A stretch of 64,000 bases of DNA from a virus: IMG/VR virus record IMGVR_UViG_3300022752_000036, positions 31,646-95,645 of that record. The stretch is one strand, 5' to 3'. The notes beneath the pieces are model-generated. The model ran no database searches, was not told where the DNA came from, and worked only from the letters and a program-made list of their open reading frames with translations. How positions within the stretch are numbered: the first letter of the stretch is position 1; the number at the start of each line of letters is the position of its first letter. The translations under genes and the position numbers were made by a program. This document shows positions 1 through 64,000 of the stretch, one piece after another.

Positions 1-244
1 TAACCAGCTCAATTAATGTGCCAGACTCTCCACAAGAAGGATTAAAACAAAGCCAAGCGCCTGTACTTTTATTAATACAGCATGAAGCAGTATGCCTATT
101 AGAATGAAATGGGCAGTAGAACATAACCTCATTACCTGGTTCCGCCGTTATATCAAGACCTAAGCCTTTTATTATTGACTTGATATGGTTGGGCGCATAC
201 TGCGTGGAATCAACTTTCCTTGCGTTATACCCTCTGACTGCCAT
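1..244 (-). CDS. DNA primase, CHC2 zinc-finger N-terminus (partial)
   Basis: This is the N-terminal 81 residues of a DnaG-type primase; the rest lies beyond the left window edge. The reading frame from ATG at 244 gives the CHC2 zinc-binding pattern: C and H in YCPFH (about residues 51-54), then C of WLCF and C of NPSC followed by GESG, the usual primase zinc-ribbon layout (C-x2-H ... C-x4-C). A Shine-Dalgarno AGGAAAG lies about 8 bases before the ATG. The gene overlaps the end of the upstream 99-residue gene by 73 bases. It directly follows the DnaB-type helicase in the same operon, so the two probably form the phage primosome. The catalytic TOPRIM part cannot be checked here. Confidence 0.85.
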   Translation of the reverse strand, partial: MAVRGYNARKVDSTQYAPNHIKSIIKGLGLDITAEPGNEVMFYCPFHSNRHTASCCINKSTGAWLCFNPSCGESGTLIELV

Positions 245-471
245 GCCTTTTTCTTTCCTACATATACTCCGTAAAGTGTCATTAAGAACACCCACGTTTG
301 TCCATCAAATTCTACCGAAAAGTTAGTGTCTATGTCAAGAACCCTTGCATATCCCTTGCCTCTCATATCGTGAGTAAGCAAGCTTTCATACTGATATTTT
401 AATCTTGGGATTCCTGCATCATCATCAAACTCAACTCTTACTTGAAATCTTTTGATCTGTTTGTGATTCAT
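172..471 (-). CDS. hypothetical protein, 99 aa, between helicase and primase
   Basis: Unrecognised small protein. It begins inside the end of the helicase gene (about 41-base overlap) and ends inside the primase start. The middle is predicted to be beta-rich (alternating hydrophobics around VLDIDTNFSVEFDGQTWVFL) and the tail is basic. There are no cysteine clusters and no membrane segment. Its place between helicase and primase suggests a replisome accessory role, but that is inferred from context only. The long overlap with the primase frame makes the exact end of its functional part uncertain. Confidence 0.6.
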   Translation of the reverse strand: MNHKQIKRFQVRVEFDDDAGIPRLKYQYESLLTHDMRGKGYARVLDIDTNFSVEFDGQTWVFLMTLYGVYVGKKKAWQSEGITQGKLIPRSMRPTISSQ

Positions 472-1696
472 TTTGGAATGGATTCTCGTAAATTTCTTTT
501 ACAATGCCTCGATTAATATCCCAATCTAAATAGAAATTAAAATCATGACCATGTCTATTTTTTCTAGAAACAATCTCAATCATATTTGTTTGTGGATATC
601 TATGAACAGCTAACGCCATGTCAGCATCGTATTCGATAGCCTTTGACCAAGCCACTTGGCTCATCATTGGCGGATTATCTTGGTCCGATATATCGTCTGC
701 CGTTGCAGCGGTGATATCGATAATCGGAATATTATTAGATACAGCAAGCATTTTAAATTCACGAGAAACATTTCTATTTCTTTCAACTTCAGAATTGCTA
801 CGCTTGTTATCATTAAACAACTGATGATAATCTAAAATTACTAGATCAGGTTTATGCTGATCTATCTTTCCTTGTATTGTTGCAGGAGTTACTTCAGAAT
901 TACCTTCATTAGAAACTAATATAAAACTATTTTTTCCTTCAAACTTTTTGCTTCCCCAAGACCTAAAATCATCAATACTAATATCTCCCTTTGACAAATC
1001 GCTTGCACGAAATATTCCAGAGCCGAGCATTGTAAATATACGGTCACGCATATTTTCTGGAGACATTTCAAGAGATACAATCATTGGCTTAAATCCTTGC
1101 TCCCATGCCTTGCATGCTAAATAAGCTGTGAACCAAGTCTTACCTTTTCCTGGCCAACCAATAGCAACAATTAAATGTCCTGGTGCCATACCTGTAGGGT
1201 ATGCTTTATCAATAGCAGAAAATCCAGTAAGGATTCCTGGGGCTCCGCCCATCATTGCAGATCTATCTTTTACAGACTGATAATGCCTTGCAGCATTTTC
1301 AACATCAATAATGTCTAAGTCTCTTACGTTATTTGTATATCTGCTTAGATTTGCTAGGTCGCTTTGCATCTGTGCAAGCACTCTTGAGGCAGCATCTTCT
1401 TTTAATGCAGAACCTCCACGAATAATAATAGACTTTAGTTTTGCAGATATAAATTCATTTTTTAGTTGGTCTAAATAATATCCTGTTTCTGCTTTAACAT
1501 CTGTAGGTTCAAAGTCCTTATGTCGTTCTACTAAAACACCAGCCTCTGGAACTGCTTTGAACTTATAGTAATAGGTCTTTAGACTTTCCCAAATATCTCT
1601 ATGTGATGTAAATAGTTCATCTACATTGTCGGCAAGTAGTGTGCTTATATCTTTATTTTTACATACAGCAGATATAACCGTTGCTTCTATATTCAC
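431..1696 (-). CDS. DnaB-type replicative helicase
   Basis: Replicative 5'-3' DNA helicase of the DnaB/RecA-fold family, expected to unwind the phage fork as a hexamer. Walker A is GWPGKGKT (residues 180-187). The SLEMS motif (208-212) carries the catalytic glutamate. Walker B is LVILDY (285-290). The roughly 150 residues before this fit the helical DnaB N-terminal region. The C-terminus holds RKNRHG, a likely arginine-finger/sensor segment typical of the family. The start is GTG at 1696, overlapping the previous stop (GTGA). At 421 aa it is slightly shorter than bacterial DnaB, usual for phages. The gene lies between a possible loader gene and the primase. Confidence 0.9.
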   Translation of the reverse strand: MNIEATVISAVCKNKDISTLLADNVDELFTSHRDIWESLKTYYYKFKAVPEAGVLVERHKDFEPTDVKAETGYYLDQLKNEFISAKLKSIIIRGGSALKEDAASRVLAQMQSDLANLSRYTNNVRDLDIIDVENAARHYQSVKDRSAMMGGAPGILTGFSAIDKAYPTGMAPGHLIVAIGWPGKGKTWFTAYLACKAWEQGFKPMIVSLEMSPENMRDRIFTMLGSGIFRASDLSKGDISIDDFRSWGSKKFEGKNSFILVSNEGNSEVTPATIQGKIDQHKPDLVILDYHQLFNDNKRSNSEVERNRNVSREFKMLAVSNNIPIIDITAATADDISDQDNPPMMSQVAWSKAIEYDADMALAVHRYPQTNMIEIVSRKNRHGHDFNFYLDWDINRGIVKEIYENPFQNESQTDQKISSKS

Positions 1697-2010
1697 TCTT
1701 CGCCCTCAACCATTCTTCTTGTTTGATCCAGCAGTATGCTGCGATTAATCTTGTCTTTTTCAATCTCTTTGTACAATACATCTATCCTATCAAAATTATT
1801 ATAGAAAAAGTTTAAAGGATGTCCTAGTTTATTAGTAGAGAAATAATAAACAAGCAACTCCTTAGCTCGATCATATCCTACACTATCTATGACATCTTGC
1901 ATAGCCCACTTCTCACGAAACTTATTTATACGTGGTTTTTTATCATACTTTTCTTTGTATAAATTCTCGTATACCCCGATAAGTATGTAGGGAGCTCTCT
2001 CATTTGCCAC
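1693..2010 (-). CDS. hypothetical protein, possible helicase-associated protein, 105 aa
   Basis: Small, charged, mostly helical protein with no recognised motif. It is translationally coupled to the helicase: its TGA overlaps the GTG start of the helicase gene. It starts with GTG at 2010 inside the end of the preceding gene. The composition (many Lys, Arg, Tyr and Asn; segment WAMQDVIDSVGYDRAKELL) and the position directly before dnaB resemble phage helicase-loader or helicase-accessory genes. That role is inference from position, not from a family match. Confidence 0.6.
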   Translation of the reverse strand: MANERAPYILIGVYENLYKEKYDKKPRINKFREKWAMQDVIDSVGYDRAKELLVYYFSTNKLGHPLNFFYNNFDRIDVLYKEIEKDKINRSILLDQTRRMVEGEE

Positions 2011-2203
2011 GTTTTAGCTCTTCCTCCACCTCTCGTGTTTTCTGCACAAGTTTATTTTCTACAAACTTATATACACGCTCTGTTGCGGAATCAACATTTT
2101 CTCCAGCCCTGACGTCATCTTCTACGCCAATGCCAATTTTAATACTTTCATAATTGCCAAGGTTTCTAGTAAAAGACAAATCAACCTTTACCTTTGTTGT
2201 CAC
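2000..2203 (-). CDS. hypothetical protein, 67 aa
   Basis: Small unrecognised protein. The N-terminal half is probably beta-stranded (VKVDLSFTRNLG, IKIGIGVEDD). The C-terminal half is an amphipathic, highly charged helix ending KTREVEEELKRGK. The start is GTG at 2203, overlapping the TGA of the tiny zinc-finger gene (GTGA), so it is translated as part of the chain. It could be a single-strand DNA-binding or replication accessory protein, but nothing in the sequence proves this. Confidence 0.55.
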   Translation of the reverse strand: MTTKVKVDLSFTRNLGNYESIKIGIGVEDDVRAGENVDSATERVYKFVENKLVQKTREVEEELKRGK

Positions 2204-2310
2204 TTATGCTCCGCCTTTCTATGTCTTGATAGTGCATCGTGTCCAAATATACCCCAACGCAATTCTATTTCTTTACTGCATATATCGCATACAACTACTC
2301 TGCTAGCCAT
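2200..2310 (-). CDS. 36-aa C2H2-like zinc-finger protein
   Basis: A very short gene supported by its junctions. Its ATG (2310-2308) overlaps the stop of the upstream gene as TAATG, and its TGA overlaps the GTG of the next gene as GTGA. The protein carries CDIC at residues 8-11 and histidines at 24, 30 and 35 (GHDALSRHRKAEH), a plausible single zinc-finger pattern C-x2-C-x12-H-x5-H. It could bind DNA or modify a host or phage protein. The zinc ligands are seen in the sequence; function is not known. Confidence 0.65.
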   Translation of the reverse strand: MASRVVVCDICSKEIELRWGIFGHDALSRHRKAEHK

Positions 2311-2792
2311 TATTCCGCCTTCCATACTGGTACAAAACCGTTATCGGTCTTAGTATACAATATAATGTTGTGTTTGAAAAGACCTAATAATTCTGCCCTA
2401 GAAGGTATATTGTTTGAATGTCCAGCATCTAATATATATTGGTGGATGTCCAATATGTCCGATTCGCTAAACAAATATTTAGACCAATTTTTATTATCTG
2501 GATTACTAATTGAATATATCTTTTTAGGCTGGCGCACCTTACCCTCAAGAATATAATCTTCAATTGTAATCCTATGTTTGTTTAACATAGAAGAAACTTC
2601 AGATATAGAATATGCTTTTGACATATTTTTTTCAACTTGAGAATATGAATACAAAACTCTTTTTTTGCTTTCATAGTGCCAGGCAATAACTTCGTCCTTA
2701 GACCTTGATGCCTTAAGAACTTTATGTATTTGATCGTTTAAGAAGAAATACCGTAGTTCTTTGAGTTTTGATTTTCTACGTTTTCTAGCCAT
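2310..2792 (-). CDS. HTH (MerR/excisionase-like) DNA-binding protein
   Basis: 160-residue basic protein. The centre (about residues 60-93, AYSISEVSSMLNKHRITIED then EGKVRQPKKIY) matches the winged helix-turn-helix layout of MerR/excisionase-type proteins: helix, turn, recognition helix, then a wing beginning with a basic residue. The N-terminus (MARKRRKSKLKEL) is strongly basic. It overlaps the zinc-ribbon gene by 55 bases and has no convincing Shine-Dalgarno, so the start could be internal. In this operon it could regulate the replication promoter at about 3.8 kb or help at the origin. The fold is inferred from sequence pattern only. Confidence 0.6.
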   Translation of the reverse strand: MARKRRKSKLKELRYFFLNDQIHKVLKASRSKDEVIAWHYESKKRVLYSYSQVEKNMSKAYSISEVSSMLNKHRITIEDYILEGKVRQPKKIYSISNPDNKNWSKYLFSESDILDIHQYILDAGHSNNIPSRAELLGLFKHNIILYTKTDNGFVPVWKAE

Positions 2793-2926
2793 CTGCCGAA
2801 AGCACTCGTTTCTTTATTAATCATATTTCTTTTGCCACATAATATGCAAAACAACTCAACATGTAGTTTTTGAGAAAAAACTCTATCAACAAAAACTCTT
2901 CCATTACATTTACCGCAAGTCATCAT
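2738..2926 (-). CDS. small zinc-ribbon protein, 62 aa
   Basis: Carries two CxxC knuckles, CGKC at residues 4-7 and CILC at about 27-30, spaced as in a treble-clef or zinc-ribbon fold, followed by a short charged tail. The ATG at 2926 overlaps the TGA of the metallophosphoesterase (ATGA). Zinc ribbons of this size in phage early operons are often transcription or replication factors; which applies here is not determinable from the sequence. Confidence 0.65.
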   Translation of the reverse strand: MMTCGKCNGRVFVDRVFSQKLHVELFCILCGKRNMINKETSAFGRWLENVENQNSKNYGISS

Positions 2927-3726
2927 AGCTTAAACAACTTCCCATCTACCACACAAGAATAATCTGGTGATACGTGGATCATCTGAATGTGTGGATATTC
3001 TCCATTTTCAATATGAGCAATAGCAAAACCTTTTTGCCAGTCGTGATGCTGAGTATACTTCATTCCTGGACCCTTTTCATCACACATATGTCCAATCTCG
3101 TAACCTCTTAATGTTTCGCCATTACCATTGTTTCTTAGCTCATAAGTTACCATGTGTGAAGCAATTCTATGGGAGTGCCCACGAATTAGAGATACCTGCA
3201 TATCTTCCATATCTTTTCTAACAGATCCTGTGGCAGAAATTGAAATTCCATGATGTACATGTATATCTCCAAATCTACGCTTAGGCAAAGAATCATAGAA
3301 TATATATTCATAACCTAGAGAATCGAGAGACCAAAGAGCTTCTGGTGTTACCTCGTTAATATAATCTGGCAACTTAGAATCTACATAGTTAAAGATTCTT
3401 ACATCGTGATTACCTAAAGCTGAAAAAAGTTGAGCGTCTGGAAGCATATCTCTTGTTTTAGCATAGAAGTCTCTTGCTCCTTTTGCCTCATGACGCATTG
3501 TTGGAACAATTAAATCTTTGCTATCTGTTTTGTGAAGATTTAAAAATTCTGCTGATCTGCCTTCTGTATACTTACTATAGCATGCCTGATCATCAGTATC
3601 TCCAAGATAGTCTACAACATCTGGCTTAAACCATTTCATTACTTTAAACCATAGTTCAATCATCTTGTCATCTTGATATGGAAATTGCTGATCAGATGAT
3701 AGCATCCATTTTAAATCGTTTGTCAT
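2923..3726 (-). CDS. calcineurin-like metallophosphoesterase
   Basis: 267-residue phosphoesterase with the metal-binding motifs in order: D12-x-Q (SSDQQ), GDTDD (42-46), GNHD (105-108), VHHG (157-160) and GHSHR (183-187). This is the calcineurin-like family, which includes nucleases, nucleotidases and protein phosphatases. The first Asp-x-His position is Asp-x-Gln here, a variation seen in phage members. The start at 3726 is preferred over an ATG at 3759: AAGG lies upstream at proper spacing, and the earlier ATG sits in the loop of the leader hairpin. It is first in the replication operon, so DNA or nucleotide processing is likely but unproven. Confidence 0.85.
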   Translation of the reverse strand: MTNDLKWMLSSDQQFPYQDDKMIELWFKVMKWFKPDVVDYLGDTDDQACYSKYTEGRSAEFLNLHKTDSKDLIVPTMRHEAKGARDFYAKTRDMLPDAQLFSALGNHDVRIFNYVDSKLPDYINEVTPEALWSLDSLGYEYIFYDSLPKRRFGDIHVHHGISISATGSVRKDMEDMQVSLIRGHSHRIASHMVTYELRNNGNGETLRGYEIGHMCDEKGPGMKYTQHHDWQKGFAIAHIENGEYPHIQMIHVSPDYSCVVDGKLFKL

Positions 3727-3743
3727 TAAATACCTTAATACGT

Positions 3744-3767
3744 AAAAAGTCGCAGGCATGCGACTTT
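3744..3767 (-). terminator. intrinsic hairpin in leader of replication operon
   Basis: Perfect 9-bp stem AAAGTCGCA/TGCGACTTT with a 4-base loop, followed on the minus strand by TTTTT. It has the form of a rho-independent terminator for transcription arriving from the tail genes. It also lies within the first ~30 bases downstream of the -10 box at 3779-3784, so it would also be part of the operon leader. Confidence 0.75.
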
Positions 3768-3768
3768 A

Positions 3769-3787
3769 TGTTACAGTAATTGTAACA
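3769..3787. promoter_or_regulatory. inverted repeat TGTTACA-N5-TGTAACA, operator candidate
   Basis: Perfect 7-bp inverted repeat with a 5-base AT spacer. It covers the -10 box and the predicted transcription start of the replication-operon promoter. This is the usual layout of a repressor operator. The HTH protein at 2310-2792 is a possible ligand (inference). Confidence 0.6.
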
Positions 3788-3806
3788 TAATGTTTTAGAT
3801 TGTCAA
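3779..3806 (-). promoter_or_regulatory. sigma70-type promoter for replication operon
   Basis: Minus-strand TTGACA (3806-3801), 16-base spacer, TACAAT (3784-3779). The -35 is a perfect consensus. It lies in the only gap before the metallophosphoesterase gene, so it would drive the run from 3726 down through helicase and primase. Confidence 0.7.
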
Positions 3807-3809
3807 TAT

Positions 3810-4271
3810 CTACTCTGTTAAACTTGCAGTATTTCCTGAAGCAGTCCAATGAATTTTAGCTGTTGTAATAGACTTAGTTCCTTTTGGAGCTCTACATATT
3901 ATACTAAACTTATCTTTACTTGCATTAATAATATATGGAGTATATAGTGCACTTGCATCTGCTGATGCTGCATATTCAATAGTAACATTAATTGATGGTG
4001 TTTCAATAAATCCTATTGTAGGAAAGTTTACTGGAAAAGGCTTCATGTCTGTCTTTAAAGTTTTACCCGCAAAAATTCCACCAATTGTTGTATTAAATCC
4101 TTTTACCTCAATTACTTTACCACCATTAATTGTTGTACTTTCAATTTTAACTGGAGTAACGGTTTCGCCTTTAGCAATAATATTAATATTCTCAACTATC
4201 TTACGTAAGACGTCGGCTGTTACTGGATCCCCGTCTCCTATAGTTACTGGTGTTAGATTATTAAATGCCAT
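3810..4271 (-). CDS. putative virion protein, 153 aa
   Basis: Last gene of the tail module before the replication promoter. It has no recognised motif. The N-terminal ~45 residues look helical (VTADVLRKIVENINIIAKG); the rest is predicted beta-sandwich, rich in Thr, Ile and Ser, with the pattern of small phage structural or fibre-accessory proteins. A Shine-Dalgarno GAGGAG lies just before the ATG. Its place right after the S74-terminated fibre and a short coiled-coil gene suggests a tail-tip or virion decoration role; this is contextual. Confidence 0.55.
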   Translation of the reverse strand: MAFNNLTPVTIGDGDPVTADVLRKIVENINIIAKGETVTPVKIESTTINGGKVIEVKGFNTTIGGIFAGKTLKTDMKPFPVNFPTIGFIETPSINVTIEYAASADASALYTPYIINASKDKFSIICRAPKGTKSITTAKIHWTASGNTASLTE

Positions 4272-4273
4272 AT

Positions 4274-4432
4274 TTACTCCTCAGTATTTTTAGACTTTTC
4301 CATTTCTTCTATTTTATCCGATAGCTGCGTAATTTCAGCACGAAGAATTGCCACGGTTGTCTCATATTGTGAGACAAGATCTCCAATTCTTTGTTGAAGA
4401 GCATTTACAACTAATTCAATTTTTTCTGCCAT
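4274..4432 (-). CDS. short coiled-coil protein, 52 aa
   Basis: The start at 4432 is chosen because of the strong AAGGAG six bases before that ATG; a longer frame to 4483 lacks one and would run into the previous gene. The protein is almost entirely a heptad-like helix (LVVNALQQRIGDLVSQY, then LRAEITQLSDKIEEMEKS) ending in acidic residues. It has no membrane segment. Small coiled coils next to tail-fibre genes often act in fibre trimerisation or attachment; function here is unknown. Confidence 0.6.
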   Translation of the reverse strand: MAEKIELVVNALQQRIGDLVSQYETTVAILRAEITQLSDKIEEMEKSKNTEE

Positions 4433-4463
4433 TTTATCTCCTTGATAGATAAACAGTATACCA

Positions 4464-7388
4464 TTATGACTCCAGGGCGTCAAGCCTATTTAATATTCTA
4501 GCAACTACTTGTGCTAGAACTACTGAGAGTCCTGCATAGTTTACTGAGTCTGGTCTGCCCTCTTCGTCATACTGTACTAACAGTTCTAGGCCCGCTATTT
4601 CTGCAACTTCTTCTGCAATTAATCCAGTGTACCAAGTATTGTCCCCACGTTCCATATCTTTTATTCCATGGTATTTAACTGGTCTCAAAAGTTTTATAGA
4701 TTCGTCTGGATAAAAAACAGATTCTATATCAGTCTTATATCTTCTAGAAGATGTAGATCTTGCTATTAAACCTGAAGTAGAGTTGATAAATGTATTAGCG
4801 GTAGATGCTGTAGTATCACCAGACCTCATGTAAAAGCTTCCTACGGTATCTGTATAAATACCACCGCTACCAAATATTCTTGTTGTGTTGTCAATTCCAT
4901 TAAACAACATAGAAGTCGAAGCACCGCCCGCTATAGAAGCTACGCTTGCTGCAACATAAACTCTTCCATAAACCGCTCCCGTAGAGCTTGGAGCACTTGA
5001 GCCACCCTGTAAAATCATAGCCCCACCGCTTAAGTTTACTCCGTAAAGGTGGCCTACTGTAGTACCACTTAATGTAACTTGTAAACTATCTATACCTGAA
5101 TTTTGTAATTTAACATTTGTACTACTGGTACTTGTTTGAACTATTGCGCCAGTAATGGTTCCACCAGTAATTGTGTTTGCTTCAAATTTTGAGGCAGTAA
5201 TTCTTCCACCTTGTATAGTTCCATTCCAGCCGTCTAAAACTAACTTACTATATCCTGATGTGTAAAAACTTCGTGATGTTATATACTGACTATCTACTGT
5301 CCATCCAAAAGTAGGATCTCCTAAAGAAATAGTTCCTGATGAAGAAATATTTAATGTTTGGGATCCTCCGCTTGTTGCACGAATTCCATTTGCGTCTATA
5401 ACAAATCCATTATAGCCTGGAGTTCCACCAGCAATATTTAATCTTGCAACATCAATTGTTCCAGTGGTTATTCTGCTTCCGTTAATTACTGTTGTATTAA
5501 GATCTAATACTGTATTGATATCAGATGCCGCCATTTTTAATGCTGCTGCGTCTGATGCGGCTTGTGCGGCATTTGCTGCTGCTTGAGCGCTATTTCCTGC
5601 AGCTATTGCCTGATTGTATGCCTCATCTCCCCTAGCTTTTGCAATTGCTGCTTGGCTTGCTGCTGCGCCAGCATCAGTTATACCTTGTAAAGCATTTGCC
5701 TTAACTGTATCAATTGTAGTTCCGTCTGAAAGTTGTGTTCCTACTGTTAATGTTCCATAAAATGTAGAGTTTCCATTAATTGTTGCTCCAGATGCTATGA
5801 GAGCTCCCTCTTTTGTAACTCTAAATGGAGCTGTAGATGAAGAATTTCTTCCAATCCAAAGCCTGTAGGTTGCATCATTTGCATCAAGTCTAATTATATT
5901 ATCTGTGTTTGAAACGCCAAGCTCAATTACTCCAGTGCTATCTAACCTGGCATTATTTTTAGTAAGCTTGGTTCCATCTAATGTCCAGCCTGCAATTTGT
6001 CCCTTGGTTGCAGTCATTAAGCCATCCGAAGATTGTAGCTTAAATGTTTCACCGCTTGCATCGTATCCAAAAATACCTTCGCTATTAAATCTTACTCTTG
6101 TACCGCTTGTAGGAGAAGCCCCTGCATAAAGAACTCCGCTTGTTGTTGCCCCTGCTGGTATAGCCAACTGAATGTTGCCTGTAAACTTTCCGCCAGTGGC
6201 ATTTATATTTCCAGTTAGGTATAGGTTGGTTCCATTCCAATACATGAACTCTGTTGGGTTTCCAACTCTAAATTGTCCTGTTGTTAGCCAAAAATTGTTT
6301 CCAACATTTGTGGTAGATTTATTTAAAATAATTCCGTGATAGGTTCCATTTGTTAATGATGGAGTTGTTAATGGTTCTGTATTTAAATTAATTCCTTGAG
6401 AAATTCCTGTTCCAATTTTAAATAGATCTTGGGATGCTCCACCTATTGCAATATATGATTTAAGTCTTGCCAAGGCTCCAGCTGCCGTTCCATCTGCATC
6501 TGAAGCTATAAATGTTCCCGAAGCGGCTCCAGTCCAGTTTACCACGTCGTAAGGAGTAGTCGAAGCAACCTGATAGTAATATGTTGTGTTTGGAATTAAA
6601 CCTGTAGCCGTAAAAGAAGTTGTTGATCTTCCAGAAACTGATGCATACTCCCATAAAGGGGTTTGTACTGTAGATGGATCATTAGTAGACCACCGTATAG
6701 CATAACCAGCAGTTTTTGTATCCGTGGACTGTGCCCACGATATTGTTGAAACTAAACTAAATCCGCTTAGGTCAGAAGGATCTATAGATGCAGAAGCGCT
6801 AGTGCTTCCTGGGTTTGCTACGGTAAATGTTGTGTCTGGGTCAGCAGTTTTTATTGTTATTGGTCCTGCAACCGTACCCTTTTTATGTGCTTCTCTAAAT
6901 ATATCTCTATGAACAACATATACCCACTTGTTATTGTAATCAGAAGTAATAACACTGCATTGAGTATCTGTGCCTACAAAAACTACCTTAGAAGAAGAGT
7001 TGAAAGAGTTTGTGTTGCTTTCATATACTATAGTGTCGCCATATGTTTTAAATGTTGGCTTGTCCCATGAAACTGTGTATGAAGAAACTCCACCGACTGC
7101 TACAACATTTGTTGGAGCTTCTGATAAATCTGGTATTGTCAGCTCAATTGAATATGTTGCTGAAGGTGGCCCAAGCACTGGGGTTGTTTGAGTATCGTCT
7201 GGATTTTTATAATAGTAGTTAAATACAAAATTATATTTTCCTACAAGCTTTACTGGCAAGTTTTCAATTGTGACAGAATAAGAGTCTTTAGACAAAACAC
7301 TATTTGACGTATCTACGCCTTGTGCATTTTTTTGTAAGTCTGCTGTACCTACTACTTTATCGTCTAAACCATCGTAATCTGGTCTCAT
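4464..7388 (-). CDS. tail fibre/tip protein with Fn3-like domains and S74 chaperone
   Basis: 974-residue fibre. The N-terminal third has fibronectin-III-like repeats (SWDKPTF, then TISWAQS...YAIRWSTN and NTTYYYQV). The middle is made of beta-rich fibre segments and an Ala-rich coiled coil (about residues 560-630). The last 95 residues are an intramolecular chaperone of the peptidase S74 type: SSRRYK with Ser880 and Lys885 at the five-residue spacing of the autocleavage dyad, then TGLIAEEV and a C-terminal helix. S74 domains trimerise the fibre and then cut themselves off. The ATG overlaps the previous stop (TAATG). It probably forms a central tip fibre or receptor-binding spike, given its place after the hub genes. 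Confidence 0.85.
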   Translation of the reverse strand: MRPDYDGLDDKVVGTADLQKNAQGVDTSNSVLSKDSYSVTIENLPVKLVGKYNFVFNYYYKNPDDTQTTPVLGPPSATYSIELTIPDLSEAPTNVVAVGGVSSYTVSWDKPTFKTYGDTIVYESNTNSFNSSSKVVFVGTDTQCSVITSDYNNKWVYVVHRDIFREAHKKGTVAGPITIKTADPDTTFTVANPGSTSASASIDPSDLSGFSLVSTISWAQSTDTKTAGYAIRWSTNDPSTVQTPLWEYASVSGRSTTSFTATGLIPNTTYYYQVASTTPYDVVNWTGAASGTFIASDADGTAAGALARLKSYIAIGGASQDLFKIGTGISQGINLNTEPLTTPSLTNGTYHGIILNKSTTNVGNNFWLTTGQFRVGNPTEFMYWNGTNLYLTGNINATGGKFTGNIQLAIPAGATTSGVLYAGASPTSGTRVRFNSEGIFGYDASGETFKLQSSDGLMTATKGQIAGWTLDGTKLTKNNARLDSTGVIELGVSNTDNIIRLDANDATYRLWIGRNSSSTAPFRVTKEGALIASGATINGNSTFYGTLTVGTQLSDGTTIDTVKANALQGITDAGAAASQAAIAKARGDEAYNQAIAAGNSAQAAANAAQAASDAAALKMAASDINTVLDLNTTVINGSRITTGTIDVARLNIAGGTPGYNGFVIDANGIRATSGGSQTLNISSSGTISLGDPTFGWTVDSQYITSRSFYTSGYSKLVLDGWNGTIQGGRITASKFEANTITGGTITGAIVQTSTSSTNVKLQNSGIDSLQVTLSGTTVGHLYGVNLSGGAMILQGGSSAPSSTGAVYGRVYVAASVASIAGGASTSMLFNGIDNTTRIFGSGGIYTDTVGSFYMRSGDTTASTANTFINSTSGLIARSTSSRRYKTDIESVFYPDESIKLLRPVKYHGIKDMERGDNTWYTGLIAEEVAEIAGLELLVQYDEEGRPDSVNYAGLSVVLAQVVARILNRLDALES

Positions 7389-8332
7389 TAGAATGTCAAT
7401 CCTATTCTATACTCAACATCCATTTCTCTGCCGTAAGATTTAGATATTGCATTTGTTAAAACAGATCTACTAATAATAGAAGCAGAAGAATTAAATGAAT
7501 CTTCATCATTAATTCTAAGGCCATCAAGAAGAACGGTAGTGCTTCCTGAGCTTTTAGCCTGAGCTCCTACAGATACTTGTATGATAGATTCTGCATCTGG
7601 AGTTCCTGCTCCATATCCTGATGCATATAAATTATCTAATGTTTTTGCAACAATCTTGTTATTTGTAGACGAATCTCCTGGATATCTTATTTCAAAATAA
7701 CTGTTTGTTGTACTATAAAATCTAACAAACACATAATCAAGATTTGTGTCTTGTTGTTTAAAAGCTAAAGTTAAACTGTCATTCTGACTGTAACCAGAGA
7801 GATCGAAGTTTGTCAATAAATTATATTTTGTAGACTGGTTTGCAGGAGATGTTAAACTAAACCAGGTATTTCCTATTCTTGGAGTTGGAGAATACGTTGT
7901 TACTGCTGGAGAACCTGCGTCATTTAACCAGCTAAGATTGTTTTCAAATGTAGAAATAAATCTACTTGAATAGTCTGTATTACCTTCTGTTGCACTTGCA
8001 AATAAACCAACTTCTTTTATTGTTCCAACAATATCTGTTGGCAATGTTGTTTTATATACTACTGCATATGTGGATGCCTGTGTGCTTGGATTTGTTTGAA
8101 TATCTATGCTTCCCAAACTAACTGCTGATCGATAAAATTCAAAATCAAGTTGAGTATTATTTACAGATGGAGTACTGTTACCTATTCCAACTGCTATGCT
8201 TTTATTATCAAAAGTAACTGCTCCAGCAAGATAAGAAGTTAAAAATCTTTTGCCAAATCTTGTTAGGATGTTTGAATGCCTGGCTATTTCCTTGCCATTT
8301 TCATAAAAGACATATTCTCCTACGAGATTCAT
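7388..8332 (-). CDS. putative tail-tip/fibre protein, 314 aa
   Basis: The start at 8332 is supported by AGGGAGG just upstream and by following the previous stop by one base. The first ~130 residues have the pattern GIGNSTPSVNNTQLDFE ... GTIKEVGLFAS, found in many phage tail-fibre or baseplate-associated proteins of siphoviruses and myoviruses. The rest is predicted as a jelly-roll/ConA-like beta-sandwich (FVRFYSTTNSYFEIRY, STTVLLDGLRINDED), suggesting carbohydrate contact. No catalytic residues are recognised. It sits between the tail-hub gene and the S74 fibre, consistent with a tail-tip part. Confidence 0.6.
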   Translation of the reverse strand: MNLVGEYVFYENGKEIARHSNILTRFGKRFLTSYLAGAVTFDNKSIAVGIGNSTPSVNNTQLDFEFYRSAVSLGSIDIQTNPSTQASTYAVVYKTTLPTDIVGTIKEVGLFASATEGNTDYSSRFISTFENNLSWLNDAGSPAVTTYSPTPRIGNTWFSLTSPANQSTKYNLLTNFDLSGYSQNDSLTLAFKQQDTNLDYVFVRFYSTTNSYFEIRYPGDSSTNNKIVAKTLDNLYASGYGAGTPDAESIIQVSVGAQAKSSGSTTVLLDGLRINDEDSFNSSASIISRSVLTNAISKSYGREMDVEYRIGLTF

Positions 8333-8333
8333 T

Positions 8334-8687
8334 TTAGCCTCCCTTTCCATATACACCAATTACGTCTTCTCCAGCACTATTTTTAACATTAAAAATAAAT
8401 CTTGCTTTTGGTATATTTTTTTGATCAAAATATATTTCAGATTTTACAACTGTAATATCTTCAAGATTGGGAGCTTTTAGTTTATCCTTATTTGGATCCT
8501 CGTCTGGCTCGTCATCATTCTCTCCAACATTTACTTCAAATTTAAACTTATTGTTTGGAAGGCTGCCTGCAGGATCTTCGTTTATTTGAAAAGAAAATGG
8601 GTCTAGTTCGTCCCAATGTTCTTTTTTAATAACCTTGGTTAATGGATCGTCTGCAAAAAGCTTTAGCTTTGGATTATTAGTTGCCAT
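8334..8687 (-). CDS. acidic hypothetical virion protein, 117 aa
   Basis: Unrecognised. The middle is a very acidic linker (VGENDDEPDEDPNKDKL, about residues 53-69) that divides a charged N-terminus from a short beta-rich C-terminus (EIYFDQKNIPKARFIFNVKN). The genes on both sides are tail-tip components in the same orientation and tight spacing, so it is probably a tail accessory or assembly factor. No motif supports a more exact role. Confidence 0.5.
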   Translation of the reverse strand: MATNNPKLKLFADDPLTKVIKKEHWDELDPFSFQINEDPAGSLPNNKFKFEVNVGENDDEPDEDPNKDKLKAPNLEDITVVKSEIYFDQKNIPKARFIFNVKNSAGEDVIGVYGKGG

Positions 8688-8704
8688 ATTAACATTCTAC
8701 CATT

Positions 8705-11700
8705 TCAATTAACATAAATCGACCTACACAGAATCTTGGTTGATGGTCCATCTACCCAATCATGATTTAAATCTAGCACTATATATTTACCTATAGCAGA
8801 TCCTGACGGGATAGAAGAATCTTCGCTAGAATAAAGTCCAGCCTTTGGGTATGATACTTCTACTATATCCCCTATCTGTAAAAGTGGATTAAAGAAAATG
8901 GACATTTCAATAATGGTTTGTTGTTTTGACCATTGTGTTTTCATCCAGTCCGCTAGTGCTTTTGCTTCTGACTCTTTTTGAATCCAGTTTGAATCGAAGG
9001 CAAACTGTTCTTGTTTTTCTTCTTTTGTTAAATTTGGATCCATATATTCAAATGAGTCTGATTTTACTATACTGTCTCCAATTACCTTAAAGAATTTTGT
9101 TTCTCCATCACTTAACATTGTATATGTTCCTGAATTATTTATAATGTAGGCTTCCATTGTAAAGGCATCAATATTAGATCCCACAATGGTTGCAAAAGGA
9201 TTCATTGTAATTACAGGATATCTTGGAATTGCTGGTATATTATCGCCAGAAGTTATTCTAGAAGAAATCTTTAATATTTCTCTGGCGACTGGGCCAAACT
9301 CTTCCATATACCCTATCTCTTCTGGCATCGAACTTTTAGACAAAATAAAATTTGAAAATTGTTTTACTAAAAATGAATTCTGTCCTAGGTACCCTTTATA
9401 TGGATTGTATACTTCTTTAGTATTAAATTCTGCATCTGTAATAGGTGAAGTATACATGTAATCATATCTTACTGTTCCGATTCCAGCTACAAGTCCAGCA
9501 ATTTCTGTTGTAGGTATAGGGCTTTTATCAATAGCTAATATTTCTGTATTATCAATCATAAGCTTAAATGTTTTAAATGTTTCTGTATTATTTGTAGTAG
9601 TGTTAACCTTTAATTGAATATTATACATCTTACCGCCTTGAATACTTTGAAATTGATTTTGATCAGTCTGACTATCGGTAAGAGTTGTTGCTACTCCATT
9701 TACAACCTTAATTATTTTTACACATCGCTCTTTTAGATCTCTAGCAACTGCACTTTGTACTGGTTCTACATGCACAATATATCCCGTTGTGTGAGCAGCA
9801 TTAAGACATACCGCAATTCCTCCTACACAAATTTGATTTCCGCTAGCTGTGCCATCTGAGTTTTTAGCAATTGGAAAATACATACTAGTGCTTACTACAA
9901 AATTATTATATCCAGATTTTATAGTTTTTGCAGTTGTGCTGCTAATAGTATATTTAGTTGGGGAAGTGGCAGTAGGTGTAGCAGTAATTAAAGAGTTTAC
10001 TGTGAGCATAGATCTTGGAGTTTTTAAGCTACTTGAGTCTGTTGATTCTAAAGTCATTAAATTATTATTTAATGTTGTTGTTTTTGCATCTTTATCATAA
10101 ACATATGTTGACCATCTTGATTTAATTGCTACAAGATTAACCTCATGTCTTGCTGGAGCAGGCAATAATCCAAAAGCATTACGTTCTTTAATTCTAAATT
10201 CCCCAGTAGGCTTAAAAGTTCCTGGCTGAGCAAGACCTTGATATTTAGCAATATCTATATCTGATGTTATCCATTGCTCTGCAGTTGTGCTTTGACCTAA
10301 AACTTGATATATATATCTAATTGCATCAAACTCTATAATCTCTTTATTAATTAATAAGAAACCAGCTTTTTGATAAAATACATGATCTACTGCTGATTCA
10401 TATACAGAAACAGGCTCAGTAAATATTGATCCTCCCGCTCCTGTAGATGCCTCTAGGGTTTTAGTTAAAGCTGCGGCACCTAGCTTAATGATTCCAGATT
10501 CGTAGACTGGATCTGCTGAGTATGTATACTGAGAAGTTAATTGTGGAGTATATCTAACCTTAACTGCTTTTGCAGAAGGAACAACTGTCTTTTTTAGATC
10601 TATAATATTTGGTAAATTTTCTCCATTTGTTCCCTTTGCATCATATCTAAATTTAAATACAGAATCTTTATTTTGAAATAAATATTCTCTTGTATAAAAC
10701 TGTAGAACATCATATTCATCAAATACAGCAATCATTTGAGTATCATTACACAAATCTTGAATATGCTCCCATACTGTTCTTGTGCTGTCTGTATAATAAA
10801 ACATTGGTGTAACCGTAGAAGAATCAGTTGATGTTGTATTAAAATTATAATTAGTAAATCCTACGCTATCAAGCAATCTTCTTATAATTGCTTGTGAGGA
10901 GTAATCTCTCATTAAGATATCTGGAGCCATTATTTTTTGTAAGTATCCTGCTCCATCTAATGCTGATATATTTATATCTCCATATTCGCTTAAGCTAAAT
11001 TCTTCTGTTGAATAAAAAACTCCATAAGGGATCTTATCAGAATTTTCAATTGTAATAAAAGGCTCAATGACAATATTTTTGTATAAATTAATTTTATTCT
11101 TATCAAATGGAAATGTCTTATCATATATAAATCCTGTTCCATCATAACAATTTAAATCTAAAGACAATGAGTTTGCTGTAACCATTCCAACTGGAGTTAT
11201 ACCATCAGATGAATTTGAAGACTGTTTTCTAACATCAAAAGTAACCAGTCTGTCTGTAACATCTTTTATACACTTTGCTGCTATTTCAATTATGCCTATG
11301 TACTCGTTTGCAACACTTACTGCTGTAACCTCTAATTTTATTTCAGATATTCCTACTGGCTGTGATGGAGTAGAAAATTTAGTTGTAGTCCATGCTGTAC
11401 CATTATAATATAAATCTACAACTCCATTATTTGGAACAACAGCATTAGTTGAAATTGTAGACTCTACCCCACTTAAATTTTTTATCTTAACTGTCCATGC
11501 TGTTGGCTTTGAATGTGAAGTTTCAAATTTAATTGTTATCTTGTTTGCTGCTGCTGTTTTAGCAGCTGGGTAGGTTACGGTTAGCAAACATCCAGAAAGG
11601 GATGTGACTATTGCTCTCTTGCTTACCCAATACTTGTACTCTGTTTTTTCTCCTGGGTAATAAAGTCTGTATGTTTGATTTGTTGAGGTAGAGTAAATTG

Positions 11701-11965
11701 TAGGATACTGATTTACGCTATTATTTAAAATTAAATATTTAATACCTGCGGTCTTTGGTCTTCTTGGATCAATAATAGACTTTACTGGAAACAACTTTTT
11801 AAATGGCAGTGTGTCTCCTGAAGAAGATGTGACATCTGTTGATGCGGTTACATTAACTCCATCAATTAATTCATTCATATTATACTCTAGCCAGCAGCCT
11901 GGAACAGAGGTATATGAAGTTGATTTATTTATAGCATTAAGTGCATTAGTATATCCAGATAGCAT
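8705..11965 (-). CDS. tail hub / minor tail protein
   Basis: 1086-residue structural protein started at ATG 11965, which overlaps the previous stop (TAATG) and follows GGAAGAAG; a longer frame to 11998 would overlap more and lacks support. The segment around residues 280-400 (PYGVFYSTEEFSLSEYGD, then IRRLLDSVGF) is the layout of gpD/gp27-like tail-hub domains in actinophage-type minor tail proteins. A ConA-like region follows in the middle (about 660-880). The C-terminus (NPLLQIGDIVEVSYP) resembles the end of hub proteins. It would sit below the tape measure protein and carry the tail tip. Confidence 0.7.
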   Translation of the reverse strand: MLSGYTNALNAINKSTSYTSVPGCWLEYNMNELIDGVNVTASTDVTSSSGDTLPFKKLFPVKSIIDPRRPKTAGIKYLILNNSVNQYPTIYSTSTNQTYRLYYPGEKTEYKYWVSKRAIVTSLSGCLLTVTYPAAKTAAANKITIKFETSHSKPTAWTVKIKNLSGVESTISTNAVVPNNGVVDLYYNGTAWTTTKFSTPSQPVGISEIKLEVTAVSVANEYIGIIEIAAKCIKDVTDRLVTFDVRKQSSNSSDGITPVGMVTANSLSLDLNCYDGTGFIYDKTFPFDKNKINLYKNIVIEPFITIENSDKIPYGVFYSTEEFSLSEYGDINISALDGAGYLQKIMAPDILMRDYSSQAIIRRLLDSVGFTNYNFNTTSTDSSTVTPMFYYTDSTRTVWEHIQDLCNDTQMIAVFDEYDVLQFYTREYLFQNKDSVFKFRYDAKGTNGENLPNIIDLKKTVVPSAKAVKVRYTPQLTSQYTYSADPVYESGIIKLGAAALTKTLEASTGAGGSIFTEPVSVYESAVDHVFYQKAGFLLINKEIIEFDAIRYIYQVLGQSTTAEQWITSDIDIAKYQGLAQPGTFKPTGEFRIKERNAFGLLPAPARHEVNLVAIKSRWSTYVYDKDAKTTTLNNNLMTLESTDSSSLKTPRSMLTVNSLITATPTATSPTKYTISSTTAKTIKSGYNNFVVSTSMYFPIAKNSDGTASGNQICVGGIAVCLNAAHTTGYIVHVEPVQSAVARDLKERCVKIIKVVNGVATTLTDSQTDQNQFQSIQGGKMYNIQLKVNTTTNNTETFKTFKLMIDNTEILAIDKSPIPTTEIAGLVAGIGTVRYDYMYTSPITDAEFNTKEVYNPYKGYLGQNSFLVKQFSNFILSKSSMPEEIGYMEEFGPVAREILKISSRITSGDNIPAIPRYPVITMNPFATIVGSNIDAFTMEAYIINNSGTYTMLSDGETKFFKVIGDSIVKSDSFEYMDPNLTKEEKQEQFAFDSNWIQKESEAKALADWMKTQWSKQQTIIEMSIFFNPLLQIGDIVEVSYPKAGLYSSEDSSIPSGSAIGKYIVLDLNHDWVDGPSTKILCRSIYVN

Positions 11966-12423
11966 TATACTTCTTCCAGACCTATGCTGACGTCCCAAAA
12001 TTCTTGAGCAGCATCTGATGATTTAGACTTAACATTTCTTTTAACAAGCGTATGACTACACTCAGAAAATATAACATTAATAACTTCATCTCTTGCAGTA
12101 ACTGCATTATAAGAAATTTTTAGTTTAAAAGAACCTTTCCCTTTATTATGATAAAAAGTTTTTAAATCAATTGCTCCATATCCGCCATCTATTGTCATAG
12201 AGCTATATGAAGGAAGCATTCTCCAGTTAGTAGAAATTACTTTTTTATCTGCAGTAAATAATTTACGCATTGTTCCATTTGCCATTCTTTGCTGTTTTTC
12301 AATTCTGTTATTTCCTAGACTTACTGGCTCTCTATTATGCTCAGTTAATTTAGCCCATACTGGATTGTCATCAGTTGATGTATCTATATATAAAACAGAA
12401 CCTACGGGTAATGTTATTGCCAT
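11965..12423 (-). CDS. minor tail / distal tail-like protein, 152 aa
   Basis: Directly downstream of the tape measure gene and upstream of the hub gene, the normal place of the distal tail protein or a related minor tail protein. It is all-beta and basic in the middle (KRNVKSKSSDAAQEFWDVSIGL at the end). It is preceded by AAGGAGG. The gene overlaps the tape measure stop and the hub start as TAATG. The sequence itself shows no unique motif, so the assignment rests mainly on order and size. Confidence 0.6.
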   Translation of the reverse strand: MAITLPVGSVLYIDTSTDDNPVWAKLTEHNREPVSLGNNRIEKQQRMANGTMRKLFTADKKVISTNWRMLPSYSSMTIDGGYGAIDLKTFYHNKGKGSFKLKISYNAVTARDEVINVIFSECSHTLVKRNVKSKSSDAAQEFWDVSIGLEEV

Positions 12424-15400
12424 TATGACCTCCTTGGACCCATTTCTGAAATAGATCTTCTATTTCCTTTTTCTAAAACCTCTATGGTTGCTGTTGTTAC
12501 TTTTCTTACTAAGGCATCCATATTTTCTCCTTCAGCCTGCATAATTGTTTGATTTAAAACAATTGGTTGCTGAGGTGCAGATTGAGAAGCTAAGTTTGCA
12601 AAATTCTTTTGTCCAGTTTGTACATTGTATGTTGGTGTGGCATATGGCATATTATTAATATCTGGAATAACCATATTGCCAAACAACATTTCTGGTCCGT
12701 TATCTCCAACTATTGTAGGAATATTAGGATTAATATGTGTTAATCCTTTTCCAGCTTTAACTACAGAGAATCCAGCATATCCAGCTTCTCCTGTAACCCG
12801 CCATCTTTGTCCATTTTTATCTGTAAATGTAGAACCTACCCACGTTCCAGTTCTATCCCCAGCTCCTCTAAATTGTTTTTTAGCTCCTGACTTTTCTAAT
12901 TCTGATGCTGTTACATATGTTCCTCCAGCATACTGACCAGACTTCTTTGGGTCATCAGAAAACTTAGCTGGAGTTGCTGGTGTAGGACCTGCTGAGGCTT
13001 TCATGTAATCGATATAATCTTTTCCGCCAATAATAAGCCTGTCTGCAGTTATTGACTTAGATGCTAGATCTCCTGCTTGATCTGGCTTGCTAGAACCACC
13101 ATTTGGCAAACCATACCATTGACCATTAGCACCCTTCTTTGGTCCCAAATTAACTCCTGCGGCCTCTGTAGGAGCAACTAATCCAGCAAGCAAATATTTT
13201 CCAGTTTCAGTTTTTCTAAAATCTGCTTCTGTCATTCCTGGATTCTCATCTAAAAACTTTACAAGATTTAAATTGTATGCAGTTTGAGCAGCATTTAAGC
13301 TATCAATAGTTTTATTTAGTGCAGCTATCTTTTTATCAAGTGTTGCTAGGTTCTCTCCAGCTGCGGCTGCTGCATCTGCAAGCTTTTGATTTGCTTCATT
13401 AATCTTTTCAACTTCAGCAATAAGAGGCGCATTTGCTTTATCTCTTGCTGCTTCAATTGCTCTTGTTTGTCCTAATGTTTGAAGATTTTGTACAGCGGAT
13501 TCATATCTAAGCCTTGCCTGTGCTTCCTGTTGTGTATTGCCAGTAGATTGTGCAAACTGCACTTCGAGTCTTGCTGACTCCATTTCACGATTAAGATCAG
13601 CATCTTCTTTTGCTGCATTAAGAGCCTTAATACGTGCATCAGCTAGTTTATTTGTAGCATCAATCTGTTTTTGAAGAGCTTTAATTCTATCTCTTGCAGA
13701 TATTTGATCTTTAACACTTTGTCCTTTTGCTTGAGTTGCAAGTTTTTCTCTTTGAGCTTTTAGCTTTCCTAGCTGATCGTATTCATCAGCCAAAGCCCCG
13801 CCTACTTGCTTATTAGCATCAATAACCTTTTGCTGTATAATCATTCCCATGTTATACAGTGCTTGAGTTTGAGCAGCGTTAAGTTGAGAAAGATCTCCTT
13901 GTAGTCCCAAAGCTTGTAGTCTTAGCTTTTGCCATACGCTTACTACTGTATCTGATGTATTGGCAAGCTCTTTAATTGCTGGGTTGGCTTTTGCCATTTC
14001 TTTAATAGTTGCAGCAGTTAATGTTGTTTGTTTATATTGACTTTGATTTAAATAATCCATCATTTGAATTTCAGCTTGATACATGCTAATTTTTTCAGTT
14101 TTGCCAGTCTTATCTTTCTTTGCAGCCTCTTCACTCTTTTTAATAATTTCTTCAATTCCAGCATCTACTGCCGTTAATGCAGTATTAAGTGCTGCAGCTT
14201 GTGATTGTGCATTGCCTAGCCTTGTAGCAGTATCAAATGATTTTAATGAACCTGCTGCTGCGCCCTTTGCATCTTGTATAGCGCTAAAATCTTTATTTCC
14301 TACAGTAGATATTGCTGCCATATCTGCATTTTTAGACAAAGCAAACATTGCATAAATTTTCTTTGTAGCTTCATCAGCAGACATTCCTGCAGCAATAAAT
14401 TGCTGTTTAAATCTAACTGCTAGATCTCCAAGTTCTGCTTTCTTCGTAGAATTAATTAATTTAATCTGTTCATCAAATGCACCCTTAACTTCTTCTTTAA
14501 GTTTACGATACTCAGTGATAGTCATCTTAATAGGGATGCCTGCTTGTGTCATGCTTTCATACGAAAGCTTATTTGCCTCCATTAAGTCTTTCGATCTTTG
14601 AATACTATCTTTAATTTTTTGATTATAGTCTACAAATTTTATTCCTGCTTTTTGAGCTGCTTCTGCTGTAAGACCATATCCTAAAGCATTAAGTTTTTGT
14701 TGCTCTTGATACTTTTTAAATACAGTAAATCCTGCTGTTAATGCAGTAGTTATTCCAGTAATTGCTAGTCCGAGAGGGGTAGCGGAAGCAAGAACTCTTC
14801 CAAGAACTGGCCCTAACTTTGACATAACTGCACCAGCTTGAGATCCAGCTTTACCCATATTAATTAAATTAGCTGATGTCTGTGCTAATGGTTTTAATGT
14901 TGATGTTGCTCCTTGAGGAAGTTTACTTGTTAGACCTCTTGTCATTCCTCCCATTGCACCCATAGGAAGTAAGAATGGAAGTATGTTAGATACATTGCTT
15001 ATTGCTGCTCCAGTTGTTCCACCGACCTTGTTTCCAAGCATGTTTCCAAGTAGCGGTATTCCCATTGCAGCTAGTAATCCTGCTACTAAGCCTCCGCCAC
15101 GGTATCCTTTAACTGGACCGCCATTTTCATATCCCATAGGACCAGATGATCCTCCTATATAGCCTCCGCTAGCTTTTCTTGGAGCACCCATAAATTTTCT
15201 TGATGCTAACAGGTCTTCAAAAATACTCTTTCTAAATTTCTTTGTTCCACCTGTGACATGAGAAGCTTTTTGTCCAGTAATTGGATCTGTTGTAATTACA
15301 GCAGATTTACCAACTTTGCCTGTAGGAGAATCTGGAAGTTGATAGTAATAAGGATCTGTTCCTGCTGCTGCTTTTGCTTGTGCAGTAGGCATTTGTCCAG

Positions 15401-18400
15401 ACGATGGTTTATCTTTAAAGCTATCTGCCCTAAACATAGCAGGCTTTTGAGCTTTTGCTATAGCAGATTCTATTTCTGTTCTTGCGCCTTTTGGTAATTT
15501 ACCTAAAGAGTCTTTTGTCATTCCCCAAATTGCAGATAAATCATTATCATGATATATCCTATTATTTGGAAGCATTACTGCGTGTCTTAACAATAACTTT
15601 TGTAATTCTTTTTTAGCTTTAGGAGAAAGGTTTTTAAAATATTTAGTATTAAATATTTTTGGAGATTGTAATGCACGTAGCAATTCATTTCGTGTTAGAC
15701 CACGTTTGCCTTGCCTTAAATATTGATTTTCTTTATCTGTTAATGAAAGTGTTTGTTCATCATATACTTGAACTCCATGTTCTGGCATTGATGCAATTAA
15801 AGCAGAAGTTCCTTTTGGAAGATGGTCTCCAAATGCTGTTCCTAATTCTGCAGCAGTCATTGGAACCGATTGACTTACATGAGAAGCCTGTCTAGGTCTT
15901 GATGCGCTTTGTCCATCTGCAATGCTATTTAATTTATCAAGAAGTGGAACTCCAAGCTTGTCTACTGCAGATTTCTTTAATACATATTCTCCTTCGGTAA
16001 GCCATGCTGGGACTGTATCTGTACCACTTGGTCCACCGCCTGCCATATATACTGGACCGCCCGTAGCCATACGTCTAGGTCTTGTTGTTTCAATACTGTA
16101 TGGAGCACCAAATGTTTTTACCTTAAGGTTTTGTGCAATTCTATTTAGAAGACCTCTTGTTCTACCTGGTCTTGAAAGTTCTTTCATATTACTTTTACCA
16201 GTAACTGGATCTACTACTGGCTGATTAAGTAATGGAACATTTGTAAGATTAATACTTCTTCCTTGTGCACCTGCAATATCTGTTGCTGCGGCAGCCATCA
16301 TTGCTTCTACTTCAGCATTTAAAGCCATTATTTTTGATCTAGCTTGATCAACTGTTATCTTTCCAGCTTGTAGTTCAGCAACAATTGCAGCAGATGCTTG
16401 TGCAGCATTTGAAGTTAATTCTGTCATCTTAGGCAAAAGTGCTTGATATGAATCAGAAAGTTCTGATGTTATTAGTCCAGTTCTTTCAACTTCAGTCTTT
16501 AATGTTTTAATTTCTGCGTCTGACTGCATTGCTAATGCGGCTGTCATAGAATGCCATTTTGCTGCTTCTTCTGCAACTACACCAGTTGAAACTCCTTTTA
16601 CAGATGTTATTCCTTCTATTTTTGGAAGATCTTCAGACATATAAATTTGTGGTGTTCCACCAATTTTTTGATTTACTTTAGGGGCTCCTGGAACAACTCC
16701 AAATATAGTTTGTCTTATTTTTTCATCCGTAGTCATCTTTGATACTGGATTTAAATGAGACATTGATCTTGTATCAGTTGGACTTAATAGTGGATGATTT
16801 GGATTTACTTGTCTTCCTCCGCCAGCTACAATGGTACCGCCCATTGTTGTAAACATTGGAGTTGTTGATATTTGCCCGCTCTTTGCTTTTGCTTCTAATA
16901 TTGAAAGCTCTGCTATAAGCCCTTCAACAGCAGTTTTTAAAACAGTAGCTGCTTTTGCGTCACTATAAAAAGTTTGTTCAATTAGTGTTCCTGCTTTTTG
17001 TGCAGCCATCATTTCTGGAGTAAGCATCTTCCAGCCTTCTCCGCCTTTAAAGAATGCCTTAAATGCTGCTGCTCCCTTAACTATATAGCCAAAGAAGTTT
17101 GCAAGAACACCAGTTAACATAATGACTGGACCAATTATTGCTGTAAGTCCCGTTACAAATGTTAAAATTGTTTTAACTGGAGCAGGTAATTTATTTACAA
17201 ATTTAACTATGCTATCTACAACATTAACAAAAAATGTTTGTACCTTTAAAAATTCTTCGCCAATTCCAGCTAGATCTGCTTTTAATGATTCTACAGCTCT
17301 CTTATACTTTCCAGATGCTGACTCTGTAACAAGATTTAATTCTCGTGCTGCTACAGAAGCTAAGTCTTGTGAGCTTGCCTTCATCAAATCTAATACTTGA
17401 AGTGTTTGACTTCCTTCTTTTCCTAAGTTTTCAAATAGCGCTTGCATTCTTGCAAATTGAAACTTACCAAATAACTGCTCGATAGCTTGAGATTTTTGTA
17501 AAGGATTTAAATTATCTAGAGCGCCTTGAAGCTCTAGTATCATGCCAGTTAGATCTCCAGCATTATCTGTAACTATTCCCTTTAAATCAATTCCTAGTTC
17601 TGCAAATTTTTCTGTTGCAACTTTTGTTGGATTAATTAATGATGCAAGCGCTGACTTTAAAGCATTTGCTCCTTCTGTTGCATTAACTCCACCTTCACGC
17701 ATAGCAGTTAGATATAAAGCTAAGTCCTTTACGCTTCCGCCTAATCCTTGAATAACTGGACCAGCTTTTGGAATAGCTTCAATTAAATCTGCTAAACTTG
17801 TTGAAGTTTGGTTTTCAACTGAGTTTAAAAAGTTAATTGATTCTGTTAGTTGTTCAGTATTTTGCTTAAATGCAGTTTGAATTGCTAAAGTTGCTTTCAT
17901 TGCATCTTGGCGATCAACTTCTCCAAGTACTGCAAGACGACTTGTTTCTTTTACCGAACCTATAAGTTCAGCTCCCTGTTGTCCAGTTGCAGCTATATCA
18001 GCTGCTAGCTGAATTGTTTCTTTAAATGATGTTCCATATGCTGCAGAAAGTTCTTTTGCTGTTGCAGAAACATCTTTTCTAATTGCTGCAAGATCTGCTG
18101 CAGATGTAGCAGCAACTCCACCATAGACCTTTGTCAATCTTGTTAATTCGGCATCTGCTTCTCTAAATGCTTTTGCTGCAGCTGCACCAAATGCTGCTAA
18201 TGGTACTGTTAGTCCTACTGTTAACTGACGACCAGCCCACTGAGTATTTTTACCCCAGTTAATTAATTGAACTCCGCCATCTTGAATAACCTTATTCATA
18301 ATAGCAAGCTCTTGTCTTGCTAAAGCCGTCTTATTTTTTATCGCATCTAATCCTTGTGGAATATGTACGTTATATTGCATAAGCCCTTGAGCATTTTTGC

Positions 18401-18779
18401 CCAAGGGTTGAACTATTGCATTTTGTAGCGCTACTTGCTGTTTAGCAAGCTCTCTAATTAATCCGCCAGATGTTTTTGTATGCTCTTGAAATGTTCTAAA
18501 GTAGTCTCTTAGTTTTAGTTTTCCACCGTCTAAGTTTTTACCAAACTTTTCTACGTCAGAGCTTAGTGTTACAAAGTGTGTTGAGAATTGACCAGTTCTT
18601 CTTAAATTTTCTGCAAATGATCTATTCATTACAGCAATCTGATTTGCTAATTTTGCATCAGATTGTATTAACTGGGTTTGTAATTTAGATAGAGAGGCTG
18701 TTACCCTATTGACATCTGCAATAAGGTTTGAAAAATCCGCATTGGCAACTATATTAGTTACAATGTTTTCATCAGCCAT
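12423..18779 (-). CDS. tape measure protein
   Basis: 2118 residues, the longest gene in the window. It sets tail length and is ejected before the DNA. Residues ~180-400 match the TP901-type tape measure core (AKELSAAYGTSFKETIQLAA, ATEGANALKSALASL). Hydrophobic segments lie near 545-575 (TILTFVTGLTAIIGPVIMLT) and 1200-1350. The motif GTDTVPAWLTEGEYVLKK near 920 and VGDNGPEMLFG near 2030 are repeated Gly/Pro signatures of actinophage tape measures. Long coiled coils occupy ~1500-1800. At about 0.15 nm per residue the tail would be near 320 nm. A compact insert lies at about 995-1113. Shine-Dalgarno AGGAG before ATG. Confidence 0.93.
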   Translation of the reverse strand: MADENIVTNIVANADFSNLIADVNRVTASLSKLQTQLIQSDAKLANQIAVMNRSFAENLRRTGQFSTHFVTLSSDVEKFGKNLDGGKLKLRDYFRTFQEHTKTSGGLIRELAKQQVALQNAIVQPLGKNAQGLMQYNVHIPQGLDAIKNKTALARQELAIMNKVIQDGGVQLINWGKNTQWAGRQLTVGLTVPLAAFGAAAAKAFREADAELTRLTKVYGGVAATSAADLAAIRKDVSATAKELSAAYGTSFKETIQLAADIAATGQQGAELIGSVKETSRLAVLGEVDRQDAMKATLAIQTAFKQNTEQLTESINFLNSVENQTSTSLADLIEAIPKAGPVIQGLGGSVKDLALYLTAMREGGVNATEGANALKSALASLINPTKVATEKFAELGIDLKGIVTDNAGDLTGMILELQGALDNLNPLQKSQAIEQLFGKFQFARMQALFENLGKEGSQTLQVLDLMKASSQDLASVAARELNLVTESASGKYKRAVESLKADLAGIGEEFLKVQTFFVNVVDSIVKFVNKLPAPVKTILTFVTGLTAIIGPVIMLTGVLANFFGYIVKGAAAFKAFFKGGEGWKMLTPEMMAAQKAGTLIEQTFYSDAKAATVLKTAVEGLIAELSILEAKAKSGQISTTPMFTTMGGTIVAGGGRQVNPNHPLLSPTDTRSMSHLNPVSKMTTDEKIRQTIFGVVPGAPKVNQKIGGTPQIYMSEDLPKIEGITSVKGVSTGVVAEEAAKWHSMTAALAMQSDAEIKTLKTEVERTGLITSELSDSYQALLPKMTELTSNAAQASAAIVAELQAGKITVDQARSKIMALNAEVEAMMAAAATDIAGAQGRSINLTNVPLLNQPVVDPVTGKSNMKELSRPGRTRGLLNRIAQNLKVKTFGAPYSIETTRPRRMATGGPVYMAGGGPSGTDTVPAWLTEGEYVLKKSAVDKLGVPLLDKLNSIADGQSASRPRQASHVSQSVPMTAAELGTAFGDHLPKGTSALIASMPEHGVQVYDEQTLSLTDKENQYLRQGKRGLTRNELLRALQSPKIFNTKYFKNLSPKAKKELQKLLLRHAVMLPNNRIYHDNDLSAIWGMTKDSLGKLPKGARTEIESAIAKAQKPAMFRADSFKDKPSSGQMPTAQAKAAAGTDPYYYQLPDSPTGKVGKSAVITTDPITGQKASHVTGGTKKFRKSIFEDLLASRKFMGAPRKASGGYIGGSSGPMGYENGGPVKGYRGGGLVAGLLAAMGIPLLGNMLGNKVGGTTGAAISNVSNILPFLLPMGAMGGMTRGLTSKLPQGATSTLKPLAQTSANLINMGKAGSQAGAVMSKLGPVLGRVLASATPLGLAITGITTALTAGFTVFKKYQEQQKLNALGYGLTAEAAQKAGIKFVDYNQKIKDSIQRSKDLMEANKLSYESMTQAGIPIKMTITEYRKLKEEVKGAFDEQIKLINSTKKAELGDLAVRFKQQFIAAGMSADEATKKIYAMFALSKNADMAAISTVGNKDFSAIQDAKGAAAGSLKSFDTATRLGNAQSQAAALNTALTAVDAGIEEIIKKSEEAAKKDKTGKTEKISMYQAEIQMMDYLNQSQYKQTTLTAATIKEMAKANPAIKELANTSDTVVSVWQKLRLQALGLQGDLSQLNAAQTQALYNMGMIIQQKVIDANKQVGGALADEYDQLGKLKAQREKLATQAKGQSVKDQISARDRIKALQKQIDATNKLADARIKALNAAKEDADLNREMESARLEVQFAQSTGNTQQEAQARLRYESAVQNLQTLGQTRAIEAARDKANAPLIAEVEKINEANQKLADAAAAAGENLATLDKKIAALNKTIDSLNAAQTAYNLNLVKFLDENPGMTEADFRKTETGKYLLAGLVAPTEAAGVNLGPKKGANGQWYGLPNGGSSKPDQAGDLASKSITADRLIIGGKDYIDYMKASAGPTPATPAKFSDDPKKSGQYAGGTYVTASELEKSGAKKQFRGAGDRTGTWVGSTFTDKNGQRWRVTGEAGYAGFSVVKAGKGLTHINPNIPTIVGDNGPEMLFGNMVIPDINNMPYATPTYNVQTGQKNFANLASQSAPQQPIVLNQTIMQAEGENMDALVRKVTTATIEVLEKGNRRSISEMGPRRS

Positions 18780-18786
18780 ACGCTAT

Positions 18787-19149
18787 CTACTCCTTAACAT
18801 ATCCTAGTCCCGCCCCTATTCCAAAGCCAGCTTCTTGAGCCAGTGGTCCCTGCAGAGAAAGTATATCGCTATCATCTGCATTTATTCCTAGTGCTCTCTT
18901 TCTGACTTCTTCAAAACTAGAACTGTTTTCTTTTTCTTCATCATCTTCTAAGTTTATACCCTTAAGGCTTGCAGTAAATTTTCTTTTTTCTGATTCCTTT
19001 TTAGATATTGATTTTAGTGTTTGAATAAGTTCTGGCATTGAGAGATTTGATTCTAGTTCATCGTAATTCCGCCAATGTCCTAGAAGAAACACTTCTCCCT
19101 CTAAGGCAGCTAGATCTAGTTCATCCCAGCTAGAACCGCCGCCTGAGTT
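18787..19149 (-). CDS. tail assembly chaperone G-T, frameshifted C-terminal part
   Basis: Second half of the tail-chaperone pair, reached by -1 frameshifting at 19149-19155. Reading continues AAC TCA GGC GGC GGT, then SSWDELDLAALEGEVFLLG, with no stop between the slip and 18787. The fusion product would be about 222 aa (102 + 120). A GTG at 19092 without Shine-Dalgarno is the only internal start, so fusion is the better model. In this family the G-T form binds the tape measure protein and helps recruit tail tube subunits. The T part is charged and helical, with a long Lys/Glu stretch. Confidence 0.8.
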   Translation of the reverse strand, partial: NSGGGSSWDELDLAALEGEVFLLGHWRNYDELESNLSMPELIQTLKSISKKESEKRKFTASLKGINLEDDEEKENSSSFEEVRKRALGINADDSDILSLQGPLAQEAGFGIGAGLGYVKE

Positions 19150-19454
19150 AAATTTGCGTTATCATCATCCATCTTAATTCCACCACAGACTTCTAGAATT
19201 CTGTTGATTGTTGGAATGTCAAGTGCTGCTTCTAGCGCATCTTTATCTTTTACCAGGTTTGGAAGTTGGCCTTCAAGCGCCACTCCGCATGCCTCAATTA
19301 ACAGATCAAGCGATTGTGATTGTTCTGTAACATCTGCAGTTTTGGTAATGACTGCCATAAACTTTCTTAGTTCTTTAATAGATAACGGCTTCAATTTTGC
19401 TATTGAGCCATCTTGTAGAGTAACTTCTTCTACGTTATATACTGTAGTTGCCAA
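19116..19454 (-). CDS. tail assembly chaperone G
   Basis: 112-residue helical protein just upstream of the tape measure gene, the standard place of the G chaperone that coats the tape measure protein during tail assembly. The start is TTG at 19454, fixed by AAGGAGG at ideal spacing. The body resembles other tail chaperones (LKPLSIKELRKFMAVITKTA, then LLIEACGVAL). Near the end, in frame, is the slippery A AAT TTA followed by about 13 more codons and TAG, so most ribosomes stop here and a minority make the G-T fusion. Confidence 0.85.
   Translation of the reverse strand: MATTVYNVEEVTLQDGSIAKLKPLSIKELRKFMAVITKTADVTEQSQSLDLLIEACGVALEGQLPNLVKDKDALEAALDIPTINRILEVCGGIKMDDDNANLTQAAVLAGMN
19149..19155 (-). 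promoter_or_regulatory. -1 ribosomal frameshift slippery site A_AAT_TTA
   Basis: In the zero frame of the chaperone gene the codons read gcA AAT TTA. This fits the X XXY YYZ rule for simultaneous -1 slippage to AAA TTT. It lies 12 codons before the zero-frame stop and opens the 120-codon downstream frame. A GGCGGCGG-rich stretch follows within 6-15 bases and may form the stimulatory structure. Confidence 0.8.
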
Positions 19455-19480
19455 TTTATCCTCCTTGGATAGTCTTAATT

Positions 19481-19509
19481 ATTATAGCATAATGATATTA
19501 CAGACACAA
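19481..19509 (-). promoter_or_regulatory. promoter for tail chaperone/tape measure operon
   Basis: Minus strand TTGTGT, 17 bases, TATAAT, with TGC in front of the -10 (extended -10). It lies just after the terminator of the major tail gene and 27 bases before the TTG start of the chaperone, so it restarts transcription for the tail module. The -35 is weak. Confidence 0.5.
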
Positions 19510-19513
19510 TAAC

Positions 19514-19537
19514 AAAGCCCCCTAAAAAGGGGGCTTT
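19514..19537 (-). terminator. rho-independent terminator after major tail protein
   Basis: Perfect 9-bp stem AAAGCCCCC/GGGGGCTTT with a TAAAAA loop, 16 bases past the major tail protein stop. The U-rich tail on the minus strand is short (TTTGTTATTG). Limited read-through would lower tape-measure expression relative to the tube protein. Confidence 0.85.
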
Positions 19538-19552
19538 ATTATCTTAATTTAA

Positions 19553-20236
19553 TTAAGCTGGGGTCCAAGTACGGTCAATAATCTTTCCGTACTCTGATCC
19601 TACGTAACCTGCGTCTGGAAGAAGACGGAATGTTACTGGGAAAGATGTTGGTGTATTACGAGCAAGTGAGAATTGTGACTGTTGTACAGACAATACACGA
19701 CGTGCATAGTAAATACGCTCTGAGTTTGGTGTTACATCTGTTGGAGCTTGTCCAATAGCTACGAGCTGACGCTCTGTTGGAGCAACACCGAGAGATCCTG
19801 CTTCAAGTCCAAGAGTCTTTCCTGAATTTGTAAGAGTTGATTGTCCCTGTCCGAAAACTACAAGAACGTTCTCAAGTGTTCCTTCTGCCATTTCTGTTGC
19901 GATCATAACTTCCATCGCAGACTTAAATAGCTTTGCTGTATCCAGCAACTGGTCAACAGTTACTGAATCGTATGTTGGGTTATAAGTGATCTGAAGACCA
20001 TTGTTAGTAAATCCAACGTTACGGTAAGCATTGTTTGCTGTTGACTGTGCAGCATCTAGTGTTGTACGATAAGAAGCTGTAGCAGCAAATGCTGGAACGC
20101 CATCTTTTGCAGATGTACCAGTTCTTGCTACTCCTGGCTCTGTATTTTCGACATAACCTGATACAGTAGAGTCAGAATTCGAGATGTAGAGCGGTGAAGC
20201 TCCCACAAGAATATTTTTGGCTGAGTTAAATGCCAT
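19553..20236 (-). CDS. major tail (tube) protein
   Basis: 227-residue protein between the tail terminator and the tail chaperones, the conserved location of the tube subunit. The sequence is Thr/Ser/Ala-rich and beta-stranded (NNGLQITYNPTYDSVTVDQL, FPVTFRLLPDAGYVGSEYG). A strong AGGAGG precedes ATG. It is bracketed by its own two promoters and a terminator, as expected for one of the most abundant virion proteins. Its base composition is richer in G+C at codon ends than neighbouring tail-fibre genes, as is the capsid gene, consistent with codon selection for high expression. Confidence 0.85.
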   Translation of the reverse strand: MAFNSAKNILVGASPLYISNSDSTVSGYVENTEPGVARTGTSAKDGVPAFAATASYRTTLDAAQSTANNAYRNVGFTNNGLQITYNPTYDSVTVDQLLDTAKLFKSAMEVMIATEMAEGTLENVLVVFGQGQSTLTNSGKTLGLEAGSLGVAPTERQLVAIGQAPTDVTPNSERIYYARRVLSVQQSQFSLARNTPTSFPVTFRLLPDAGYVGSEYGKIIDRTWTPA

Positions 20237-20262
20237 CTTTGTTTTTCCTCCTGTTTCAAAAA

Positions 20263-20291
20263 AATATATATATATATTTTGTTGCTGTCAA
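20263..20291 (-). promoter_or_regulatory. strong promoter of major tail protein gene
   Basis: Minus strand TTGACA (20291-20286), 17 bases, TATATT (20268-20263). The -10 lies within an (AT)n run. Only about 26 bases separate it from the ATG, with AGGAGG between. It is the nearer of two tandem promoters here. Confidence 0.7.
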
Positions 20292-20333
20292 TCTTTGAAT
20301 CTTTGGCTGGCTAGGCCCTTTCCTCTATATCCA

Positions 20334-20362
20334 ATTATAGGGAATTATGCCCCTTAAGGCAA
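20334..20362 (-). promoter_or_regulatory. upstream tandem promoter of major tail protein gene
   Basis: Minus strand TTGCCT (20362-20357), 17 bases, TATAAT (20339-20334), directly after the tail terminator stop codon. The same TTGCCT-N17-TATAAT pattern occurs before the protease/capsid genes at 26006-26034. The 127-base gap that holds both promoters has no other feature. Confidence 0.6.
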
Positions 20363-20363
20363 A

Positions 20364-20888
20364 TTAATCAAATCTGCCTGCTGTGTCAACATTACGGGCA
20401 TATTTAACTTCTAGTATAACGTCTGAAGAGAAGAACCCAGCTAGTTCTTCAGAGGGGGTGGTCGGAGATATATCAGCTATAAATACGCTATAGAACTTAA
20501 ATTTTTCAGATAACACTGAATAATCTCTATTTATTTCAGTAGCCGTCTCGTCCATTCTTCTATATACGTCAGTCATCATATTTCGAATTTGAACTATGTC
20601 TGAAATATCTGTAGAATATATTGTAAATAAAATTTGTTCGCAACAAATAACCCAGTTTTCTTCATAGGATAACCCTATCTTGTCATAGACTATATGCTTT
20701 TTACCATTTAAAAATTGATTCATTTCTGGCAATTGTTGAACTGGTATTATAGGAATTAACTCTTCTCCTAGATTATCGCTATAATAATCTTGTGGATTAA
20801 ATAGGTCTGCTTCTAGCAATTCCTGCCAAAGATGCGATCTTAAATCATACATTACATCATGTTTATAATCATTAACTGACGGGCTCAT
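20364..20888 (-). CDS. tail terminator protein (putative)
   Basis: 174-residue protein immediately upstream of the major tail protein, where tail terminators usually lie. The mixed alpha/beta pattern, with an early acidic helix and a conserved-looking central strand (ENWVICCEQILFTIYST) then a helix (VQIRNMMTDVYRRMDETA), fits the gpU/Gp17-like fold. It starts behind GGAGG. It would cap the finished tail tube and join it to the neck. Assignment rests on order and predicted fold; no catalytic motif is expected. Confidence 0.65.
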   Translation of the reverse strand: MSPSVNDYKHDVMYDLRSHLWQELLEADLFNPQDYYSDNLGEELIPIIPVQQLPEMNQFLNGKKHIVYDKIGLSYEENWVICCEQILFTIYSTDISDIVQIRNMMTDVYRRMDETATEINRDYSVLSEKFKFYSVFIADISPTTPSEELAGFFSSDVILEVKYARNVDTAGRFD

Positions 20889-21667
20889 TAAATTCCTCCA
20901 AATGCTGATGCCACTGCAGAAGTTGCTTGTAAATCTACAGTATTAGGCGAAAATGAGTATCTAACTTTTTTAATATCAACAGGAAGCTTCATTGCTTTTG
21001 TTAAAGAAGAATTGAATATTTGCTGGAACCCTGATTTCTTGATAGATAAATTTACAAGATTGCTTGTAAAAAATCTTGCATATGCAATTTGAAATCTATT
21101 TGTTGCTTTTCCTCCACCTGGTTTTTTAACAGTAACTGCTGCTCCCTTTGGCATTCTAATAACTCTTTCATCTATTTCAAATACAAGTCTTTCTGCTGCA
21201 CGTGGACGTATTACAACTGGATCTCCAGCTTCCATAACTGCTGCTTTATTTTTAAAAACGTGACGTGATTTTCCATAGTTTGTAGGCACCATTGATTTTG
21301 AATCTTTAAATGAATATCCTAATCTAAAAGATAAACCTATTGATTCTCTAATTTCTAGAGCAAATAATCTAGATGTTTTATTTCCCGTCTTTTTCCATTC
21401 ATACACATGATGAAGTGTTGATGGATTTATTCTTGCCTGTGCATCTATATATTCTCCAAAATCTTTTTGAATTTGAGAAAATATAACGCTACGAAATTTT
21501 TCTTGAAATTGTTTATTTGTTGTAAGTTTAGACATTACTTTAGATTGATAATATACTGCAGCAGAAACTTGTGCTACTGTACTATCTTTTAATACAATGC
21601 CAGAAGTACCAGACATGTACTTATGTAGTCCGCTGGCTGCTTGTACCAATACTGCACTAGAGTCCAA
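20888..21667 (-). CDS. neck protein (HK97 gp10-like, putative)
   Basis: 259-residue basic protein in the connector cluster between head closure and tail terminator. The early part is helical with Lys/Gln-rich segments; the middle holds VIRPRAAERLVFEID and strongly basic strands. It resembles larger members of the HK97-gp10-type tail completion/neck family. The start is TTG at 21667, overlapping the stop of the head closure gene by 11 bases, with AGG just upstream. Its job is probably linking capsid connector and tail terminator, from order. Confidence 0.6.
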   Translation of the reverse strand: MDSSAVLVQAASGLHKYMSGTSGIVLKDSTVAQVSAAVYYQSKVMSKLTTNKQFQEKFRSVIFSQIQKDFGEYIDAQARINPSTLHHVYEWKKTGNKTSRLFALEIRESIGLSFRLGYSFKDSKSMVPTNYGKSRHVFKNKAAVMEAGDPVVIRPRAAERLVFEIDERVIRMPKGAAVTVKKPGGGKATNRFQIAYARFFTSNLVNLSIKKSGFQQIFNSSLTKAMKLPVDIKKVRYSFSPNTVDLQATSAVASAFGGI

Positions 21668-22085
21668 TTACCTGGTTCTCCGATCTTTTAATTGTAGTGT
21701 TATAACCAACAACCACTCCAAACAAATCTGTTATAGGTGTTGTTCCCATAACTTCAAAAACAGTAGGTGTATCGGTTGGAAAGTTTTGTTCTACCCATAT
21801 TACTGTTCCTTCTGCGTCACGTAAATTAGTTATTTTTTCACGATATCCAATTTTACCTATTGTTCTAATTTGTATGATTTGCTCATTAGTATATTTATTA
21901 CTTAAAACTTGCTTGTCTCCGCTTCTAGAAGAAGAAGAATTAGATATGACTCCTTTTGCATGACAAGGTATACTTCTATCATATTGCCATTCTTTTTTTA
22001 ATTGTCCGCTGTCAGGATCTTGATAGTCTATTTGTTTATAGACGTCCATATTCATGCTTAATATAGAATCTATTAAATCATTCAT
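21657..22085 (-). CDS. head closure protein (putative)
   Basis: 142 residues, all-beta after a short helical N-terminus. The pattern IIQIRTIGKIGYREKITNLR and PTVFEVMGTTPITD resembles head closure (Hc1/SPP1 gp16-like) proteins that plug the connector after packaging. Its order, adaptor then head closure then neck then tail terminator, is the canonical siphovirus connector order. ATG overlaps the adaptor stop as TAATG. Confidence 0.65.
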   Translation of the reverse strand: MNDLIDSILSMNMDVYKQIDYQDPDSGQLKKEWQYDRSIPCHAKGVISNSSSSRSGDKQVLSNKYTNEQIIQIRTIGKIGYREKITNLRDAEGTVIWVEQNFPTDTPTVFEVMGTTPITDLFGVVVGYNTTIKRSENQVIGL

Positions 22086-23059
22086 TATATTACTACCATT
22101 TGGCTTAGCACGTAATCTGCAAGCAAATTATCAACATATAAATTTCCTGTTGTTTTATGTGCATCTGGCGTATATTCAAAATCCCAGTCAAATGTTGATA
22201 TTGATTTAATATATTTATTTCTCCAGATTCTATCTTTTGAGAAATAGTCTTTCATGAGTTCTATACATGCTGTTTCTATATCATTTGGAACATGTGTCCA
22301 GCCAAATCTTCCTTCAATTTTGTAAGCCTGATCTTTAACAAATGCTCCTTGATATGAATCATTGATAGAAGGTGGCACTAAACCGTTAGCTGAATATACC
22401 AAATTATCCAGCGAGCTTGCTCTATTGATTCTAACTCCAAATCCAGATTCTGATATTTGTGTTTGATATATCCAATTATTAGAGTTGCTTATATTATCTA
22501 AAACAAGAACGTCGTTTTGATATATTCTATGTATTGTGCTAATTTTTGCTGGCAAAGGAAGAACATCTGATCCAGAACCGTATACGGTAACAGTGTCTAG
22601 ATATGGATAAAATTTTTGAGTTGTAAAACTTTCAATTGTTTTTCTTGCATATCTTTCTGCTTGAACAATTTGAAAATATGTTTTATAGTTAGGGTCTGAA
22701 GGATCTGAGCCTAAACCTAGCTCTTCCCCAGCCTGTGTTATGTCTACATATGGAGTTACAACAATAAGGTCATCTGTTTTTTCTAAGCTTTCTCCGTTTA
22801 CAGAATACTCCCATTTAATAACCATTCTTCTATCTCTATTTACAAGAGAAATTGGTGGATATACTTCGTAAACTCCAATATCTGTTTCAATTTTTGTAGA
22901 AACAAGGGTAGACAAAACTGTTCCTGGATTAATATTGTAAAGAGGATCTAAAGTTACATCATATATCTTAGCTGTAGGTGTAAAATCAGCATCTGCTGGA
23001 GCACCTCTCCAATATACTTTATGCTTTATTGGTGCATTGGTCCCTACTAATATCTCCAT
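22085..23059 (-). CDS. head-tail adaptor (connector) protein with beta N-terminal domain
   Basis: 324 residues. The N-terminal ~105 residues form an Ig-like beta domain (VYWRGAPADADF, MVIKWEYSVNGESLEKTDD) not usual for small adaptors. The rest starts with an adaptor-type helix (TYFQIVQAERYARKTIESFT) and ends with a long helix (DIETACIELMKDYFSKDRIW), fitting SPP1 gp15/HK97 gp6-like adaptors. It would bind below the portal. The unusual length comes from the N-terminal extension, which may be exposed on the capsid neck or help in assembly. Confidence 0.7.
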   Translation of the reverse strand: MEILVGTNAPIKHKVYWRGAPADADFTPTAKIYDVTLDPLYNINPGTVLSTLVSTKIETDIGVYEVYPPISLVNRDRRMVIKWEYSVNGESLEKTDDLIVVTPYVDITQAGEELGLGSDPSDPNYKTYFQIVQAERYARKTIESFTTQKFYPYLDTVTVYGSGSDVLPLPAKISTIHRIYQNDVLVLDNISNSNNWIYQTQISESGFGVRINRASSLDNLVYSANGLVPPSINDSYQGAFVKDQAYKIEGRFGWTHVPNDIETACIELMKDYFSKDRIWRNKYIKSISTFDWDFEYTPDAHKTTGNLYVDNLLADYVLSQMVVI

Positions 23060-23069
23060 TTAGTAAAGA

Positions 23070-23477
23070 TTATCCGTAATACTCCTGTACTTCCTTTGGG
23101 GTAGCTAAACGGAAACCTTCCTCCTTGTCAAAAATTTCTTGAGCTTGATTTTCATTCATTGCAACAAACGGATGCTCTTTTGTAAATGTAAAACCAAGAA
23201 TATCATATCTAAAATTTTCTCTAGTCATTCTAACTAGTACTGTATCCTCTGCATTAATTGATTTTGTATCAAGCCTTGGAAGAACTTCTTCTGATGCAAA
23301 AGCGTCCTCGTTAGCCTCTTTAACTGTATCAAGTGTCTTTTGATATACTGACCAGGTCACGCCTTCTTCTGCTAATGCGGCAATTATATTTGCCTTGCTT
23401 TTAATTCCGTCAGTATCTACTGCAAAGTTCTCTGCAATTTCTCTGAGTTCTGCGACTTTTAATGTCTCAAATGACAT
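23070..23477 (-). CDS. SAP/HeH-domain protein near major capsid, 135 aa
   Basis: The N-terminal ~37 residues (LKVAELREIAENFAVDTDGI, then KSKANIIAALAEEG) form a helix-extension-helix SAP/HeH-like motif, common in small proteins encoded just after phage capsid genes. The C-terminus (VLVRMTRENFRYDILGFTF, FVAMNENQAQEIFD) is similar to head-fibre or capsid-accessory proteins. AAGGAG lies seven bases from ATG. Likely a minor head or connector-associated protein; the HeH module may contact DNA. Confidence 0.65.
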   Translation of the reverse strand: MSFETLKVAELREIAENFAVDTDGIKSKANIIAALAEEGVTWSVYQKTLDTVKEANEDAFASEEVLPRLDTKSINAEDTVLVRMTRENFRYDILGFTFTKEHPFVAMNENQAQEIFDKEEGFRLATPKEVQEYYG

Positions 23478-23505
23478 GTATTACTCCTTCTACTAGGTAT
23501 TAACA

Positions 23506-23534
23506 ATTATAGCATTGTTAAATTAAAATGAAAA
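23506..23534 (-). promoter_or_regulatory. promoter with inverted repeat downstream of capsid terminator
   Basis: Minus strand TTTTCA, 17 bases, TATAAT. The -10 overlaps the inverted repeat AACAAT-N6-ATTGTT (23502-23519). It lies right after the capsid terminator and before the SAP/HeH gene, so it restarts the connector operon. The -35 (23534-23529) falls at the end of the terminator stem. Confidence 0.5.
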
Positions 23535-23565
23535 GCCCCCCAAAAATTTATTTTGAGGGGCCTTT
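23531..23565 (-). terminator. rho-independent terminator after major capsid gene
   Basis: Long hairpin with CCCC/GGGG core and AAAA/TTTT extensions (one or two mismatches), 22 bases past the capsid stop, followed by CTTTTCATTTT on the minus strand. Confidence 0.8.
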
Positions 23566-23586
23566 AGCGGATCTAAATCCTATATA

Positions 23587-24642
23587 TTAGGAAGCGACCT
23601 TAACGTTCTTGACAACTACCCAGCAGTCTGCCTGCTCGATTTGAACTCCTACACGAGTATACATTGTGTACTCAATAGAGTCCTTACGTGGCCAGAAGAA
23701 ACGATAAACTGTGACATCACGCTTAATACCAACAACAATGTTGTTAGGGAATGTCAAGTGTACATCTCCATGGCTTCCTGAAGCTCCTGTGTGGGTTCCT
23801 GTCTGTGTTTCTGGAAGTAGTGGAACTTCAACAATTGGAATACCAAATGCGAATGGTGCCACAAATCCTGCTGGACCACCTAGACCAGGCTGAGCTCCAC
23901 GGATAACGCTTGAAGCGATATCTTGTGGGTTAGCTGAACCATCTGAACCCAACTGTGATGTTGAGTATAGATAATCCTGGATCAAGTTTGAACCAGCAAG
24001 GAAGCGAAGGTCTGCACGGCGCTGCTTGTACTTACGTGGCATTGCCTTAAGTGCCTTGTTGAATACTTCACGAGAAATAGTTGCTCCTGTTGCATCAACA
24101 ACACGACCTGTTGCCTTTGACTTCTTTACAACGCCATCGAATGACTTGTAAAGTGCGTCTGATGTTAGAGATGTATCTCCATTTAGAAGAACATCTTCAA
24201 TGTCATTTCCTGCTTGTGTTGCCATCAAACGTGCAATATGATCTTCGAGATCTGCACCTTCGATGTTGTCCTCAAGGGACTCTGTTGAAAGCTCCCAGTC
24301 CATGCGGAGTTTCTTTGTTGTAAGAGAGATCTTTGAGAAGGTTACTGCTGAGTTAGCAGCTGTGTTTTCTCCTTCAGAAGCGAGCTTCATAAGCTTCTCG
24401 CCAACTGACATACGATCAATTTCTGCTGTATCTGACTTCAATCTTACTGTACGTGCGACCTTGCCGATTACGGTTGCGTCGAACATATAGTCAAGGAAGC
24501 GAGCAGATTGCTCTGGGTTTAGAAGACCGCCGTTGCCTGATTCGGCTGCACGGTGTACTCCACCAGCAGCGGTATCAGAAGCAAATGTGCCAGTTACTGT
24601 TGTACCAGCTGCGGCAGCTTTTTCTAATAGTTCATTGCTCAT
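23587..24642 (-). CDS. major capsid protein, HK97 fold
   Basis: 351-residue capsid subunit following the protease-scaffold gene. Family-typical segments are GLLNPEQSARFLDYMFDATV near the start, an E-loop-like stretch (KLASEGENTAANSAVTFSKI, about 87-106), then LRMDWELSTESLED, a helix with AGNDIEDVLLNGD, and the C-terminal beta part (NNIVVGIKRDVTVYRFFWPR). AGGTAGG lies upstream of ATG. G+C at third positions is clearly higher than in neighbouring genes, as expected for the most abundant protein. It is followed by a strong terminator. Confidence 0.93.
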   Translation of the reverse strand: MSNELLEKAAAAGTTVTGTFASDTAAGGVHRAAESGNGGLLNPEQSARFLDYMFDATVIGKVARTVRLKSDTAEIDRMSVGEKLMKLASEGENTAANSAVTFSKISLTTKKLRMDWELSTESLEDNIEGADLEDHIARLMATQAGNDIEDVLLNGDTSLTSDALYKSFDGVVKKSKATGRVVDATGATISREVFNKALKAMPRKYKQRRADLRFLAGSNLIQDYLYSTSQLGSDGSANPQDIASSVIRGAQPGLGGPAGFVAPFAFGIPIVEVPLLPETQTGTHTGASGSHGDVHLTFPNNIVVGIKRDVTVYRFFWPRKDSIEYTMYTRVGVQIEQADCWVVVKNVKVAS

Positions 24643-24657
24643 TGTTTTTTACCTACC

Positions 24658-25998
24658 TTAGTTAAATATTTCGTTCACGGAACCGAGGAAAGAACCGTTC
24701 CATTTAGATTTCTTGATTGTTACCTCTTCTGATCGGCCAAGATCGGAAGACTTCTTAATTGCTGTTTCTGCCTCAACGGCATCTACACGCTTTTGTACTC
24801 CTGAAAGAGTACTTTTTACTTCATTTACAGCATTTGATAATGCTGTGTGTTGTTCTGCCAACTCTGTAATTCTAGCATCTACGCTCTTGCTGAATGTCTC
24901 AACTGTTTCCTTAATTGATGCAACTTGAGCAGCATTTGATTCGGATGCCTTTGTCAAAGTATCCGAGAAAAAGCCTTTTAGTTCGCCCAACATTTTTGCA
25001 AAATCAGGTTCTGCATTGACCTCAACTTCTGATACGTCGGCTGCTTTCTCCAGAGTTTCGGCAGGAGCGTCTTCTGCAGGTGCTTCTGCTGCGGCTGGAG
25101 CCTCTGCTTCAACTGCAACTGCTTCGGCTGGAGCCTCTGCAACTGGAGTTGTCTCTTCTGCAGCTACGGCAGTCTCTTCGACAACTGCTACTGCTTCTGT
25201 ATTTTCTGACACTTCATTACCTCCTTCTGCGTTTGCCTGTTTTGCTAATTGTGTATCAGGCAACGTAAATCTTGATTGCTTATATGCATCAAGAATCTTA
25301 TCTATCTCTTTTGACTTATTAACATCTGAGCTTTCAACCCATCCAATAAGTTCTGCTGGCTTTCCAGATACTGGAGAGTCATAAGTTTTTTCTGTTGAGA
25401 TAAAAACAGAATCGCTTTCTTCGCAATAAAAAATATTTTCAATTTTTGTTTCTGCAGCAATTCCTTTAAACACAAGTTGACCATTCATCTTTTGAATTGA
25501 CAAAATGTTGCATAACTCATTTGCTGGAGAATCTACAATTGAAAGTTCAAGCAAAGAATATTCTTTAATAAATCTAGTTGTTTTTCCTGTTGCTTTATTT
25601 ACTTCATTATCAGATTCTGTAATCTTTCCGCCAATTGAGAATCCAGATAGTGTGCCATCCAAAACTTTTTCCCATGTGTCTTGTGCACCCTTAGATATGT
25701 ATGCGTCTACATACACTCCATTATAAAATTCTTTTGTTCTTGGATCATAGTATGTTTCTGGTTTAAAAGAAATCATTTTGCCTACAGCATTTGATCCATG
25801 CATCTCACGAATATTTCCACGGAAAGATTCAAAAGCTTTAATTGATGCTTCTGCTGTTACGACATCGCCTGTTTGATCCAAATTATCTAGGGTAGCAAAT
25901 CCAGATACAGTTCTTTTTTCACGGTTGACCTTAGTAAAAGGAACCGAGAGAGAAATGCTGTTTCCATCGCTGGACCACAATGATTTTTCAATATTCAT
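24658..25998 (-). CDS. prohead protease fused to scaffold
   Basis: 446-residue two-part protein. Residues 1-185 form an S78-type prohead protease: His67 in REMHGS and Ser121 in LSGFSIGG are the probable catalytic pair, followed by LLELSIVDSPAN. Residues ~258-330 are an Ala/Glu/Val/Pro-rich acidic linker, and ~335-420 are a coiled coil (FFSDTLTKASESN, ITELAEQHTALSNAVNEVKS) fitting a scaffold/delta domain that is cleaved after assembly. The ATG lies only 7 bases past a TATAAT, so the main transcript may be leaderless. It directly precedes the capsid gene. Confidence 0.88.
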   Translation of the reverse strand: MNIEKSLWSSDGNSISLSVPFTKVNREKRTVSGFATLDNLDQTGDVVTAEASIKAFESFRGNIREMHGSNAVGKMISFKPETYYDPRTKEFYNGVYVDAYISKGAQDTWEKVLDGTLSGFSIGGKITESDNEVNKATGKTTRFIKEYSLLELSIVDSPANELCNILSIQKMNGQLVFKGIAAETKIENIFYCEESDSVFISTEKTYDSPVSGKPAELIGWVESSDVNKSKEIDKILDAYKQSRFTLPDTQLAKQANAEGGNEVSENTEAVAVVEETAVAAEETTPVAEAPAEAVAVEAEAPAAAEAPAEDAPAETLEKAADVSEVEVNAEPDFAKMLGELKGFFSDTLTKASESNAAQVASIKETVETFSKSVDARITELAEQHTALSNAVNEVKSTLSGVQKRVDAVEAETAIKKSSDLGRSEEVTIKKSKWNGSFLGSVNEIFN

Positions 25999-26005
25999 AT
26001 GCTTA

Positions 26006-26034
26006 ATTATAGGTTTTTATATATCAAAAGGCAA
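26006..26034 (-). promoter_or_regulatory. promoter of protease/capsid operon
   Basis: Minus strand TTGCCT (26034-26029), 17 bases, TATAAT (26011-26006). Seven bases later comes the ATG of the protease at 25998, leaving no room for a Shine-Dalgarno. The same TTGCCT-N17-TATAAT occurs before the major tail gene. Confidence 0.65.
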
Positions 26035-26051
26035 ATAGTAGTTGAGTGAGG

Positions 26052-27635
26052 TTAGTCAACCTGTCTTCCGTCTCCCTTGGTATTTCGGCCTTCCCCAGAA
26101 ACGTCTGGAGAGTTTGCCTGCCTTTCTTGAGACCTTTGTCTACTATTCATGGCCTGAGATTTAATTTCTGCTGCCTTTGCCTGTAAATCTACAACGTCAT
26201 CTCCGCCCTCAATTGGAATCATTCCCTTTCTAATTCTAACTTCATTAGGGGTAATTACCTGCATTCTAAGATATCTTTCGTCAATCTTAGACTGGGTATC
26301 TTCATCTGTAAGGGTCAATTCATTAAATTTAAGAAGTAAGGCATCTGTTTTTTCTTCAAATATTCTATTAATTTTCTTTTCAAGAATCATTTGTGCTGGA
26401 CGGCAAACTTGCTCTTTAAACATCTTATCTGCATCACGAGCCACTGCAAGATTAACTCCCTCTGGAGTTCCTATTTTATTAATAGGTACACGATGAGCAA
26501 GCAAAATTTCATCTCTATTAGATTTACGATATTTTTCAAACGAGCCCTCTTGACTGCCTGCCTCAATAGGATCCATTTTAAATTCTACTTTAGAATCTGG
26601 AGAATCTGCTGGAAGCGGAACATATAGAGATCTGTGGTTCTTGCCTTTTAGGCCTACCTGGAAAAATTCTAATAGTTTTCTTTCAGATTCTGCAGATAGC
26701 TTTGCTCCCTTAACAGTAATAATGTATCTTGGAACTGCCTTATTTTCAAAATAATCTATGTTGTATCTGCCAGATAGTTCGTTTCCAGCTAATGCTACCT
26801 GTGCAGCAATAATATCTGGAACGCCATAATAATTATTCATAGGGGTATATTTCTTTAAATGAATAATTTCATTTGGTCTTTCTTCTTGACTTCCAATTGG
26901 ATTTTCTGTTTCTGTGTCTCCAAAGTTACGGAAAAATACTGCCTTACCATATAACAACTGAACAAAGCCATCACGAAGTCTACGCACTCTCATTGTCTTT
27001 GCTGGAATATGACCAATATAGCCAATGTTTCCTGCTGTAGTTCTTCCTATTTCAATATAACCATTTCCAGTAGCTTCTAGATCAGTATATGCCTTAATTA
27101 AGGTTTGTGTAAATGTATCTTCTTGGTTTGTTGAATCTACCCATAAGTGCATATCTTGTCTTAGCTTATTGAGTTTTCTACGAGCTCTCTCTAATTGTTT
27201 ATCATCTGTAATTGAATCAAATGCATCATTTGTTTTTTTAGTTTCAATAAAATCATAGCCCAATCCTACAATATTTGCAACCTTTGCATTAATTGCAGCA
27301 TAGTTATATGTAGAAATTTCATAAACCTTAGAAAGATATTCAAGATTATATGGTGGCTCAATTAGATCAAATAGTGCATATCCTGTAATAGCCTGTGCTA
27401 GCTGTATCTGTTGGGTTTTTGTATCTTCGATTCCGTCAAAAGATTTTGCTAGCTCTCTATTTACTTTTCTTCTAAAAGCTGGTCCTAGTCCTCTGACCTT
27501 TTTTAAATCTTCTAGCCCTGCAGCAAATGGATCATTACTTACTTGAGTTTCTTTTTTAAAAGAAAACCAATCGGCTGTATTTGATATATCAATAATATTT
27601 TCTGAACTATTGTCATCAAGAAATTGCACTGTCAT
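26052..27635 (-). CDS. portal protein
   Basis: 527-residue dodecameric portal through which DNA is packaged and ejected. It has the HK97/SPP1-type portal layout: an N-terminal crown or clip region, DLEATGNGYIEIGRTTAGNI (about 170-190) with IPAKTMRVRRL, IIHLKKYTPMNNYYGVPDII, the stem-helix zone, and RDEILLAHRVPINKIG leading to QVCRPAQMILEKKIN. The C-terminus is basic and Gln/Ser-rich. ATG overlaps the previous stop (ATGA). It heads the head-gene run; terminase genes that normally precede it are absent from this window. Confidence 0.92.
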   Translation of the reverse strand: MTVQFLDDNSSENIIDISNTADWFSFKKETQVSNDPFAAGLEDLKKVRGLGPAFRRKVNRELAKSFDGIEDTKTQQIQLAQAITGYALFDLIEPPYNLEYLSKVYEISTYNYAAINAKVANIVGLGYDFIETKKTNDAFDSITDDKQLERARRKLNKLRQDMHLWVDSTNQEDTFTQTLIKAYTDLEATGNGYIEIGRTTAGNIGYIGHIPAKTMRVRRLRDGFVQLLYGKAVFFRNFGDTETENPIGSQEERPNEIIHLKKYTPMNNYYGVPDIIAAQVALAGNELSGRYNIDYFENKAVPRYIITVKGAKLSAESERKLLEFFQVGLKGKNHRSLYVPLPADSPDSKVEFKMDPIEAGSQEGSFEKYRKSNRDEILLAHRVPINKIGTPEGVNLAVARDADKMFKEQVCRPAQMILEKKINRIFEEKTDALLLKFNELTLTDEDTQSKIDERYLRMQVITPNEVRIRKGMIPIEGGDDVVDLQAKAAEIKSQAMNSRQRSQERQANSPDVSGEGRNTKGDGRQVD

Positions 27636-27973
27636 TTTAGACCACCTAGTTTTTTTATTTCGTCTTTATAATTTCCTATATCCAAAGGATCTGGAATTAG
27701 TCCCCATTTAAGTCTTTGCTCTTGCTCTGCATACTCTTCATCTGTAACTTTTCTTCTTGCTGAAAGAAATTTAGGCCCGCCCTCATATATGCCATACGTG
27801 CGAACTTCTCTAGCCAAAGCATCGATTCTGGATCTATTGCCTTTTTTTGACGTAATTGAAAGATAGTTACCCTCATCATCACCAATCCAACGCCCGTCTG
27901 GCATTTCCCATACATATACACCAAGTGGGCTTTCTTCTTCTAAAGTCTTATAGTTAATCTTATTAATATCCAT
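27632..27973 (-). CDS. hypothetical protein upstream of portal, 113 aa
   Basis: Unrecognised. Opens the head operon right after a promoter candidate and overlaps the portal start by four bases. It has two parts: a beta segment with aromatic residues (GVYVWEMPDGRWIGDDEGNY), and a helix-rich basic end (VTDEEYAEQEQRLKWGL). Small genes of this type next to portal are common in actinophages, with no established role. Coding is well supported by spacing and coupling. Confidence 0.6.
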   Translation of the reverse strand: MDINKINYKTLEEESPLGVYVWEMPDGRWIGDDEGNYLSITSKKGNRSRIDALAREVRTYGIYEGGPKFLSARRKVTDEEYAEQEQRLKWGLIPDPLDIGNYKDEIKKLGGLK

Positions 27974-28013
27974 ATGTCTTTATTTTACCATTATTATTTA
28001 CACAAGTCCAGAG

Positions 28014-28036
28014 TTTTGTCAAACAGAATGACAAAA
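28014..28036 (-). promoter_or_regulatory. inverted repeat over a -35 box before portal operon
   Basis: Perfect 8-bp inverted repeat TTTTGTCA-N7-TGACAAAA. Its left arm includes minus-strand TTGACA (28022-28017); AATAAT follows after 18 bases. It could be a promoter with operator for the portal operon, or a weak terminator after the fibre gene (no U-run is present). Confidence 0.5.
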
Positions 28037-28039
28037 TTC

Positions 28040-29866
28040 TTAAATACTAGCCGATTGATATTCAGTATTATTGATTAAATAGGCTGTTCCGTCATTGCCT
28101 AGGTCAGACTCAGTTAAAGATATAGAGGAATCTGTAATAGACAGCACATATTGGTGGGTATATAGCTGATAGTGATTTGTTGCCTGTTCTAATGTGAGGG
28201 CATCTGGATATGTGGCCAGATTGCTGTATACGTTTGATCCCCCTGATACTGATCCTGTTTGATTATAGTTAAATCTAATATTACTTGTAGCGGCTGAAGA
28301 TAAAACTAATACTATGTGATGCGGCATACCCCTTGTCAAAAATTCAGACACATTTGTAGCAGAAGAATGATTAACTCCATTTACATATACTCCAGAAATA
28401 TCAGATTTGTTTATTACCCCTGCTGCACTCCATTCAAATATTTTACTATTGCTTGAAAATAATACATTTTGTAATGATCCTGAAATTGATGGAGTAAACA
28501 CCATTTCAATAGATCTTATAGAGTTATTTGAATCAAGATTAAATCCTCCGCCATTAAACATCCTAAGTCCATTGTAGTCGTTATAAGAAATAATAGGATG
28601 GTTATATCTAGATAGTCCGTAATCGCTAGACGAGTAGATTCTATCTGATGAATTGTCTGCATAAAAATCATTATTAGAAAATAAATCAAGAGATAAAGAC
28701 TTTAATACTGGTAAATCTTTAGACGTATCTGAAGAAGACATTGTTACACGTAAGTAAACAAGACCATTTGTGATACCATCATTTTTATTAAAGAATGGTA
28801 TAGGACTATTATTTTTACAATTCTGCCAAGATGTTCCGTCTTGACTTACCTGTACTATTATATTTTCTACATCATCTTCCCAAGATACTTGAGATGTTAC
28901 TACGCCTAAAGAACTTGGAATAATTATTGTTTCTGTAAAAGAAAATGTTTTTGTTCCTGAAGTATTAGTTTTAGCAAATGTAATATATGATTGATCAGTT
29001 GACATAACTGCATTTTCATTAATAACTTCAGACCATAACTTTGTTCCTGGATAATAATATCTGGCTACTGGTCTCATTTTAGAATGATTTAAGCTAAATA
29101 ATGAGCCACCGTCTGGATAAACAATTTGAGAATAATCTAATTCTTTAATTCCCTCTATATAATGTTTTGCTATTTTTGAATCACTTAATATGTATCTATA
29201 AAAAGAAACAGAGTCTACTACAAAATAATTATTTGCTAGTGACGGTCCTGTAATCCATTCTGTTGTTGTATTTGTAAATATAAATTTATCTAGCGATAGT
29301 GATTGAACTTTGTTGCCATTTATATATAAAAATAAACCATTTTTTGTATATGTGCATACAATATGAATTGCTTTGTTGTTTGAATATTTATATCTTAATT
29401 CATTTGAATATACTTTAAAAACAATATCTCCATTTTGATAAAACAATCCTATATCTTTAAATGGATCTCCAAGTACTGTTACCTCTGAAGAGCTGTTGTT
29501 AGGCAGCTTTACCCATATTTCTAATGAAAAAGAATTATCTGAGTAATATTTATTTGCTAATCCTGGCACTTCGTATGATATTGTAGTCTCATCAGAAATT
29601 AATGTTCCATAAATTCCACCCGCAACTAATGGCATTATTTTAGAACCAGATATTCCAGAAACTGTTCCATTATTTAAATTACCTGAATAATCTAGGACTG
29701 CTTGACCAGATATTTGTTCATATGAAGTAAATGCGTCTCTTACTGCCTGATATGTTGGATACGTTGAAAGTATTTGATTATAATAATCAAATGTTCCAGA
29801 TTTTACTTCATCTAAAGTATAATACGATATAGGAGAATCAGCCAGTACGGTTCTAAAGTATGACAT
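28040..29866 (-). CDS. LamG/ConA-like tail adhesin, 608 aa
   Basis: Last gene of the fibre block. The N-terminal half is a ConA/LamG-type lectin fold: DYSGNLNNGTVSGI, then NSFSLEIWVKL, GLFLYINGNKVQSL and SVSFYRYILSDSKIAKHY, the typical order of jelly-roll strands in LamG proteins. A discoidin-like or second beta-sandwich covers about 300-420. A second, shorter LamG-like part follows (SIRSIEMVFTPSISGSLQNV ... ATYPDALTLEQATNHY). Such proteins usually bind sugars; here it is probably a virion receptor-binding protein. Serine/threonine-rich, no signal peptide. Confidence 0.75.
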   Translation of the reverse strand: MSYFRTVLADSPISYYTLDEVKSGTFDYYNQILSTYPTYQAVRDAFTSYEQISGQAVLDYSGNLNNGTVSGISGSKIMPLVAGGIYGTLISDETTISYEVPGLANKYYSDNSFSLEIWVKLPNNSSSEVTVLGDPFKDIGLFYQNGDIVFKVYSNELRYKYSNNKAIHIVCTYTKNGLFLYINGNKVQSLSLDKFIFTNTTTEWITGPSLANNYFVVDSVSFYRYILSDSKIAKHYIEGIKELDYSQIVYPDGGSLFSLNHSKMRPVARYYYPGTKLWSEVINENAVMSTDQSYITFAKTNTSGTKTFSFTETIIIPSSLGVVTSQVSWEDDVENIIVQVSQDGTSWQNCKNNSPIPFFNKNDGITNGLVYLRVTMSSSDTSKDLPVLKSLSLDLFSNNDFYADNSSDRIYSSSDYGLSRYNHPIISYNDYNGLRMFNGGGFNLDSNNSIRSIEMVFTPSISGSLQNVLFSSNSKIFEWSAAGVINKSDISGVYVNGVNHSSATNVSEFLTRGMPHHIVLVLSSAATSNIRFNYNQTGSVSGGSNVYSNLATYPDALTLEQATNHYQLYTHQYVLSITDSSISLTESDLGNDGTAYLINNTEYQSASI

Positions 29867-29886
29867 AGTATTCTCCTAAAGTATTA

Positions 29887-30087
29887 TTAAATAAGTGCTG
29901 CTATTTGTGCTTCTTTTTCTGCAATAGATGCTGTTAAAGTAGCAACAGTTTCTGCAGTTGGAGTTGGCTTTGCATTTTCTGCAATTAGCTGAACTTCAAG
30001 TGCATACATTTGATACTCAAGATTTCTAATTTCTGCTTGAGCAATTGCTGTTTTTTCATCTTCTGTCAGTCTTGTATATGTTGGCAT
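29887..30087 (-). CDS. small coiled-coil fibre-associated protein, 66 aa
   Basis: Almost entirely helical with regular hydrophobic spacing (TAIAQAEIRNLEYQMYALEV, then TASIAEKEAQIAAL), separated by a Pro/Thr hinge (KPTPTAET). AAGGAG precedes ATG. It lies between an Ig-like fibre and the LamG adhesin together with another small helical gene, suggesting a trimerisation or attachment factor. No known family recognised. Confidence 0.6.
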   Translation of the reverse strand: MPTYTRLTEDEKTAIAQAEIRNLEYQMYALEVQLIAENAKPTPTAETVATLTASIAEKEAQIAALI

Positions 30088-30096
30088 TTTTTCTCC

Positions 30097-30282
30097 TTAT
30101 TGTAATTCAGCCAGTAGTTGGCTGTAAGTATCTCTTTCTGATATTAAATTATCGTAGACTTGTTGATTAGACATTTTGCCTTCAATATTACCTGTCCACG
30201 ATAAATCTATTAAAGAAATAGTCTCGTCTATTCCCTCTATCATTCTAGTTAATATTATAATCTTTTCTTCTAATGTTATCAT
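30097..30282 (-). CDS. small helical protein, ~61 aa
   Basis: Helical protein with heptad spacing (ITLEEKIIILTRMIEGIDET, then DNLISERDTYSQLLAEL) and a Gly/Asn turn. Two ATGs are possible: 30294, inside the end of the upstream gene, and 30282, two bases after its stop. The second is chosen for spacing, but neither has a strong Shine-Dalgarno. It resembles the neighbouring coiled-coil gene in size and layout. Likely fibre accessory. Confidence 0.55.
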   Translation of the reverse strand: MITLEEKIIILTRMIEGIDETISLIDLSWTGNIEGKMSNQQVYDNLISERDTYSQLLAELQ

Positions 30283-30284
30283 AT

Positions 30285-32144
30285 TTATGCCCATGCCGTA
30301 GATTGTGCTGTTGATGTGCCGCCACTATTTGTTGCCGTTACCGAAACCCATCTAGCCCATGTATATGTAGAGCTATTTCTAGTAACGGTTACGCTACTTG
30401 CTGATGCCCCCCAGGTTCCATTTCCTGTATTTGAAGCTAATACTGTTCCTCCATTTGAGTTTGCAAATTGTATTCCCCAATCATAACTGGTTGGCCTTGA
30501 TCCTCCAGTCCAAGTTATTGTGAGAGTCCATGTAGAAACTCCGCCTGGCGAACTAAAAGCATTTGAAGCTGTAATTGTTGGTTTTGTTACTGTAGGGGCC
30601 GAGTCTGTAGTTGATGAGGTAACAGATGACCATGTTGACTTTAATCCTGTAGATCCTACTGCTCTAACCCAATAGTACCTTGTTGTTCCAGCTGACAGTC
30701 CGCTATTTGTATATGATGTGCTTGTAGTTGAAAAGTCTGCAGCAACAGAATCAGATGGAGTTGAATTGCTACCTAGCCAATATATTTCATAAGAAGCTGC
30801 TCCAGATACAGCATTCCAGGAAATTACTATTGCAGTTTGTCCGCTTGCATAAGATGTAACGCCTGTAGGAGTTCCTGGAGCAACAATTGGTTGTTGAAGT
30901 GGACCACCTTCTGTTCCAGCTGCATAAGCAGATGTTCCTCCTGCATTTGTAGCAGAAGCATATGGTCTATAGTAATATCTTCCTGTTCCATCATAGTCCG
31001 AAGATGGAATTAAATATGTAGACGATGTAACATTTCCTGGAGCAGCAACTAGTGTTTCGCTCATTACAACACCTGGGGTTCCTCTATAAAGTCTTAAATC
31101 ATAACTAGTAGGACTATTGCTCCATGAACCGACTCCGTATGTTAGTGTAGTTGAGTTTGCAGTATATGATCCTGTTGGAGAAAGTGTTGGTGCAGAAGTA
31201 TTTACTGGAATTGGATTTGAAAGAGTTGCATTACCACTATTACCATATCCTGAGTATTTAGTTGATGCTCCAACTGCTGTTCCATATTGAACTCCATATC
31301 CTTGATAGTTAGTACTTCTTGGATAAACTGTAAATGTTCTTGTACTTGTATCTGGAGGACTATAAGTATAAGAGCTTAATGTAGTATTAGTAAAATAACT
31401 TCCATTTATATAAATATCATATGAAGATGCGCCAGGCGCCGAACCCCAAGATAGACCTATTGTATATGAAGTATTTACTGATCTAACATCTAAACTAATT
31501 GTGCCTGCTGTTCCTGTTCCAGAAACTGTTCTGGATGAATAATTAAATGAAGGTGTTCCAGCTGTTCCATTCATTACGCCTTCGTATGTTGTAGCATTTG
31601 CTGCTGCATTCCAAGAACCAGAATATGTTAGATCGCTTGTACTTAAAGCATTTACTGAAGGAGTACTTGGAGTAGCAGTAGTATCAGAAACTGTTAAAGA
31701 ATTAACTATTGGTAACATAATTATTCCAGAACTTACATTTACAGTAGTAGACCCTCTAAGATTAGTTGCTGTTACTTTACATCCTATAATAGTTTCAACA
31801 TCTGCAGCAGTTGTTTGATATGTATTTAAAGTCTGCCCTGATATATCTGATCCATTTCTTGTCCATTGATATGAATAAGAAGTTGGAATATAAGGATCTG
31901 ATGAATCCCATGATCCAGTAGTTACTACATACTGACATCCAATTCTTCCGCTTGGATAAGATGGTGTGTTGACAGATAATGTTGGAGAAGATGTATTAGA
32001 TGGAAATTCTGGATAGTTTATTACCCAATTTGAACCATTAAATATCCATGCCTGTTTTGCTTTATACCAGTTTGCGTCTGTATGGAATATCCTAAACGAT
32101 TTTGCATTTAGCCAAGTTGAACCATCGAATATTTTTATTGTCAC
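30285..32144 (-). CDS. Ig/Fn3-repeat tail fibre, 619 aa
   Basis: Made mostly of immunoglobulin- and fibronectin-III-like domains. An N-terminal anchor (FDGSTWLNAKSFRIFHTDAN, with three W-N/K modules) is followed by an Ig-like domain with SYQWTRNGSDISGQT and cysteine pair IGCQYVV/IGCKVTA. Fn3-like domains follow near 320-420 and 440-530 (AIVISWNAVSGAASYEIYWL), then a C-terminal domain with TWTLTITWTGGSRPTSYDWG. These are common in long tail fibres, where they act as spacers and weak sugar binders. It directly follows the collagen-like gene. Confidence 0.75.
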   Translation of the reverse strand: MTIKIFDGSTWLNAKSFRIFHTDANWYKAKQAWIFNGSNWVINYPEFPSNTSSPTLSVNTPSYPSGRIGCQYVVTTGSWDSSDPYIPTSYSYQWTRNGSDISGQTLNTYQTTAADVETIIGCKVTATNLRGSTTVNVSSGIIMLPIVNSLTVSDTTATPSTPSVNALSTSDLTYSGSWNAAANATTYEGVMNGTAGTPSFNYSSRTVSGTGTAGTISLDVRSVNTSYTIGLSWGSAPGASSYDIYINGSYFTNTTLSSYTYSPPDTSTRTFTVYPRSTNYQGYGVQYGTAVGASTKYSGYGNSGNATLSNPIPVNTSAPTLSPTGSYTANSTTLTYGVGSWSNSPTSYDLRLYRGTPGVVMSETLVAAPGNVTSSTYLIPSSDYDGTGRYYYRPYASATNAGGTSAYAAGTEGGPLQQPIVAPGTPTGVTSYASGQTAIVISWNAVSGAASYEIYWLGSNSTPSDSVAADFSTTSTSYTNSGLSAGTTRYYWVRAVGSTGLKSTWSSVTSSTTDSAPTVTKPTITASNAFSSPGGVSTWTLTITWTGGSRPTSYDWGIQFANSNGGTVLASNTGNGTWGASASSVTVTRNSSTYTWARWVSVTATNSGGTSTAQSTAWA

Positions 32145-32152
32145 GATAGCTC

Positions 32153-33451
32153 CTAGTAATAGACGTATAAATCGCCAGCTGCTGTACCCGTTGGTGGTGT
32201 TCCAGTTTGATTATAAAATATTTTATTTGTGTTAGCAGTATTTGTGCCATTTGAATAAGCTGTTGCTACTCCTGCCGCACCTGTAGCGCCTGTAGCTCCT
32301 GTTGGGCCTGTTGCACCTGTAGCACCAACACCAGTTGGTCCAGTTGCTCCTGTTGGACCAGTAGGGCCTGCTACTGTGCTTGCTGCGCCTGTAGGGCCAG
32401 TTGCCCCAGTAGGGCCTGTTGGACCTGCTACTGTGCTATTAGCACCTGTTGCGCCAGTTGCTCCAGTAGGGCCTGTAGGACCTGCTACTGTGCTTGCTGC
32501 GCCTGTAGGGCCAGTTGCCCCAGTAGCACCAGTTGCTCCTGTCGGTCCTGTTGGGCCTGCTACCGTGCTATTAGCACCAGTTGCTCCAGTCGGTCCTGTT
32601 GGGCCTGCTGAGCCTGTTGCACCTGTAGCACCTGTTGGACCAGTAGGGCCTGCTACTGTGCTATTAGCACCTGTTGCGCCTGTAGCACCTGTAGGGCCTG
32701 TTGGACCTGCTACTGTGCTATCAGCGCCTGTAGCGCCTGTAGGGCCAGTTGCTCCTGTGGGACCTGCTACACCTGCTGGACCTGTTGGACCTGTAGGTCC
32801 TGCTACTGTGCTATTAGCACCTGTTGCACCTGTAGCACCTGTAGGGCCTGTTGGGCCTGTAGTGCCTATTGGTCCTTGAATATTTCCTACGTTATCCCAT
32901 TCAGAGTTAATGCTATCCCAAACATACAAATCTCCTTGAATTAGATATGCATCACCTGGAGATGCTGTTGGATGTGCTGATTGTAATGCTGCTAAAGAAT
33001 TATAAGAACCAAGAATTGTTACTCCAGTTCCTTGTGCTCCTGTTGCACCAGTTGGTCCAACTAATCCTTGAGGACCTGTAGATCCATTTGCTCCTGCAGC
33101 ACCTGTTGGGCCTGTTGGGCCTGTTGAGCCAGTTGGGCCTGCTGTACCATTAGATCCTGTTGCGCCTGTAGGGCCAGTAGGTCCAGTTGCGCCTGTAGCG
33201 CCTGTAGCGCCTGTTGCGCCTACGCCTGTAGCGCCTGTAGAGCCTGTAGGGCCTGTAGGGCCTGTAGCGCCTGCTACGCCTGCGCCTGTAGCGCCTGTGG
33301 CGCCAGTAGGGCCAGTGGGTCCTGTTGGGCCTGGATGAGCAGTTAGGTAATCGTCTATATCTTGAGCCAAATATCCTAAATCTCTAGGTATGTCAGGAGA
33401 CATATCCAGAGATGGATATCTAAAATTCTTAGGCGTCAAGTTGCTAGGCAT
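32153..33451 (-). CDS. collagen-like tail fibre protein 1
   Basis: 432 residues, most of it Gly-X-Y triplets (GPT, GAT, GPA). Two collagen-like runs are split by a ~60-residue beta module ([32 protein letters not shown]). The N-terminal 38 residues are a non-collagen anchor. The C-terminus ends in a short [12 protein letters not shown] segment that may nucleate trimerisation. Threonine is the commonest Y residue, as in glycosylated bacterial collagen-like proteins. A -10 box TATAAT lies 6 bases before the ATG, suggesting a leaderless transcript. It would form rigid triple-helical fibre shafts. Confidence 0.88.
32270..33335. repeat. Gly-X-Y coding tandem repeats (9-nt periodicity)
   Basis: Degenerate tandem repeats of the type ggXcctgtX, encoding GPT/GAT triplets, in two blocks (about 32270-32870 and 33040-33335). 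Longer units of 60-80 bases containing the ACAGTAGCAGG core recur many times on the minus strand. This invites slipped-strand or recombinational length change. Confidence 0.8.
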
Positions 33452-33453
33452 TT

Positions 33454-34527
33454 TTAAATTATACCACTTTCACGGTTCTGAGCACTATGATAGAACCCTA
33501 AATTATCGTGCAATCTTTGATCATCGCTATTAAAAGATATTGCTATTTCTCCATGCCTTGAAGCATCCTCAAATAGGCCTAAATTATAGCTTGCTAAAGC
33601 TAGCAAATCATGTGGCTTCCAACCCCAAGCATCAGCTTCACAAAAATAATCAAGATATTTATCCTTGATGTTTAAAGCTAACTCTGAATATTCTTTTACT
33701 TTATTCCAATCTTGCATGTTATAAAAATGTTGTGCAAGATCAACATAAGGTTCTCTTCTTTGTGGACATTCTGCAATTGCTTGTCTTAACCAAAATTCTT
33801 CGTTCATTGGTTCACATTTTGCAATGTATCTCATAGACTCACATCTTTCTGGCTTCCATTGTGATAATGGCAAAGATAAATGTCTTTTAAATTCTTCTGC
33901 TGCTTCTTTATATCTAGCATGAAAAAATAATTCTCTTGCATAATAATGTGCACATCTGTCGCTTGCAGGATCTTCTTTTGCTGCCATTTCTAAAAGCGGA
34001 AGATATTGTCCTCTTGATTTATTATTATCTGGCAAATGATATATTTTTACATTTATCTTTTGTCTTATTTCATCTATTCCATAATAACTTACAGATTCAT
34101 GAATAGGAAATTTCCACCTATGACCGTGGCGAGCATGCATTCTTAATGCATCAAACTCTACACCTGGTTGTCCAGCCTCTGTTATGTGAGTTACTAAAGT
34201 ATGTATTGGTCTAGTAACATTAGATCCTTCTAAAGATTCTAATTCTTTTCTCCAGCCTTCAGATAAAACTTCATCCATATCTAAAGATATGCAGTAGTCT
34301 ATATCTGATGGAAGTAAAGACAAAGCCGCATTTCTAGCGTCATCAAATCGCCAAGGGGATATAGATATTTGGAATACATTGATTCCTAATGACTTTGCTA
34401 TTTCTGCGGTTTTATCTGTTGATCCTGTATCTGCAATTAAAAGATAATCTGCATCTTTAGCAGACTGATACCATCTTTCAACAAACTGCTCTTCATTTAA
34501 AGCAATTGTATATACTGCTATTTTCAT
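33454..34527 (-). CDS. family-2 glycosyltransferase with TPR-like C-terminus
   Basis: 357 residues. The N-terminal ~200 residues are a GT-A glycosyltransferase of family 2: [28 protein letters not shown] (nucleotide-binding) and [13 protein letters not shown] with the DxD-type metal site (DMDE). The C-terminal part has helical TPR-like repeats ([20 protein letters not shown], then [15 protein letters not shown]), a combination also found in protein O-glycosyltransferases. It lies between two collagen-like fibre genes in the same orientation, so glycosylation of their Thr residues is a plausible role (inference). Cytoplasmic, no signal peptide. Confidence 0.85.
33458..33466 (-). promoter_or_regulatory. 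extended -10 promoter candidate before collagen-like gene
   Basis: Minus strand TGGTATAAT, an extended -10, six bases before the ATG of the collagen-like gene at 33451. It lies inside the stop region of the glycosyltransferase gene. No good -35 is seen. If used, the transcript would be leaderless. Confidence 0.35.
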
Positions 34528-34553
34528 TTATTTCCTTGATGAGGTAATAAACA

Positions 34554-36944
34554 TTAACCAATTATGGTAAATGTGCCCTTCATTGATGAATGGAATTGAC
34601 ATATATAATACAAAGTATTTGGAGCATCAGCAGGAACAATCCATTTAATTCCTCCGACATCGTCTCCATTATTAGTTACTCCAGAATTATATTGATCACC
34701 TGTTCCAATTGTTTGTGCTGTTTTAATCCAGAATGGATGCCCTGCAGCATTTACTGTAAAGAAATATGCTTGTCCACGAACCAAGGTTAGTGTTGGATTG
34801 TCTAATCCATTTATTGTATAAGCTCCAGAACCAGTATTTACTACTTGATAATTTTGAATAATTGCTATTCCATCCGCCCCAGTTGGTCCTGTTGGACCTG
34901 TAGGACCACCTGATGGACCTGTTGGACCTGTAGGACCTGTTGCTCCTGTTATACCTGCTCCAGTAGCCCCTGTTGCGCCTGCTGCACCTGTTGGTCCTGT
35001 TGCGCCTGCTGGGCCTGTAGGACCTTGAATGCTTGATCCATTTGCACCAGTTGGTCCTGTTGCGCCAGTTGGACCTGTTGCGCCAGTTACGCCTGCTGCA
35101 CCAGTTGGTCCTGTTGCGCCTGCTGGGCCTTGAATACTTCCTACATTTGTCCAGGCTGAACCTGTCCAAACATATAGGTTGCCTTGAATTAAATATCCAT
35201 CTCCAAGCTGACCAGTTGGTTTTGCAGTTTGTAATTCTGCTAAAGTATTATATGTTCCTAATATTTTAACGCTTGTTCCATCTGCACCAGCAACTCCTGT
35301 TGCTCCCGTAGGGCCTGTTGCACCTGTTGGTCCTGTTGGGCCAGCAACGGTTGATGCTGCACCTGTAGCACCAGTTGCACCAGCAGCTCCTGTTGGGCCT
35401 TGCTTAAGAGTAAAATTAAGAACTAAATCTGTTGTTGTTCCACTATTTTGAATTGCAGAAGTACCTGTTGGTCCAGTATCTGTGACTGTTCCTATTGTTA
35501 TTGTTGTTGGTCCTGCTGGACCAGTAGCTCCTGTTGGACCTTGTTTAAGAGTAAAGTTTAATATAGCAGCATCAGTAGTTCCACTATTTGTAACTGTTGC
35601 GTTTCCAGTTGGACCTGTGGATGTTACTGTTCCAACATTAACTGTTGCTACTACTCCAGTAGGTCCTGTAGGTCCTGTTGGACCTTGTTGCAAAGTAAAA
35701 TTAAGTAATGCATTTTGAGATGTTCCAGCATTTGTAACTGATGGCGTTCCAGTAGGACCAGTTGCTGTTGTTGTTCCGACTGAAATTGTAGCAGGACCTG
35801 TGGCTCCAGTTGGACCTTGAAATTGTCCAGCATCTACCCATACTGTTCCGTCCCATACATACAAATGCAAATCTGTTAATACAATCCACGAATCACCATT
35901 TGTATTTCCTGTTGAAGGAAGTGCAGCAACATTTGCTTTTGTTCCTTTAATATTAATTGATCTTCCAGCCGCTCCTGTTGGGCCTGTTGCTCCAGTAACG
36001 CCTGTAGCTCCTGTTGGGCCAACTGCTCCAGTAGGGCCTGTAAATCTTCCGCCATTAACCCATGCTGTTCCACTCCATATATATAATTCGCTTGTATCTT
36101 GAACTAAATATGTAGCCCCTAAAGGACCTGATACTGGAAGTGCTGCTAAATTAGCAACTGTTCCTTGTAAAGTAAGTGATTGTCCAGTAGCGCCTGTTGC
36201 TCCAGTTGGGCCTGTTGCACCTGCAACGCCATTTGCTCCTGCAGCACCTGTAGGCCCAGTTGCGCCTGATGAGCCTGAAGTTCCTGGATTACCAATTACA
36301 GCAAAAACCCAATCTGCTAAAGTTCCAGATCCATTTTTAGTATCTACGCTTACTGATATGCTTACATTTTTAACAACTTGTGTAATTATACCTTCTACAT
36401 AAGTTGTAACATTAAGAGGATTAATTACACGAACTCTTTGTCCTGCTGTATATGCTCCGCTATTGTTTACATAAAATACTTTTAGACCAGTGCTCACTTG
36501 AATAGATGTTGTTGATGTTACATCTGAGTATCCTGCTCCCGTTGCGCCCGTGGTTCCTCCGCCACCAGTTCCAGCTGAAAGGGTACCAGACATGTCTATT
36601 CCAGATATTGTAAGAGAAAAACAATTTGGAGTGGTTGTCACTGCTGCAATTGATTCTCCTGCAGCCAATATCAATGAATGCTCTAGTCTTAAAGTTGTAT
36701 TATTTGGAACATTTACATTTCCATAAAGAGTATATGGATCAAGACTTGATCTGTTTACATTATAAAGGTTTATTACCTGATCACCATTTTCACCAAGCAA
36801 GAATATGCTAAATGGTAATGTTGAACCACTAAAATTTGTTACAGTAAACTCTTTAATAATAATTGGAGATACTGCAGTGTATATTTTTGCTGGTGATGAA
36901 GGTATTAATGATGGTCCAGCAAATCTAATTGGAGCATATGACAT
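34554..36944 (-). CDS. collagen-like tail fibre 2 with C-terminal cupredoxin-like domain
   Basis: 796 residues. A beta N-terminal anchor (1-130) is followed by Gly-X-Y runs broken by two kinds of repeated beta module: three 'VANLAALP ... LYVWDG' modules and three '[11 protein letters not shown] ... LNFTLKQ' modules. The last ~100 residues (695-796) form a cupredoxin-like domain: His736 in AAGHPFWIK, and Cys782, His785, Met788 in [12 protein letters not shown], the spacing of amicyanin-type blue-copper sites. The preceding Tyr/Phe-rich strands fit the Greek key. It would place a metal-binding head at the fibre end. A paralogous head occurs in the fibre at 53822-55255. Confidence 0.82.
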
Positions 36945-36958
36945 TAGCTAAACCTCCC

Positions 36959-37675
36959 TTAGACTATAGACCACTTAGATATTAGATCCTTTTCAACAGT
37001 TTCATATTCAGAAAACTGTAAGGCTCTATCATAAATCAGAAATTCTCCAATTTTAAAGTTGCCATAGCTAGAAACATATCTTCCTATTGCTTGTCCAGTC
37101 ATTGAAGCAACTGAACCTGCAGATACTGCACGAGAAACTTCTACTCTATTTCTTCTTACTGTTCTTTGGTTGTTTGTAAGATCATAAACCATGGTATAAA
37201 TTTCTGTTGTTCCAGATGCAGCAGCGGTTACTATAGAACCTTGATCATCATTATAAAATCCAAATCGATGTGTATTTGCAGTTAAATTTCCTGCAAATAA
37301 ATTTGTTCTTGTTCCAGTATTTGTTCCGCCAAATATCCAAGTATTGTTATTGGCTGGTTTAGATGCAACATAAATAATTGTAAATGATTTTCCTGCAATA
37401 TATGCAAGTGTTTGATCAGAAAATGTCATAAAATCATCTGAACCATCAAACTGAAGTGCTCCTAGTCCTCCGAGACCAGTTGCAAGAAATAATGGCTTAT
37501 TTGCTTGTGTTGCTTGAACCATATGTCTAGATGCACCTGATTTATCGCTCCATTGTGAAACAAAATTGCTTCCATCTCTAATGCATGTAGCTGGTAGTGA
37601 AGCATCTAAATGTAGACGAAGACCTACTGTGGTAAATCTTGCTCTACGAAAATTTGAACGCTGATTAGGTAGCAA
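36959..37675 (-). CDS. LamG/ConA-like adhesin, 238 aa
   Basis: Compact ConA-like lectin fold covering almost the whole protein: GLRLHLDASLPATCIRDG, VSQWSDKSGASRHMVQ, ALQFDGSDDFMTFSD, FTIIYVASKP and the closing strand FKIGEFLIYDRALQFSEYE. This is the standard order of single-domain LamG proteins. It precedes a possible tail-fibre chaperone pair and follows the collagen-like gene cluster. Probably a fibre-tip or virion-surface sugar-binding protein. No catalytic residues are recognised. Confidence 0.75.
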   Translation of the reverse strand: MLPNQRSNFRRARFTTVGLRLHLDASLPATCIRDGSNFVSQWSDKSGASRHMVQATQANKPLFLATGLGGLGALQFDGSDDFMTFSDQTLAYIAGKSFTIIYVASKPANNNTWIFGGTNTGTRTNLFAGNLTANTHRFGFYNDDQGSIVTAAASGTTEIYTMVYDLTNNQRTVRRNRVEVSRAVSAGSVASMTGQAIGRYVSSYGNFKIGEFLIYDRALQFSEYETVEKDLISKWSIV

Positions 37676-38119
37676 TTAATTATCTCCTGTTCCACCGTAA
37701 ACTACTGGTTTTTCAGGCCATGTTACTTCTGAAATACTTGAATAAGACTTAAGTAGCTCTAGTTTATCTCTATAGTTTTTCCAAGCTTGTTTATGTGCTG
37801 AAGAAAGATCTTCTTTTGTATCAAGACCTTCTGTTGAAATTAATTCAAATTCAATATGTGCAAGAAGTTCATCTTTTTTATCATCTACAGATAAAATTTC
37901 TTTCTTAACAACATATACTTTTCCGCTTTTAATATAAGGCTCACAAAAAACAAGTCTTTCATTTGCTGAATTAAATTCAATATGATCTACTACTTCTTTA
38001 ACATTATTTTCTATAAGAAAATCTTTGTAATCGCCATTAGCTGGAAAAGAAGTAGCAGGGAATAGGATTGCCAGTTCTCCAACACTAACTACTTGATTAT
38101 TTTCAACTATTGCGTACAT
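37676..38119 (-). CDS. tail fibre assembly-like protein, 147 aa
   Basis: The opening MYAIVENNQVVSVGELAILF is typical of phage tail-fibre assembly/chaperone proteins, in which a short beta domain is followed by a long helical part (here AHIEFELISTEGL, AHKQAWKNYRDKLELL). It ends with a Pro/Gly tail. It starts just downstream of a tail-fibre gene. The role would be folding or attachment of an adjacent fibre. The helical zone resembles the PF16778-type protein at 41764-42171 but lacks the full DWT motif. Confidence 0.6.
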   Translation of the reverse strand: MYAIVENNQVVSVGELAILFPATSFPANGDYKDFLIENNVKEVVDHIEFNSANERLVFCEPYIKSGKVYVVKKEILSVDDKKDELLAHIEFELISTEGLDTKEDLSSAHKQAWKNYRDKLELLKSYSSISEVTWPEKPVVYGGTGDN

Positions 38120-38140
38120 GATTCTCCTTTAAACTATTTA

Positions 38141-38578
38141 TTAAACGTATAGATCGGCGAATGCATATCCACCATAAATTGTTGTTCCACCGTCTCTTGT
38201 GTAGAAGTTTAGAAGTGTTGTATTTGTTGATAGAAGTGGTGCAACGTTTGCTGCTCCGCCACCATCCCACTTAACTCCTCCAGGCCAAGTGACTGTATAT
38301 GAGCCACCATTTTTAATTTCTACTTGCCAAAATGCTGCTTTTGCTGTTGATGGGAAATTTGAAAATACAACTGTTAAGTTTCCATTAGCATTGATTCTGA
38401 AAACTCCTGCTGTAGCAAGATTGCATGTAGCTGTTCCTCCAGCGTTGATAGTTCCTCTATCTGAATATTCAACTGGTATGTTGAAATATGTATATCCTTG
38501 ACCATTGATTGGTGCTTGAAGATATGTATATGTCCACAAAGCTGGCGTTACTGCAGCTGGTGTCATTGATACTGGCAT
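38141..38578 (-). CDS. virion structural protein, 145 aa, beta-rich
   Basis: Single-domain beta protein with the pattern GNLTVVFSNFPSTAKAAFWQ, then SYTVTWPGGVKWDGGGA and NFYTRDGGTTIYGGYA. This domain recurs in tail-fibre proteins of aquatic phages, often at the C-terminus of large fibres. Here it stands alone next to a polyglycine adhesin. AAGGAG precedes ATG. Function probably structural or adhesive; family name not certain. Confidence 0.65.
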   Translation of the reverse strand: MPVSMTPAAVTPALWTYTYLQAPINGQGYTYFNIPVEYSDRGTINAGGTATCNLATAGVFRINANGNLTVVFSNFPSTAKAAFWQVEIKNGGSYTVTWPGGVKWDGGGAANVAPLLSTNTTLLNFYTRDGGTTIYGGYAFADLYV

Positions 38579-38592
38579 TTTATTCTCCTTGT

Positions 38593-39528
38593 TTAGCTTG
38601 ACTTGATGTAATATGTAATTATGCAGATACCACTTCCGCCGTTGTTTCCGCCTCCGCCGCCTCCGCCTGAGCCTGTATTAGGTGTTGCGTCTGCTCTAGG
38701 TGTTCCTACGTAGTCTCCGTGACCTGTTCCTCCACCGTTAGATCCTCCGCCGCCTGAAGCTCTTCCAGATCCTCCGCCTCCGCCTGCAAGACCAAATTCT
38801 CCAGCGCCGCCTTTACCGCCCATTGGGTGTCTTCCAGAGTCATTTGAGTTTGCCCAACCTGGGCCACCACCTGAAGAACCTTCAGAAGCATATCTACTTC
38901 CACCAAAATATCCAGAGTATCCTCCAGAGTTTGGCATAACTAGTCCGTATTCTCCAGCTCCGTTAGCTCCACCGCCGCCTCCGCCAGCGCCCCAAGAATT
39001 AACCCAGGCACCTTGTCCTCCGCCACCTGAGCCTCTTCCTGTAATGTTCTGTGCTCCAGGGCCGCAGTCTCCTGACTGCCCATCGCCTTGTGTAGAACCT
39101 CCACCATATGCAACCATATAAAATGGCTGACCGCTAGTTCCGAATGTTGAGTTACCACCTTGATTGTTGCATGATCCGCCATTTGCAATTCCTATTGAAA
39201 TAGAAGAGTTTACTGGAACTGAAGATATGTCAAGTTTTCTTCTTAGAAGCTGTCCTGCTCCTCCACCACCGTGATTTGTTGATCCATTAGAGCATCCGCC
39301 GCCTCCGCCGCCTCCAACTAGTAGAACATCAATGTATGGAGCACTATTAACTGGTCTTGTCCAAACTCCGCTACTTAGAATTGATACTTGATATGAGTTA
39401 TAAAATCCTGAAAGGTTTGCAGCAATCAAAGGAACCGCAACAGATGTTGACAATGTTGTTGTTGCGCTTTGTATTTCTGTATCTAGTCCTGGGACATAAA
39501 TTTGATTAATCGTTCCATATGTTGGCAT
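38593..39528 (-). CDS. polyglycine adhesin 1 (glycine-rich tail protein)
   Basis: 311 residues. A helical/beta N-terminal anchor (1-75) ends in a strand-rich segment (GVWTRPVNSAPYIDVLLVGG). From residue ~75 to the end the protein is a succession of glycine runs (GGGGGGG, GGGGGGANGAG, GSGGGGGGGN) separated by short Tyr/Phe/Ser stretches, ending in IITYYI. This is the glycine-rich domain family of phage adhesins, comparable in principle to polyglycine-II host-range tips such as T2-type gp38. Host range may be set by the loops. Paralogue at 40054-41055. Confidence 0.8.
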   Translation of the reverse strand: MPTYGTINQIYVPGLDTEIQSATTTLSTSVAVPLIAANLSGFYNSYQVSILSSGVWTRPVNSAPYIDVLLVGGGGGGGCSNGSTNHGGGGAGQLLRRKLDISSVPVNSSISIGIANGGSCNNQGGNSTFGTSGQPFYMVAYGGGSTQGDGQSGDCGPGAQNITGRGSGGGGQGAWVNSWGAGGGGGGANGAGEYGLVMPNSGGYSGYFGGSRYASEGSSGGGPGWANSNDSGRHPMGGKGGAGEFGLAGGGGGSGRASGGGGSNGGGTGHGDYVGTPRADATPNTGSGGGGGGGNNGGSGICIITYYIKSS

Positions 39529-39773
39529 TATTGTACCTCTATCTCAATATAATCATCTAATCCTCTATGCTCTGGCAATGGTCTTAGATGTTCTGGTGCT
39601 GTAAACTTATTACCTTCTAACTTCCACATTATACCTGGTTGTGGATTGTATTCTGTAATATCAATTCTTTCAAGTTGAGACCAGTCTGGATGCTCTGCAA
39701 TAAAATCTTCATCAGCAACAATAACATTACCTATTACATTGTCTGGTGTTAGGAGTGCCCATGTTCTTGACAT
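39528..39773 (-). CDS. small fibre-associated protein, 81 aa
   Basis: Short protein with opening MSRTWALLTPDNVIGNVIVA followed by WSQLERIDITEYNPQPGIMW, a layout seen in small proteins of phage tail-fibre operons. It lies with the next gene between two polyglycine adhesin genes. Stop/start overlaps on both sides indicate coupled translation. Likely an assembly or attachment partner of the adhesins; no family is certain. Confidence 0.55.
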   Translation of the reverse strand: MSRTWALLTPDNVIGNVIVADEDFIAEHPDWSQLERIDITEYNPQPGIMWKLEGNKFTAPEHLRPLPEHRGLDDYIEIEVQ

Positions 39774-40051
39774 TACTCATTACCTCCTGCTAGTTCATCT
39801 GCAACTGGCTCAAGAATTTCAACTAGATGTTCTGGAATAACTGGTGGAATTGAAGGTGGAGTATAGTGTGTCCACTCTTCTGTATCTTTATTATATGTTG
39901 ATTGAGGTCCTGGCTTTGTTTCCCAGTCTGTGTAATCAAACCAAACTTTATCTTTGTAGTCAGGCATATCATTAATAACATCTAAACTTCTTACATTTAG
40001 AACATTATAGACGGTGCCGTCTTCATTTAAAAATACTACGTCTCTAAACAT
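39773..40051 (-). CDS. small fibre-associated protein, 92 aa
   Basis: Starts with MFRDVVFLNEDGTVYNVLNV and continues with VWFDYTDWETKPGPQSTYNK, a beta-hairpin-rich layout parallel to the neighbouring 81-residue protein (both have an early 'V.NVI/L' strand and a W..Y..KPGP/PQPG turn), so the two may be diverged copies. The C-terminal part is Pro/Glu-rich and disordered. Function unknown; context suggests an adhesin partner. Confidence 0.55.
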   Translation of the reverse strand: MFRDVVFLNEDGTVYNVLNVRSLDVINDMPDYKDKVWFDYTDWETKPGPQSTYNKDTEEWTHYTPPSIPPVIPEHLVEILEPVADELAGGNE

Positions 40052-40053
40052 AA

Positions 40054-41055
40054 TTACGCTTTAACGTACCATTCAATTATGGCTACGCCGCTACCTCCTC
40101 TGTTTCCTCCGCCGCCTGAGTGGTTATTTCCTCCACCACCAGCGCCTGTTCCATTTCTACCTTCTCCGCCCCAATTATCGACTGTCTGAGATCCTCCAGC
40201 GCCACCGCCTGCTGATCCTCCGCCACCAGCGCCGCCTCCGCCACCGCCTCCGCCTGCAAGACCGTACATTCCAATTCCACCACGTCCGCCACATCCAATC
40301 CAAGATGTCCAGCTATGGTTACTTCCATGTCCTCCACCTGATGCACCTGGACCCCAACCAAATCCTCCTGGGTATCCTGCAGCACCACGACCATTTTGCA
40401 ATGTTGTATTAATAGCATTTTGTCCAGCGTCGCCAGCTCCGCCACCGCCACCGCCTGCTCCATACTGATAGTCTCCGCCTGCGCCTCCGCCACCGCCTGA
40501 GCCTCCACCAGTCATATTTCCCATTCCTTGACCCATTGATCCGCTGTTTCCGCTATTACCAGTTCCGTATGGATATCCTCCACCGCCACCGCCGTATGCA
40601 ATACAATAATAAGCATTTCCATTTACACCAAATGTTGAGTTTCCTCCATTGTTACCATTTGAGTTTCCAGTTACTGCTGGTCCGCCATTACCAATTGTTA
40701 CTGGAATTGTTCCGCCAACTGGAACTGCAGAAATGTCTAACCATCTTTCAATTAATTGTCCTGCTCCGCCGCCACCTGAACCATTGTGTGACCATGAATA
40801 ACCGCATCCACCTGAACCGCCACCGCCAATAAGTATTAGTTTAATGGCTGGTCCTGAGTTTGCTGGTCTTGTCCAGTTTCCTGAGCTATATATTCTTGTT
40901 TCTCTAGGAAGATACATTGAACTAACACCACCAGCAGCGATTGCTTCTGCTGTGATTCCAGCATTCAAACCAGCTGTAATTGCAGCATTAATAGTTGTCG
41001 ACAACCCTGGTAGATATGTTGACTGTGTCGACGTGTTGACTGATACGTTAGTCAT
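40054..41055 (-). CDS. polyglycine adhesin 2
   Basis: 333-residue paralogue of the protein at 38593-39528. Both have a ~75-residue anchor containing a YLPGL/YVPGL motif and GNWTRPANSGP, then VLLVGGGG-type strands and long glycine-run repeats (GGGSGGGGGAGGD, AGGGGGGGGAGGGGS), ending in a short strand with IIEWYV. The glycine loops differ in sequence and order from those of the paralogue. The two copies, each with loops of free length, look like alternative or paired receptor-binding tips. Confidence 0.8.
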   Translation of the reverse strand: MTNVSVNTSTQSTYLPGLSTTINAAITAGLNAGITAEAIAAGGVSSMYLPRETRIYSSGNWTRPANSGPAIKLILIGGGGSGGCGYSWSHNGSGGGGAGQLIERWLDISAVPVGGTIPVTIGNGGPAVTGNSNGNNGGNSTFGVNGNAYYCIAYGGGGGGYPYGTGNSGNSGSMGQGMGNMTGGGSGGGGGAGGDYQYGAGGGGGGAGDAGQNAINTTLQNGRGAAGYPGGFGWGPGASGGGHGSNHSWTSWIGCGGRGGIGMYGLAGGGGGGGGAGGGGSAGGGAGGSQTVDNWGGEGRNGTGAGGGGNNHSGGGGNRGGSGVAIIEWYVKA

Positions 41056-41071
41056 TTAATTACTCCTTAAA

Positions 41072-41392
41072 TCAAGATGTTGTTATTTTTACGCCAGAGA
41101 TAAACATTGAAACTGCTGAGTTATTTGATGCAGTTACTAGAATGCTTTCTGCTGTATTGAGAACTTGCTTAATGTCTAGTGTTAAAAATGTTTGTGGAGG
41201 TAGGCTTAGCTGATATGCCAAGAATACTCCTGCCATTTTAACATTGAATGTCTGTGCGACAAGTGTAAGATTTTGCACTGTAATTGATGTAATTACATCT
41301 GTCTCTGCTGCTGGAACTGTCCAAACACCTGTTTCGGCATTTGTCAAAATTCCTGCATAAAAACGTGCTGGCAAACTGACTGTTGTTGGCAT
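41072..41392 (-). CDS. small beta-rich virion protein, 106 aa
   Basis: Single beta-domain protein (TDVITSITVQNLTLVAQTFN, LAYQLSLPPQTFLTLDIKQV) of the kind used as fibre or adhesin accessory domains in phages. It is encoded between the polyglycine adhesin and the short MPDY-type helical protein. A similar pattern ([14 protein letters not shown] ... [15 protein letters not shown]) is visible in the N-terminal anchor of the collagen-like fibre at 34554-36944, suggesting a shared attachment module. Function unknown. Confidence 0.55.
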   Translation of the reverse strand: MPTTVSLPARFYAGILTNAETGVWTVPAAETDVITSITVQNLTLVAQTFNVKMAGVFLAYQLSLPPQTFLTLDIKQVLNTAESILVTASNNSAVSMFISGVKITTS

Positions 41393-41393
41393 T

Positions 41394-41726
41394 TTATATT
41401 ACTCCCATGTTCTGATAAATTGTAAAGTTATTTAATTCATTTGCAACAGCTGCTACTTGTGTTGCTCCTGCTGCTGCTACCGCAGCTACTTGTGTACTTC
41501 CTGCTGATGTAACTGTTGTGACTGCGCCAGTTACTGCAGTTGAGATATCGTTGAGTTTTGTATTTGTAGCTGCCAAAACATCGTTGACTCCCAAAAGATT
41601 TCCCATTGATTCAATTGCTTTTGCTAAATAAACCAATTCTTGTGCGCCAAGGGTGGATCCGCTAAGGGCTGAGACCTTAGTCTTAAAAAGATCTACCTGT
41701 GCTGTTAAACTTGCATAATCTGGCAT
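41394..41726 (-). CDS. MPDY-type helical fibre anchor protein, 110 aa
   Basis: Helical protein that begins MPDYASLTAQVDLFKTKVSA; the first ~50 residues match the N-terminus of the fibre at 43103-43774 (MPDYSSLSSQITQFKTAASA, then LANAL-type helices and LGVxD). The end is a coiled coil (VTTVTSAGSTQVAAVAAAGA). AGGTGAT precedes ATG. The shared N-terminus suggests a common docking surface on the tail; this copy carries no receptor-binding part. Confidence 0.6.
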   Translation of the reverse strand: MPDYASLTAQVDLFKTKVSALSGSTLGAQELVYLAKAIESMGNLLGVNDVLAATNTKLNDISTAVTGAVTTVTSAGSTQVAAVAAAGATQVAAVANELNNFTIYQNMGVI

Positions 41727-41763
41727 TATTTCATCACCTCTGTATTAGTATAGCATAACAACA

Positions 41764-42171
41764 TTATAATGTAGGCTCTACTGGGTAGACTATATTATGA
41801 TTTGTTACTGTTTCTGGAAGGTCTCTAAGAGCTTGTCTATAAACCCTCCATTCTTCTCTTTTTTCCTCAGACATAGGAGCAGTTTCGGTCCAGTCTGATA
41901 ATTTTAATAGGCTGTCTCTTCTAGCTCTGGCAACATTTAAAGCCCCTGTATATTCAATTGCCGCTTCCCACTCTGCATATTCTTCTTCAGTCATAGCACG
42001 TGGATTTCCATTATTATAAATTAGATGCTTTGTATCTGGAAATAGAGAATCTACCTCATACCATACTGAGCCATCTTCTGTATTACGAGTTGGCTTTTCT
42101 AGTGCTTGAGAGGTTTCAACCTGAATTCCTTCTCCATTAAATCTAGCGTATAGCTTTATTCCGTCATCCAT
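41764..42171 (-). CDS. phage tail assembly chaperone (PF16778-like)
   Basis: 135 residues. The C-terminal ~45 residues match the tail-fibre assembly chaperone domain: RRDSLLKLSDWTETAPMSEE, then REEWRVYRQALRDLPE, the hallmark DWT...WxxYRQxLRDLP pattern. The N-terminal part is a short beta module (LYARFNGEGIQVETSQ). Such proteins help fold or attach the neighbouring fibre; the next gene downstream in transcription codes for MPDY-type protein and the upstream for a fibre. Stop/start overlap with the fibre gene at 42171. Confidence 0.8.
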   Translation of the reverse strand: MDDGIKLYARFNGEGIQVETSQALEKPTRNTEDGSVWYEVDSLFPDTKHLIYNNGNPRAMTEEEYAEWEAAIEYTGALNVARARRDSLLKLSDWTETAPMSEEKREEWRVYRQALRDLPETVTNHNIVYPVEPTL

Positions 42172-43103
42172 TATCTATCTCCATATAGTGTTGCTGCATG
42201 ATTCCAAATCTTATAAGAATCAATTGTTGATGTATAGTTAGCATTATTTACTTCTGCATAAGTTAATGCTGCTTGAGTTAGTCTCAAATCTGGCTGAACA
42301 AAGTTATTTGACCCAGTAAATGTTCCTTGTAGGTTATAGAATGCATTATTTTCATTCCAGTGATACTGGTTTCCTGTATCAGTCCAGTAGTAAAATGTAT
42401 TACATAGAAGGACTACGCAAGATTCTCCAGCATTTAAAGTAAAGCTTCCTGAAATACCAGCATTTGTTGGGCTACCGCCTGTATATGTAGCAAGGTTTGT
42501 CCATGACATGCCGTTAGCTGCTGAATATTTTGTTCCTGTTGTGTATGTTGGTCTTCCAACTTGAAGACCTGCACCATCGTATCCGCTGCACCAATATGTT
42601 GATATTAGTCCCCATACTGAAACTGTTTGTTGAGTTGTTCCAAAGTTTCTAAGGAACATCACACGAGAACCGAAAGGTCCATAGCAGGTAGTTCTTGGGT
42701 GCGTATGCATACGTGAATTTGATGTCCCGCACATATTATTTGTTGCAAAATCTAAACGCTTATAAGCGGCAGACCAGAATGACTTTCTGTTTTCATTCAT
42801 ATTTCTATATCCACCTAAAGCATACCAAAATGCTCTTTCAGCATCCCATGGCTGTGTTCCAGTTAAATATGTGTAGAAGTTTGTCCAGTCATCTGAGTTA
42901 TCCCATGAATAGTTATTCATGAAAGCATTTCCACGATGATTTACAGAATAAATAGAAGGAATAGTATATGGTCTTCTTGATCCATCTGTTACCTCTTTAA
43001 ATACATCTAGAGCTGGAGTTATTCCAAGTGAGGCTGCTGTTATCCCCAAAGAGCTTGAAGAAATTCCATTTGTTTGTAAATATAAAGAATCATAATTTGC
43101 CAT
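42171..43103 (-). CDS. tail fibre / receptor-binding protein, 310 aa
   Basis: Started at ATG 43103, which overlaps the preceding stop as TAATG. Aromatic-rich protein (many Trp, Tyr, Asn), predicted beta: SWDNSDDWTNFYTYLTGTQP, NFGTTQQTVSVWGLI and SGSFTLNAGESCVVLLCNTF. No family recognised. It is followed immediately by the PF16778-type chaperone, the usual neighbour of a fibre that needs assembly help. Probably a globular receptor-binding tip. Confidence 0.65.
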   Translation of the reverse strand: MANYDSLYLQTNGISSSSLGITAASLGITPALDVFKEVTDGSRRPYTIPSIYSVNHRGNAFMNNYSWDNSDDWTNFYTYLTGTQPWDAERAFWYALGGYRNMNENRKSFWSAAYKRLDFATNNMCGTSNSRMHTHPRTTCYGPFGSRVMFLRNFGTTQQTVSVWGLISTYWCSGYDGAGLQVGRPTYTTGTKYSAANGMSWTNLATYTGGSPTNAGISGSFTLNAGESCVVLLCNTFYYWTDTGNQYHWNENNAFYNLQGTFTGSNNFVQPDLRLTQAALTYAEVNNANYTSTIDSYKIWNHAATLYGDR

Positions 43104-43774
43104 TATAGTAGTACCCATCCTCTTGTAGCGTTAACATAAACTAAAGTAATTGAAGCTCCAGGTACGTTAACGATTAGATCTTCTTGTAGCCCTTGTATTC
43201 TTTCACTATTTCTTGCTATTGTAAATCCTGGTGTTGTTGTATTTACTGTTCCTCCTGTTGCTTCAACAAATTGAACTGTCATTCCTGCTGAAGGTCCTAA
43301 AGGTAGCGTTACTGTAATGCCTTGTGTTGTAATAAATCTTCTGTGACCATTTGCTGCAGTATATGAAGTATTTTGAAGTGCCCAGGCTGCTGGAACATTT
43401 GCAATTGATGTTTGAAGAGCAGATACTGTTGACTGAAGTGTTGTATATTGTGTTGAATTTGTAGAAACAAATCCTTCAATGTTTGTTACTTTACCTTCAA
43501 GTGTGGTGATCTTTCCTTCTGCAGTTGTTAATCTTGATCCATTAGTTCCACTATTAAATGCTGTAATTGCAGCATCTTTATTGGTATTAATAGTTGCTAC
43601 TCCATCAACTACCGCATTATTTATATCTGCAACTCCTAGTGTATTTGCTATTGAATTTAAAGCCGCTCCAACTAGTTGCAAATCGTTTGGGCTTAATGTG
43701 CCACTCGTCATAAGAGCTGATGCGGCAGTTTTAAACTGTGTGATCTGCGATGATAATGATGAGTAATCTGGCAT
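43103..43774 (-). CDS. MPDY-type fibre with coiled-coil shaft, 223 aa
   Basis: Three parts: an N-terminal MPDY helical anchor (1-60) shared with the protein at 41394-41726; a coiled coil with heptads (LTTAEGKITTLEGKVTNIEG, then YTTLQSTVSALQTSI, about 80-125); and a C-terminal beta tip (ITVTLPLGPSAGMTVQFVEA). The C-terminal tip resembles small trimeric fibre caps also found at the end of the 53822-55255 fibre (VTITIPNDVGDTIF...GSYFEIRQMGTGQV). Probably a short trimeric fibre. Confidence 0.7.
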   Translation of the reverse strand: MPDYSSLSSQITQFKTAASALMTSGTLSPNDLQLVGAALNSIANTLGVADINNAVVDGVATINTNKDAAITAFNSGTNGSRLTTAEGKITTLEGKVTNIEGFVSTNSTQYTTLQSTVSALQTSIANVPAAWALQNTSYTAANGHRRFITTQGITVTLPLGPSAGMTVQFVEATGGTVNTTTPGFTIARNSERIQGLQEDLIVNVPGASITLVYVNATRGWVLL

Positions 43775-43777
43775 TTT

Positions 43778-46700
43778 TTAGGCCTGCGCTTCTGTCCATG
43801 ATAGCGTTGCTGAAATATTAGCCGCCGATGAACCTAGATTTGTTGCAACAATTGTTAGAATATCTGGAGCATTTGGGAATCCTGGACAAGCAGTGCTTCC
43901 ATCTCCATTTAGAATTGAGTTTCCAAGATCTCTAACTTTTGTAAGGTCTACACGAGTTACTGAGTAGTTTGTACCACCAGCGTTATCTGTGTAGAATGCG
44001 AACACACGGTCTCCTCCAGATACGGTATTTGTAGGAGATAGAACTGGAGATCCTGGTACACCTGTTCCATCGTGATAAATAATTTGTGCAAGTGAACCTG
44101 AACCCACACGGCTACCTGCCCATGCTGAAGGAATACTTACACCGTTTAGCGACTGTGCATTAAGAATTCCTTCAATAAGGAACTGACCCTGTGAAAGAAT
44201 GTTAATATTAAACAGTTTTAGCTGCATCGTATTCATAAGTTCACGAAGACCAAAGTTACGTCCAGTACCATTATCTACAGATGGCGCTACTCTAAGTGAA
44301 ATTAGAGGACGTGCCTGCTGTGTAGCTCCGAATGTCTGAACAACACCTCCGTTTGGAGTTACGCTTGAAGATGCTTCATCTGCTTGAGCTAAGGCGTAAG
44401 AAATTGTATTTGATGTAACGTTTGCTATTAAAAATGTTCCATTGAAATAACTTGAAGTTGTTGCTGTTGCACCAGCTCCTACTGCTGTAAATGGAATATT
44501 TGTTGATGTTCTAGAGAACTGTATTGTTGTAGAAGTTGTTCCAGTAATGGTCCATGTACCATTAAATACTGAGTCTACTCCAGTAATTACAACTGTTTGT
44601 CCAGTTCTATGTTTATGTGCTTGAGATGTAGTAATGCTTGCAATATTTGAAGTTAATTGCTTATATGTAATTACTGATATATCATCTACACCAGAAATTG
44701 TTGCATTATAACCTGCAAGTAATGAGTGTGGTGCTGATGTTGTAAGTGTTGCTACACCTGAACTTCTAACTCTTGATACGATTGTTGCTGAAACCGATCC
44801 AGAACCACCGACCTGTAGATATCTCTGCATACCTGCTGTAAAGATGAAGGAAGCATCATCATCGAAGCCTCCGTCCATGATAACAGAAGATCCCCAGTGA
44901 GCCATAACTGGAGCACACTCTTGTGAGATTACCTGTACAGAAACCTGTGCTGAGCCTGAGCCTCCTGGAATTGTTGCATCTGGTCTGAATGTTGCTGCTG
45001 TATATGTACCATTTAAGCTAATTCCTTGACCGCCGTAGTATGTTACATAAGGTTGTCTACGTATCAAGTTAATAGCGTATCCTTTTGCAACATTGCTATA
45101 TGCGCCAATTGAAGTGTATCTTGCAATTTCACAATAATTTTCATCTGAAATTCTTAGATATCCATCTGAAGGCCAGTAGTCGACATTTTCAACATACATA
45201 ACGGTATCTTGTGGAAGTAGATTTGATCCTCTTACTGCAGTTCCGCCTGCTACTAACTTAGAAAACTTTGTTGGCTCATTAATTGCTTCATAACGTGCTG
45301 GCAAGTTACCTGATCTTTGGTAAGCTTGTACATTTACGTTATTGTGAGAAATTTCATGACACCAAGTAATCTTTCCACCTTGACCTCTAAATCCGTAGCG
45401 GATTGTTCCAGCTCCGTACCATGAGTAATCAATATATGTCATCTGCATCTTTGATGGATCAAAGATATGTCCTGAAGGCCCTGTTCCATCAAATTTGTCT
45501 AGAATCCAGTCCTTCTGCGGTATCTTAACAATTTGAGTTTTGCGATACTTAACGCTTGACTGTGTAGCTCCACGGTATGCGGGTGCAATTGTCATAGAAG
45601 TATCTGATGCAATTTGAATAACTCTATATGATTGTCCACGGATTACAATTTTATCTCCAGATACAAGCTGTTTTCTAAAAATTGTTCCAGATCCAGTTAC
45701 TGTGCTGTTATATTTTGTAACAGAAATGTTTCCTCTTAATTCTTGTGTTGACCATTGACGACAAGCATATATTCCCTGTCCATCATATTCAAAGAAAAAT
45801 CCGTCCTGCTCTGAATATAGTCCTGCTCTTGTGGAAGCGCCTTTCCACTTATATGCAGTTACATATGTATTAACTCCACCTGGAATTTGATCAATTGCAG
45901 AAATTGGCGAAGCAAAATTTACATTATATTTAAATGTAGTTGCATCAATAACAGATGTAACTAGATGGATACCATTGAATGGATTATATTCTCCAGATAC
46001 TTCAACCCCTTCAACTTTTACATATGCGCCTGGCTGCAAATTATGTGAAGAAAGAGTTGTTACTGTAATATCATTTGATCCAATAGTAATTCCATTAGAA
46101 GCAATATACTCAACTTCAAATGTTGGAGTAAATTTTGTTCCTGTTGAGAACTGAATTGATTTACCTGACTGATAGCGGAAGAATCTACGTGACTGACGTA
46201 TTGTTTGAGTTCCGCATACGTTATTACCAGTAGACATAATAACTCCGCCGTCCATTGGTCGGTGGTTAACATATCCTTCTGGTTTTGCATAGAATCCTTG
46301 ATCTGTTGTATTGATTGGATTCAAAATTTGAGAAGCTGCCATAAATGACATTGAGTTTGGTGTTGCTACCGTATCAATGAAAAAGCTTCCAAAGAAATTG
46401 CTTCCTTCTTTTTGTGTAATAAGAATTGGGGTTCCTGGCAAAAGTCCGTGTGGCTTTGATGATACAACTGTAATTCTTGATGGCGTTGCCTGATCAGATA
46501 CTGCAGAGAATGAACCTAACTGTCCTACAATTCCACCCATAATATGAGCATTATCAAAAATTCCTCCACCATAAATAGATGTTAGAGTACCATCTTGCAC
46601 ATCTCCATTTACAATACCTTTTGCTGTATATGTAAATGTATTTGCTCCTGTTGGAAAAACTAAAAATGTTCCATCAGCATTGTCGTTAGTTGTTTCTTGT

Positions 46701-47263
46701 ACAGAAATAACATCTCCTGAGCTCAAACCATGTGGGCTATTACATGTTACTGTAACTGTTGAAAGCGGAGATTGTCCTCCACCTATAATAAACTGAACAT
46801 CAAGAGCATTTCCTCCAGAGGCTCTGCCAAAGAAGCCTGGATAGTTTTGAATCATTGTGAGTGTTTCCCACTTTGAGTTCTGAATACCATATTCAAAGTC
46901 TGTATCAATAAGAGACTTAGGAGAAGCAACTCTTAGCTTTCCGACGGCGTCCACCATATAGTCTGCTGGCTCAAATCTTTCATTATTTTCGTCATAAACA
47001 ATCTGCCATGAATCTGTTGTCAACATGTTTGCAGTATTATATTTTAGAGTTAACTTAGTTGCACCATGTGCTGGATCTGTTGTAGTATCTACAGAGTAAT
47101 TATATAGTCCTAGGGAAGGATCGGCAAAATTGTAAACAACCTTGTTGGCTGTAGTATTAGTAATTAGGAGAAGTTTTTCTCTACGAATAATTTGAGGGAT
47201 CGTTAATTCGCCAGTTCCTGGTACAAATTTCAATCCTGTAAGGTTTACAATTTTTCTTGCCAT
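43778..47263 (-). CDS. large virion structural protein, 1161 aa
   Basis: Begins MARKIVNLTGLKFVPGTGEL and continues with several long beta domains. A ~45-residue module of form 'H.L..G..V.I.....FNG.F.V......F.Y' recurs at least five times (for example SSPHGL-type near 180, 270, 400, 840 and 880). A central part has FFFEYDGQGIYACRQWSTQE and RYGFRGQGGKITWCHEI, a pattern I associate with structural proteins of cyanophage-like and other aquatic phages. Probably a tail-side appendage or base of the fibre network. No enzyme motif seen. AGGAG precedes ATG. Confidence 0.7.
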   Translation of the reverse strand: MARKIVNLTGLKFVPGTGELTIPQIIRREKLLLITNTTANKVVYNFADPSLGLYNYSVDTTTDPAHGATKLTLKYNTANMLTTDSWQIVYDENNERFEPADYMVDAVGKLRVASPKSLIDTDFEYGIQNSKWETLTMIQNYPGFFGRASGGNALDVQFIIGGGQSPLSTVTVTCNSPHGLSSGDVISVQETTNDNADGTFLVFPTGANTFTYTAKGIVNGDVQDGTLTSIYGGGIFDNAHIMGGIVGQLGSFSAVSDQATPSRITVVSSKPHGLLPGTPILITQKEGSNFFGSFFIDTVATPNSMSFMAASQILNPINTTDQGFYAKPEGYVNHRPMDGGVIMSTGNNVCGTQTIRQSRRFFRYQSGKSIQFSTGTKFTPTFEVEYIASNGITIGSNDITVTTLSSHNLQPGAYVKVEGVEVSGEYNPFNGIHLVTSVIDATTFKYNVNFASPISAIDQIPGGVNTYVTAYKWKGASTRAGLYSEQDGFFFEYDGQGIYACRQWSTQELRGNISVTKYNSTVTGSGTIFRKQLVSGDKIVIRGQSYRVIQIASDTSMTIAPAYRGATQSSVKYRKTQIVKIPQKDWILDKFDGTGPSGHIFDPSKMQMTYIDYSWYGAGTIRYGFRGQGGKITWCHEISHNNVNVQAYQRSGNLPARYEAINEPTKFSKLVAGGTAVRGSNLLPQDTVMYVENVDYWPSDGYLRISDENYCEIARYTSIGAYSNVAKGYAINLIRRQPYVTYYGGQGISLNGTYTAATFRPDATIPGGSGSAQVSVQVISQECAPVMAHWGSSVIMDGGFDDDASFIFTAGMQRYLQVGGSGSVSATIVSRVRSSGVATLTTSAPHSLLAGYNATISGVDDISVITYKQLTSNIASITTSQAHKHRTGQTVVITGVDSVFNGTWTITGTTSTTIQFSRTSTNIPFTAVGAGATATTSSYFNGTFLIANVTSNTISYALAQADEASSSVTPNGGVVQTFGATQQARPLISLRVAPSVDNGTGRNFGLRELMNTMQLKLFNINILSQGQFLIEGILNAQSLNGVSIPSAWAGSRVGSGSLAQIIYHDGTGVPGSPVLSPTNTVSGGDRVFAFYTDNAGGTNYSVTRVDLTKVRDLGNSILNGDGSTACPGFPNAPDILTIVATNLGSSAANISATLSWTEAQA

Positions 47264-47275
47264 ATTTGTTTTCTC

Positions 47276-47896
47276 CTAAAATATCATGCTTGTTGCTAAA
47301 AGCGTAGCATTGTTTTGTGTCATGTTTGTTAAGAATTGATACTTTGGATAATAAACTCCAAGGTTTAAAACTTGGTCTGCTTTCCAAGAGTTTAATTCAT
47401 TAATTACATTTTGAACTGCTGTTTCACCAGCTGGTCCTGTAGCACCAGTTGGTCCCGTGACTCCTTGTGCTCCGTTATTTCCTGCTGGACCTTTTAAGTT
47501 TCCTTGAAGGACCCATGTACTGTTGTTAGAATTATACTGAAATAAATCTCCAGTTGTTGTATTTAAATATGTATCTAGTCCAGCTTTATTTGCTGGATTA
47601 TTTGAAGTAGGATTATTAATTCCTACAAACGTGTAAGTTCCTCTTGCTCCCGCCACACCTTGTGCTCCAGGTGCACCAGCAGGACCAGTAGGTCCTTGAG
47701 GAATTTGAAAATTAAATATTGCAGCACTAGATGTTCCGCCATTTGTAATTTGTGCTGGTGTTCCTGCTGCAACAGTTGTTACTGTTCCAACAGAAATAGT
47801 TGCTGCTGGTCCCGTTGGTCCAGTAGCACCTTGGGGTCCTGGTCTTGATCCTGCGACTGTTACCCAAGAGGATCCGTTCCATCTTTTTAGTGACAT
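47276..47896 (-). CDS. short collagen-like fibre protein, 206 aa
   Basis: Gly-X-Y runs ([40 protein letters not shown]) alternate with the same beta modules as in the larger collagen-like fibres (ISVGTVTTVAAGTPAQITNG ... FNFQIPQ and FVGINNPTSN ... NSTWVLQGNL). The C-terminal ~45 residues are helical and end in SMIF. The N-terminus SLKRWNGSSWVTVAGSRPG is a short anchor. Likely a trimeric linker between larger fibre parts. Confidence 0.75.
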   Translation of the reverse strand: MSLKRWNGSSWVTVAGSRPGPQGATGPTGPAATISVGTVTTVAAGTPAQITNGGTSSAAIFNFQIPQGPTGPAGAPGAQGVAGARGTYTFVGINNPTSNNPANKAGLDTYLNTTTGDLFQYNSNNSTWVLQGNLKGPAGNNGAQGVTGPTGATGPAGETAVQNVINELNSWKADQVLNLGVYYPKYQFLTNMTQNNATLLATSMIF

Positions 47897-47934
47897 ATTT
47901 TCATACCCCTCCTACCTAAAGTATACCAGAATGA

Positions 47935-50814
47935 TTATTCAAATCCCATCCAGGCGAGTGCTTTTAGGTCTTCAAATACTGTCGAATTTGAAGTTATTAT
48001 TGAGTTTATATTATTTGCTGTTACAATGGCAAGCCATTGTCCTTGACTTCTAACATACGCTAAACCAGTGGAGGCGTCGGCAGCGACAAATCCATTAGGA
48101 GCGTTTGCTGGAAAATCTGCTTGTGTTGCATAGTTAGTAAAAGTTAAATCCTTATAATAAGAAGGAGTTTCATTATCATTAAGGTCTACCCATAATTGAA
48201 CATTGTTTGGGTTTGGAGCTTCTGTTCCAAATTCTAAAATTGCTCCATCATAATCATCAGTATCAATCCATAATTCTCCTGCATACGATGGGGTCGCTGG
48301 CTCATTTGCGCTATAAATTAATTCTTGAATTGGCTCAACATTATCAACCCAAAATTCATATTGCTGTGGATCTGGAGCTACTCCTCCAGTATAGAATTGA
48401 TTAAATGGAGTATCAATATCATCAACGTCAATCCATAAATCTCCATTTGCTGTTGCGCCAACTGGTGGAGCTACTAATCCAACAAAGAATGTGCTTGGAG
48501 GAGCAGTAACATCTGTAGGAATTAATGTAAGGCCTCCACCACCGCCGCCAGAACCTTGAATGTCTTGCCATAACAAACCATCCCAAACCTTAAGCTTATC
48601 TAATGGTTTGTTATAATAAATTTGTCCATGTACTGGACTTGCTGGTGGTCCATCTAGTCCAATAATTACACCATTTGTATAAGTATTTTTAGATGTCCAA
48701 GTATTTGTTGTTGAAAGAGAAAGATCTGTTGCTACATATTCCCAAGTAGATGACAATGCATTCCATACCTTTAGCGATCTTGTATTTCCGCTTCTATATT
48801 CATCTGTATCAAACCAAAAAGCTCCGTCTGCTGGGTTTGTTGGAGCAGAAGCAGACATTATTGCTTTTGAAGGAGGAATAATTGTTTCTAAAATTAATCG
48901 ATTATTTGTATCGTCATATGTTGCTACTATATTTGGATTTTGGCCATGTGTAAAAAGCGGTGCTATATAATCTTGAGCTTGTTCTTGTGTAAGCTGAGCA
49001 GTAACAGCAAGATTAATTCTATTATTTACATCGTCATATGTTGCTGTAACATTTGAATGATTTGAGTGTGTGAACAAAGACGATACTGAGTCTTGTGCTG
49101 CTTCTGTAAATCCAGGCAGGTTGGCAGTTGTAATGTCAAAGTTTAATTTTCCTGTAGCATCATCATATGTAGCACTAAATCCTGTAGGTTCTGTATTTCC
49201 AGATACCATGCCGCCTGCAACATCTTGAATTTTTTCGTCTGCATTAGTTAATGCTAGATAGGTGCTTGCCGCATCAACTATACTTAGCTTTGTAGCAAGT
49301 GCATTTGTAATAGTTGTTACAAAATTAGAATCGTCCCCGATAGCTGCAGCTATTTCATTTAATGTATCAAGAAGTGCTGGTGCTCCATCTACAAGGTTAG
49401 ATATCGCTGTGTTTACATAAGATTGAGTAGCAATAGAATTTGTGTCTACTCCTATTGTTATTGTTTGTGAAAAATTATAAAGTGTCCATGAAGCATTGGG
49501 AGCTCCGCCTGGCTCTGGTGGATATCCTGGATTTGATGGATTTCCAGTTCTAATAAAATAAGATCCTACTATTCCGTATGGGCTTCCCTCTGGAATACTT
49601 ACAACATCATTTAATGCATAACTGTATCCGTTGTTGTAGTCTCCAAGATAGTTAGGTGGAGTTGATGATGATGTTTTTGTTATTCCAGTTCCTGCAGTTA
49701 ATGCAGTAGCAATTGCAGATATTGTTTCTGCTTGATCATAAGTTGCTGTTAAGCTAAGTTTTGCTGCTGTATCGTCATATGCAACTGTAATATTATAATG
49801 TGTGCCATCTGTAATTAATTTAGCAGCCTTATCTTGAATTCTTTCATCAATGTCTAATTGCGACTGTGGCACAAATCCATTTTCATCAAGTTCTGCTACG
49901 CCATCTACCGCTCCCATTAAATTAAGTGGTATATATGTTGCTGCAGATGTATTGCTTAATCCAGATACTGCTGTATCGACGTATATTTTTGATGCCATTG
50001 TGTCTGTATTTGTCCACAGACCAGTTGTGGCGTTATATATTAAAACTTCTCCTGTTGCTGGAGCTGTTATTTTTACATTATGTAGCTCTTGTAGCTCAAA
50101 TCCATTTTGGATCTTAACAAATATTTCACCATTTTGTGGATGAGCTCTAGTTACAATTCCAATAAATACAAGATGATTTGGAGCCGATGGTTTATTAGTA
50201 AGTCCATATATAAGAGTTCCATTTGGACCTAGCCATACTGGGTCTCCCGCCGTTGCAGAAGAAGTATTTAAACCTGGCAACAATCCTTCTGAAACAACAA
50301 ATCCAGAGTCGTTTATAGCAAGACTCTGTCCCATTAATCCTAAAGTTTTAGAAGATGTAGACTCTGCAGAATACGAAGCTGCAGTAACTATCATATTTGT
50401 TCCAGTTGCTCCTGAAACGTATACTGGCTGTCCTATGCTTAATGCTTGTCCAGCTTTTACTATATGCTTAACCTGTGCTGCATATCCTGCTGCTGGTACT
50501 TGAGAAACATTTAAAACAATTCTATCTGCTACCTGGTTCCAGGTTGCAGTTATGTTTTGATGGTCAGTATGGTTAAGTAGGCTAGCTGCAAGATCTTTAA
50601 TTTCTTCTGGATCTTGAAAATTTAATTCTAGCTGTGTTACTTTATAGTCAAGCGAATTTGGGTCAGTTGAATTATTAACACCGACCTTTTGTTCAAGGGC
50701 TTCAATTGCGTCATTTGCATTAGCATGCTGGGCGGCATGCGAAACTTCCTTGACAGAATCCGTACTTTGAGGATTTACAAGTTCGTCTAAGCTAGTTGGA
50801 AATGACGTTGCCAT
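47935..50814 (-). CDS. large tail fibre, 959 aa
   Basis: N-terminus SHAAQHANANDAIEALEQKV is a hallmark of tail-fibre attachment regions. It is followed by repeated modules of type 'hNITATYDD..NRLxL' (at least five) and by 'IPLNLMGAVDGVAELDENGF'/'LLDTLNEIAAAIGDDSNF', which recur almost unchanged in the fibre at 53822-55255. The C-terminal third carries Asp-rich repeats (WIDVDDIDTPFNQF, WIDTDDYDGAIL, WVDLNDNETP), possible calcium sites. AGGAGG precedes the next gene rather than this one; here a TATAAT lies 7 bases before ATG. Probably the main long fibre. Confidence 0.78.
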   Translation of the reverse strand: MATSFPTSLDELVNPQSTDSVKEVSHAAQHANANDAIEALEQKVGVNNSTDPNSLDYKVTQLELNFQDPEEIKDLAASLLNHTDHQNITATWNQVADRIVLNVSQVPAAGYAAQVKHIVKAGQALSIGQPVYVSGATGTNMIVTAASYSAESTSSKTLGLMGQSLAINDSGFVVSEGLLPGLNTSSATAGDPVWLGPNGTLIYGLTNKPSAPNHLVFIGIVTRAHPQNGEIFVKIQNGFELQELHNVKITAPATGEVLIYNATTGLWTNTDTMASKIYVDTAVSGLSNTSAATYIPLNLMGAVDGVAELDENGFVPQSQLDIDERIQDKAAKLITDGTHYNITVAYDDTAAKLSLTATYDQAETISAIATALTAGTGITKTSSSTPPNYLGDYNNGYSYALNDVVSIPEGSPYGIVGSYFIRTGNPSNPGYPPEPGGAPNASWTLYNFSQTITIGVDTNSIATQSYVNTAISNLVDGAPALLDTLNEIAAAIGDDSNFVTTITNALATKLSIVDAASTYLALTNADEKIQDVAGGMVSGNTEPTGFSATYDDATGKLNFDITTANLPGFTEAAQDSVSSLFTHSNHSNVTATYDDVNNRINLAVTAQLTQEQAQDYIAPLFTHGQNPNIVATYDDTNNRLILETIIPPSKAIMSASAPTNPADGAFWFDTDEYRSGNTRSLKVWNALSSTWEYVATDLSLSTTNTWTSKNTYTNGVIIGLDGPPASPVHGQIYYNKPLDKLKVWDGLLWQDIQGSGGGGGGLTLIPTDVTAPPSTFFVGLVAPPVGATANGDLWIDVDDIDTPFNQFYTGGVAPDPQQYEFWVDNVEPIQELIYSANEPATPSYAGELWIDTDDYDGAILEFGTEAPNPNNVQLWVDLNDNETPSYYKDLTFTNYATQADFPANAPNGFVAADASTGLAYVRSQGQWLAIVTANNINSIITSNSTVFEDLKALAWMGFE

Positions 50815-50821
50815 ACTTGCT

Positions 50822-50827
50822 ATTATA
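50822..50827 (-). promoter_or_regulatory. -10 box TATAAT 7 bases before large fibre ATG
   Basis: Minus strand GGGGGTATAATAGCAAGTATG. No clear -35 at 16-18 bases. The distance to the ATG matches a leaderless transcript; the G-run is too far to act as Shine-Dalgarno. Confidence 0.35.
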
Positions 50828-50835
50828 CCCCCAGA

Positions 50836-51576
50836 TTAGTTATATTTCTTTCTGTTCCAGTATTTCCTTTTATAGTAACCTATAGAGCCTTTTTCATGAG
50901 ATTTACTGTCAATCTTGTTTCTAGACATTAAAATCTTACTAACTTGCATTTCCCAGTCTTGTCTCTTAAAAGGAAGCAGTTGTGCAATAGGGGTATTTTT
51001 TTTAATAACCCCTTCAAAATCTTCTCTTAGAAAAAATGGAATATTTCCACTTGGCACCCACCCATCACTATCTATTATTCCAGACAATGTTGTAAATGGT
51101 AGATCGTGTCTATTGAATGGATGCGTTACTAAAACAGAGTATCCTCTTGGGACCTTCCAGCCCCATTTTCCAGACCATACAAAATGATTTTGCATATGTC
51201 CTGCTGGTCTTGGAATTGTTGAGCCTGTAGATGACTTTCTTTCATTAATAAGTCTGCTGACTATTTGATTTTCTTCAACCTTATGATTGTGAGAATGTCT
51301 TTTTTTGTACGGCTCAAAAGATCCGTCCTCTTTAAGAACGCCATCTTCTATATATAAAACTCCATCTTCTTTATATATTCTAACATCATCAATTGTTGTC
51401 AAAACATATCCAGATAACATTACGTCTAAAAATGGTACGCAAGTTTTTAATGCTGCGGAACCATGTTCATCATATGTTTCTCCATCTTTATACCACTGAG
51501 GTATATGATTTTTTACTGGAGACGGAACAATTATATTTTCCAACCCTATAGATGGAACAAATTTAATTTTTTTCAT
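50836..51576 (-). CDS. DUF6065-like protein, paralogue 1
   Basis: 246 residues with an N-terminal IIVPSPVKNHIPQWYKD, LKTCVPFLDVMLSGYVL, then HFVWSGKWGWKVPRGYSVLVTHPFNRHDLPFTTLSGIID split over residues ~130-175, and FEGVIKKNTPIAQLLPF, ending in a Lys/Arg-rich tail (YYKRKYWNRKKYN). It is clearly paralogous to 61823-62533, with HPFNRHDLPF against HPLNRDDLPF and identical tail pattern. This family occurs in aquatic phages and some bacteria; the compact cupin-like strands and conserved His/Asn/Asp suggest a possible Fe(II)/2-oxoglutarate or other metal-bound enzyme, but that is speculation. Confidence 0.65.
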   Translation of the reverse strand: MKKIKFVPSIGLENIIVPSPVKNHIPQWYKDGETYDEHGSAALKTCVPFLDVMLSGYVLTTIDDVRIYKEDGVLYIEDGVLKEDGSFEPYKKRHSHNHKVEENQIVSRLINERKSSTGSTIPRPAGHMQNHFVWSGKWGWKVPRGYSVLVTHPFNRHDLPFTTLSGIIDSDGWVPSGNIPFFLREDFEGVIKKNTPIAQLLPFKRQDWEMQVSKILMSRNKIDSKSHEKGSIGYYKRKYWNRKKYN

Positions 51577-51584
51577 TTACAATC

Positions 51585-51863
51585 TTAAACTGGTGGAGTA
51601 AATGTAGTTCCATCATAAGACCAGTCTTGGCTGATTCTTACTTGAGATGTGGATCCGTCTTCATGCTGAATATCTGGGAATGTTATTCCAGTAATATCTA
51701 CAATTGTTGGATTGCTCAAAATAATAGCCCACATTCTCTCGTCAGTAGATAGCGTTTGAACAACTTTTCCATCAATCACATAAGCTAACTTTTTAATATT
51801 TTCAGCTGGCTCTGCTGGTGGAAGCTGTTGTGTTGCTAACCATGCCTCGTATGCTGTTGTCAT
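51585..51863 (-). CDS. small fibre-operon protein, 92 aa
   Basis: The start at 51863 is fixed by AGAGGAGG immediately upstream; a longer frame from 51911 lies inside the previous gene. The protein is short, with a Pro-rich opening (LATQQLPPAEPAE), a beta core (KLAYVIDGKVVQTL) and WSYDGTTFTPPV at the end, a pattern of many tail-fibre accessory proteins ('Wk YDG ..F'). Function unknown; neighbours are fibre and zinc-ribbon genes. Confidence 0.6.
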   Translation of the reverse strand: MTTAYEAWLATQQLPPAEPAENIKKLAYVIDGKVVQTLSTDERMWAIILSNPTIVDITGITFPDIQHEDGSTSQVRISQDWSYDGTTFTPPV

Positions 51864-52102
51864 ATTATTTCCTCCTCTATTTTTTGTTGATTCCATTTTC
51901 CAATGGGACATGATGCATTAGGAAGCTTTACTTTAGCTGTCATTATGCAACCACATTTTTTACATTGGGTTGTAGGCTTTATGAAAAATTCACAAGCCCT
52001 ACAAATTTCCATTCTTTCATTTGCAGTTAGGTTATCAACACGACCTATTTTTTTATTATATAGGTCCCATGGTCTGGCTGGCCTTTCAAAAGGATCAGTC
52101 AT
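51860..52102 (-). CDS. zinc-ribbon protein, 80 aa
   Basis: Carries an eight-site Cys pattern: CRACEFF, CKKCGCIMTAKVKL and SCPIGKW (residues ~34-69), consistent with a small zinc-binding protein of the DUF6171-like type common in marine and freshwater phages near fibre genes. The N-terminus (ERPARPWDLYNKKIGR) is basic. It overlaps the genes on both sides. In such phages this family accompanies structural genes, but its role is not established. Confidence 0.7.
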   Translation of the reverse strand: MTDPFERPARPWDLYNKKIGRVDNLTANERMEICRACEFFIKPTTQCKKCGCIMTAKVKLPNASCPIGKWNQQKIEEEII

Positions 52103-52475
52103 TTGTAACCTCTAAATCTGTAAACTGAAAGAAATCTTTTTCTTGTTCGTTGTATATCCAAGGGTGTTTTTCGTTTAAATTCATTTTATCTTTTTGCTCA
52201 TGATTAATTTCAATAAATATTGGTCTCATTTTTAATAAGTTTCCAAATTTAGGATTAGTTGTCATTATGTCTTCAACAATTAATGAGTCTGGATCTAAAA
52301 TGGCTACGTGCATTCCTAGTTTAGATTGATCTGGAACAAAGGCATGATCTTTTGGAGCCTTATATCCAATCTTTATTTTATGTCTTATAAAGTTATGTAT
52401 CTTATCTTTTGTATAGATATTAATATCTTTAATAGAGTTTTTTATATTTTGAATAAAGCTTATTTTATTATTCAT
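52095..52475 (-). CDS. hypothetical protein, 126 aa
   Basis: Unrecognised. The N-terminus is basic and helical (FIQNIKNSIKDINIYTKDKI); the rest is mixed, with a segment HVAILDPDSLIVEDIM and an acidic end (WIYNEQEKDFFQFTDLEV). It starts 10 bases after the Cys-rich adhesin stop. It may be an assembly partner of the Cys-rich protein or part of a separate pathway with the zinc-ribbon gene, from position alone. Confidence 0.5.
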   Translation of the reverse strand: MNNKISFIQNIKNSIKDINIYTKDKIHNFIRHKIKIGYKAPKDHAFVPDQSKLGMHVAILDPDSLIVEDIMTTNPKFGNLLKMRPIFIEINHEQKDKMNLNEKHPWIYNEQEKDFFQFTDLEVTND

Positions 52476-53822
52476 TTAATTTACCCTAAATTCGTCAATA
52501 GTGTACCCTTGGCTTGCATTTGAAGCTCTTGAAATTATACCATGCTCTTTTGACTTTTGTCCAGAGTGGGTTGCTGTTAAATCTGAACCAACCTGAGAGG
52601 TTAAATTAGTATCTGAATAAGCTTTAGCTGTAATATTATCTCCGCTTAATGTAACCTGTATTCCCTTAATATCTGTGGTCAAATTAGTTGTAGATCCTAC
52701 AACTGTTTCTGTGCCAGAAACTTTTTTAACTAAGTCTATTTTATGATGGTCTTGGCAACTGCAATTAAATGTGTAATAAGAAGCGCAACCGCAGCTAGAA
52801 TTAGGTCCGTATGAATATCCACTACAATATGTGCATTGGTTATATGCAGCACATACTGTACAGGGTGTATATCCATTGCAGTATGTACAGTTATTGTTTA
52901 CAGAACATATAGTACAACTTGTATAAGAAGTGCAGCAACTTTGTTGTGCGTATCCATTACAAACTGTACAAGTTCCATATCCAGTACAATATAGACATGG
53001 TCCATATCCTAAACAAGTTGAAACTACACATGTTGTATACCCTGCACAAGCCTGACATGCTCCATATGCGCTACAACTTGTTACTGCACAAAGATAGTAT
53101 GTTGAACATATAACACCGCCTTTATATGCATTATAAGTATAAGCAGCACAGCAAGAATATGAATAATATGTATATTGACTTGTACAACATGTGTAAGTAT
53201 AATAAGAAGAACAGCAAGTATAATAGTAATCTGAATATCCTGCTGAACAACACGCATAATATCCATATGATGTACAACAAGATTGAGTTGTATATGAGTT
53301 ACAAACAGTACATGTTCCATACCCGTTACAACAAGAAGTTGTTGTATATGAAGCACATCCACAACTAGAATGCTGTCCATATGCATATGAATTACAGCAT
53401 GATGTTGTTGTATAAGAAGCACAGCCACAACTTGAATCTGATCCGTATGAGTATGAACTGCAATATGAGCAGCTATTATAAGATCCACATGCGGTACAAG
53501 TTTGACATAAATTTGTAGTATTTTTAACTACTGCCCAGTAATTGCCAGAATCTGTTACCCAAAAAGCAGGGCCTACTCCAGATGCTGGATTTTTAGCTTT
53601 TAGTACTGCATCTGTTGAAGAAAACATTGTAGATATTAAGGAGCCAATTGACGAGGTTGTGCCTTTCCCGCCTGAAACTCCCCATCCTGAAACTACCGTT
53701 CTCCATTTGGCAGATGTAGATCCAGCATTTTCTAATGTGGCTCTAGAAAAATTTTCTACAAGAGAAAGCAATGCTTTTAGTCTAGAAGCAATGACATTTA
53801 CTCTTCGTTTTTTTGCTGGCAT
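52476..53822 (-). CDS. LamG-like adhesin with Cys/Tyr nonapeptide-repeat insert
   Basis: 448 residues, ATG 53822 overlapping the previous stop (TAATG). Residues 1-104 and 358-448 form the two halves of a ConA/LamG-like beta-sandwich (NFSRATLENA, SGVGPAFWVTDSGNYWAVVK / HKIDLVKKV, GIQVTLSGDNITAKAYS, YTIDEFRVN). Between them, ~253 residues hold 50 cysteines (about 20 %), plus abundant Tyr, Ser, Thr. Most fall in 9-residue units of form xxYxxCxxC (NGYTPCTVC, TGYGTCTVC) or xxYxxxxCC (NSYTTQSCC). No known Cys-rich family fits. The phage cytoplasm is reducing, so either disulfides form after lysis or the cysteines bind metal. Likely a virion adhesin. Confidence 0.8.
   Translation of the reverse strand: MPAKKRRVNVIASRLKALLSLVENFSRATLENAGSTSAKWRTVVSGWGVSGGKGTTSSIGSLISTMFSSTDAVLKAKNPASGVGPAFWVTDSGNYWAVVKNTTNLCQTCTACGSYNSCSYCSSYSYGSDSSCGCASYTTTSCCNSYAYGQHSSCGCASYTTTSCCNGYGTCTVCNSYTTQSCCTSYGYYACCSAGYSDYYYTCCSSYYTYTCCTSQYTYYSYSCCAAYTYNAYKGGVICSTYYLCAVTSCSAYGACQACAGYTTCVVSTCLGYGPCLYCTGYGTCTVCNGYAQQSCCTSYTSCTICSVNNNCTYCNGYTPCTVCAAYNQCTYCSGYSYGPNSSCGCASYYTFNCSCQDHHKIDLVKKVSGTETVVGSTTNLTTDIKGIQVTLSGDNITAKAYSDTNLTSQVGSDLTATHSGQKSKEHGIISRASNASQGYTIDEFRVN
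52752..53510 (-). repeat. 27-nt (9-residue) Cys/Tyr repeat array
   Basis: Encodes the 253-residue insert. The repeat is mainly 27 nt long with 33- and 39-nt variants; about 25 units are seen. Codons are almost only TGT/TGC, TAT, TCA and ACA/ACT. Units differ in sequence, so the array is old or under selection rather than a recent slippage product. Confidence 0.75.
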
Positions 53823-55255
53823 TATGCAGTTGTATCTCCTGTAATGTACCAAGAATTAGTTGAATGTTTTTCTGCTACAATTGAAGAATACTGGACTCTG
53901 GTTTTAAATCCGCTATCTGCTGCTACTGCGGTGGCTGGGCTTGTAACAGAAATTGTTACTTGTCCTGTGCCCATTTGTCTAATTTCAAAATATGATCCTA
54001 TTGGAAATATTGTATCTCCAACATCATTTGGAATAGTAATTGTAACTGGCGAATTAGATGATGAATGAATTATTTTATATAGATCTGTTGCCGCAATAGT
54101 TCTTGTTGTTCCAGATTGACTTATATATTGCAATTTATCATCAGATTTTAAATTTAAAGCTGTTTGAGTTGCTGTTGATATTGGTTTATTAGCATCAGAT
54201 GTATTATCTACATTTGATAGATTTGCTATTGCTTTTGCTGTAGCAGATCTATTTCCTACAAATATTGTGCCTGCCATTGATGCGTGATATTGACATGCAT
54301 AAAATAAGCTTGGCTCTGGTGCAGACTGACTCAGTTCTACTAAAATAGAACCATTATCTGTTCCGTTGTTTGTTATTCCTGTTGAATAAACATTTCCAGA
54401 ACTATAGGCTCCCGAAACAGTTTGAATCCAAAATGGATGCCCTGGTGCATTAACAACTATTCTATATCTTTTACCTTTTTCAAAATAGAGTGTTCCATTA
54501 GCTATACCATTAACTGTATATGATCCCATTCCAGCATTTGTTATATAGTAATCTATTGAAGCTTCTGTTTTTGGAACATATGTAGCTGTAGCTGTAGAAG
54601 TATCTAGCTTAGTTCCAAGTGATGTTGTTACAGTTGATGCAAATGAAGCATCATCATTTATTGCTGCCGCCAATTCATTTAAAGTATCAAGCGTAGATGG
54701 AGCAGAATCTATAAGATTTGCTATTGCAGTTGAAATTGCTGTATTTCTATTTGTAACTTCTGTAGATATTGCTGAAGATAATTCTGAGTCTCTAGTTATT
54801 CCAGGTGGCAACTGAGAATTAGGAACATATCCGTCTCCGTCAAGTTCTGCTACACCGTCGGCATTACCCATAAGAGATAATGGAATATATCCTGTAGTTA
54901 TGGTATTAGAAAGACCATTAATTGCTGTGTCTACATATGTTTTATTTGCAATTACAGATGTATCTACATCAATTGTAAGTGTACCTGGATTAGATCCTTG
55001 ATCATCATAAGTTAAATCTATTCCTGTTCCACCTATTAATGTATCTCCTAAATAATCTTGAACTAATTCAAGCAGTTCTGCTGGAGTTGTATTTATATAA
55101 GGCAAAACCTGCCATCTTGAAGTTGCATCATTTGCAATTCCTACTTTAAATTTTTTATTTGTTGTATCATAACCCATTTCTCCTGCCTGCAAGATTGGAT
55201 TATTTGTTGTCCAGTTTGACGCTGTATCTCTTCTTATCTGTATTCTAATTGCCAT
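53822..55255 (-). CDS. tail fibre with MTD-N-like anchor and internal cupredoxin-like domain
   Basis: 477 residues. The N-terminus (MAIRIQIRRDTASNWTTNNP, then QAGEMGYDTTNKKFKVG) matches the major-tropism-determinant N-terminal type used by many fibres. Residues ~125-215 share IPLSLMGNADGVAELDGDGY and LDTLNELAAAINDDASF with the 47935 fibre. Residues 232-335 are a cupredoxin-like domain: His273 in APGHPFWIQ, and Cys321, His324, Met327 in YACQYHASMAG. The C-terminal ~85 residues form a beta tip. This architecture places the metal-type site inside the shaft rather than at its end. ATG overlaps the previous stop. Confidence 0.82.
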   Translation of the reverse strand: MAIRIQIRRDTASNWTTNNPILQAGEMGYDTTNKKFKVGIANDATSRWQVLPYINTTPAELLELVQDYLGDTLIGGTGIDLTYDDQGSNPGTLTIDVDTSVIANKTYVDTAINGLSNTITTGYIPLSLMGNADGVAELDGDGYVPNSQLPPGITRDSELSSAISTEVTNRNTAISTAIANLIDSAPSTLDTLNELAAAINDDASFASTVTTSLGTKLDTSTATATYVPKTEASIDYYITNAGMGSYTVNGIANGTLYFEKGKRYRIVVNAPGHPFWIQTVSGAYSSGNVYSTGITNNGTDNGSILVELSQSAPEPSLFYACQYHASMAGTIFVGNRSATAKAIANLSNVDNTSDANKPISTATQTALNLKSDDKLQYISQSGTTRTIAATDLYKIIHSSSNSPVTITIPNDVGDTIFPIGSYFEIRQMGTGQVTISVTSPATAVAADSGFKTRVQYSSIVAEKHSTNSWYITGDTTA

Positions 55256-55554
55256 TATGAAACTCCTCCATCAATTCCTGTTTGAGAATTATATTGCTGA
55301 CCAGAGTTTCCGCCATCAAAAATAGTTAATGCTGGATTATATGCCCCAGCATAAACTGTATGAATATCTCCATCATATGTATGTATATGATTTTCAAGAA
55401 TATATTGAGAAGCGTTTACTGGGACCCAGTCTGACCCTGTATGCATCATTAGGGCATTTGTTGTGGTGTTAAAATATAAAGAACCAGACGTTCCTGTGGT
55501 TGGATTTTGTGATAGTGACGGCAGCGACAGTGTTGCTAGAAATTGTCTTGCCAT
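55255..55554 (-). CDS. short fibre protein, 99 aa
   Basis: Opening MARQFLATLSLPSLSQNPTT followed by GSLYFNTTTNALMMHTGSDW is the anchor pattern that also begins the 402-residue fibre at 55557 ([16 protein letters not shown]). The rest is Asn/Gly-rich with histidines (NHIHTYDGDIHTV). It probably attaches or caps a fibre. ATGA-type overlap with the next gene. No separate family known. Confidence 0.6.
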   Translation of the reverse strand: MARQFLATLSLPSLSQNPTTGTSGSLYFNTTTNALMMHTGSDWVPVNASQYILENHIHTYDGDIHTVYAGAYNPALTIFDGGNSGQQYNSQTGIDGGVS

Positions 55555-55556
55555 GA

Positions 55557-56765
55557 TTATCCTGTGATAACTACTCTATATGCTCCACTTGCTGGCGCCG
55601 TAGCAAATCTCAATGTAATTGTATTTAGAGATGTGCGCTCTACGTCTGTTTCGACAAGTGCCTTTGATCCGCCTGTTTCATAGACATTAACAGTTACATC
55701 ATCTGTATTAAGGTTATGTGTAATAACAAAAGATGTAGCATTTGTTGTATTAGCTATATCTGTTGCATATTTTCTTGTTATAGCATGATATGTTCCACCA
55801 ACTTGACCAATTTGCCAAACGTCTGATGTTTCATTCCATAACAGTTCGGCATCTGGAGAATCTCCACGCTCTACACGAATTCCAGCATCAGCAACTGGTG
55901 TTCCTGTAAATGCTGAGTTAAGATTTATCTTATTATCTTGAACGTTAATTGTTGTTGTATTAACAGAATTAACTTTACCAGTTACATTTAAATCTCCGCC
56001 AACTGTAAGGTTGTTGGTAATTGTTACATCATCTGGAAGACCAATTGTTACTGTTGATCCCTCTCCTGATGTTGGAGATACTGTAATTTCGTTTGCAGTT
56101 CCTAAAATGTTTTGTACATAATCACCTGTAGTTTGTGTCCCAAGGTTTACATTCTTGATTGTAACTTCGCCATTTGTTACTGTAAAATCTGCATTAGCAA
56201 AAGACGCTATACCTTTATTTGTAGTACTTGCATCTTCTCCAGCAATTGTAATTGTATTATTTGTTACAGTTGTATCAATTCCTTCTCCCGCTGCAAATGT
56301 GAGAGTATCGGTTAGAAGGTTTACTGTATCTGTTGTTCCAGATTCTGCAGCAACTGAAAGTGTTGTTGCTACATTTACTGTTCCTGCTGCGGTTAATTGA
56401 CCTTGAGCATTAACTGTAAATGTTGGAATTTGTGTATTAGAACCATATGAACCAGCTGTAACACCAGTATTTGTAATAGAAATTGTTTCTGTGCCTGCTG
56501 GATCGCCATAAGTTGCGGTGATACCAGTTCCGCCAATAATTGTTGAACCAATTACATCTTGAATAACTTCTGTAGAAGCACCCATAGGCATCCATGGGCC
56601 ATTTGGTGCGGCTAATCCATTGTAGTAATAAAGAACATTATCGCCAGTATTGTAGTATAGTTGTCCTGTTACTGGATTTGAAGGTGCTGAACCTAATCCT
56701 TGAATTCGAGCATTAAGAAGTTCATTTTTATTGAGATCTATACTCGTTACAAATAATCTTGCCAT
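55557..56765 (-). CDS. tail fibre, 402 aa
   Basis: Begins with [20 protein letters not shown], then the label-type module [20 protein letters not shown]. The middle is beta-helical with repeats ([59 protein letters not shown]). The C-terminus ([20 protein letters not shown], then [16 protein letters not shown]) is a common phage fibre end domain that recurs in 56778-57218 (VINHNLGYHPNVTV). Probably a trimeric side fibre. Confidence 0.75.
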
Positions 56766-56777
56766 GTTTTAATCTCC

Positions 56778-57218
56778 TTAAGACAGGTACGCTGTCCCTG
56801 AGAATGGTTGAGCCATCGTCAGTGTAATTTGGTTAACACTATTATAGTCTATTCCTGTTTCTAATATATCGCCAGCGCTGGTTTTAACCGTTACATTAGG
56901 ATGATATCCTAAATTGTGGTTAATTACTAAAGACCATATGCCGTTTGAAGGACCTGCTACCTGACCCATCGAAAAGGGATATGTAAGGGTTCCAGTTGAT
57001 AGGAAGTAGCTTGTTGCTCCTGCCCATGTCAGGTCATTTAGTTTTGGACCATAGAATTTTGTAGTATTTTTATCATAATAAAAATCGCCTTCAACACCTA
57101 AAGAGTTTGCTGGGGCTCCAACTCCATTAAGGATTGTTTTACCTCTTGGACCTTGAGGGCCTGGGGCGGATATGACTACGTCATTTTTAACTTCTGTTAC
57201 TATAATTTTTTCTGTCAT
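56778..57218 (-). CDS. short collagen-motif fibre protein, 146 aa
   Basis: N-terminus MTEKIIVTEVKNDVVISAPG with one collagen-like GPQGPRG step, a label-type module (EGDFYYDKNTTKFYGPKL) and the C-terminal domain shared with the 402-residue fibre (SLVINHNLGYHPNVTVKTSA ... QITLTMAQPFSGTAYLS). It overlaps the gene before by four bases. Likely an adapter or short fibre. Confidence in the fibre class is high, in exact role low. Confidence 0.65.
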   Translation of the reverse strand: MTEKIIVTEVKNDVVISAPGPQGPRGKTILNGVGAPANSLGVEGDFYYDKNTTKFYGPKLNDLTWAGATSYFLSTGTLTYPFSMGQVAGPSNGIWSLVINHNLGYHPNVTVKTSAGDILETGIDYNSVNQITLTMAQPFSGTAYLS

Positions 57219-57562
57219 ATTGTTACCGACCTACTTAAAGTAATATATCCCTCAAGCAATTTTGTCTTATTTCCGTTAGAGTCTGTTATCATAATATCGT
57301 ATGAAGACTTAGGATAAAAAAGAGAATTTGTTTGTGCTGGAGTCATTTTTATATTTAGTTGTCCTAAAGATTCGTTTATTGTTATACCAGAAAGCGGGGA
57401 AGTAAGAGTAAAGGCTAACTTTGATCCGCCCTTTGTATCTCTAACCTGCATTTTAGCTGATGCATTTGTTAAAGCTATAGGTTGATCATTACTGTCTCTA
57501 TATTCTACAACAAAAGAAAATGTTGTATTTTGATCTATTTCAAAATTCTTCTGGGCTGCCAT
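57215..57562 (-). CDS. BppU-like fibre adaptor, 115 aa
   Basis: Small Ig-like beta protein: QNTTFSFVVEYRDSNDQPIA, ASAKMQVRDTKGGSKLAFTL, LNIKMTPAQTNSLFY and YDIMITDSNGNKTKLLEGYI, matching the BppU N-terminal-like domain that links fibres to the tail tip in siphoviruses and occurs as a separate gene in aquatic phages. AGGAG precedes ATG. It is the first gene of the fibre block, 18 bases after a terminator, and would be a natural connector to the tail. Confidence 0.75.
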   Translation of the reverse strand: MAAQKNFEIDQNTTFSFVVEYRDSNDQPIALTNASAKMQVRDTKGGSKLAFTLTSPLSGITINESLGQLNIKMTPAQTNSLFYPKSSYDIMITDSNGNKTKLLEGYITLSRSVTI

Positions 57563-57579
57563 AAATCTCCTAAAATAGG

Positions 57580-57609
57580 AAAACTCCTATGCCCATTTTA
57601 GCATAGGAG
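57580..57609 (-). terminator. rho-independent terminator between RNR unit and fibre block
   Basis: Perfect 9-bp stem CTCCTATGC/GCATAGGAG, 8-base loop, then TTTT on the minus strand, 20 bases past the stop of the small membrane protein. It would reduce read-through from the ribonucleotide reductase unit into the fibre genes. Confidence 0.8.
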
Positions 57610-57628
57610 CAATCCTAATTGAAGTTAA

Positions 57629-57859
57629 TTACTTCTTTGTAAACCCAAAACTTGATTCGTTTGGATTCAACGCCTTTAAAATCACTGGGAGACATGCTGC
57701 AATTCCACCTTTAATCAAATCTCCTGGGTCAGTGTTTCCAGTCATGTAAAGAGCAATAGCCGCACCTAGAAAGTGACGACCATAGCTTGCCAACGCTGCT
57801 AGAATTTTCTCTTGCATTGTTACCTTTCCATCATTATTAAGATCTTGTTTTGTTGCCAA
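57629..57859 (-). CDS. small membrane protein with EF-hand loop, holin-like
   Basis: 76 residues. Residues 6-17 (DLNNDGKVTMQE) are a canonical 12-residue EF-hand calcium loop (D1, N3, D5, G6, T9, E12). A hydrophobic segment (residues ~31-41, LGAAIALYMTG) is followed by a second (GGIAACLPVILKAL), consistent with a small membrane protein such as a holin. TTG start with a strong AAGGAGG. It lies between ribonucleotide reductase and the fibre block, and the nearest lysis-type gene (61045-61602) lies on the opposite strand. Lysis by this protein is inference. Confidence 0.6.
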   Translation of the reverse strand: MATKQDLNNDGKVTMQEKILAALASYGRHFLGAAIALYMTGNTDPGDLIKGGIAACLPVILKALNPNESSFGFTKK

Positions 57860-57877
57860 TTTAGATCCTCCTTATTT

Positions 57878-57914
57878 CTGGGCATTGTGCCCAGGAATTT
57901 TGGGTGTTAACCCA
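57878..57914 (-). terminator. tandem hairpins between RNR and small membrane gene
   Basis: CTGGGCA-TTG-TGCCCAG (57878-57894) and TGGGT-GTTA-ACCCA (57901-57914). Short T/A-rich stretches follow each but no true U-run. They could be weak terminators or mRNA-stabilising structures. Confidence 0.5.
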
Positions 57915-57932
57915 ATATCTATTATATACCTA

Positions 57933-59867
57933 TTATGCGGAAATGTCTACAATCTCACAATTTCCGTCTGAAGTGCAGGCTAGCGTCTGAGTTCCACTAG
58001 TTCCATCTTCCGTTTCATAAAAAGATAAATCTTCCCAACGAATACTTGATGGCATTTTAGCAAGAAGCTCTAGATACTCTGTTTCGGTAACTTCTTGATA
58101 AGGGGCTTGCTTATATGAGTGGTCTGAATATGGTAGGAATGAAATTCCAGACACCTCATCAAAATGCTCCCATACCCATGCGCCTACCGCCATCCATTCG
58201 TCATCACGAACAGATACAGTAATTGAAGGTTTGTGCTCACACCATGCTCGTTGATAAACAAGCCATGTATTTAAATGATCGATTGCAGTCAAGTCATTTC
58301 TGAGTACAGCACCTTCTGGTGCTTTTACTGGGAATGAGAATACATATGTATCGGTTGGTTTCATAAAATCATCTTCTACTGGAATTCCAACCTCTTTAAG
58401 AAATGTTGATAATGGATCTTTCTTGTCTCCACGAACTGTGCGAATATAATACTGTGAATGCCAAGGATGCATTCCTGAAGATACACCTACAAGTTGTGAT
58501 ACTGTTCCTGAAGGCTTAACACATGTAATTGCGGTGGATTCTTGAATACCAATCTTTACAGCCTCTTCTTTATTTGTAGTCCTAGCATATTCACGTAGAC
58601 CGTCTAGAGTTTCTCCAAGCTTTTTCAAGTCTTCTTTACCTGAGAAAAACTTATTACCAAATTGTCCAGTTAAAGATACTCCCAATAGACGCTCTTCTTC
58701 TGTATTGTCTTTCCAGATTTTGCGAAGATATTTGAAATCCGTAAGAGTTGATTGCCATGTTCCAAGAATAGTGGCTAGTCTTACTTTTTCTGCCACCGTC
58801 TTAGGGGTATCGTTTTCACGAATTACAACTTCGGATAAATTACAAAATTGATAAGGTCTAAGGATAATTTCTGAGCATGGGTTAGTTCCATAGTGGATTT
58901 CTGGATCTCTACGTCCCCATCTTGCTGCTTGCTTTTGAGCAGCGGCAACATTGTATATGCCACGCTCACCTGATTTTGAGTCATACAGGTTTTTCCATTC
59001 CGCAATAAACTGTTCCATTTCTGGCTTACGAGAATATGCTACTGAATTATTTGATAGTGCTCGTTGAGAATTGCTTTCCCACCAGTTACCTGATTTTGCT
59101 GCTGCCATCTCAATATCGTTAATATTAGAAAGAGAAATCATTGCAGATCTGCGAACTCCGCCAACAACTACAACTTCACCAATCTTACACATTATATCGT
59201 GAGCCTCAATAGGCTTCAACTGACGACCTGCAGCACCTTTGAACTTTGCAATTGTAAAATCAAAAAGATTAACTAACGGCTGTGGTCCAGATGAACGACC
59301 ACCCATAGTCTTAAGACGTGCACCTGCTGGACGAAGCTTTGAAACATCAATTGAAGGAATCTGACCAGCCCATAGCATAGCAAGGAGTTCACGATAAGCC
59401 TTTGCCCAACCGTTCTTTGAATCTTCAACTACAATTACTGTTGTAGACTTTTCAAATGATTCTGGGACGGTAGGAAGTTTATTAACATACTTATATTCAA
59501 CAGAGAATCCAACACCTGTTCCACACATCAAAATATACATTGTTTCATCAAATGAACGAGGTGAATCTACTGGAACGAATGAGCAGTTATATCCTGCAAC
59601 ATGGTCTCTATCAAGAGCAGCACCTGCAGTCATTACTGCTCGCATTGACGGCATTACATTTCTATCATATACTGCTTTTTTTAAGTCTTCTACAAGTTTT
59701 GCTTCTGGCTCATAGCTATAGTTTTTAAATAGATGATCTAGCATAAAAGCAAAGTATCTATCTACTGTTTCTCCCCATGTTTCACGTCTATTTTCTTCTG
59801 GCATCCAACGTGCATAACGAGATAAAGCAATAAAGTTTTCATATGGATTTTGAATAATCCTTGACAT
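57933..59867 (-). CDS. nrdJ: adenosylcobalamin-dependent ribonucleotide reductase (class II)
   Basis: 644-residue monomeric class II ribonucleoside-triphosphate reductase. It makes deoxyribonucleotides for phage DNA without oxygen. Cys95 (YNCSF) and Cys342 (QFCNLSE) fit the redox pair; Cys331 in NPCSE with Asn329 and Glu333 is the thiyl-radical site, with the radical Cys to redox Cys distance of 11 as in Lactobacillus RTPR. The C-terminal Cys631/Cys637 pair (ACTSDGNC) would reduce the active site. No small subunit is needed. It lies between glycosyltransferase and holin-like genes; cobalamin must come from the host. Shine-Dalgarno GAAAGG precedes ATG. Confidence 0.92.
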   Translation of the reverse strand: MSRIIQNPYENFIALSRYARWMPEENRRETWGETVDRYFAFMLDHLFKNYSYEPEAKLVEDLKKAVYDRNVMPSMRAVMTAGAALDRDHVAGYNCSFVPVDSPRSFDETMYILMCGTGVGFSVEYKYVNKLPTVPESFEKSTTVIVVEDSKNGWAKAYRELLAMLWAGQIPSIDVSKLRPAGARLKTMGGRSSGPQPLVNLFDFTIAKFKGAAGRQLKPIEAHDIMCKIGEVVVVGGVRRSAMISLSNINDIEMAAAKSGNWWESNSQRALSNNSVAYSRKPEMEQFIAEWKNLYDSKSGERGIYNVAAAQKQAARWGRRDPEIHYGTNPCSEIILRPYQFCNLSEVVIRENDTPKTVAEKVRLATILGTWQSTLTDFKYLRKIWKDNTEEERLLGVSLTGQFGNKFFSGKEDLKKLGETLDGLREYARTTNKEEAVKIGIQESTAITCVKPSGTVSQLVGVSSGMHPWHSQYYIRTVRGDKKDPLSTFLKEVGIPVEDDFMKPTDTYVFSFPVKAPEGAVLRNDLTAIDHLNTWLVYQRAWCEHKPSITVSVRDDEWMAVGAWVWEHFDEVSGISFLPYSDHSYKQAPYQEVTETEYLELLAKMPSSIRWEDLSFYETEDGTSGTQTLACTSDGNCEIVDISA

Positions 59868-59907
59868 TTTGAGTAATACCTTTCGTCCGCCTTACGGTTA
59901 ATAATAA

Positions 59908-59935
59908 AAAATAAGTAAGTGCTCTATTCTATCAA
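59908..59935 (-). promoter_or_regulatory. promoter candidate for RNR gene
   Basis: Minus strand TTGATA (59935-59930), 16 bases, TATTTT (59913-59908), in the 91-base gap before the reductase gene. The -10 is imperfect. The gap has no other clear feature; no cobalamin riboswitch box was recognised. Confidence 0.35.
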
Positions 59936-59958
59936 AGAATTATTTAAAAGAGAAGAGG

Positions 59959-60960
59959 TTATAAAAACTTTTTTGAAAGTCTTTCAAATGCATTCTTAGT
60001 CAACTGATCCCAGTTATACTCCTTATGTATTTGCTCTGCTTGTGCATAATAATAACCAAAATAAGGCTTACTATTTATAACTACATCATACATTAAATCT
60101 TCTAAATGTTGATTATCTGGCTTAAACATTTGTCCAACATGTGGATCTCCTACAGCTTTAGGTAAAGTATCACTTGTTAGTTTAGACTTTAATTTAAGTG
60201 GCCCTATAAACTTTTTATAATGTGACCAATCATATGTTGAAATTACTGGCATTCCTGTTGCTAATCCTTGTATTGGAATAAATCCAAATCCTTCTCCCCA
60301 TGAAGGATAAACTAAAGCATGATGGCGGTGGAATAAAGAAACTAAATCCTGTTCTGAATATTCTTCTGTAATAACAGTAATATTATTATATGCTTTATCT
60401 GGATTTACAAATTCATTATTTCTATCATATACTCTAATTGTGCTAAAGCTATGTGCTTTTATAGTTAAATGATAATCTGGGTTATTACCAAACAATTTAA
60501 TGAAAGTATCTACTACTAATTGTCCGTCTTTTCTTGGAGATGGTTCGCCTACATGTAAAAACTTAAACGGTTCTCCTTGTTTTAAAATTCTTTTTTTAGG
60601 TTTCCAAATATCCTCTACTCCGTGTGGATAAACATATATTGGTTTAGTTACACCGTTATTTCTAAAGACTTCTGCAACCCAATCTGAGGTTGCCCATACT
60701 TCATCACAAAAATTAAATTTTTCTACCCAGTCCTGCCTCATAGACGTGGACTCCCATGGAGTATATCCAATTTGATATTGATTTCTGTGTAGCTTAAAAT
60801 GATGAGGTTGTGTAAAGTTTAATTGAATATCAGATTTTGGATTTGCAAATGAAACTTCATATCCTAAATTATTTAAAGATCTAACTATATTTTTCCCAGC
60901 GTAGCCAAAACCAACTGCTGGATTGAGCCCTGCTTTAATTGTATAATAGGATATTTTCAT
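59959..60960 (-). CDS. GT4-type glycosyltransferase (GT-B fold)
   Basis: 333 residues. N-terminal Rossmann domain (MKISYYTIKAGLNPAVGFGY), inter-domain FLHVGEPSPRKDGQLVVDTF, and the C-terminal donor-binding motif YPSWGEGFGFIPIQGLATG (glutamates 236-243 in an E-x7-E-like arrangement), all standard for GT4 retaining glycosyltransferases. No signal peptide. It starts the minus-strand side of a divergent gene pair with the secreted lysozyme-like gene. It could modify virion proteins, phage DNA or host surface sugars; which one is not shown by the sequence. Confidence 0.88.
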   Translation of the reverse strand: MKISYYTIKAGLNPAVGFGYAGKNIVRSLNNLGYEVSFANPKSDIQLNFTQPHHFKLHRNQYQIGYTPWESTSMRQDWVEKFNFCDEVWATSDWVAEVFRNNGVTKPIYVYPHGVEDIWKPKKRILKQGEPFKFLHVGEPSPRKDGQLVVDTFIKLFGNNPDYHLTIKAHSFSTIRVYDRNNEFVNPDKAYNNITVITEEYSEQDLVSLFHRHHALVYPSWGEGFGFIPIQGLATGMPVISTYDWSHYKKFIGPLKLKSKLTSDTLPKAVGDPHVGQMFKPDNQHLEDLMYDVVINSKPYFGYYYAQAEQIHKEYNWDQLTKNAFERLSKKFL

Positions 60961-60981
60961 TTATTTTCTTAGTCAACTGGC

Positions 60982-61011
60982 TTGACAGCTATTGCCAAAC
61001 AATGTTATTAT
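60982..61011 (+). promoter_or_regulatory. sigma70-type promoter of plus-strand operon
   Basis: TTGACA (60982-60987), 18 bases, TATTAT (61006-61011), 33 bases before the ATG of the lysozyme-like gene, with AGGAGG in between. The -35 is consensus. Confidence 0.65.
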
Positions 61012-61044
61012 AGTAGTTCGTTATCTCTAGAGGAGGAAATGCCA

Positions 61045-61602
61045 ATGGAGAGAATCAAACAAAGTTTGAGCGATGTTGCTCATAACTGGTCATTTATAGC
61101 AATGATAACATTATTTCTATTTACTGTCCAGCCTGGTCCAACAATATCTCAAGCTTTACCAGCGGTTACGGAAGTAACCAAAACCGAAAGACAACTAAAG
61201 AGAGAAATACTGAATAAGTTCAGTAATGATACTTATAAGCACTCAGAAATGCTTACGCCTAAAGATTTAAAAGATTTACTATGGGCAGTAGGTTTTGAGG
61301 GAAAGGCTTTAAAAACAGCTTGGGCTGTTGCAACGGTAGAATCAAATGGGAGACCTATGGCTCTAAACGATAACAGACGAACTGGAGACAAATCTTACGG
61401 AATTTTTCAGATCAATATGCTGGGAACACTCGGTGTAGATCGGCAAGAAAAATTCGAATTAGTTTCAAATAAGGAATTATTTGATCCAGTAACTAACGCA
61501 GAGATAACGTACTACATGACCAAAGGCGGCACAGATTGGTCGTCTTGGCCTAACTCAATCGGTAAGGCCAGGAACCTCATAGCTGAGTTTCCAAAAAATT
61601 AA
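61045..61602 (+). CDS. secreted lysozyme/transglycosylase-fold protein
   Basis: Start at 61045 chosen for the AGGAGG eight bases upstream; earlier ATGs lie too close to it. The 185-residue protein has an N-terminal hydrophobic segment (WSFIAMITLFLFTVQPGPTI, about residues 13-35) fitting a signal peptide or signal anchor. A lytic transglycosylase/lysozyme domain follows: AWAVATVESNGRP with the probable catalytic Glu, SYGIFQINMLGTLG, then TYYMTKGGTDWSSWPNS. It would act on host peptidoglycan, as secreted or signal-arrest endolysin or as an entry or superinfection factor. It heads a plus-strand operon. Confidence 0.8.
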   Translation: MERIKQSLSDVAHNWSFIAMITLFLFTVQPGPTISQALPAVTEVTKTERQLKREILNKFSNDTYKHSEMLTPKDLKDLLWAVGFEGKALKTAWAVATVESNGRPMALNDNRRTGDKSYGIFQINMLGTLGVDRQEKFELVSNKELFDPVTNAEITYYMTKGGTDWSSWPNSIGKARNLIAEFPKN

Positions 61603-61611
61603 GGAGGGCTT

Positions 61612-61833
61612 GTGCAAAAGATACAATACGTATCTAAATACATAGCCCTATCAGAGGAAGGCCTTGTTCCTAGACTTATTTGTCCTATGGATCAGGGCCT
61701 TCTTCTATGTAATATGTCTATCAACGAAGAAATATTTTTATACTGTATATCATGTAATTATAAACAATATCTTGGTAATGCTATGTATGATAAAATAGTA
61801 GCCCTAGTAGAAAAGAATTTAAATGAAGCCTAA
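61612..61833 (+). CDS. zinc-ribbon-like small protein, 73 aa
   Basis: GTG start at 61612 with AAGGAGG at perfect spacing. Two pairs of cysteines (CPMDQGLLLC and CISC) suggest a zinc-ribbon. The first half is beta-rich, the end is helical. It overlaps the next gene by 11 bases. Very short zinc-ribbons of this type recur several times in this phage. Role unknown. Confidence 0.6.
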   Translation: MQKIQYVSKYIALSEEGLVPRLICPMDQGLLLCNMSINEEIFLYCISCNYKQYLGNAMYDKIVALVEKNLNEA

Positions 61834-62533
61834 AAAGCTACAATACGACGTATACCATCCTGTGTTCGAACCCATAACATACATGAAGAATGTTATGCCA
61901 GAATGGTTTAAGAAAATTGATAAATTCCATGGCGGAAAATTAAGCATTGTACCTTACAACACAATAACAGTAAAAAGCTGTGCTCCATTCATGGATGCTT
62001 TTTTAACTGGATATTGCATGCCTGCGCCCGTAGACTTTTTAGTAGAACAAACACCAATGGGTCCAAAAATAAGTTGGAGCTGGTTTGATGTAGATGAAAT
62101 ATATAAAGAAACAGATTTTGTAATTGAACGAGATAAGAATATGATTCCCACTTTGCCAATACCAAAGGGATATCATGACAATCATTTTTCTTGGGGAACA
62201 AAACAAATATTAAAAGTAGAAGACGGCTATAGCCTTTTGATCACCCACCCTTTAAACAGGGATGATCTGCCTTTTAGGACACTTTCAGGAGTAGTTGATG
62301 CTAACTATGCAATGAACGGTGGAAAATTGCCATTCCTCCTCCAGGAAGGTTTTGAAGGCATCATAAAGGCTGGCACACCGATAGCTCAAATCATTCCTAT
62401 AAAAACAGAATCTTGGGTTTTAGAAAGAAATGAAAATTTATTAAAAGAAGCAAAGCTGGCAAGAAATGAATCAGTAAAAACAATTATTGGTTGGTATAAA
62501 AATAAATTCTGGAAGAGAAAGGAATACAACTGA
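61823..62533 (+). CDS. DUF6065-like protein, paralogue 2
   Basis: 236-residue paralogue of the protein at 50836-51576. Shared blocks: MPEWFKK, TVKSCAPFMDAFLTGY, HFSWGTKQILKVEDGYSLLITHPLNRDDLPF split across 135-165, TLSGVVDANY and FEGIIKAGTPIAQIIPI, ending in WYKNKFWKRKEYN. It is on the opposite strand and in a different operon. Conserved His, Asn, Arg and Asp in THPLNRDDLPF suggest an active or metal site. No enzyme class can be named from the sequence. Confidence 0.7.
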   Translation: MKPKKLQYDVYHPVFEPITYMKNVMPEWFKKIDKFHGGKLSIVPYNTITVKSCAPFMDAFLTGYCMPAPVDFLVEQTPMGPKISWSWFDVDEIYKETDFVIERDKNMIPTLPIPKGYHDNHFSWGTKQILKVEDGYSLLITHPLNRDDLPFRTLSGVVDANYAMNGGKLPFLLQEGFEGIIKAGTPIAQIIPIKTESWVLERNENLLKEAKLARNESVKTIIGWYKNKFWKRKEYN

Positions 62534-62736
62534 TGAGCGACGGATGCTGCGGTGGTTCATGTGCATGTGGTCAAGGAATTCAAATAGAGACATATAGTGC
62601 AAGTGCCGAAAAAAGTGAAAATTTCAGTGCGGCGGGACTAGAAGAACCCATATTCGAATCACATAATTCAAATTTAAACAATGAGTGGAGAACTCCACAA
62701 ATTTATCCCCTTACAGATGGAGCTATAAATGAATGA
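62533..62736 (+). CDS. Cys-rich N-terminal small protein, 67 aa
   Basis: Overlaps the previous stop as TGATG. The start is CCGGSCACGQGIQ: five cysteines in the first 15 residues (CCxxxCxC), a metal-binding or iron-sulfur-like cluster; the rest is acidic and probably disordered, ending in TPQIYPLTDGAINE. The tail overlaps the start of the next gene. It could be a small metal carrier or a regulatory peptide; no family recognised. Confidence 0.55.
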   Translation: MSDGCCGGSCACGQGIQIETYSASAEKSENFSAAGLEEPIFESHNSNLNNEWRTPQIYPLTDGAINE

Positions 62737-62968
62737 AGAACAATTACCTGATGGAGCAGTAATTAAAGAAGCAGGTTCAATTGAAGAGAATCTGCCTATG
62801 GTTACATATATCATGCTTCACAGAATCTATGATCTACTCTCGCTAATTGCCAACAAAGTGGCGGGAAGCGAAGAGACAGCAAAAATGGTGGGATATCATG
62901 ATCAAGGGTATCTATTAGGCCCAGAACCTTCATATACACCTAGAGATGTACAGGTGGGGGAAGAATAA
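62729..62968 (+). CDS. hypothetical protein, 79 aa
   Basis: Acidic protein with a central helix (MVTYIMLHRIYDLLSLIANK). No membrane segment long enough is present. Stops with TAATG overlapping the next ATG. Position within the plus-strand operon suggests coexpression with the DUF6065-like protein. Function unknown. Confidence 0.55.
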   Translation: MNEEQLPDGAVIKEAGSIEENLPMVTYIMLHRIYDLLSLIANKVAGSEETAKMVGYHDQGYLLGPEPSYTPRDVQVGEE

Positions 62969-63267
62969 TGGCATATACACAAGATCAGATGGAATTTGCC
63001 CATATGGTAGTATTTCGTCTAAAGGAGATACTTAAGGTATGTCCTAATGTAGACGACAATTACTCATGTATGACAATTAGCCAGAAAGCTCACCAAAGAT
63101 GTTATGACCTTATGGTCTTACTAGCTGAAATTACTAATCTACCAGAGTATCTGCAATATCTTGGTAATCATCCTGATACTAAGACCAATCCGTATGGGTA
63201 TATAACCCAACTTCCTCCCGCCCGAAAAATAGTTGAAGAAACTGTTGACTTAGAAAACGAAGTATAA
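62968..63267 (+). CDS. hypothetical protein, 99 aa
   Basis: Helical protein with QMEFAHMVVFRLKEILKVCP and AHQRCYDLMVLLAEITNL, Cys26, Cys34 and Cys46 in a possible loose metal site, and a Pro/Tyr-rich end. Last gene of the plus-strand operon before the terminator. Not recognised. AGGTGGGGG precedes the ATG. Confidence 0.6.
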   Translation: MAYTQDQMEFAHMVVFRLKEILKVCPNVDDNYSCMTISQKAHQRCYDLMVLLAEITNLPEYLQYLGNHPDTKTNPYGYITQLPPARKIVEETVDLENEV

Positions 63268-63286
63268 TACAATATGAGTGTGTAGG

Positions 63287-63316
63287 TTGAGACATTCCCG
63301 TGTCTCCCTATATAAT
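63287..63316 (+). promoter_or_regulatory. promoter candidate with hairpin, before terminator
   Basis: TTGAGA (63287-63292), 18 bases, TATAAT (63311-63316) on the plus strand, lying 18 bases before the bidirectional terminator. A 6-bp hairpin GAGACA/TGTCTC (63289-63306) covers the -35. A transcript from here would be only about 45-50 nt long. The gap of 121 bases holds no gene. Confidence 0.4.
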
Positions 63317-63333
63317 GTATAGCAATATACTAG

Positions 63334-63371
63334 AAAATCCCAATCGGATCCGCCTCTGATTGGGAATTTTT
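63334..63371. terminator. bidirectional rho-independent terminator
   Basis: Stem TCCCAATC/GATTGGGA with a 12-base loop; on the plus strand it is followed by ATTTTTCTTT, and on the minus strand by the complement of AGAAAA, that is TTTTC. It separates the plus-strand operon from the minus-strand gene coming from the right. Confidence 0.88.
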
Positions 63372-63388
63372 CTTTATATAGTATTATT

Positions 63389-64000
63389 TTAGTCGACTAG
63401 ATTATTTTTGATTTCTTTAAGAACAAGCTTATCCATTTTAGACTTTGTAAATATATCGTACTTCTTTTGCAATCCTAGCCATCTTCCAAAGTATCTATGA
63501 GAATCAACACAGCTATCTGCATACTCAATTAAAGCTTTAGACATAGCAAATCTTTTTAGCTTAATTGGTCTATCAGTAATAAATTCTACTGTAAATAGAG
63601 GTTCACCTTCTTCAATTTTAAAGGTTCCAACCTGTTCCCACATTTGAACTTCAAATACATGTGGTCTAAACCATTTCGATATGTCGAATGCTCCAGGAAC
63701 TGAGGTCCCATAGTTCATATACTGTGGTCTAAACATTACAGGTGGACCAAATAATGGAGTAATCGACTCTTCTGAAAATAACATATGCTTAATAGAGAAG
63801 CTAATGATTGCAGCATCCTTAATTACTGATTTTCTATTTACCTTTGCAGCAAAATAACCTTCAGTAATATTCCATACTTGAGGATTCTCAGGATCTGAAA
63901 AGTCATAGCCATATTCCATAGTGAAAGGAGCTTTAAATACCCACATATTTTTAAGTCTAGCTGATGCTGCAGGACATGACATATATGTTTGAATGGATCT
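63389..64000 (-). CDS. DUF6065-like protein, paralogue 3 (5' end outside window)
   Basis: About 203 residues seen; the frame stays open to the right edge (RSIQTY precede the first internal Met at 63982), so the true start is beyond the window. The early part CPAASARLKNMWVFKAPFTM aligns with the CAPFMDAFLTGY / CVPFLDVMLSGY region of the two other family members, and GTFKIEEGEPLFTVEFITDR aligns with their 'GTPIAQIIPI' end. It lacks the HPFNRHDLPF motif, so it is a more distant copy. Function unknown. Confidence 0.65.
   Translation of the reverse strand, partial: RSIQTYMSCPAASARLKNMWVFKAPFTMEYGYDFSDPENPQVWNITEGYFAAKVNRKSVIKDAAIISFSIKHMLFSEESITPLFGPPVMFRPQYMNYGTSVPGAFDISKWFRPHVFEVQMWEQVGTFKIEEGEPLFTVEFITDRPIKLKRFAMSKALIEYADSCVDSHRYFGRWLGLQKKYDIFTKSKMDKLVLKEIKNNLVD

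What the first reader, a model, noticed from the sequence alone, without database searches (positions are those of the whole stretch)
33454..34527. Glycosyltransferase encoded between two Thr-rich collagen-like fibre genes
A GT2-TPR protein lies exactly between two genes whose Gly-X-Y runs have Thr at many Y positions. In Bacillus spore collagen-like proteins such GPT repeats are O-glycosylated. A phage that glycosylates its own collagen-like fibres would have a way to shield or tune receptor binding.
Basis: inference. Interest (0 to 1): 0.65.

Follow-up and report, generated by a model that had tools for sequence, protein, structure and literature searches.

The report
Phage enzyme likely sugar-coats collagen-like fibres
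This freshwater virus of bacteria carries, between two genes for collagen-like tail fibres, an enzyme that very probably attaches sugars to the threonines of those fibres; the same enzyme-collagen pairing recurs across many viruses, plasmids and bacteria, so it looks like a real functional module and not chance neighbours.

Summary
A 357-aa glycosyltransferase (GT2 domain plus TPR-like helices) lies 2 and 26 bases from two co-directional collagen genes whose Gly-X-Y runs carry Thr at Y in 77% and 63% of triplets. The linkage is not chance. In the close phage clade the upstream collagen gene is always adjacent. In 146 gut Bacilli genomes the GT and collagen co-occur (Fisher p 1e-19), with 31 of 69 pairs within 3 kb (0.6 expected). 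Clostridia repeat this (32 of 33 GT+ genomes have collagen, 70 of 212 without the GT). Plasmids show the same pairing. Thr at Y tracks the GT in three comparisons: medians 0.64 vs 0.34, 0.72 vs 0.26, 0.65 vs 0.12. Distant relatives in jumbo phages are not adjacent to collagen, and collagens there have 9-17% Thr. Nearest solved structures are peptide and protein glycosyltransferases (SunS/ThuS, GmaR). Architecture and gene context match C. difficile SgtA, shown in vitro to put beta-O-GlcNAc on Thr of BclA3 collagen repeats. Best reading: a phage-borne, SgtA-like enzyme that O-glycosylates Thr of the phage's own collagen fibres. Sugar, occupancy and purpose (stability or masking) are untested. 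New variant of a known kind.

The parts
33454..34527 (-). GT2-TPR glycosyltransferase, 357 aa; GT-A-like domain about residues 1-175, TPR-like helical pairs about 175-354
34273..34281 (-). DxD motif (D83-M84-D85, D83 and D85 invariant across 49 phage and bacterial homologues), expected metal/nucleotide-sugar site
   Evidence: invariant columns D83, D85, E86
34096..34116 (-). W138-x-x-P141-x-H143-E144 motif, invariant; the H-E also aligns with GmaR and SunS
34554..36944 (-). Thr-rich collagen-like fibre protein, 796 aa, five PF01391 stretches; always directly upstream of the GT in the close phage clade
32153..33451 (-). Thr-rich collagen-like fibre protein, 432 aa; 77% Thr at Y; directly downstream of the GT (present in part of the clade, replaced by a 577-586 aa non-collagen gene in the rest)

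Best explanation
The gene encodes a soluble, cytoplasmic GT2-TPR polypeptide O-glycosyltransferase. During assembly it binds the newly made collagen-like fibre chains of this phage and transfers a sugar from a nucleotide donor to the Thr hydroxyls at Y of their Gly-X-Thr repeats. Shown here by sequence comparison: fold and domain order, invariant DxD, operon-like linkage to Thr-rich collagens, recurrence of the pair across phages, plasmids and chromosomes, and Thr-at-Y enrichment where this GT is present. Inferred: the donor (UDP-GlcNAc, by analogy with SgtA), the beta linkage, and that the TPR-like half does the substrate binding. Also inferred is the effect: sugars stabilise and hydrate a triple helix that lacks hydroxyproline, and coat the fibre surface. 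Effects on receptor binding or masking would be secondary and are untested.
For: Close clade: all 34 GT loci with upstream sequence have a collagen gene 13-28 bases upstream of the GT; 20 also have one downstream. Bacilli: 95 genomes with GT and collagen, 5 GT only, 10 collagen only, 36 neither, p 9.6e-20; 31 of 69 within 3 kb vs 0.57 expected. Clostridia: 32 of 33 vs 70 of 212, p 5e-13; 13 of 24 within 3 kb vs 0.13 expected. GT tree: 63 of 96 scorable homologues have collagen within 3 kb, needing 21 state changes, so linkage was gained or lost repeatedly. Thr at Y: GT+ vs GT- relatives 0.64 vs 0.34, p 4e-5; pattern-based sample of viral collagens 0.72 vs 0.26, p 0.002; Clostridia 0.65 vs 0.12, p 8e-5. 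Plasmid neighbours 96-100% Thr at Y. Foldseek: SunS/ThuS top, E 1.9e-16; sequence profile: GmaR, SunS. Precedent: SgtA, 358 aa GT-A+TPR, immediately upstream of bclA3, beta-O-GlcNAc on Thr of collagen peptides in vitro (PMC7157674).
Against: No biochemical data on any phage member. Direct sequence comparison with SgtA could not be made. About a third of the homologues have no collagen within 3 kb, and one GT+ contig of 27 surveyed has no collagen at all (G031). PHROG names the family beta-1,4-glycosyltransferase, as for LPS enzymes. Some collagens without this GT are also Thr-rich, so Thr at Y does not require it. Genomes compared are related and often incomplete, so p-values overstate independence.
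Confidence: 0.78

Rival explanations
1. The GT modifies the host cell surface (LPS O-chain, teichoic acid or exopolysaccharide) to exclude other phages, and sits in the fibre region because that region collects host-interaction genes.
For: This is the usual reading of GTs in the hypervariable fibre region of pelagimyophages (PMC7029224) and one reading for freshwater actinophages (PMC10202952). PHROG calls the family beta-1,4-glycosyltransferase. Jumbo-phage relatives at about 33% identity are not near collagen, and their collagens carry little Thr.
Against: Does not explain why the same GT tracks collagen genes in bacterial chromosomes and plasmids or why Thr at Y rises with it. No polysaccharide pathway genes lie beside it. 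Best structural matches are peptide glycosyltransferases.
Confidence: 0.09
2. The GT glucosylates phage DNA to protect it from host nucleases.
For: Proposed for GTs of Nanopelagicales phages (PMC10202952).
Against: No DNA glucosyltransferase among the best 50 structural matches; TPR-containing SunS-like fold; homologues in bacterial chromosomes beside collagen genes. Base-hydroxymethylating genes were not specifically searched for here.
Confidence: 0.02
3. Hitchhiking: Thr-rich collagens and a GT are both common in fibre regions and sit side by side by chance or by inheritance within one clade.
For: Window and close relatives share one inherited arrangement; Thr is the commonest Y residue in Gram-positive bacterial collagens, 48% (PMC8968730).
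Against: Adjacency in unrelated bacteria at 50-100 times expectation, 21 state changes on the GT tree, and within-genome and between-genome Thr contrasts.
Confidence: 0.04
4. The GT is a protein glycosyltransferase but its main substrate is another phage structural protein, the collagen repeats being a minor target.
For: GT2-TPR enzymes of this fold act on various proteins (GmaR on flagellin, SunS on a peptide). Some GT loci lack nearby collagen.
Against: Recurrent collagen partner and Thr-at-Y correlation.
Confidence: 0.07

Closest known systems
SgtA / BclA3 of Clostridioides difficile (PMC7157674)
   Same: Enzyme size (358 vs 357 aa), N-terminal GT-A domain and C-terminal TPRs, gene directly beside a collagen gene, Thr in collagen repeats as the acceptor
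   Different: Spore coat instead of virion; in C. difficile the GT is upstream of the collagen gene, here it lies between two, with the conserved partner upstream. Sequence identity to SgtA was not measured
SunS / ThuS peptide S-glycosyltransferases (PDB 7msn, 7msp, 7msk)
   Same: Best fold match over GT and helical domains (TM 0.66, E 1.9e-16); H-E region aligns
   Different: 16-18% identity, modify a Cys of a glycocin peptide; NCBIfam SunS score 19.8 against a cut-off of 350
GmaR of Listeria (22ao, 7x9r), flagellin O-GlcNAc transferase and antirepressor
   Same: Best PDB sequence match for the GT domain (E 5e-12)
   Different: Flagellin substrate and antirepressor role (own knowledge); no such role suggested here
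Mimivirus L230 collagen lysyl hydroxylase-glucosyltransferase (PMC9614988)
   Same: Virus-encoded enzyme that modifies virus-encoded collagen
   Different: Different enzyme type (human GLT25D1-like), acts on hydroxylysine; here Thr and no hydroxylase
Peribacillus frigoritolerans plasmid p16118 collagen + GT pair (L246)
   Same: Same gene order (collagen then GT), 41% GT identity, 96% Thr at Y
   Different: Bacterial plasmid, single collagen gene, function untested

Membership tests
GT2 fold (Pfam PF00535) | Profile score above the curated cut-off and DxD motif | tested here: met
   32.6 bits vs cut-off 23.3; D83/D85 invariant
SunS S-glycosyltransferase (TIGR04195) | Equivalog cut-off of 350 bits | tested here: not met
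   19.8 bits: same superfamily, not a member
SgtA-like collagen O-GlcNAc transferase | GT-A + C-terminal TPR, about 358 aa | tested here: met
   357 aa, model and profiles; SgtA description from PMC7157674
SgtA-like collagen O-GlcNAc transferase | Gene adjacent to a Thr-rich collagen gene | tested here: met
SgtA-like collagen O-GlcNAc transferase | Sequence homology to SgtA itself | not tested
SgtA-like collagen O-GlcNAc transferase | Transfers GlcNAc to Thr of collagen repeats | not testable with these tools
   Needs an enzyme assay or virion glycoproteomics
PHROG 13126 'beta-1,4-glycosyltransferase' | Profile membership | tested here: met
   E 2.8e-117 over 353 residues; the name itself is annotation, not a tested function
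Collagen-like fibre proteins (PF01391) | Gly-X-Y repeats above cut-off in both neighbours | tested here: met
   103.6 and 58.7 bits vs 27.2

The most novel reading that the evidence does not exclude
A Thr-collagen plus SgtA-like GT pair is a widespread, exchangeable two-gene module, shared by phages, plasmids and bacterial chromosomes, that builds glycosylated collagen fibres on virions and on cell or spore surfaces. In phages, Thr-glycosylation replaces proline hydroxylation as the way to make stable triple-helical tail fibres, so many aquatic phages carry glycoprotein fibres.
Probability: 0.45. Interest if true: 0.78.

Novelty: new variant of a known kind. Interest (0 to 1): 0.64.

Why it matters
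GTs in the fibre regions of aquatic phages are usually read as tools to alter the host surface or to protect phage DNA. This evidence points instead to phages glycosylating their own fibres, with a named substrate, residue and position. It makes the idea directly testable with one enzyme and one peptide. It offers a rule (GT next to collagen with Thr at Y) for predicting glycosylated virions from sequence. It also gives bacterial and phage enzymes that could be tested for making stable collagen without hydroxyproline.

Tried and rejected
Chance adjacency: rejected. SunS family membership: not met. First collagen DNA pattern was misframed and gave 9 irrelevant hits; corrected. Jumbo-phage homologues (PaBG, Lu11, HRDY3, NCTB) turned out to be a negative control: GT beside DNA ligase, collagen 18 kb or more away, 9-17% Thr at Y. 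No paper in the library was found that describes glycosylated phage tail collagen. The 42-44 of 48 collagen rate among GT+ viral records was not used as evidence alone because it lacks a matched control. Literature support for glycosyl-Thr stabilising Gly-Pro-Thr helices was sought and not found in the library; that point rests on my own recollection of work on worm cuticle collagen.

Full report
OBSERVATION. ORF 33454-34527 on the minus strand encodes 357 aa. It scores above the Pfam cut-off for Glycos_transf_2 and matches PHROG 13126 over its whole length. The flanking ORFs 34554-36944 and 32153-33451 are both PF01391 collagen proteins. All three are co-directional; the gaps are 26 and 2 bases. 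In runs of at least four Gly-X-Y triplets Thr is at Y in 45 of 71 (upstream) and 69 of 90 (downstream) triplets, and at X in only 2 and 2. Thr outside the repeats is 12-15%. A third collagen gene at 47276-47896 has 7 of 19.

WHAT THE ENZYME IS. The AlphaFold model is confident (pLDDT 95): a mixed alpha/beta N-terminal domain to about residue 175, then paired helices. A profile of the family finds designed TPR proteins over residues 186-349, and GmaR (flagellin O-GlcNAc transferase) and SunS/ThuS (peptide S-glycosyltransferases) over the catalytic domain. Foldseek's best PDB matches are SunS and ThuS (E 1.9e-16, TM 0.66), then TPR proteins, TarS, GmaR and the O-GlcNAc transferase TPR domain. 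Across 49 phage and bacterial homologues D33, D83, D85, E86, H131, W138, H143, E144, K170 and R172 are invariant. It is not a SunS member: 19.8 bits against a cut-off of 350.

IS THE ADJACENCY CONSERVED? A scan of viral contigs gave 80 best loci. In the close clade (at least 68% identity) every one of the 34 loci with upstream sequence has the collagen gene 13-28 bases upstream of the GT; the downstream collagen is present in 20 loci and replaced by a 577-586-aa gene in others. These loci are not independent of each other. More distant phage GTs (50-60% identity) have mixed neighbours, but nearly all have collagen genes on the contig. Portal-anchored relatives of the window phage without this GT fill the same fibre region with other gene sets.

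BACTERIA AND PLASMIDS. Eighty homologues at 39-53% identity were found in bacterial genome contigs, mostly gut Bacilli and Clostridia; many have a collagen gene within a few ORFs. Co-occurrence was then tested. Among 146 genomes of one Bacilli order: 95 have both, 5 GT only, 10 collagen only, 36 neither (p 9.6e-20); in 31 of 69 a collagen match lies within 3 kb of the GT against 0.57 expected under uniform placement. Among 245 genomes of a Clostridia class: 32 of 33 GT+ genomes have collagen against 70 of 212 GT- (p 5e-13); 13 of 24 within 3 kb against 0.13 expected. The match lists were truncated, so adjacency counts are lower bounds. Relatedness and incomplete assemblies inflate the co-occurrence p-values; the adjacency excess does not depend on completeness. 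On plasmids, a Peribacillus 16-kb plasmid has 'collagen-like protein' then 'glycosyltransferase' (41% identity), and Priestia plasmids have distant GTs next to collagen genes. On a tree of 102 GTs, 63 of 96 scorable ones have collagen within 3 kb and the label changes 21 times.

THREONINE TRACKS THE ENZYME. If the GT acts on Thr at Y, Thr at Y should be enriched where the GT is. (a) Whole phage contigs: median 0.64 in 25 GT+ against 0.34 in 8 GT- relatives, p 4e-5; 9 of 19 GT- contigs have no collagen at all, against 1 of 27 GT+. (b) A sample of viral collagens chosen by a DNA pattern that leaves Y free: 7 GT+ median 0.72, 66 GT- median 0.26, p 0.002; of 22 contigs with at least 55% Thr, 6 carry the GT, of 40 with under 30% none. 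(c) Clostridia: 0.65 against 0.12, p 8e-5. (d) Negative control: jumbo phages whose distant GT sits by DNA ligase and a head protease have collagens with 9-17% Thr at Y. (e) Plasmid neighbours have 96-100%. Published background for bacteria is 31.6% overall and 48.3% in Gram-positives (PMC8968730).

MECHANISM. C. difficile SgtA (358 aa, GT-A domain then TPRs, gene immediately upstream of bclA3) transfers beta-O-GlcNAc from UDP-GlcNAc to Thr of collagen-repeat peptides in vitro, and its loss removes the GlcNAc signal from spores (PMC7157674). Size, domain order, gene context and substrate composition match. I therefore read the window gene as a phage-borne SgtA-like enzyme that modifies Thr of its own two fibres. 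The donor and sugar are inferred by analogy. The TPR-like half probably grips the chain, as the TPR part of FlmG binds flagellins (PMC7591256). The effect is open: hydration and stabilisation of a triple helix without hydroxyproline is the reading I favour; shielding or receptor tuning is possible and untested.

NOVELTY. Virus-encoded collagen glycosylation is known in Mimivirus through a lysine-directed enzyme (PMC9614988). Reports on freshwater actinophages and pelagimyophages noted GTs and collagen-like proteins or fibre regions but assigned the GTs to DNA protection or host-surface change (PMC10202952, PMC7029224). I found no report of glycosylated phage tail collagen in the library, which holds open-licence papers only. 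I class this as a new variant of a known kind. A WhiB gene in the same record suggests an actinobacterial host.

LIMITS. No biochemistry. SgtA's own sequence was not compared. GT- controls in (a) are few and come from one clade. Fragmentary contigs can hide a GT.

Noticed in passing
L453:5634-7307 (+): In another viral contig a collagen gene with 67% Thr and 28% Lys at Y is followed by a 2OG-Fe(II) oxygenase and a protein with PLOD-type GT and GT25 domains: a second, hydroxylysine-type collagen modification cassette, reminiscent of Mimivirus L230.
   Followed up: partly
L460:660-2624 (+): A collagen gene with 80% Thr at Y is followed directly by a group-1 (GT4-like) glycosyltransferase, so other GT families may have been recruited to the same task.
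   Followed up: partly
L393:884-5016 (-): A 411-aa protein with a faint GT2 match (E 2e-9 to the family profile, none in Pfam) lies between two Thr-rich collagen genes, the same layout as the window.
   Followed up: partly
L001:18433-20004 (+): In Actinomycetia phage DSL-LC01 a tryptophan-halogenase-like FAD enzyme (Pfam E 5.5e-50) overlaps the start of the GT gene, downstream of several collagen genes.
   Followed up: no
window 34557-34844 (-): The C-terminus of the upstream collagen fibre ends in [14 protein letters not shown], resembling a cupredoxin copper site (weak match to auracyanin, E 0.2); not established.
   Followed up: partly
window 53822-55255 (-): Protein with a major tropism determinant N-terminal domain (Mtd_N, E 4e-13) in the fibre region.
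   Followed up: no
window 59959-60960 (-): A second glycosyltransferase (Glycos_transf_1 E 2e-7), possibly extending or priming glycans.
   Followed up: no
window 50836-51576 (-) and 61823-62533 (+): Two proteins of similar opening sequence with no Pfam or NCBIfam match; by eye they resemble each other.
   Followed up: no
window 53326-53483 (-): 66-base tandem repeat inside the 458-aa ORF 52476-53852, which has no Pfam match.
   Followed up: no
G000:C1:11305-11478 (-), outside the window: WhiB-family gene (E 3e-13), pointing to an actinobacterial host.
   Followed up: yes
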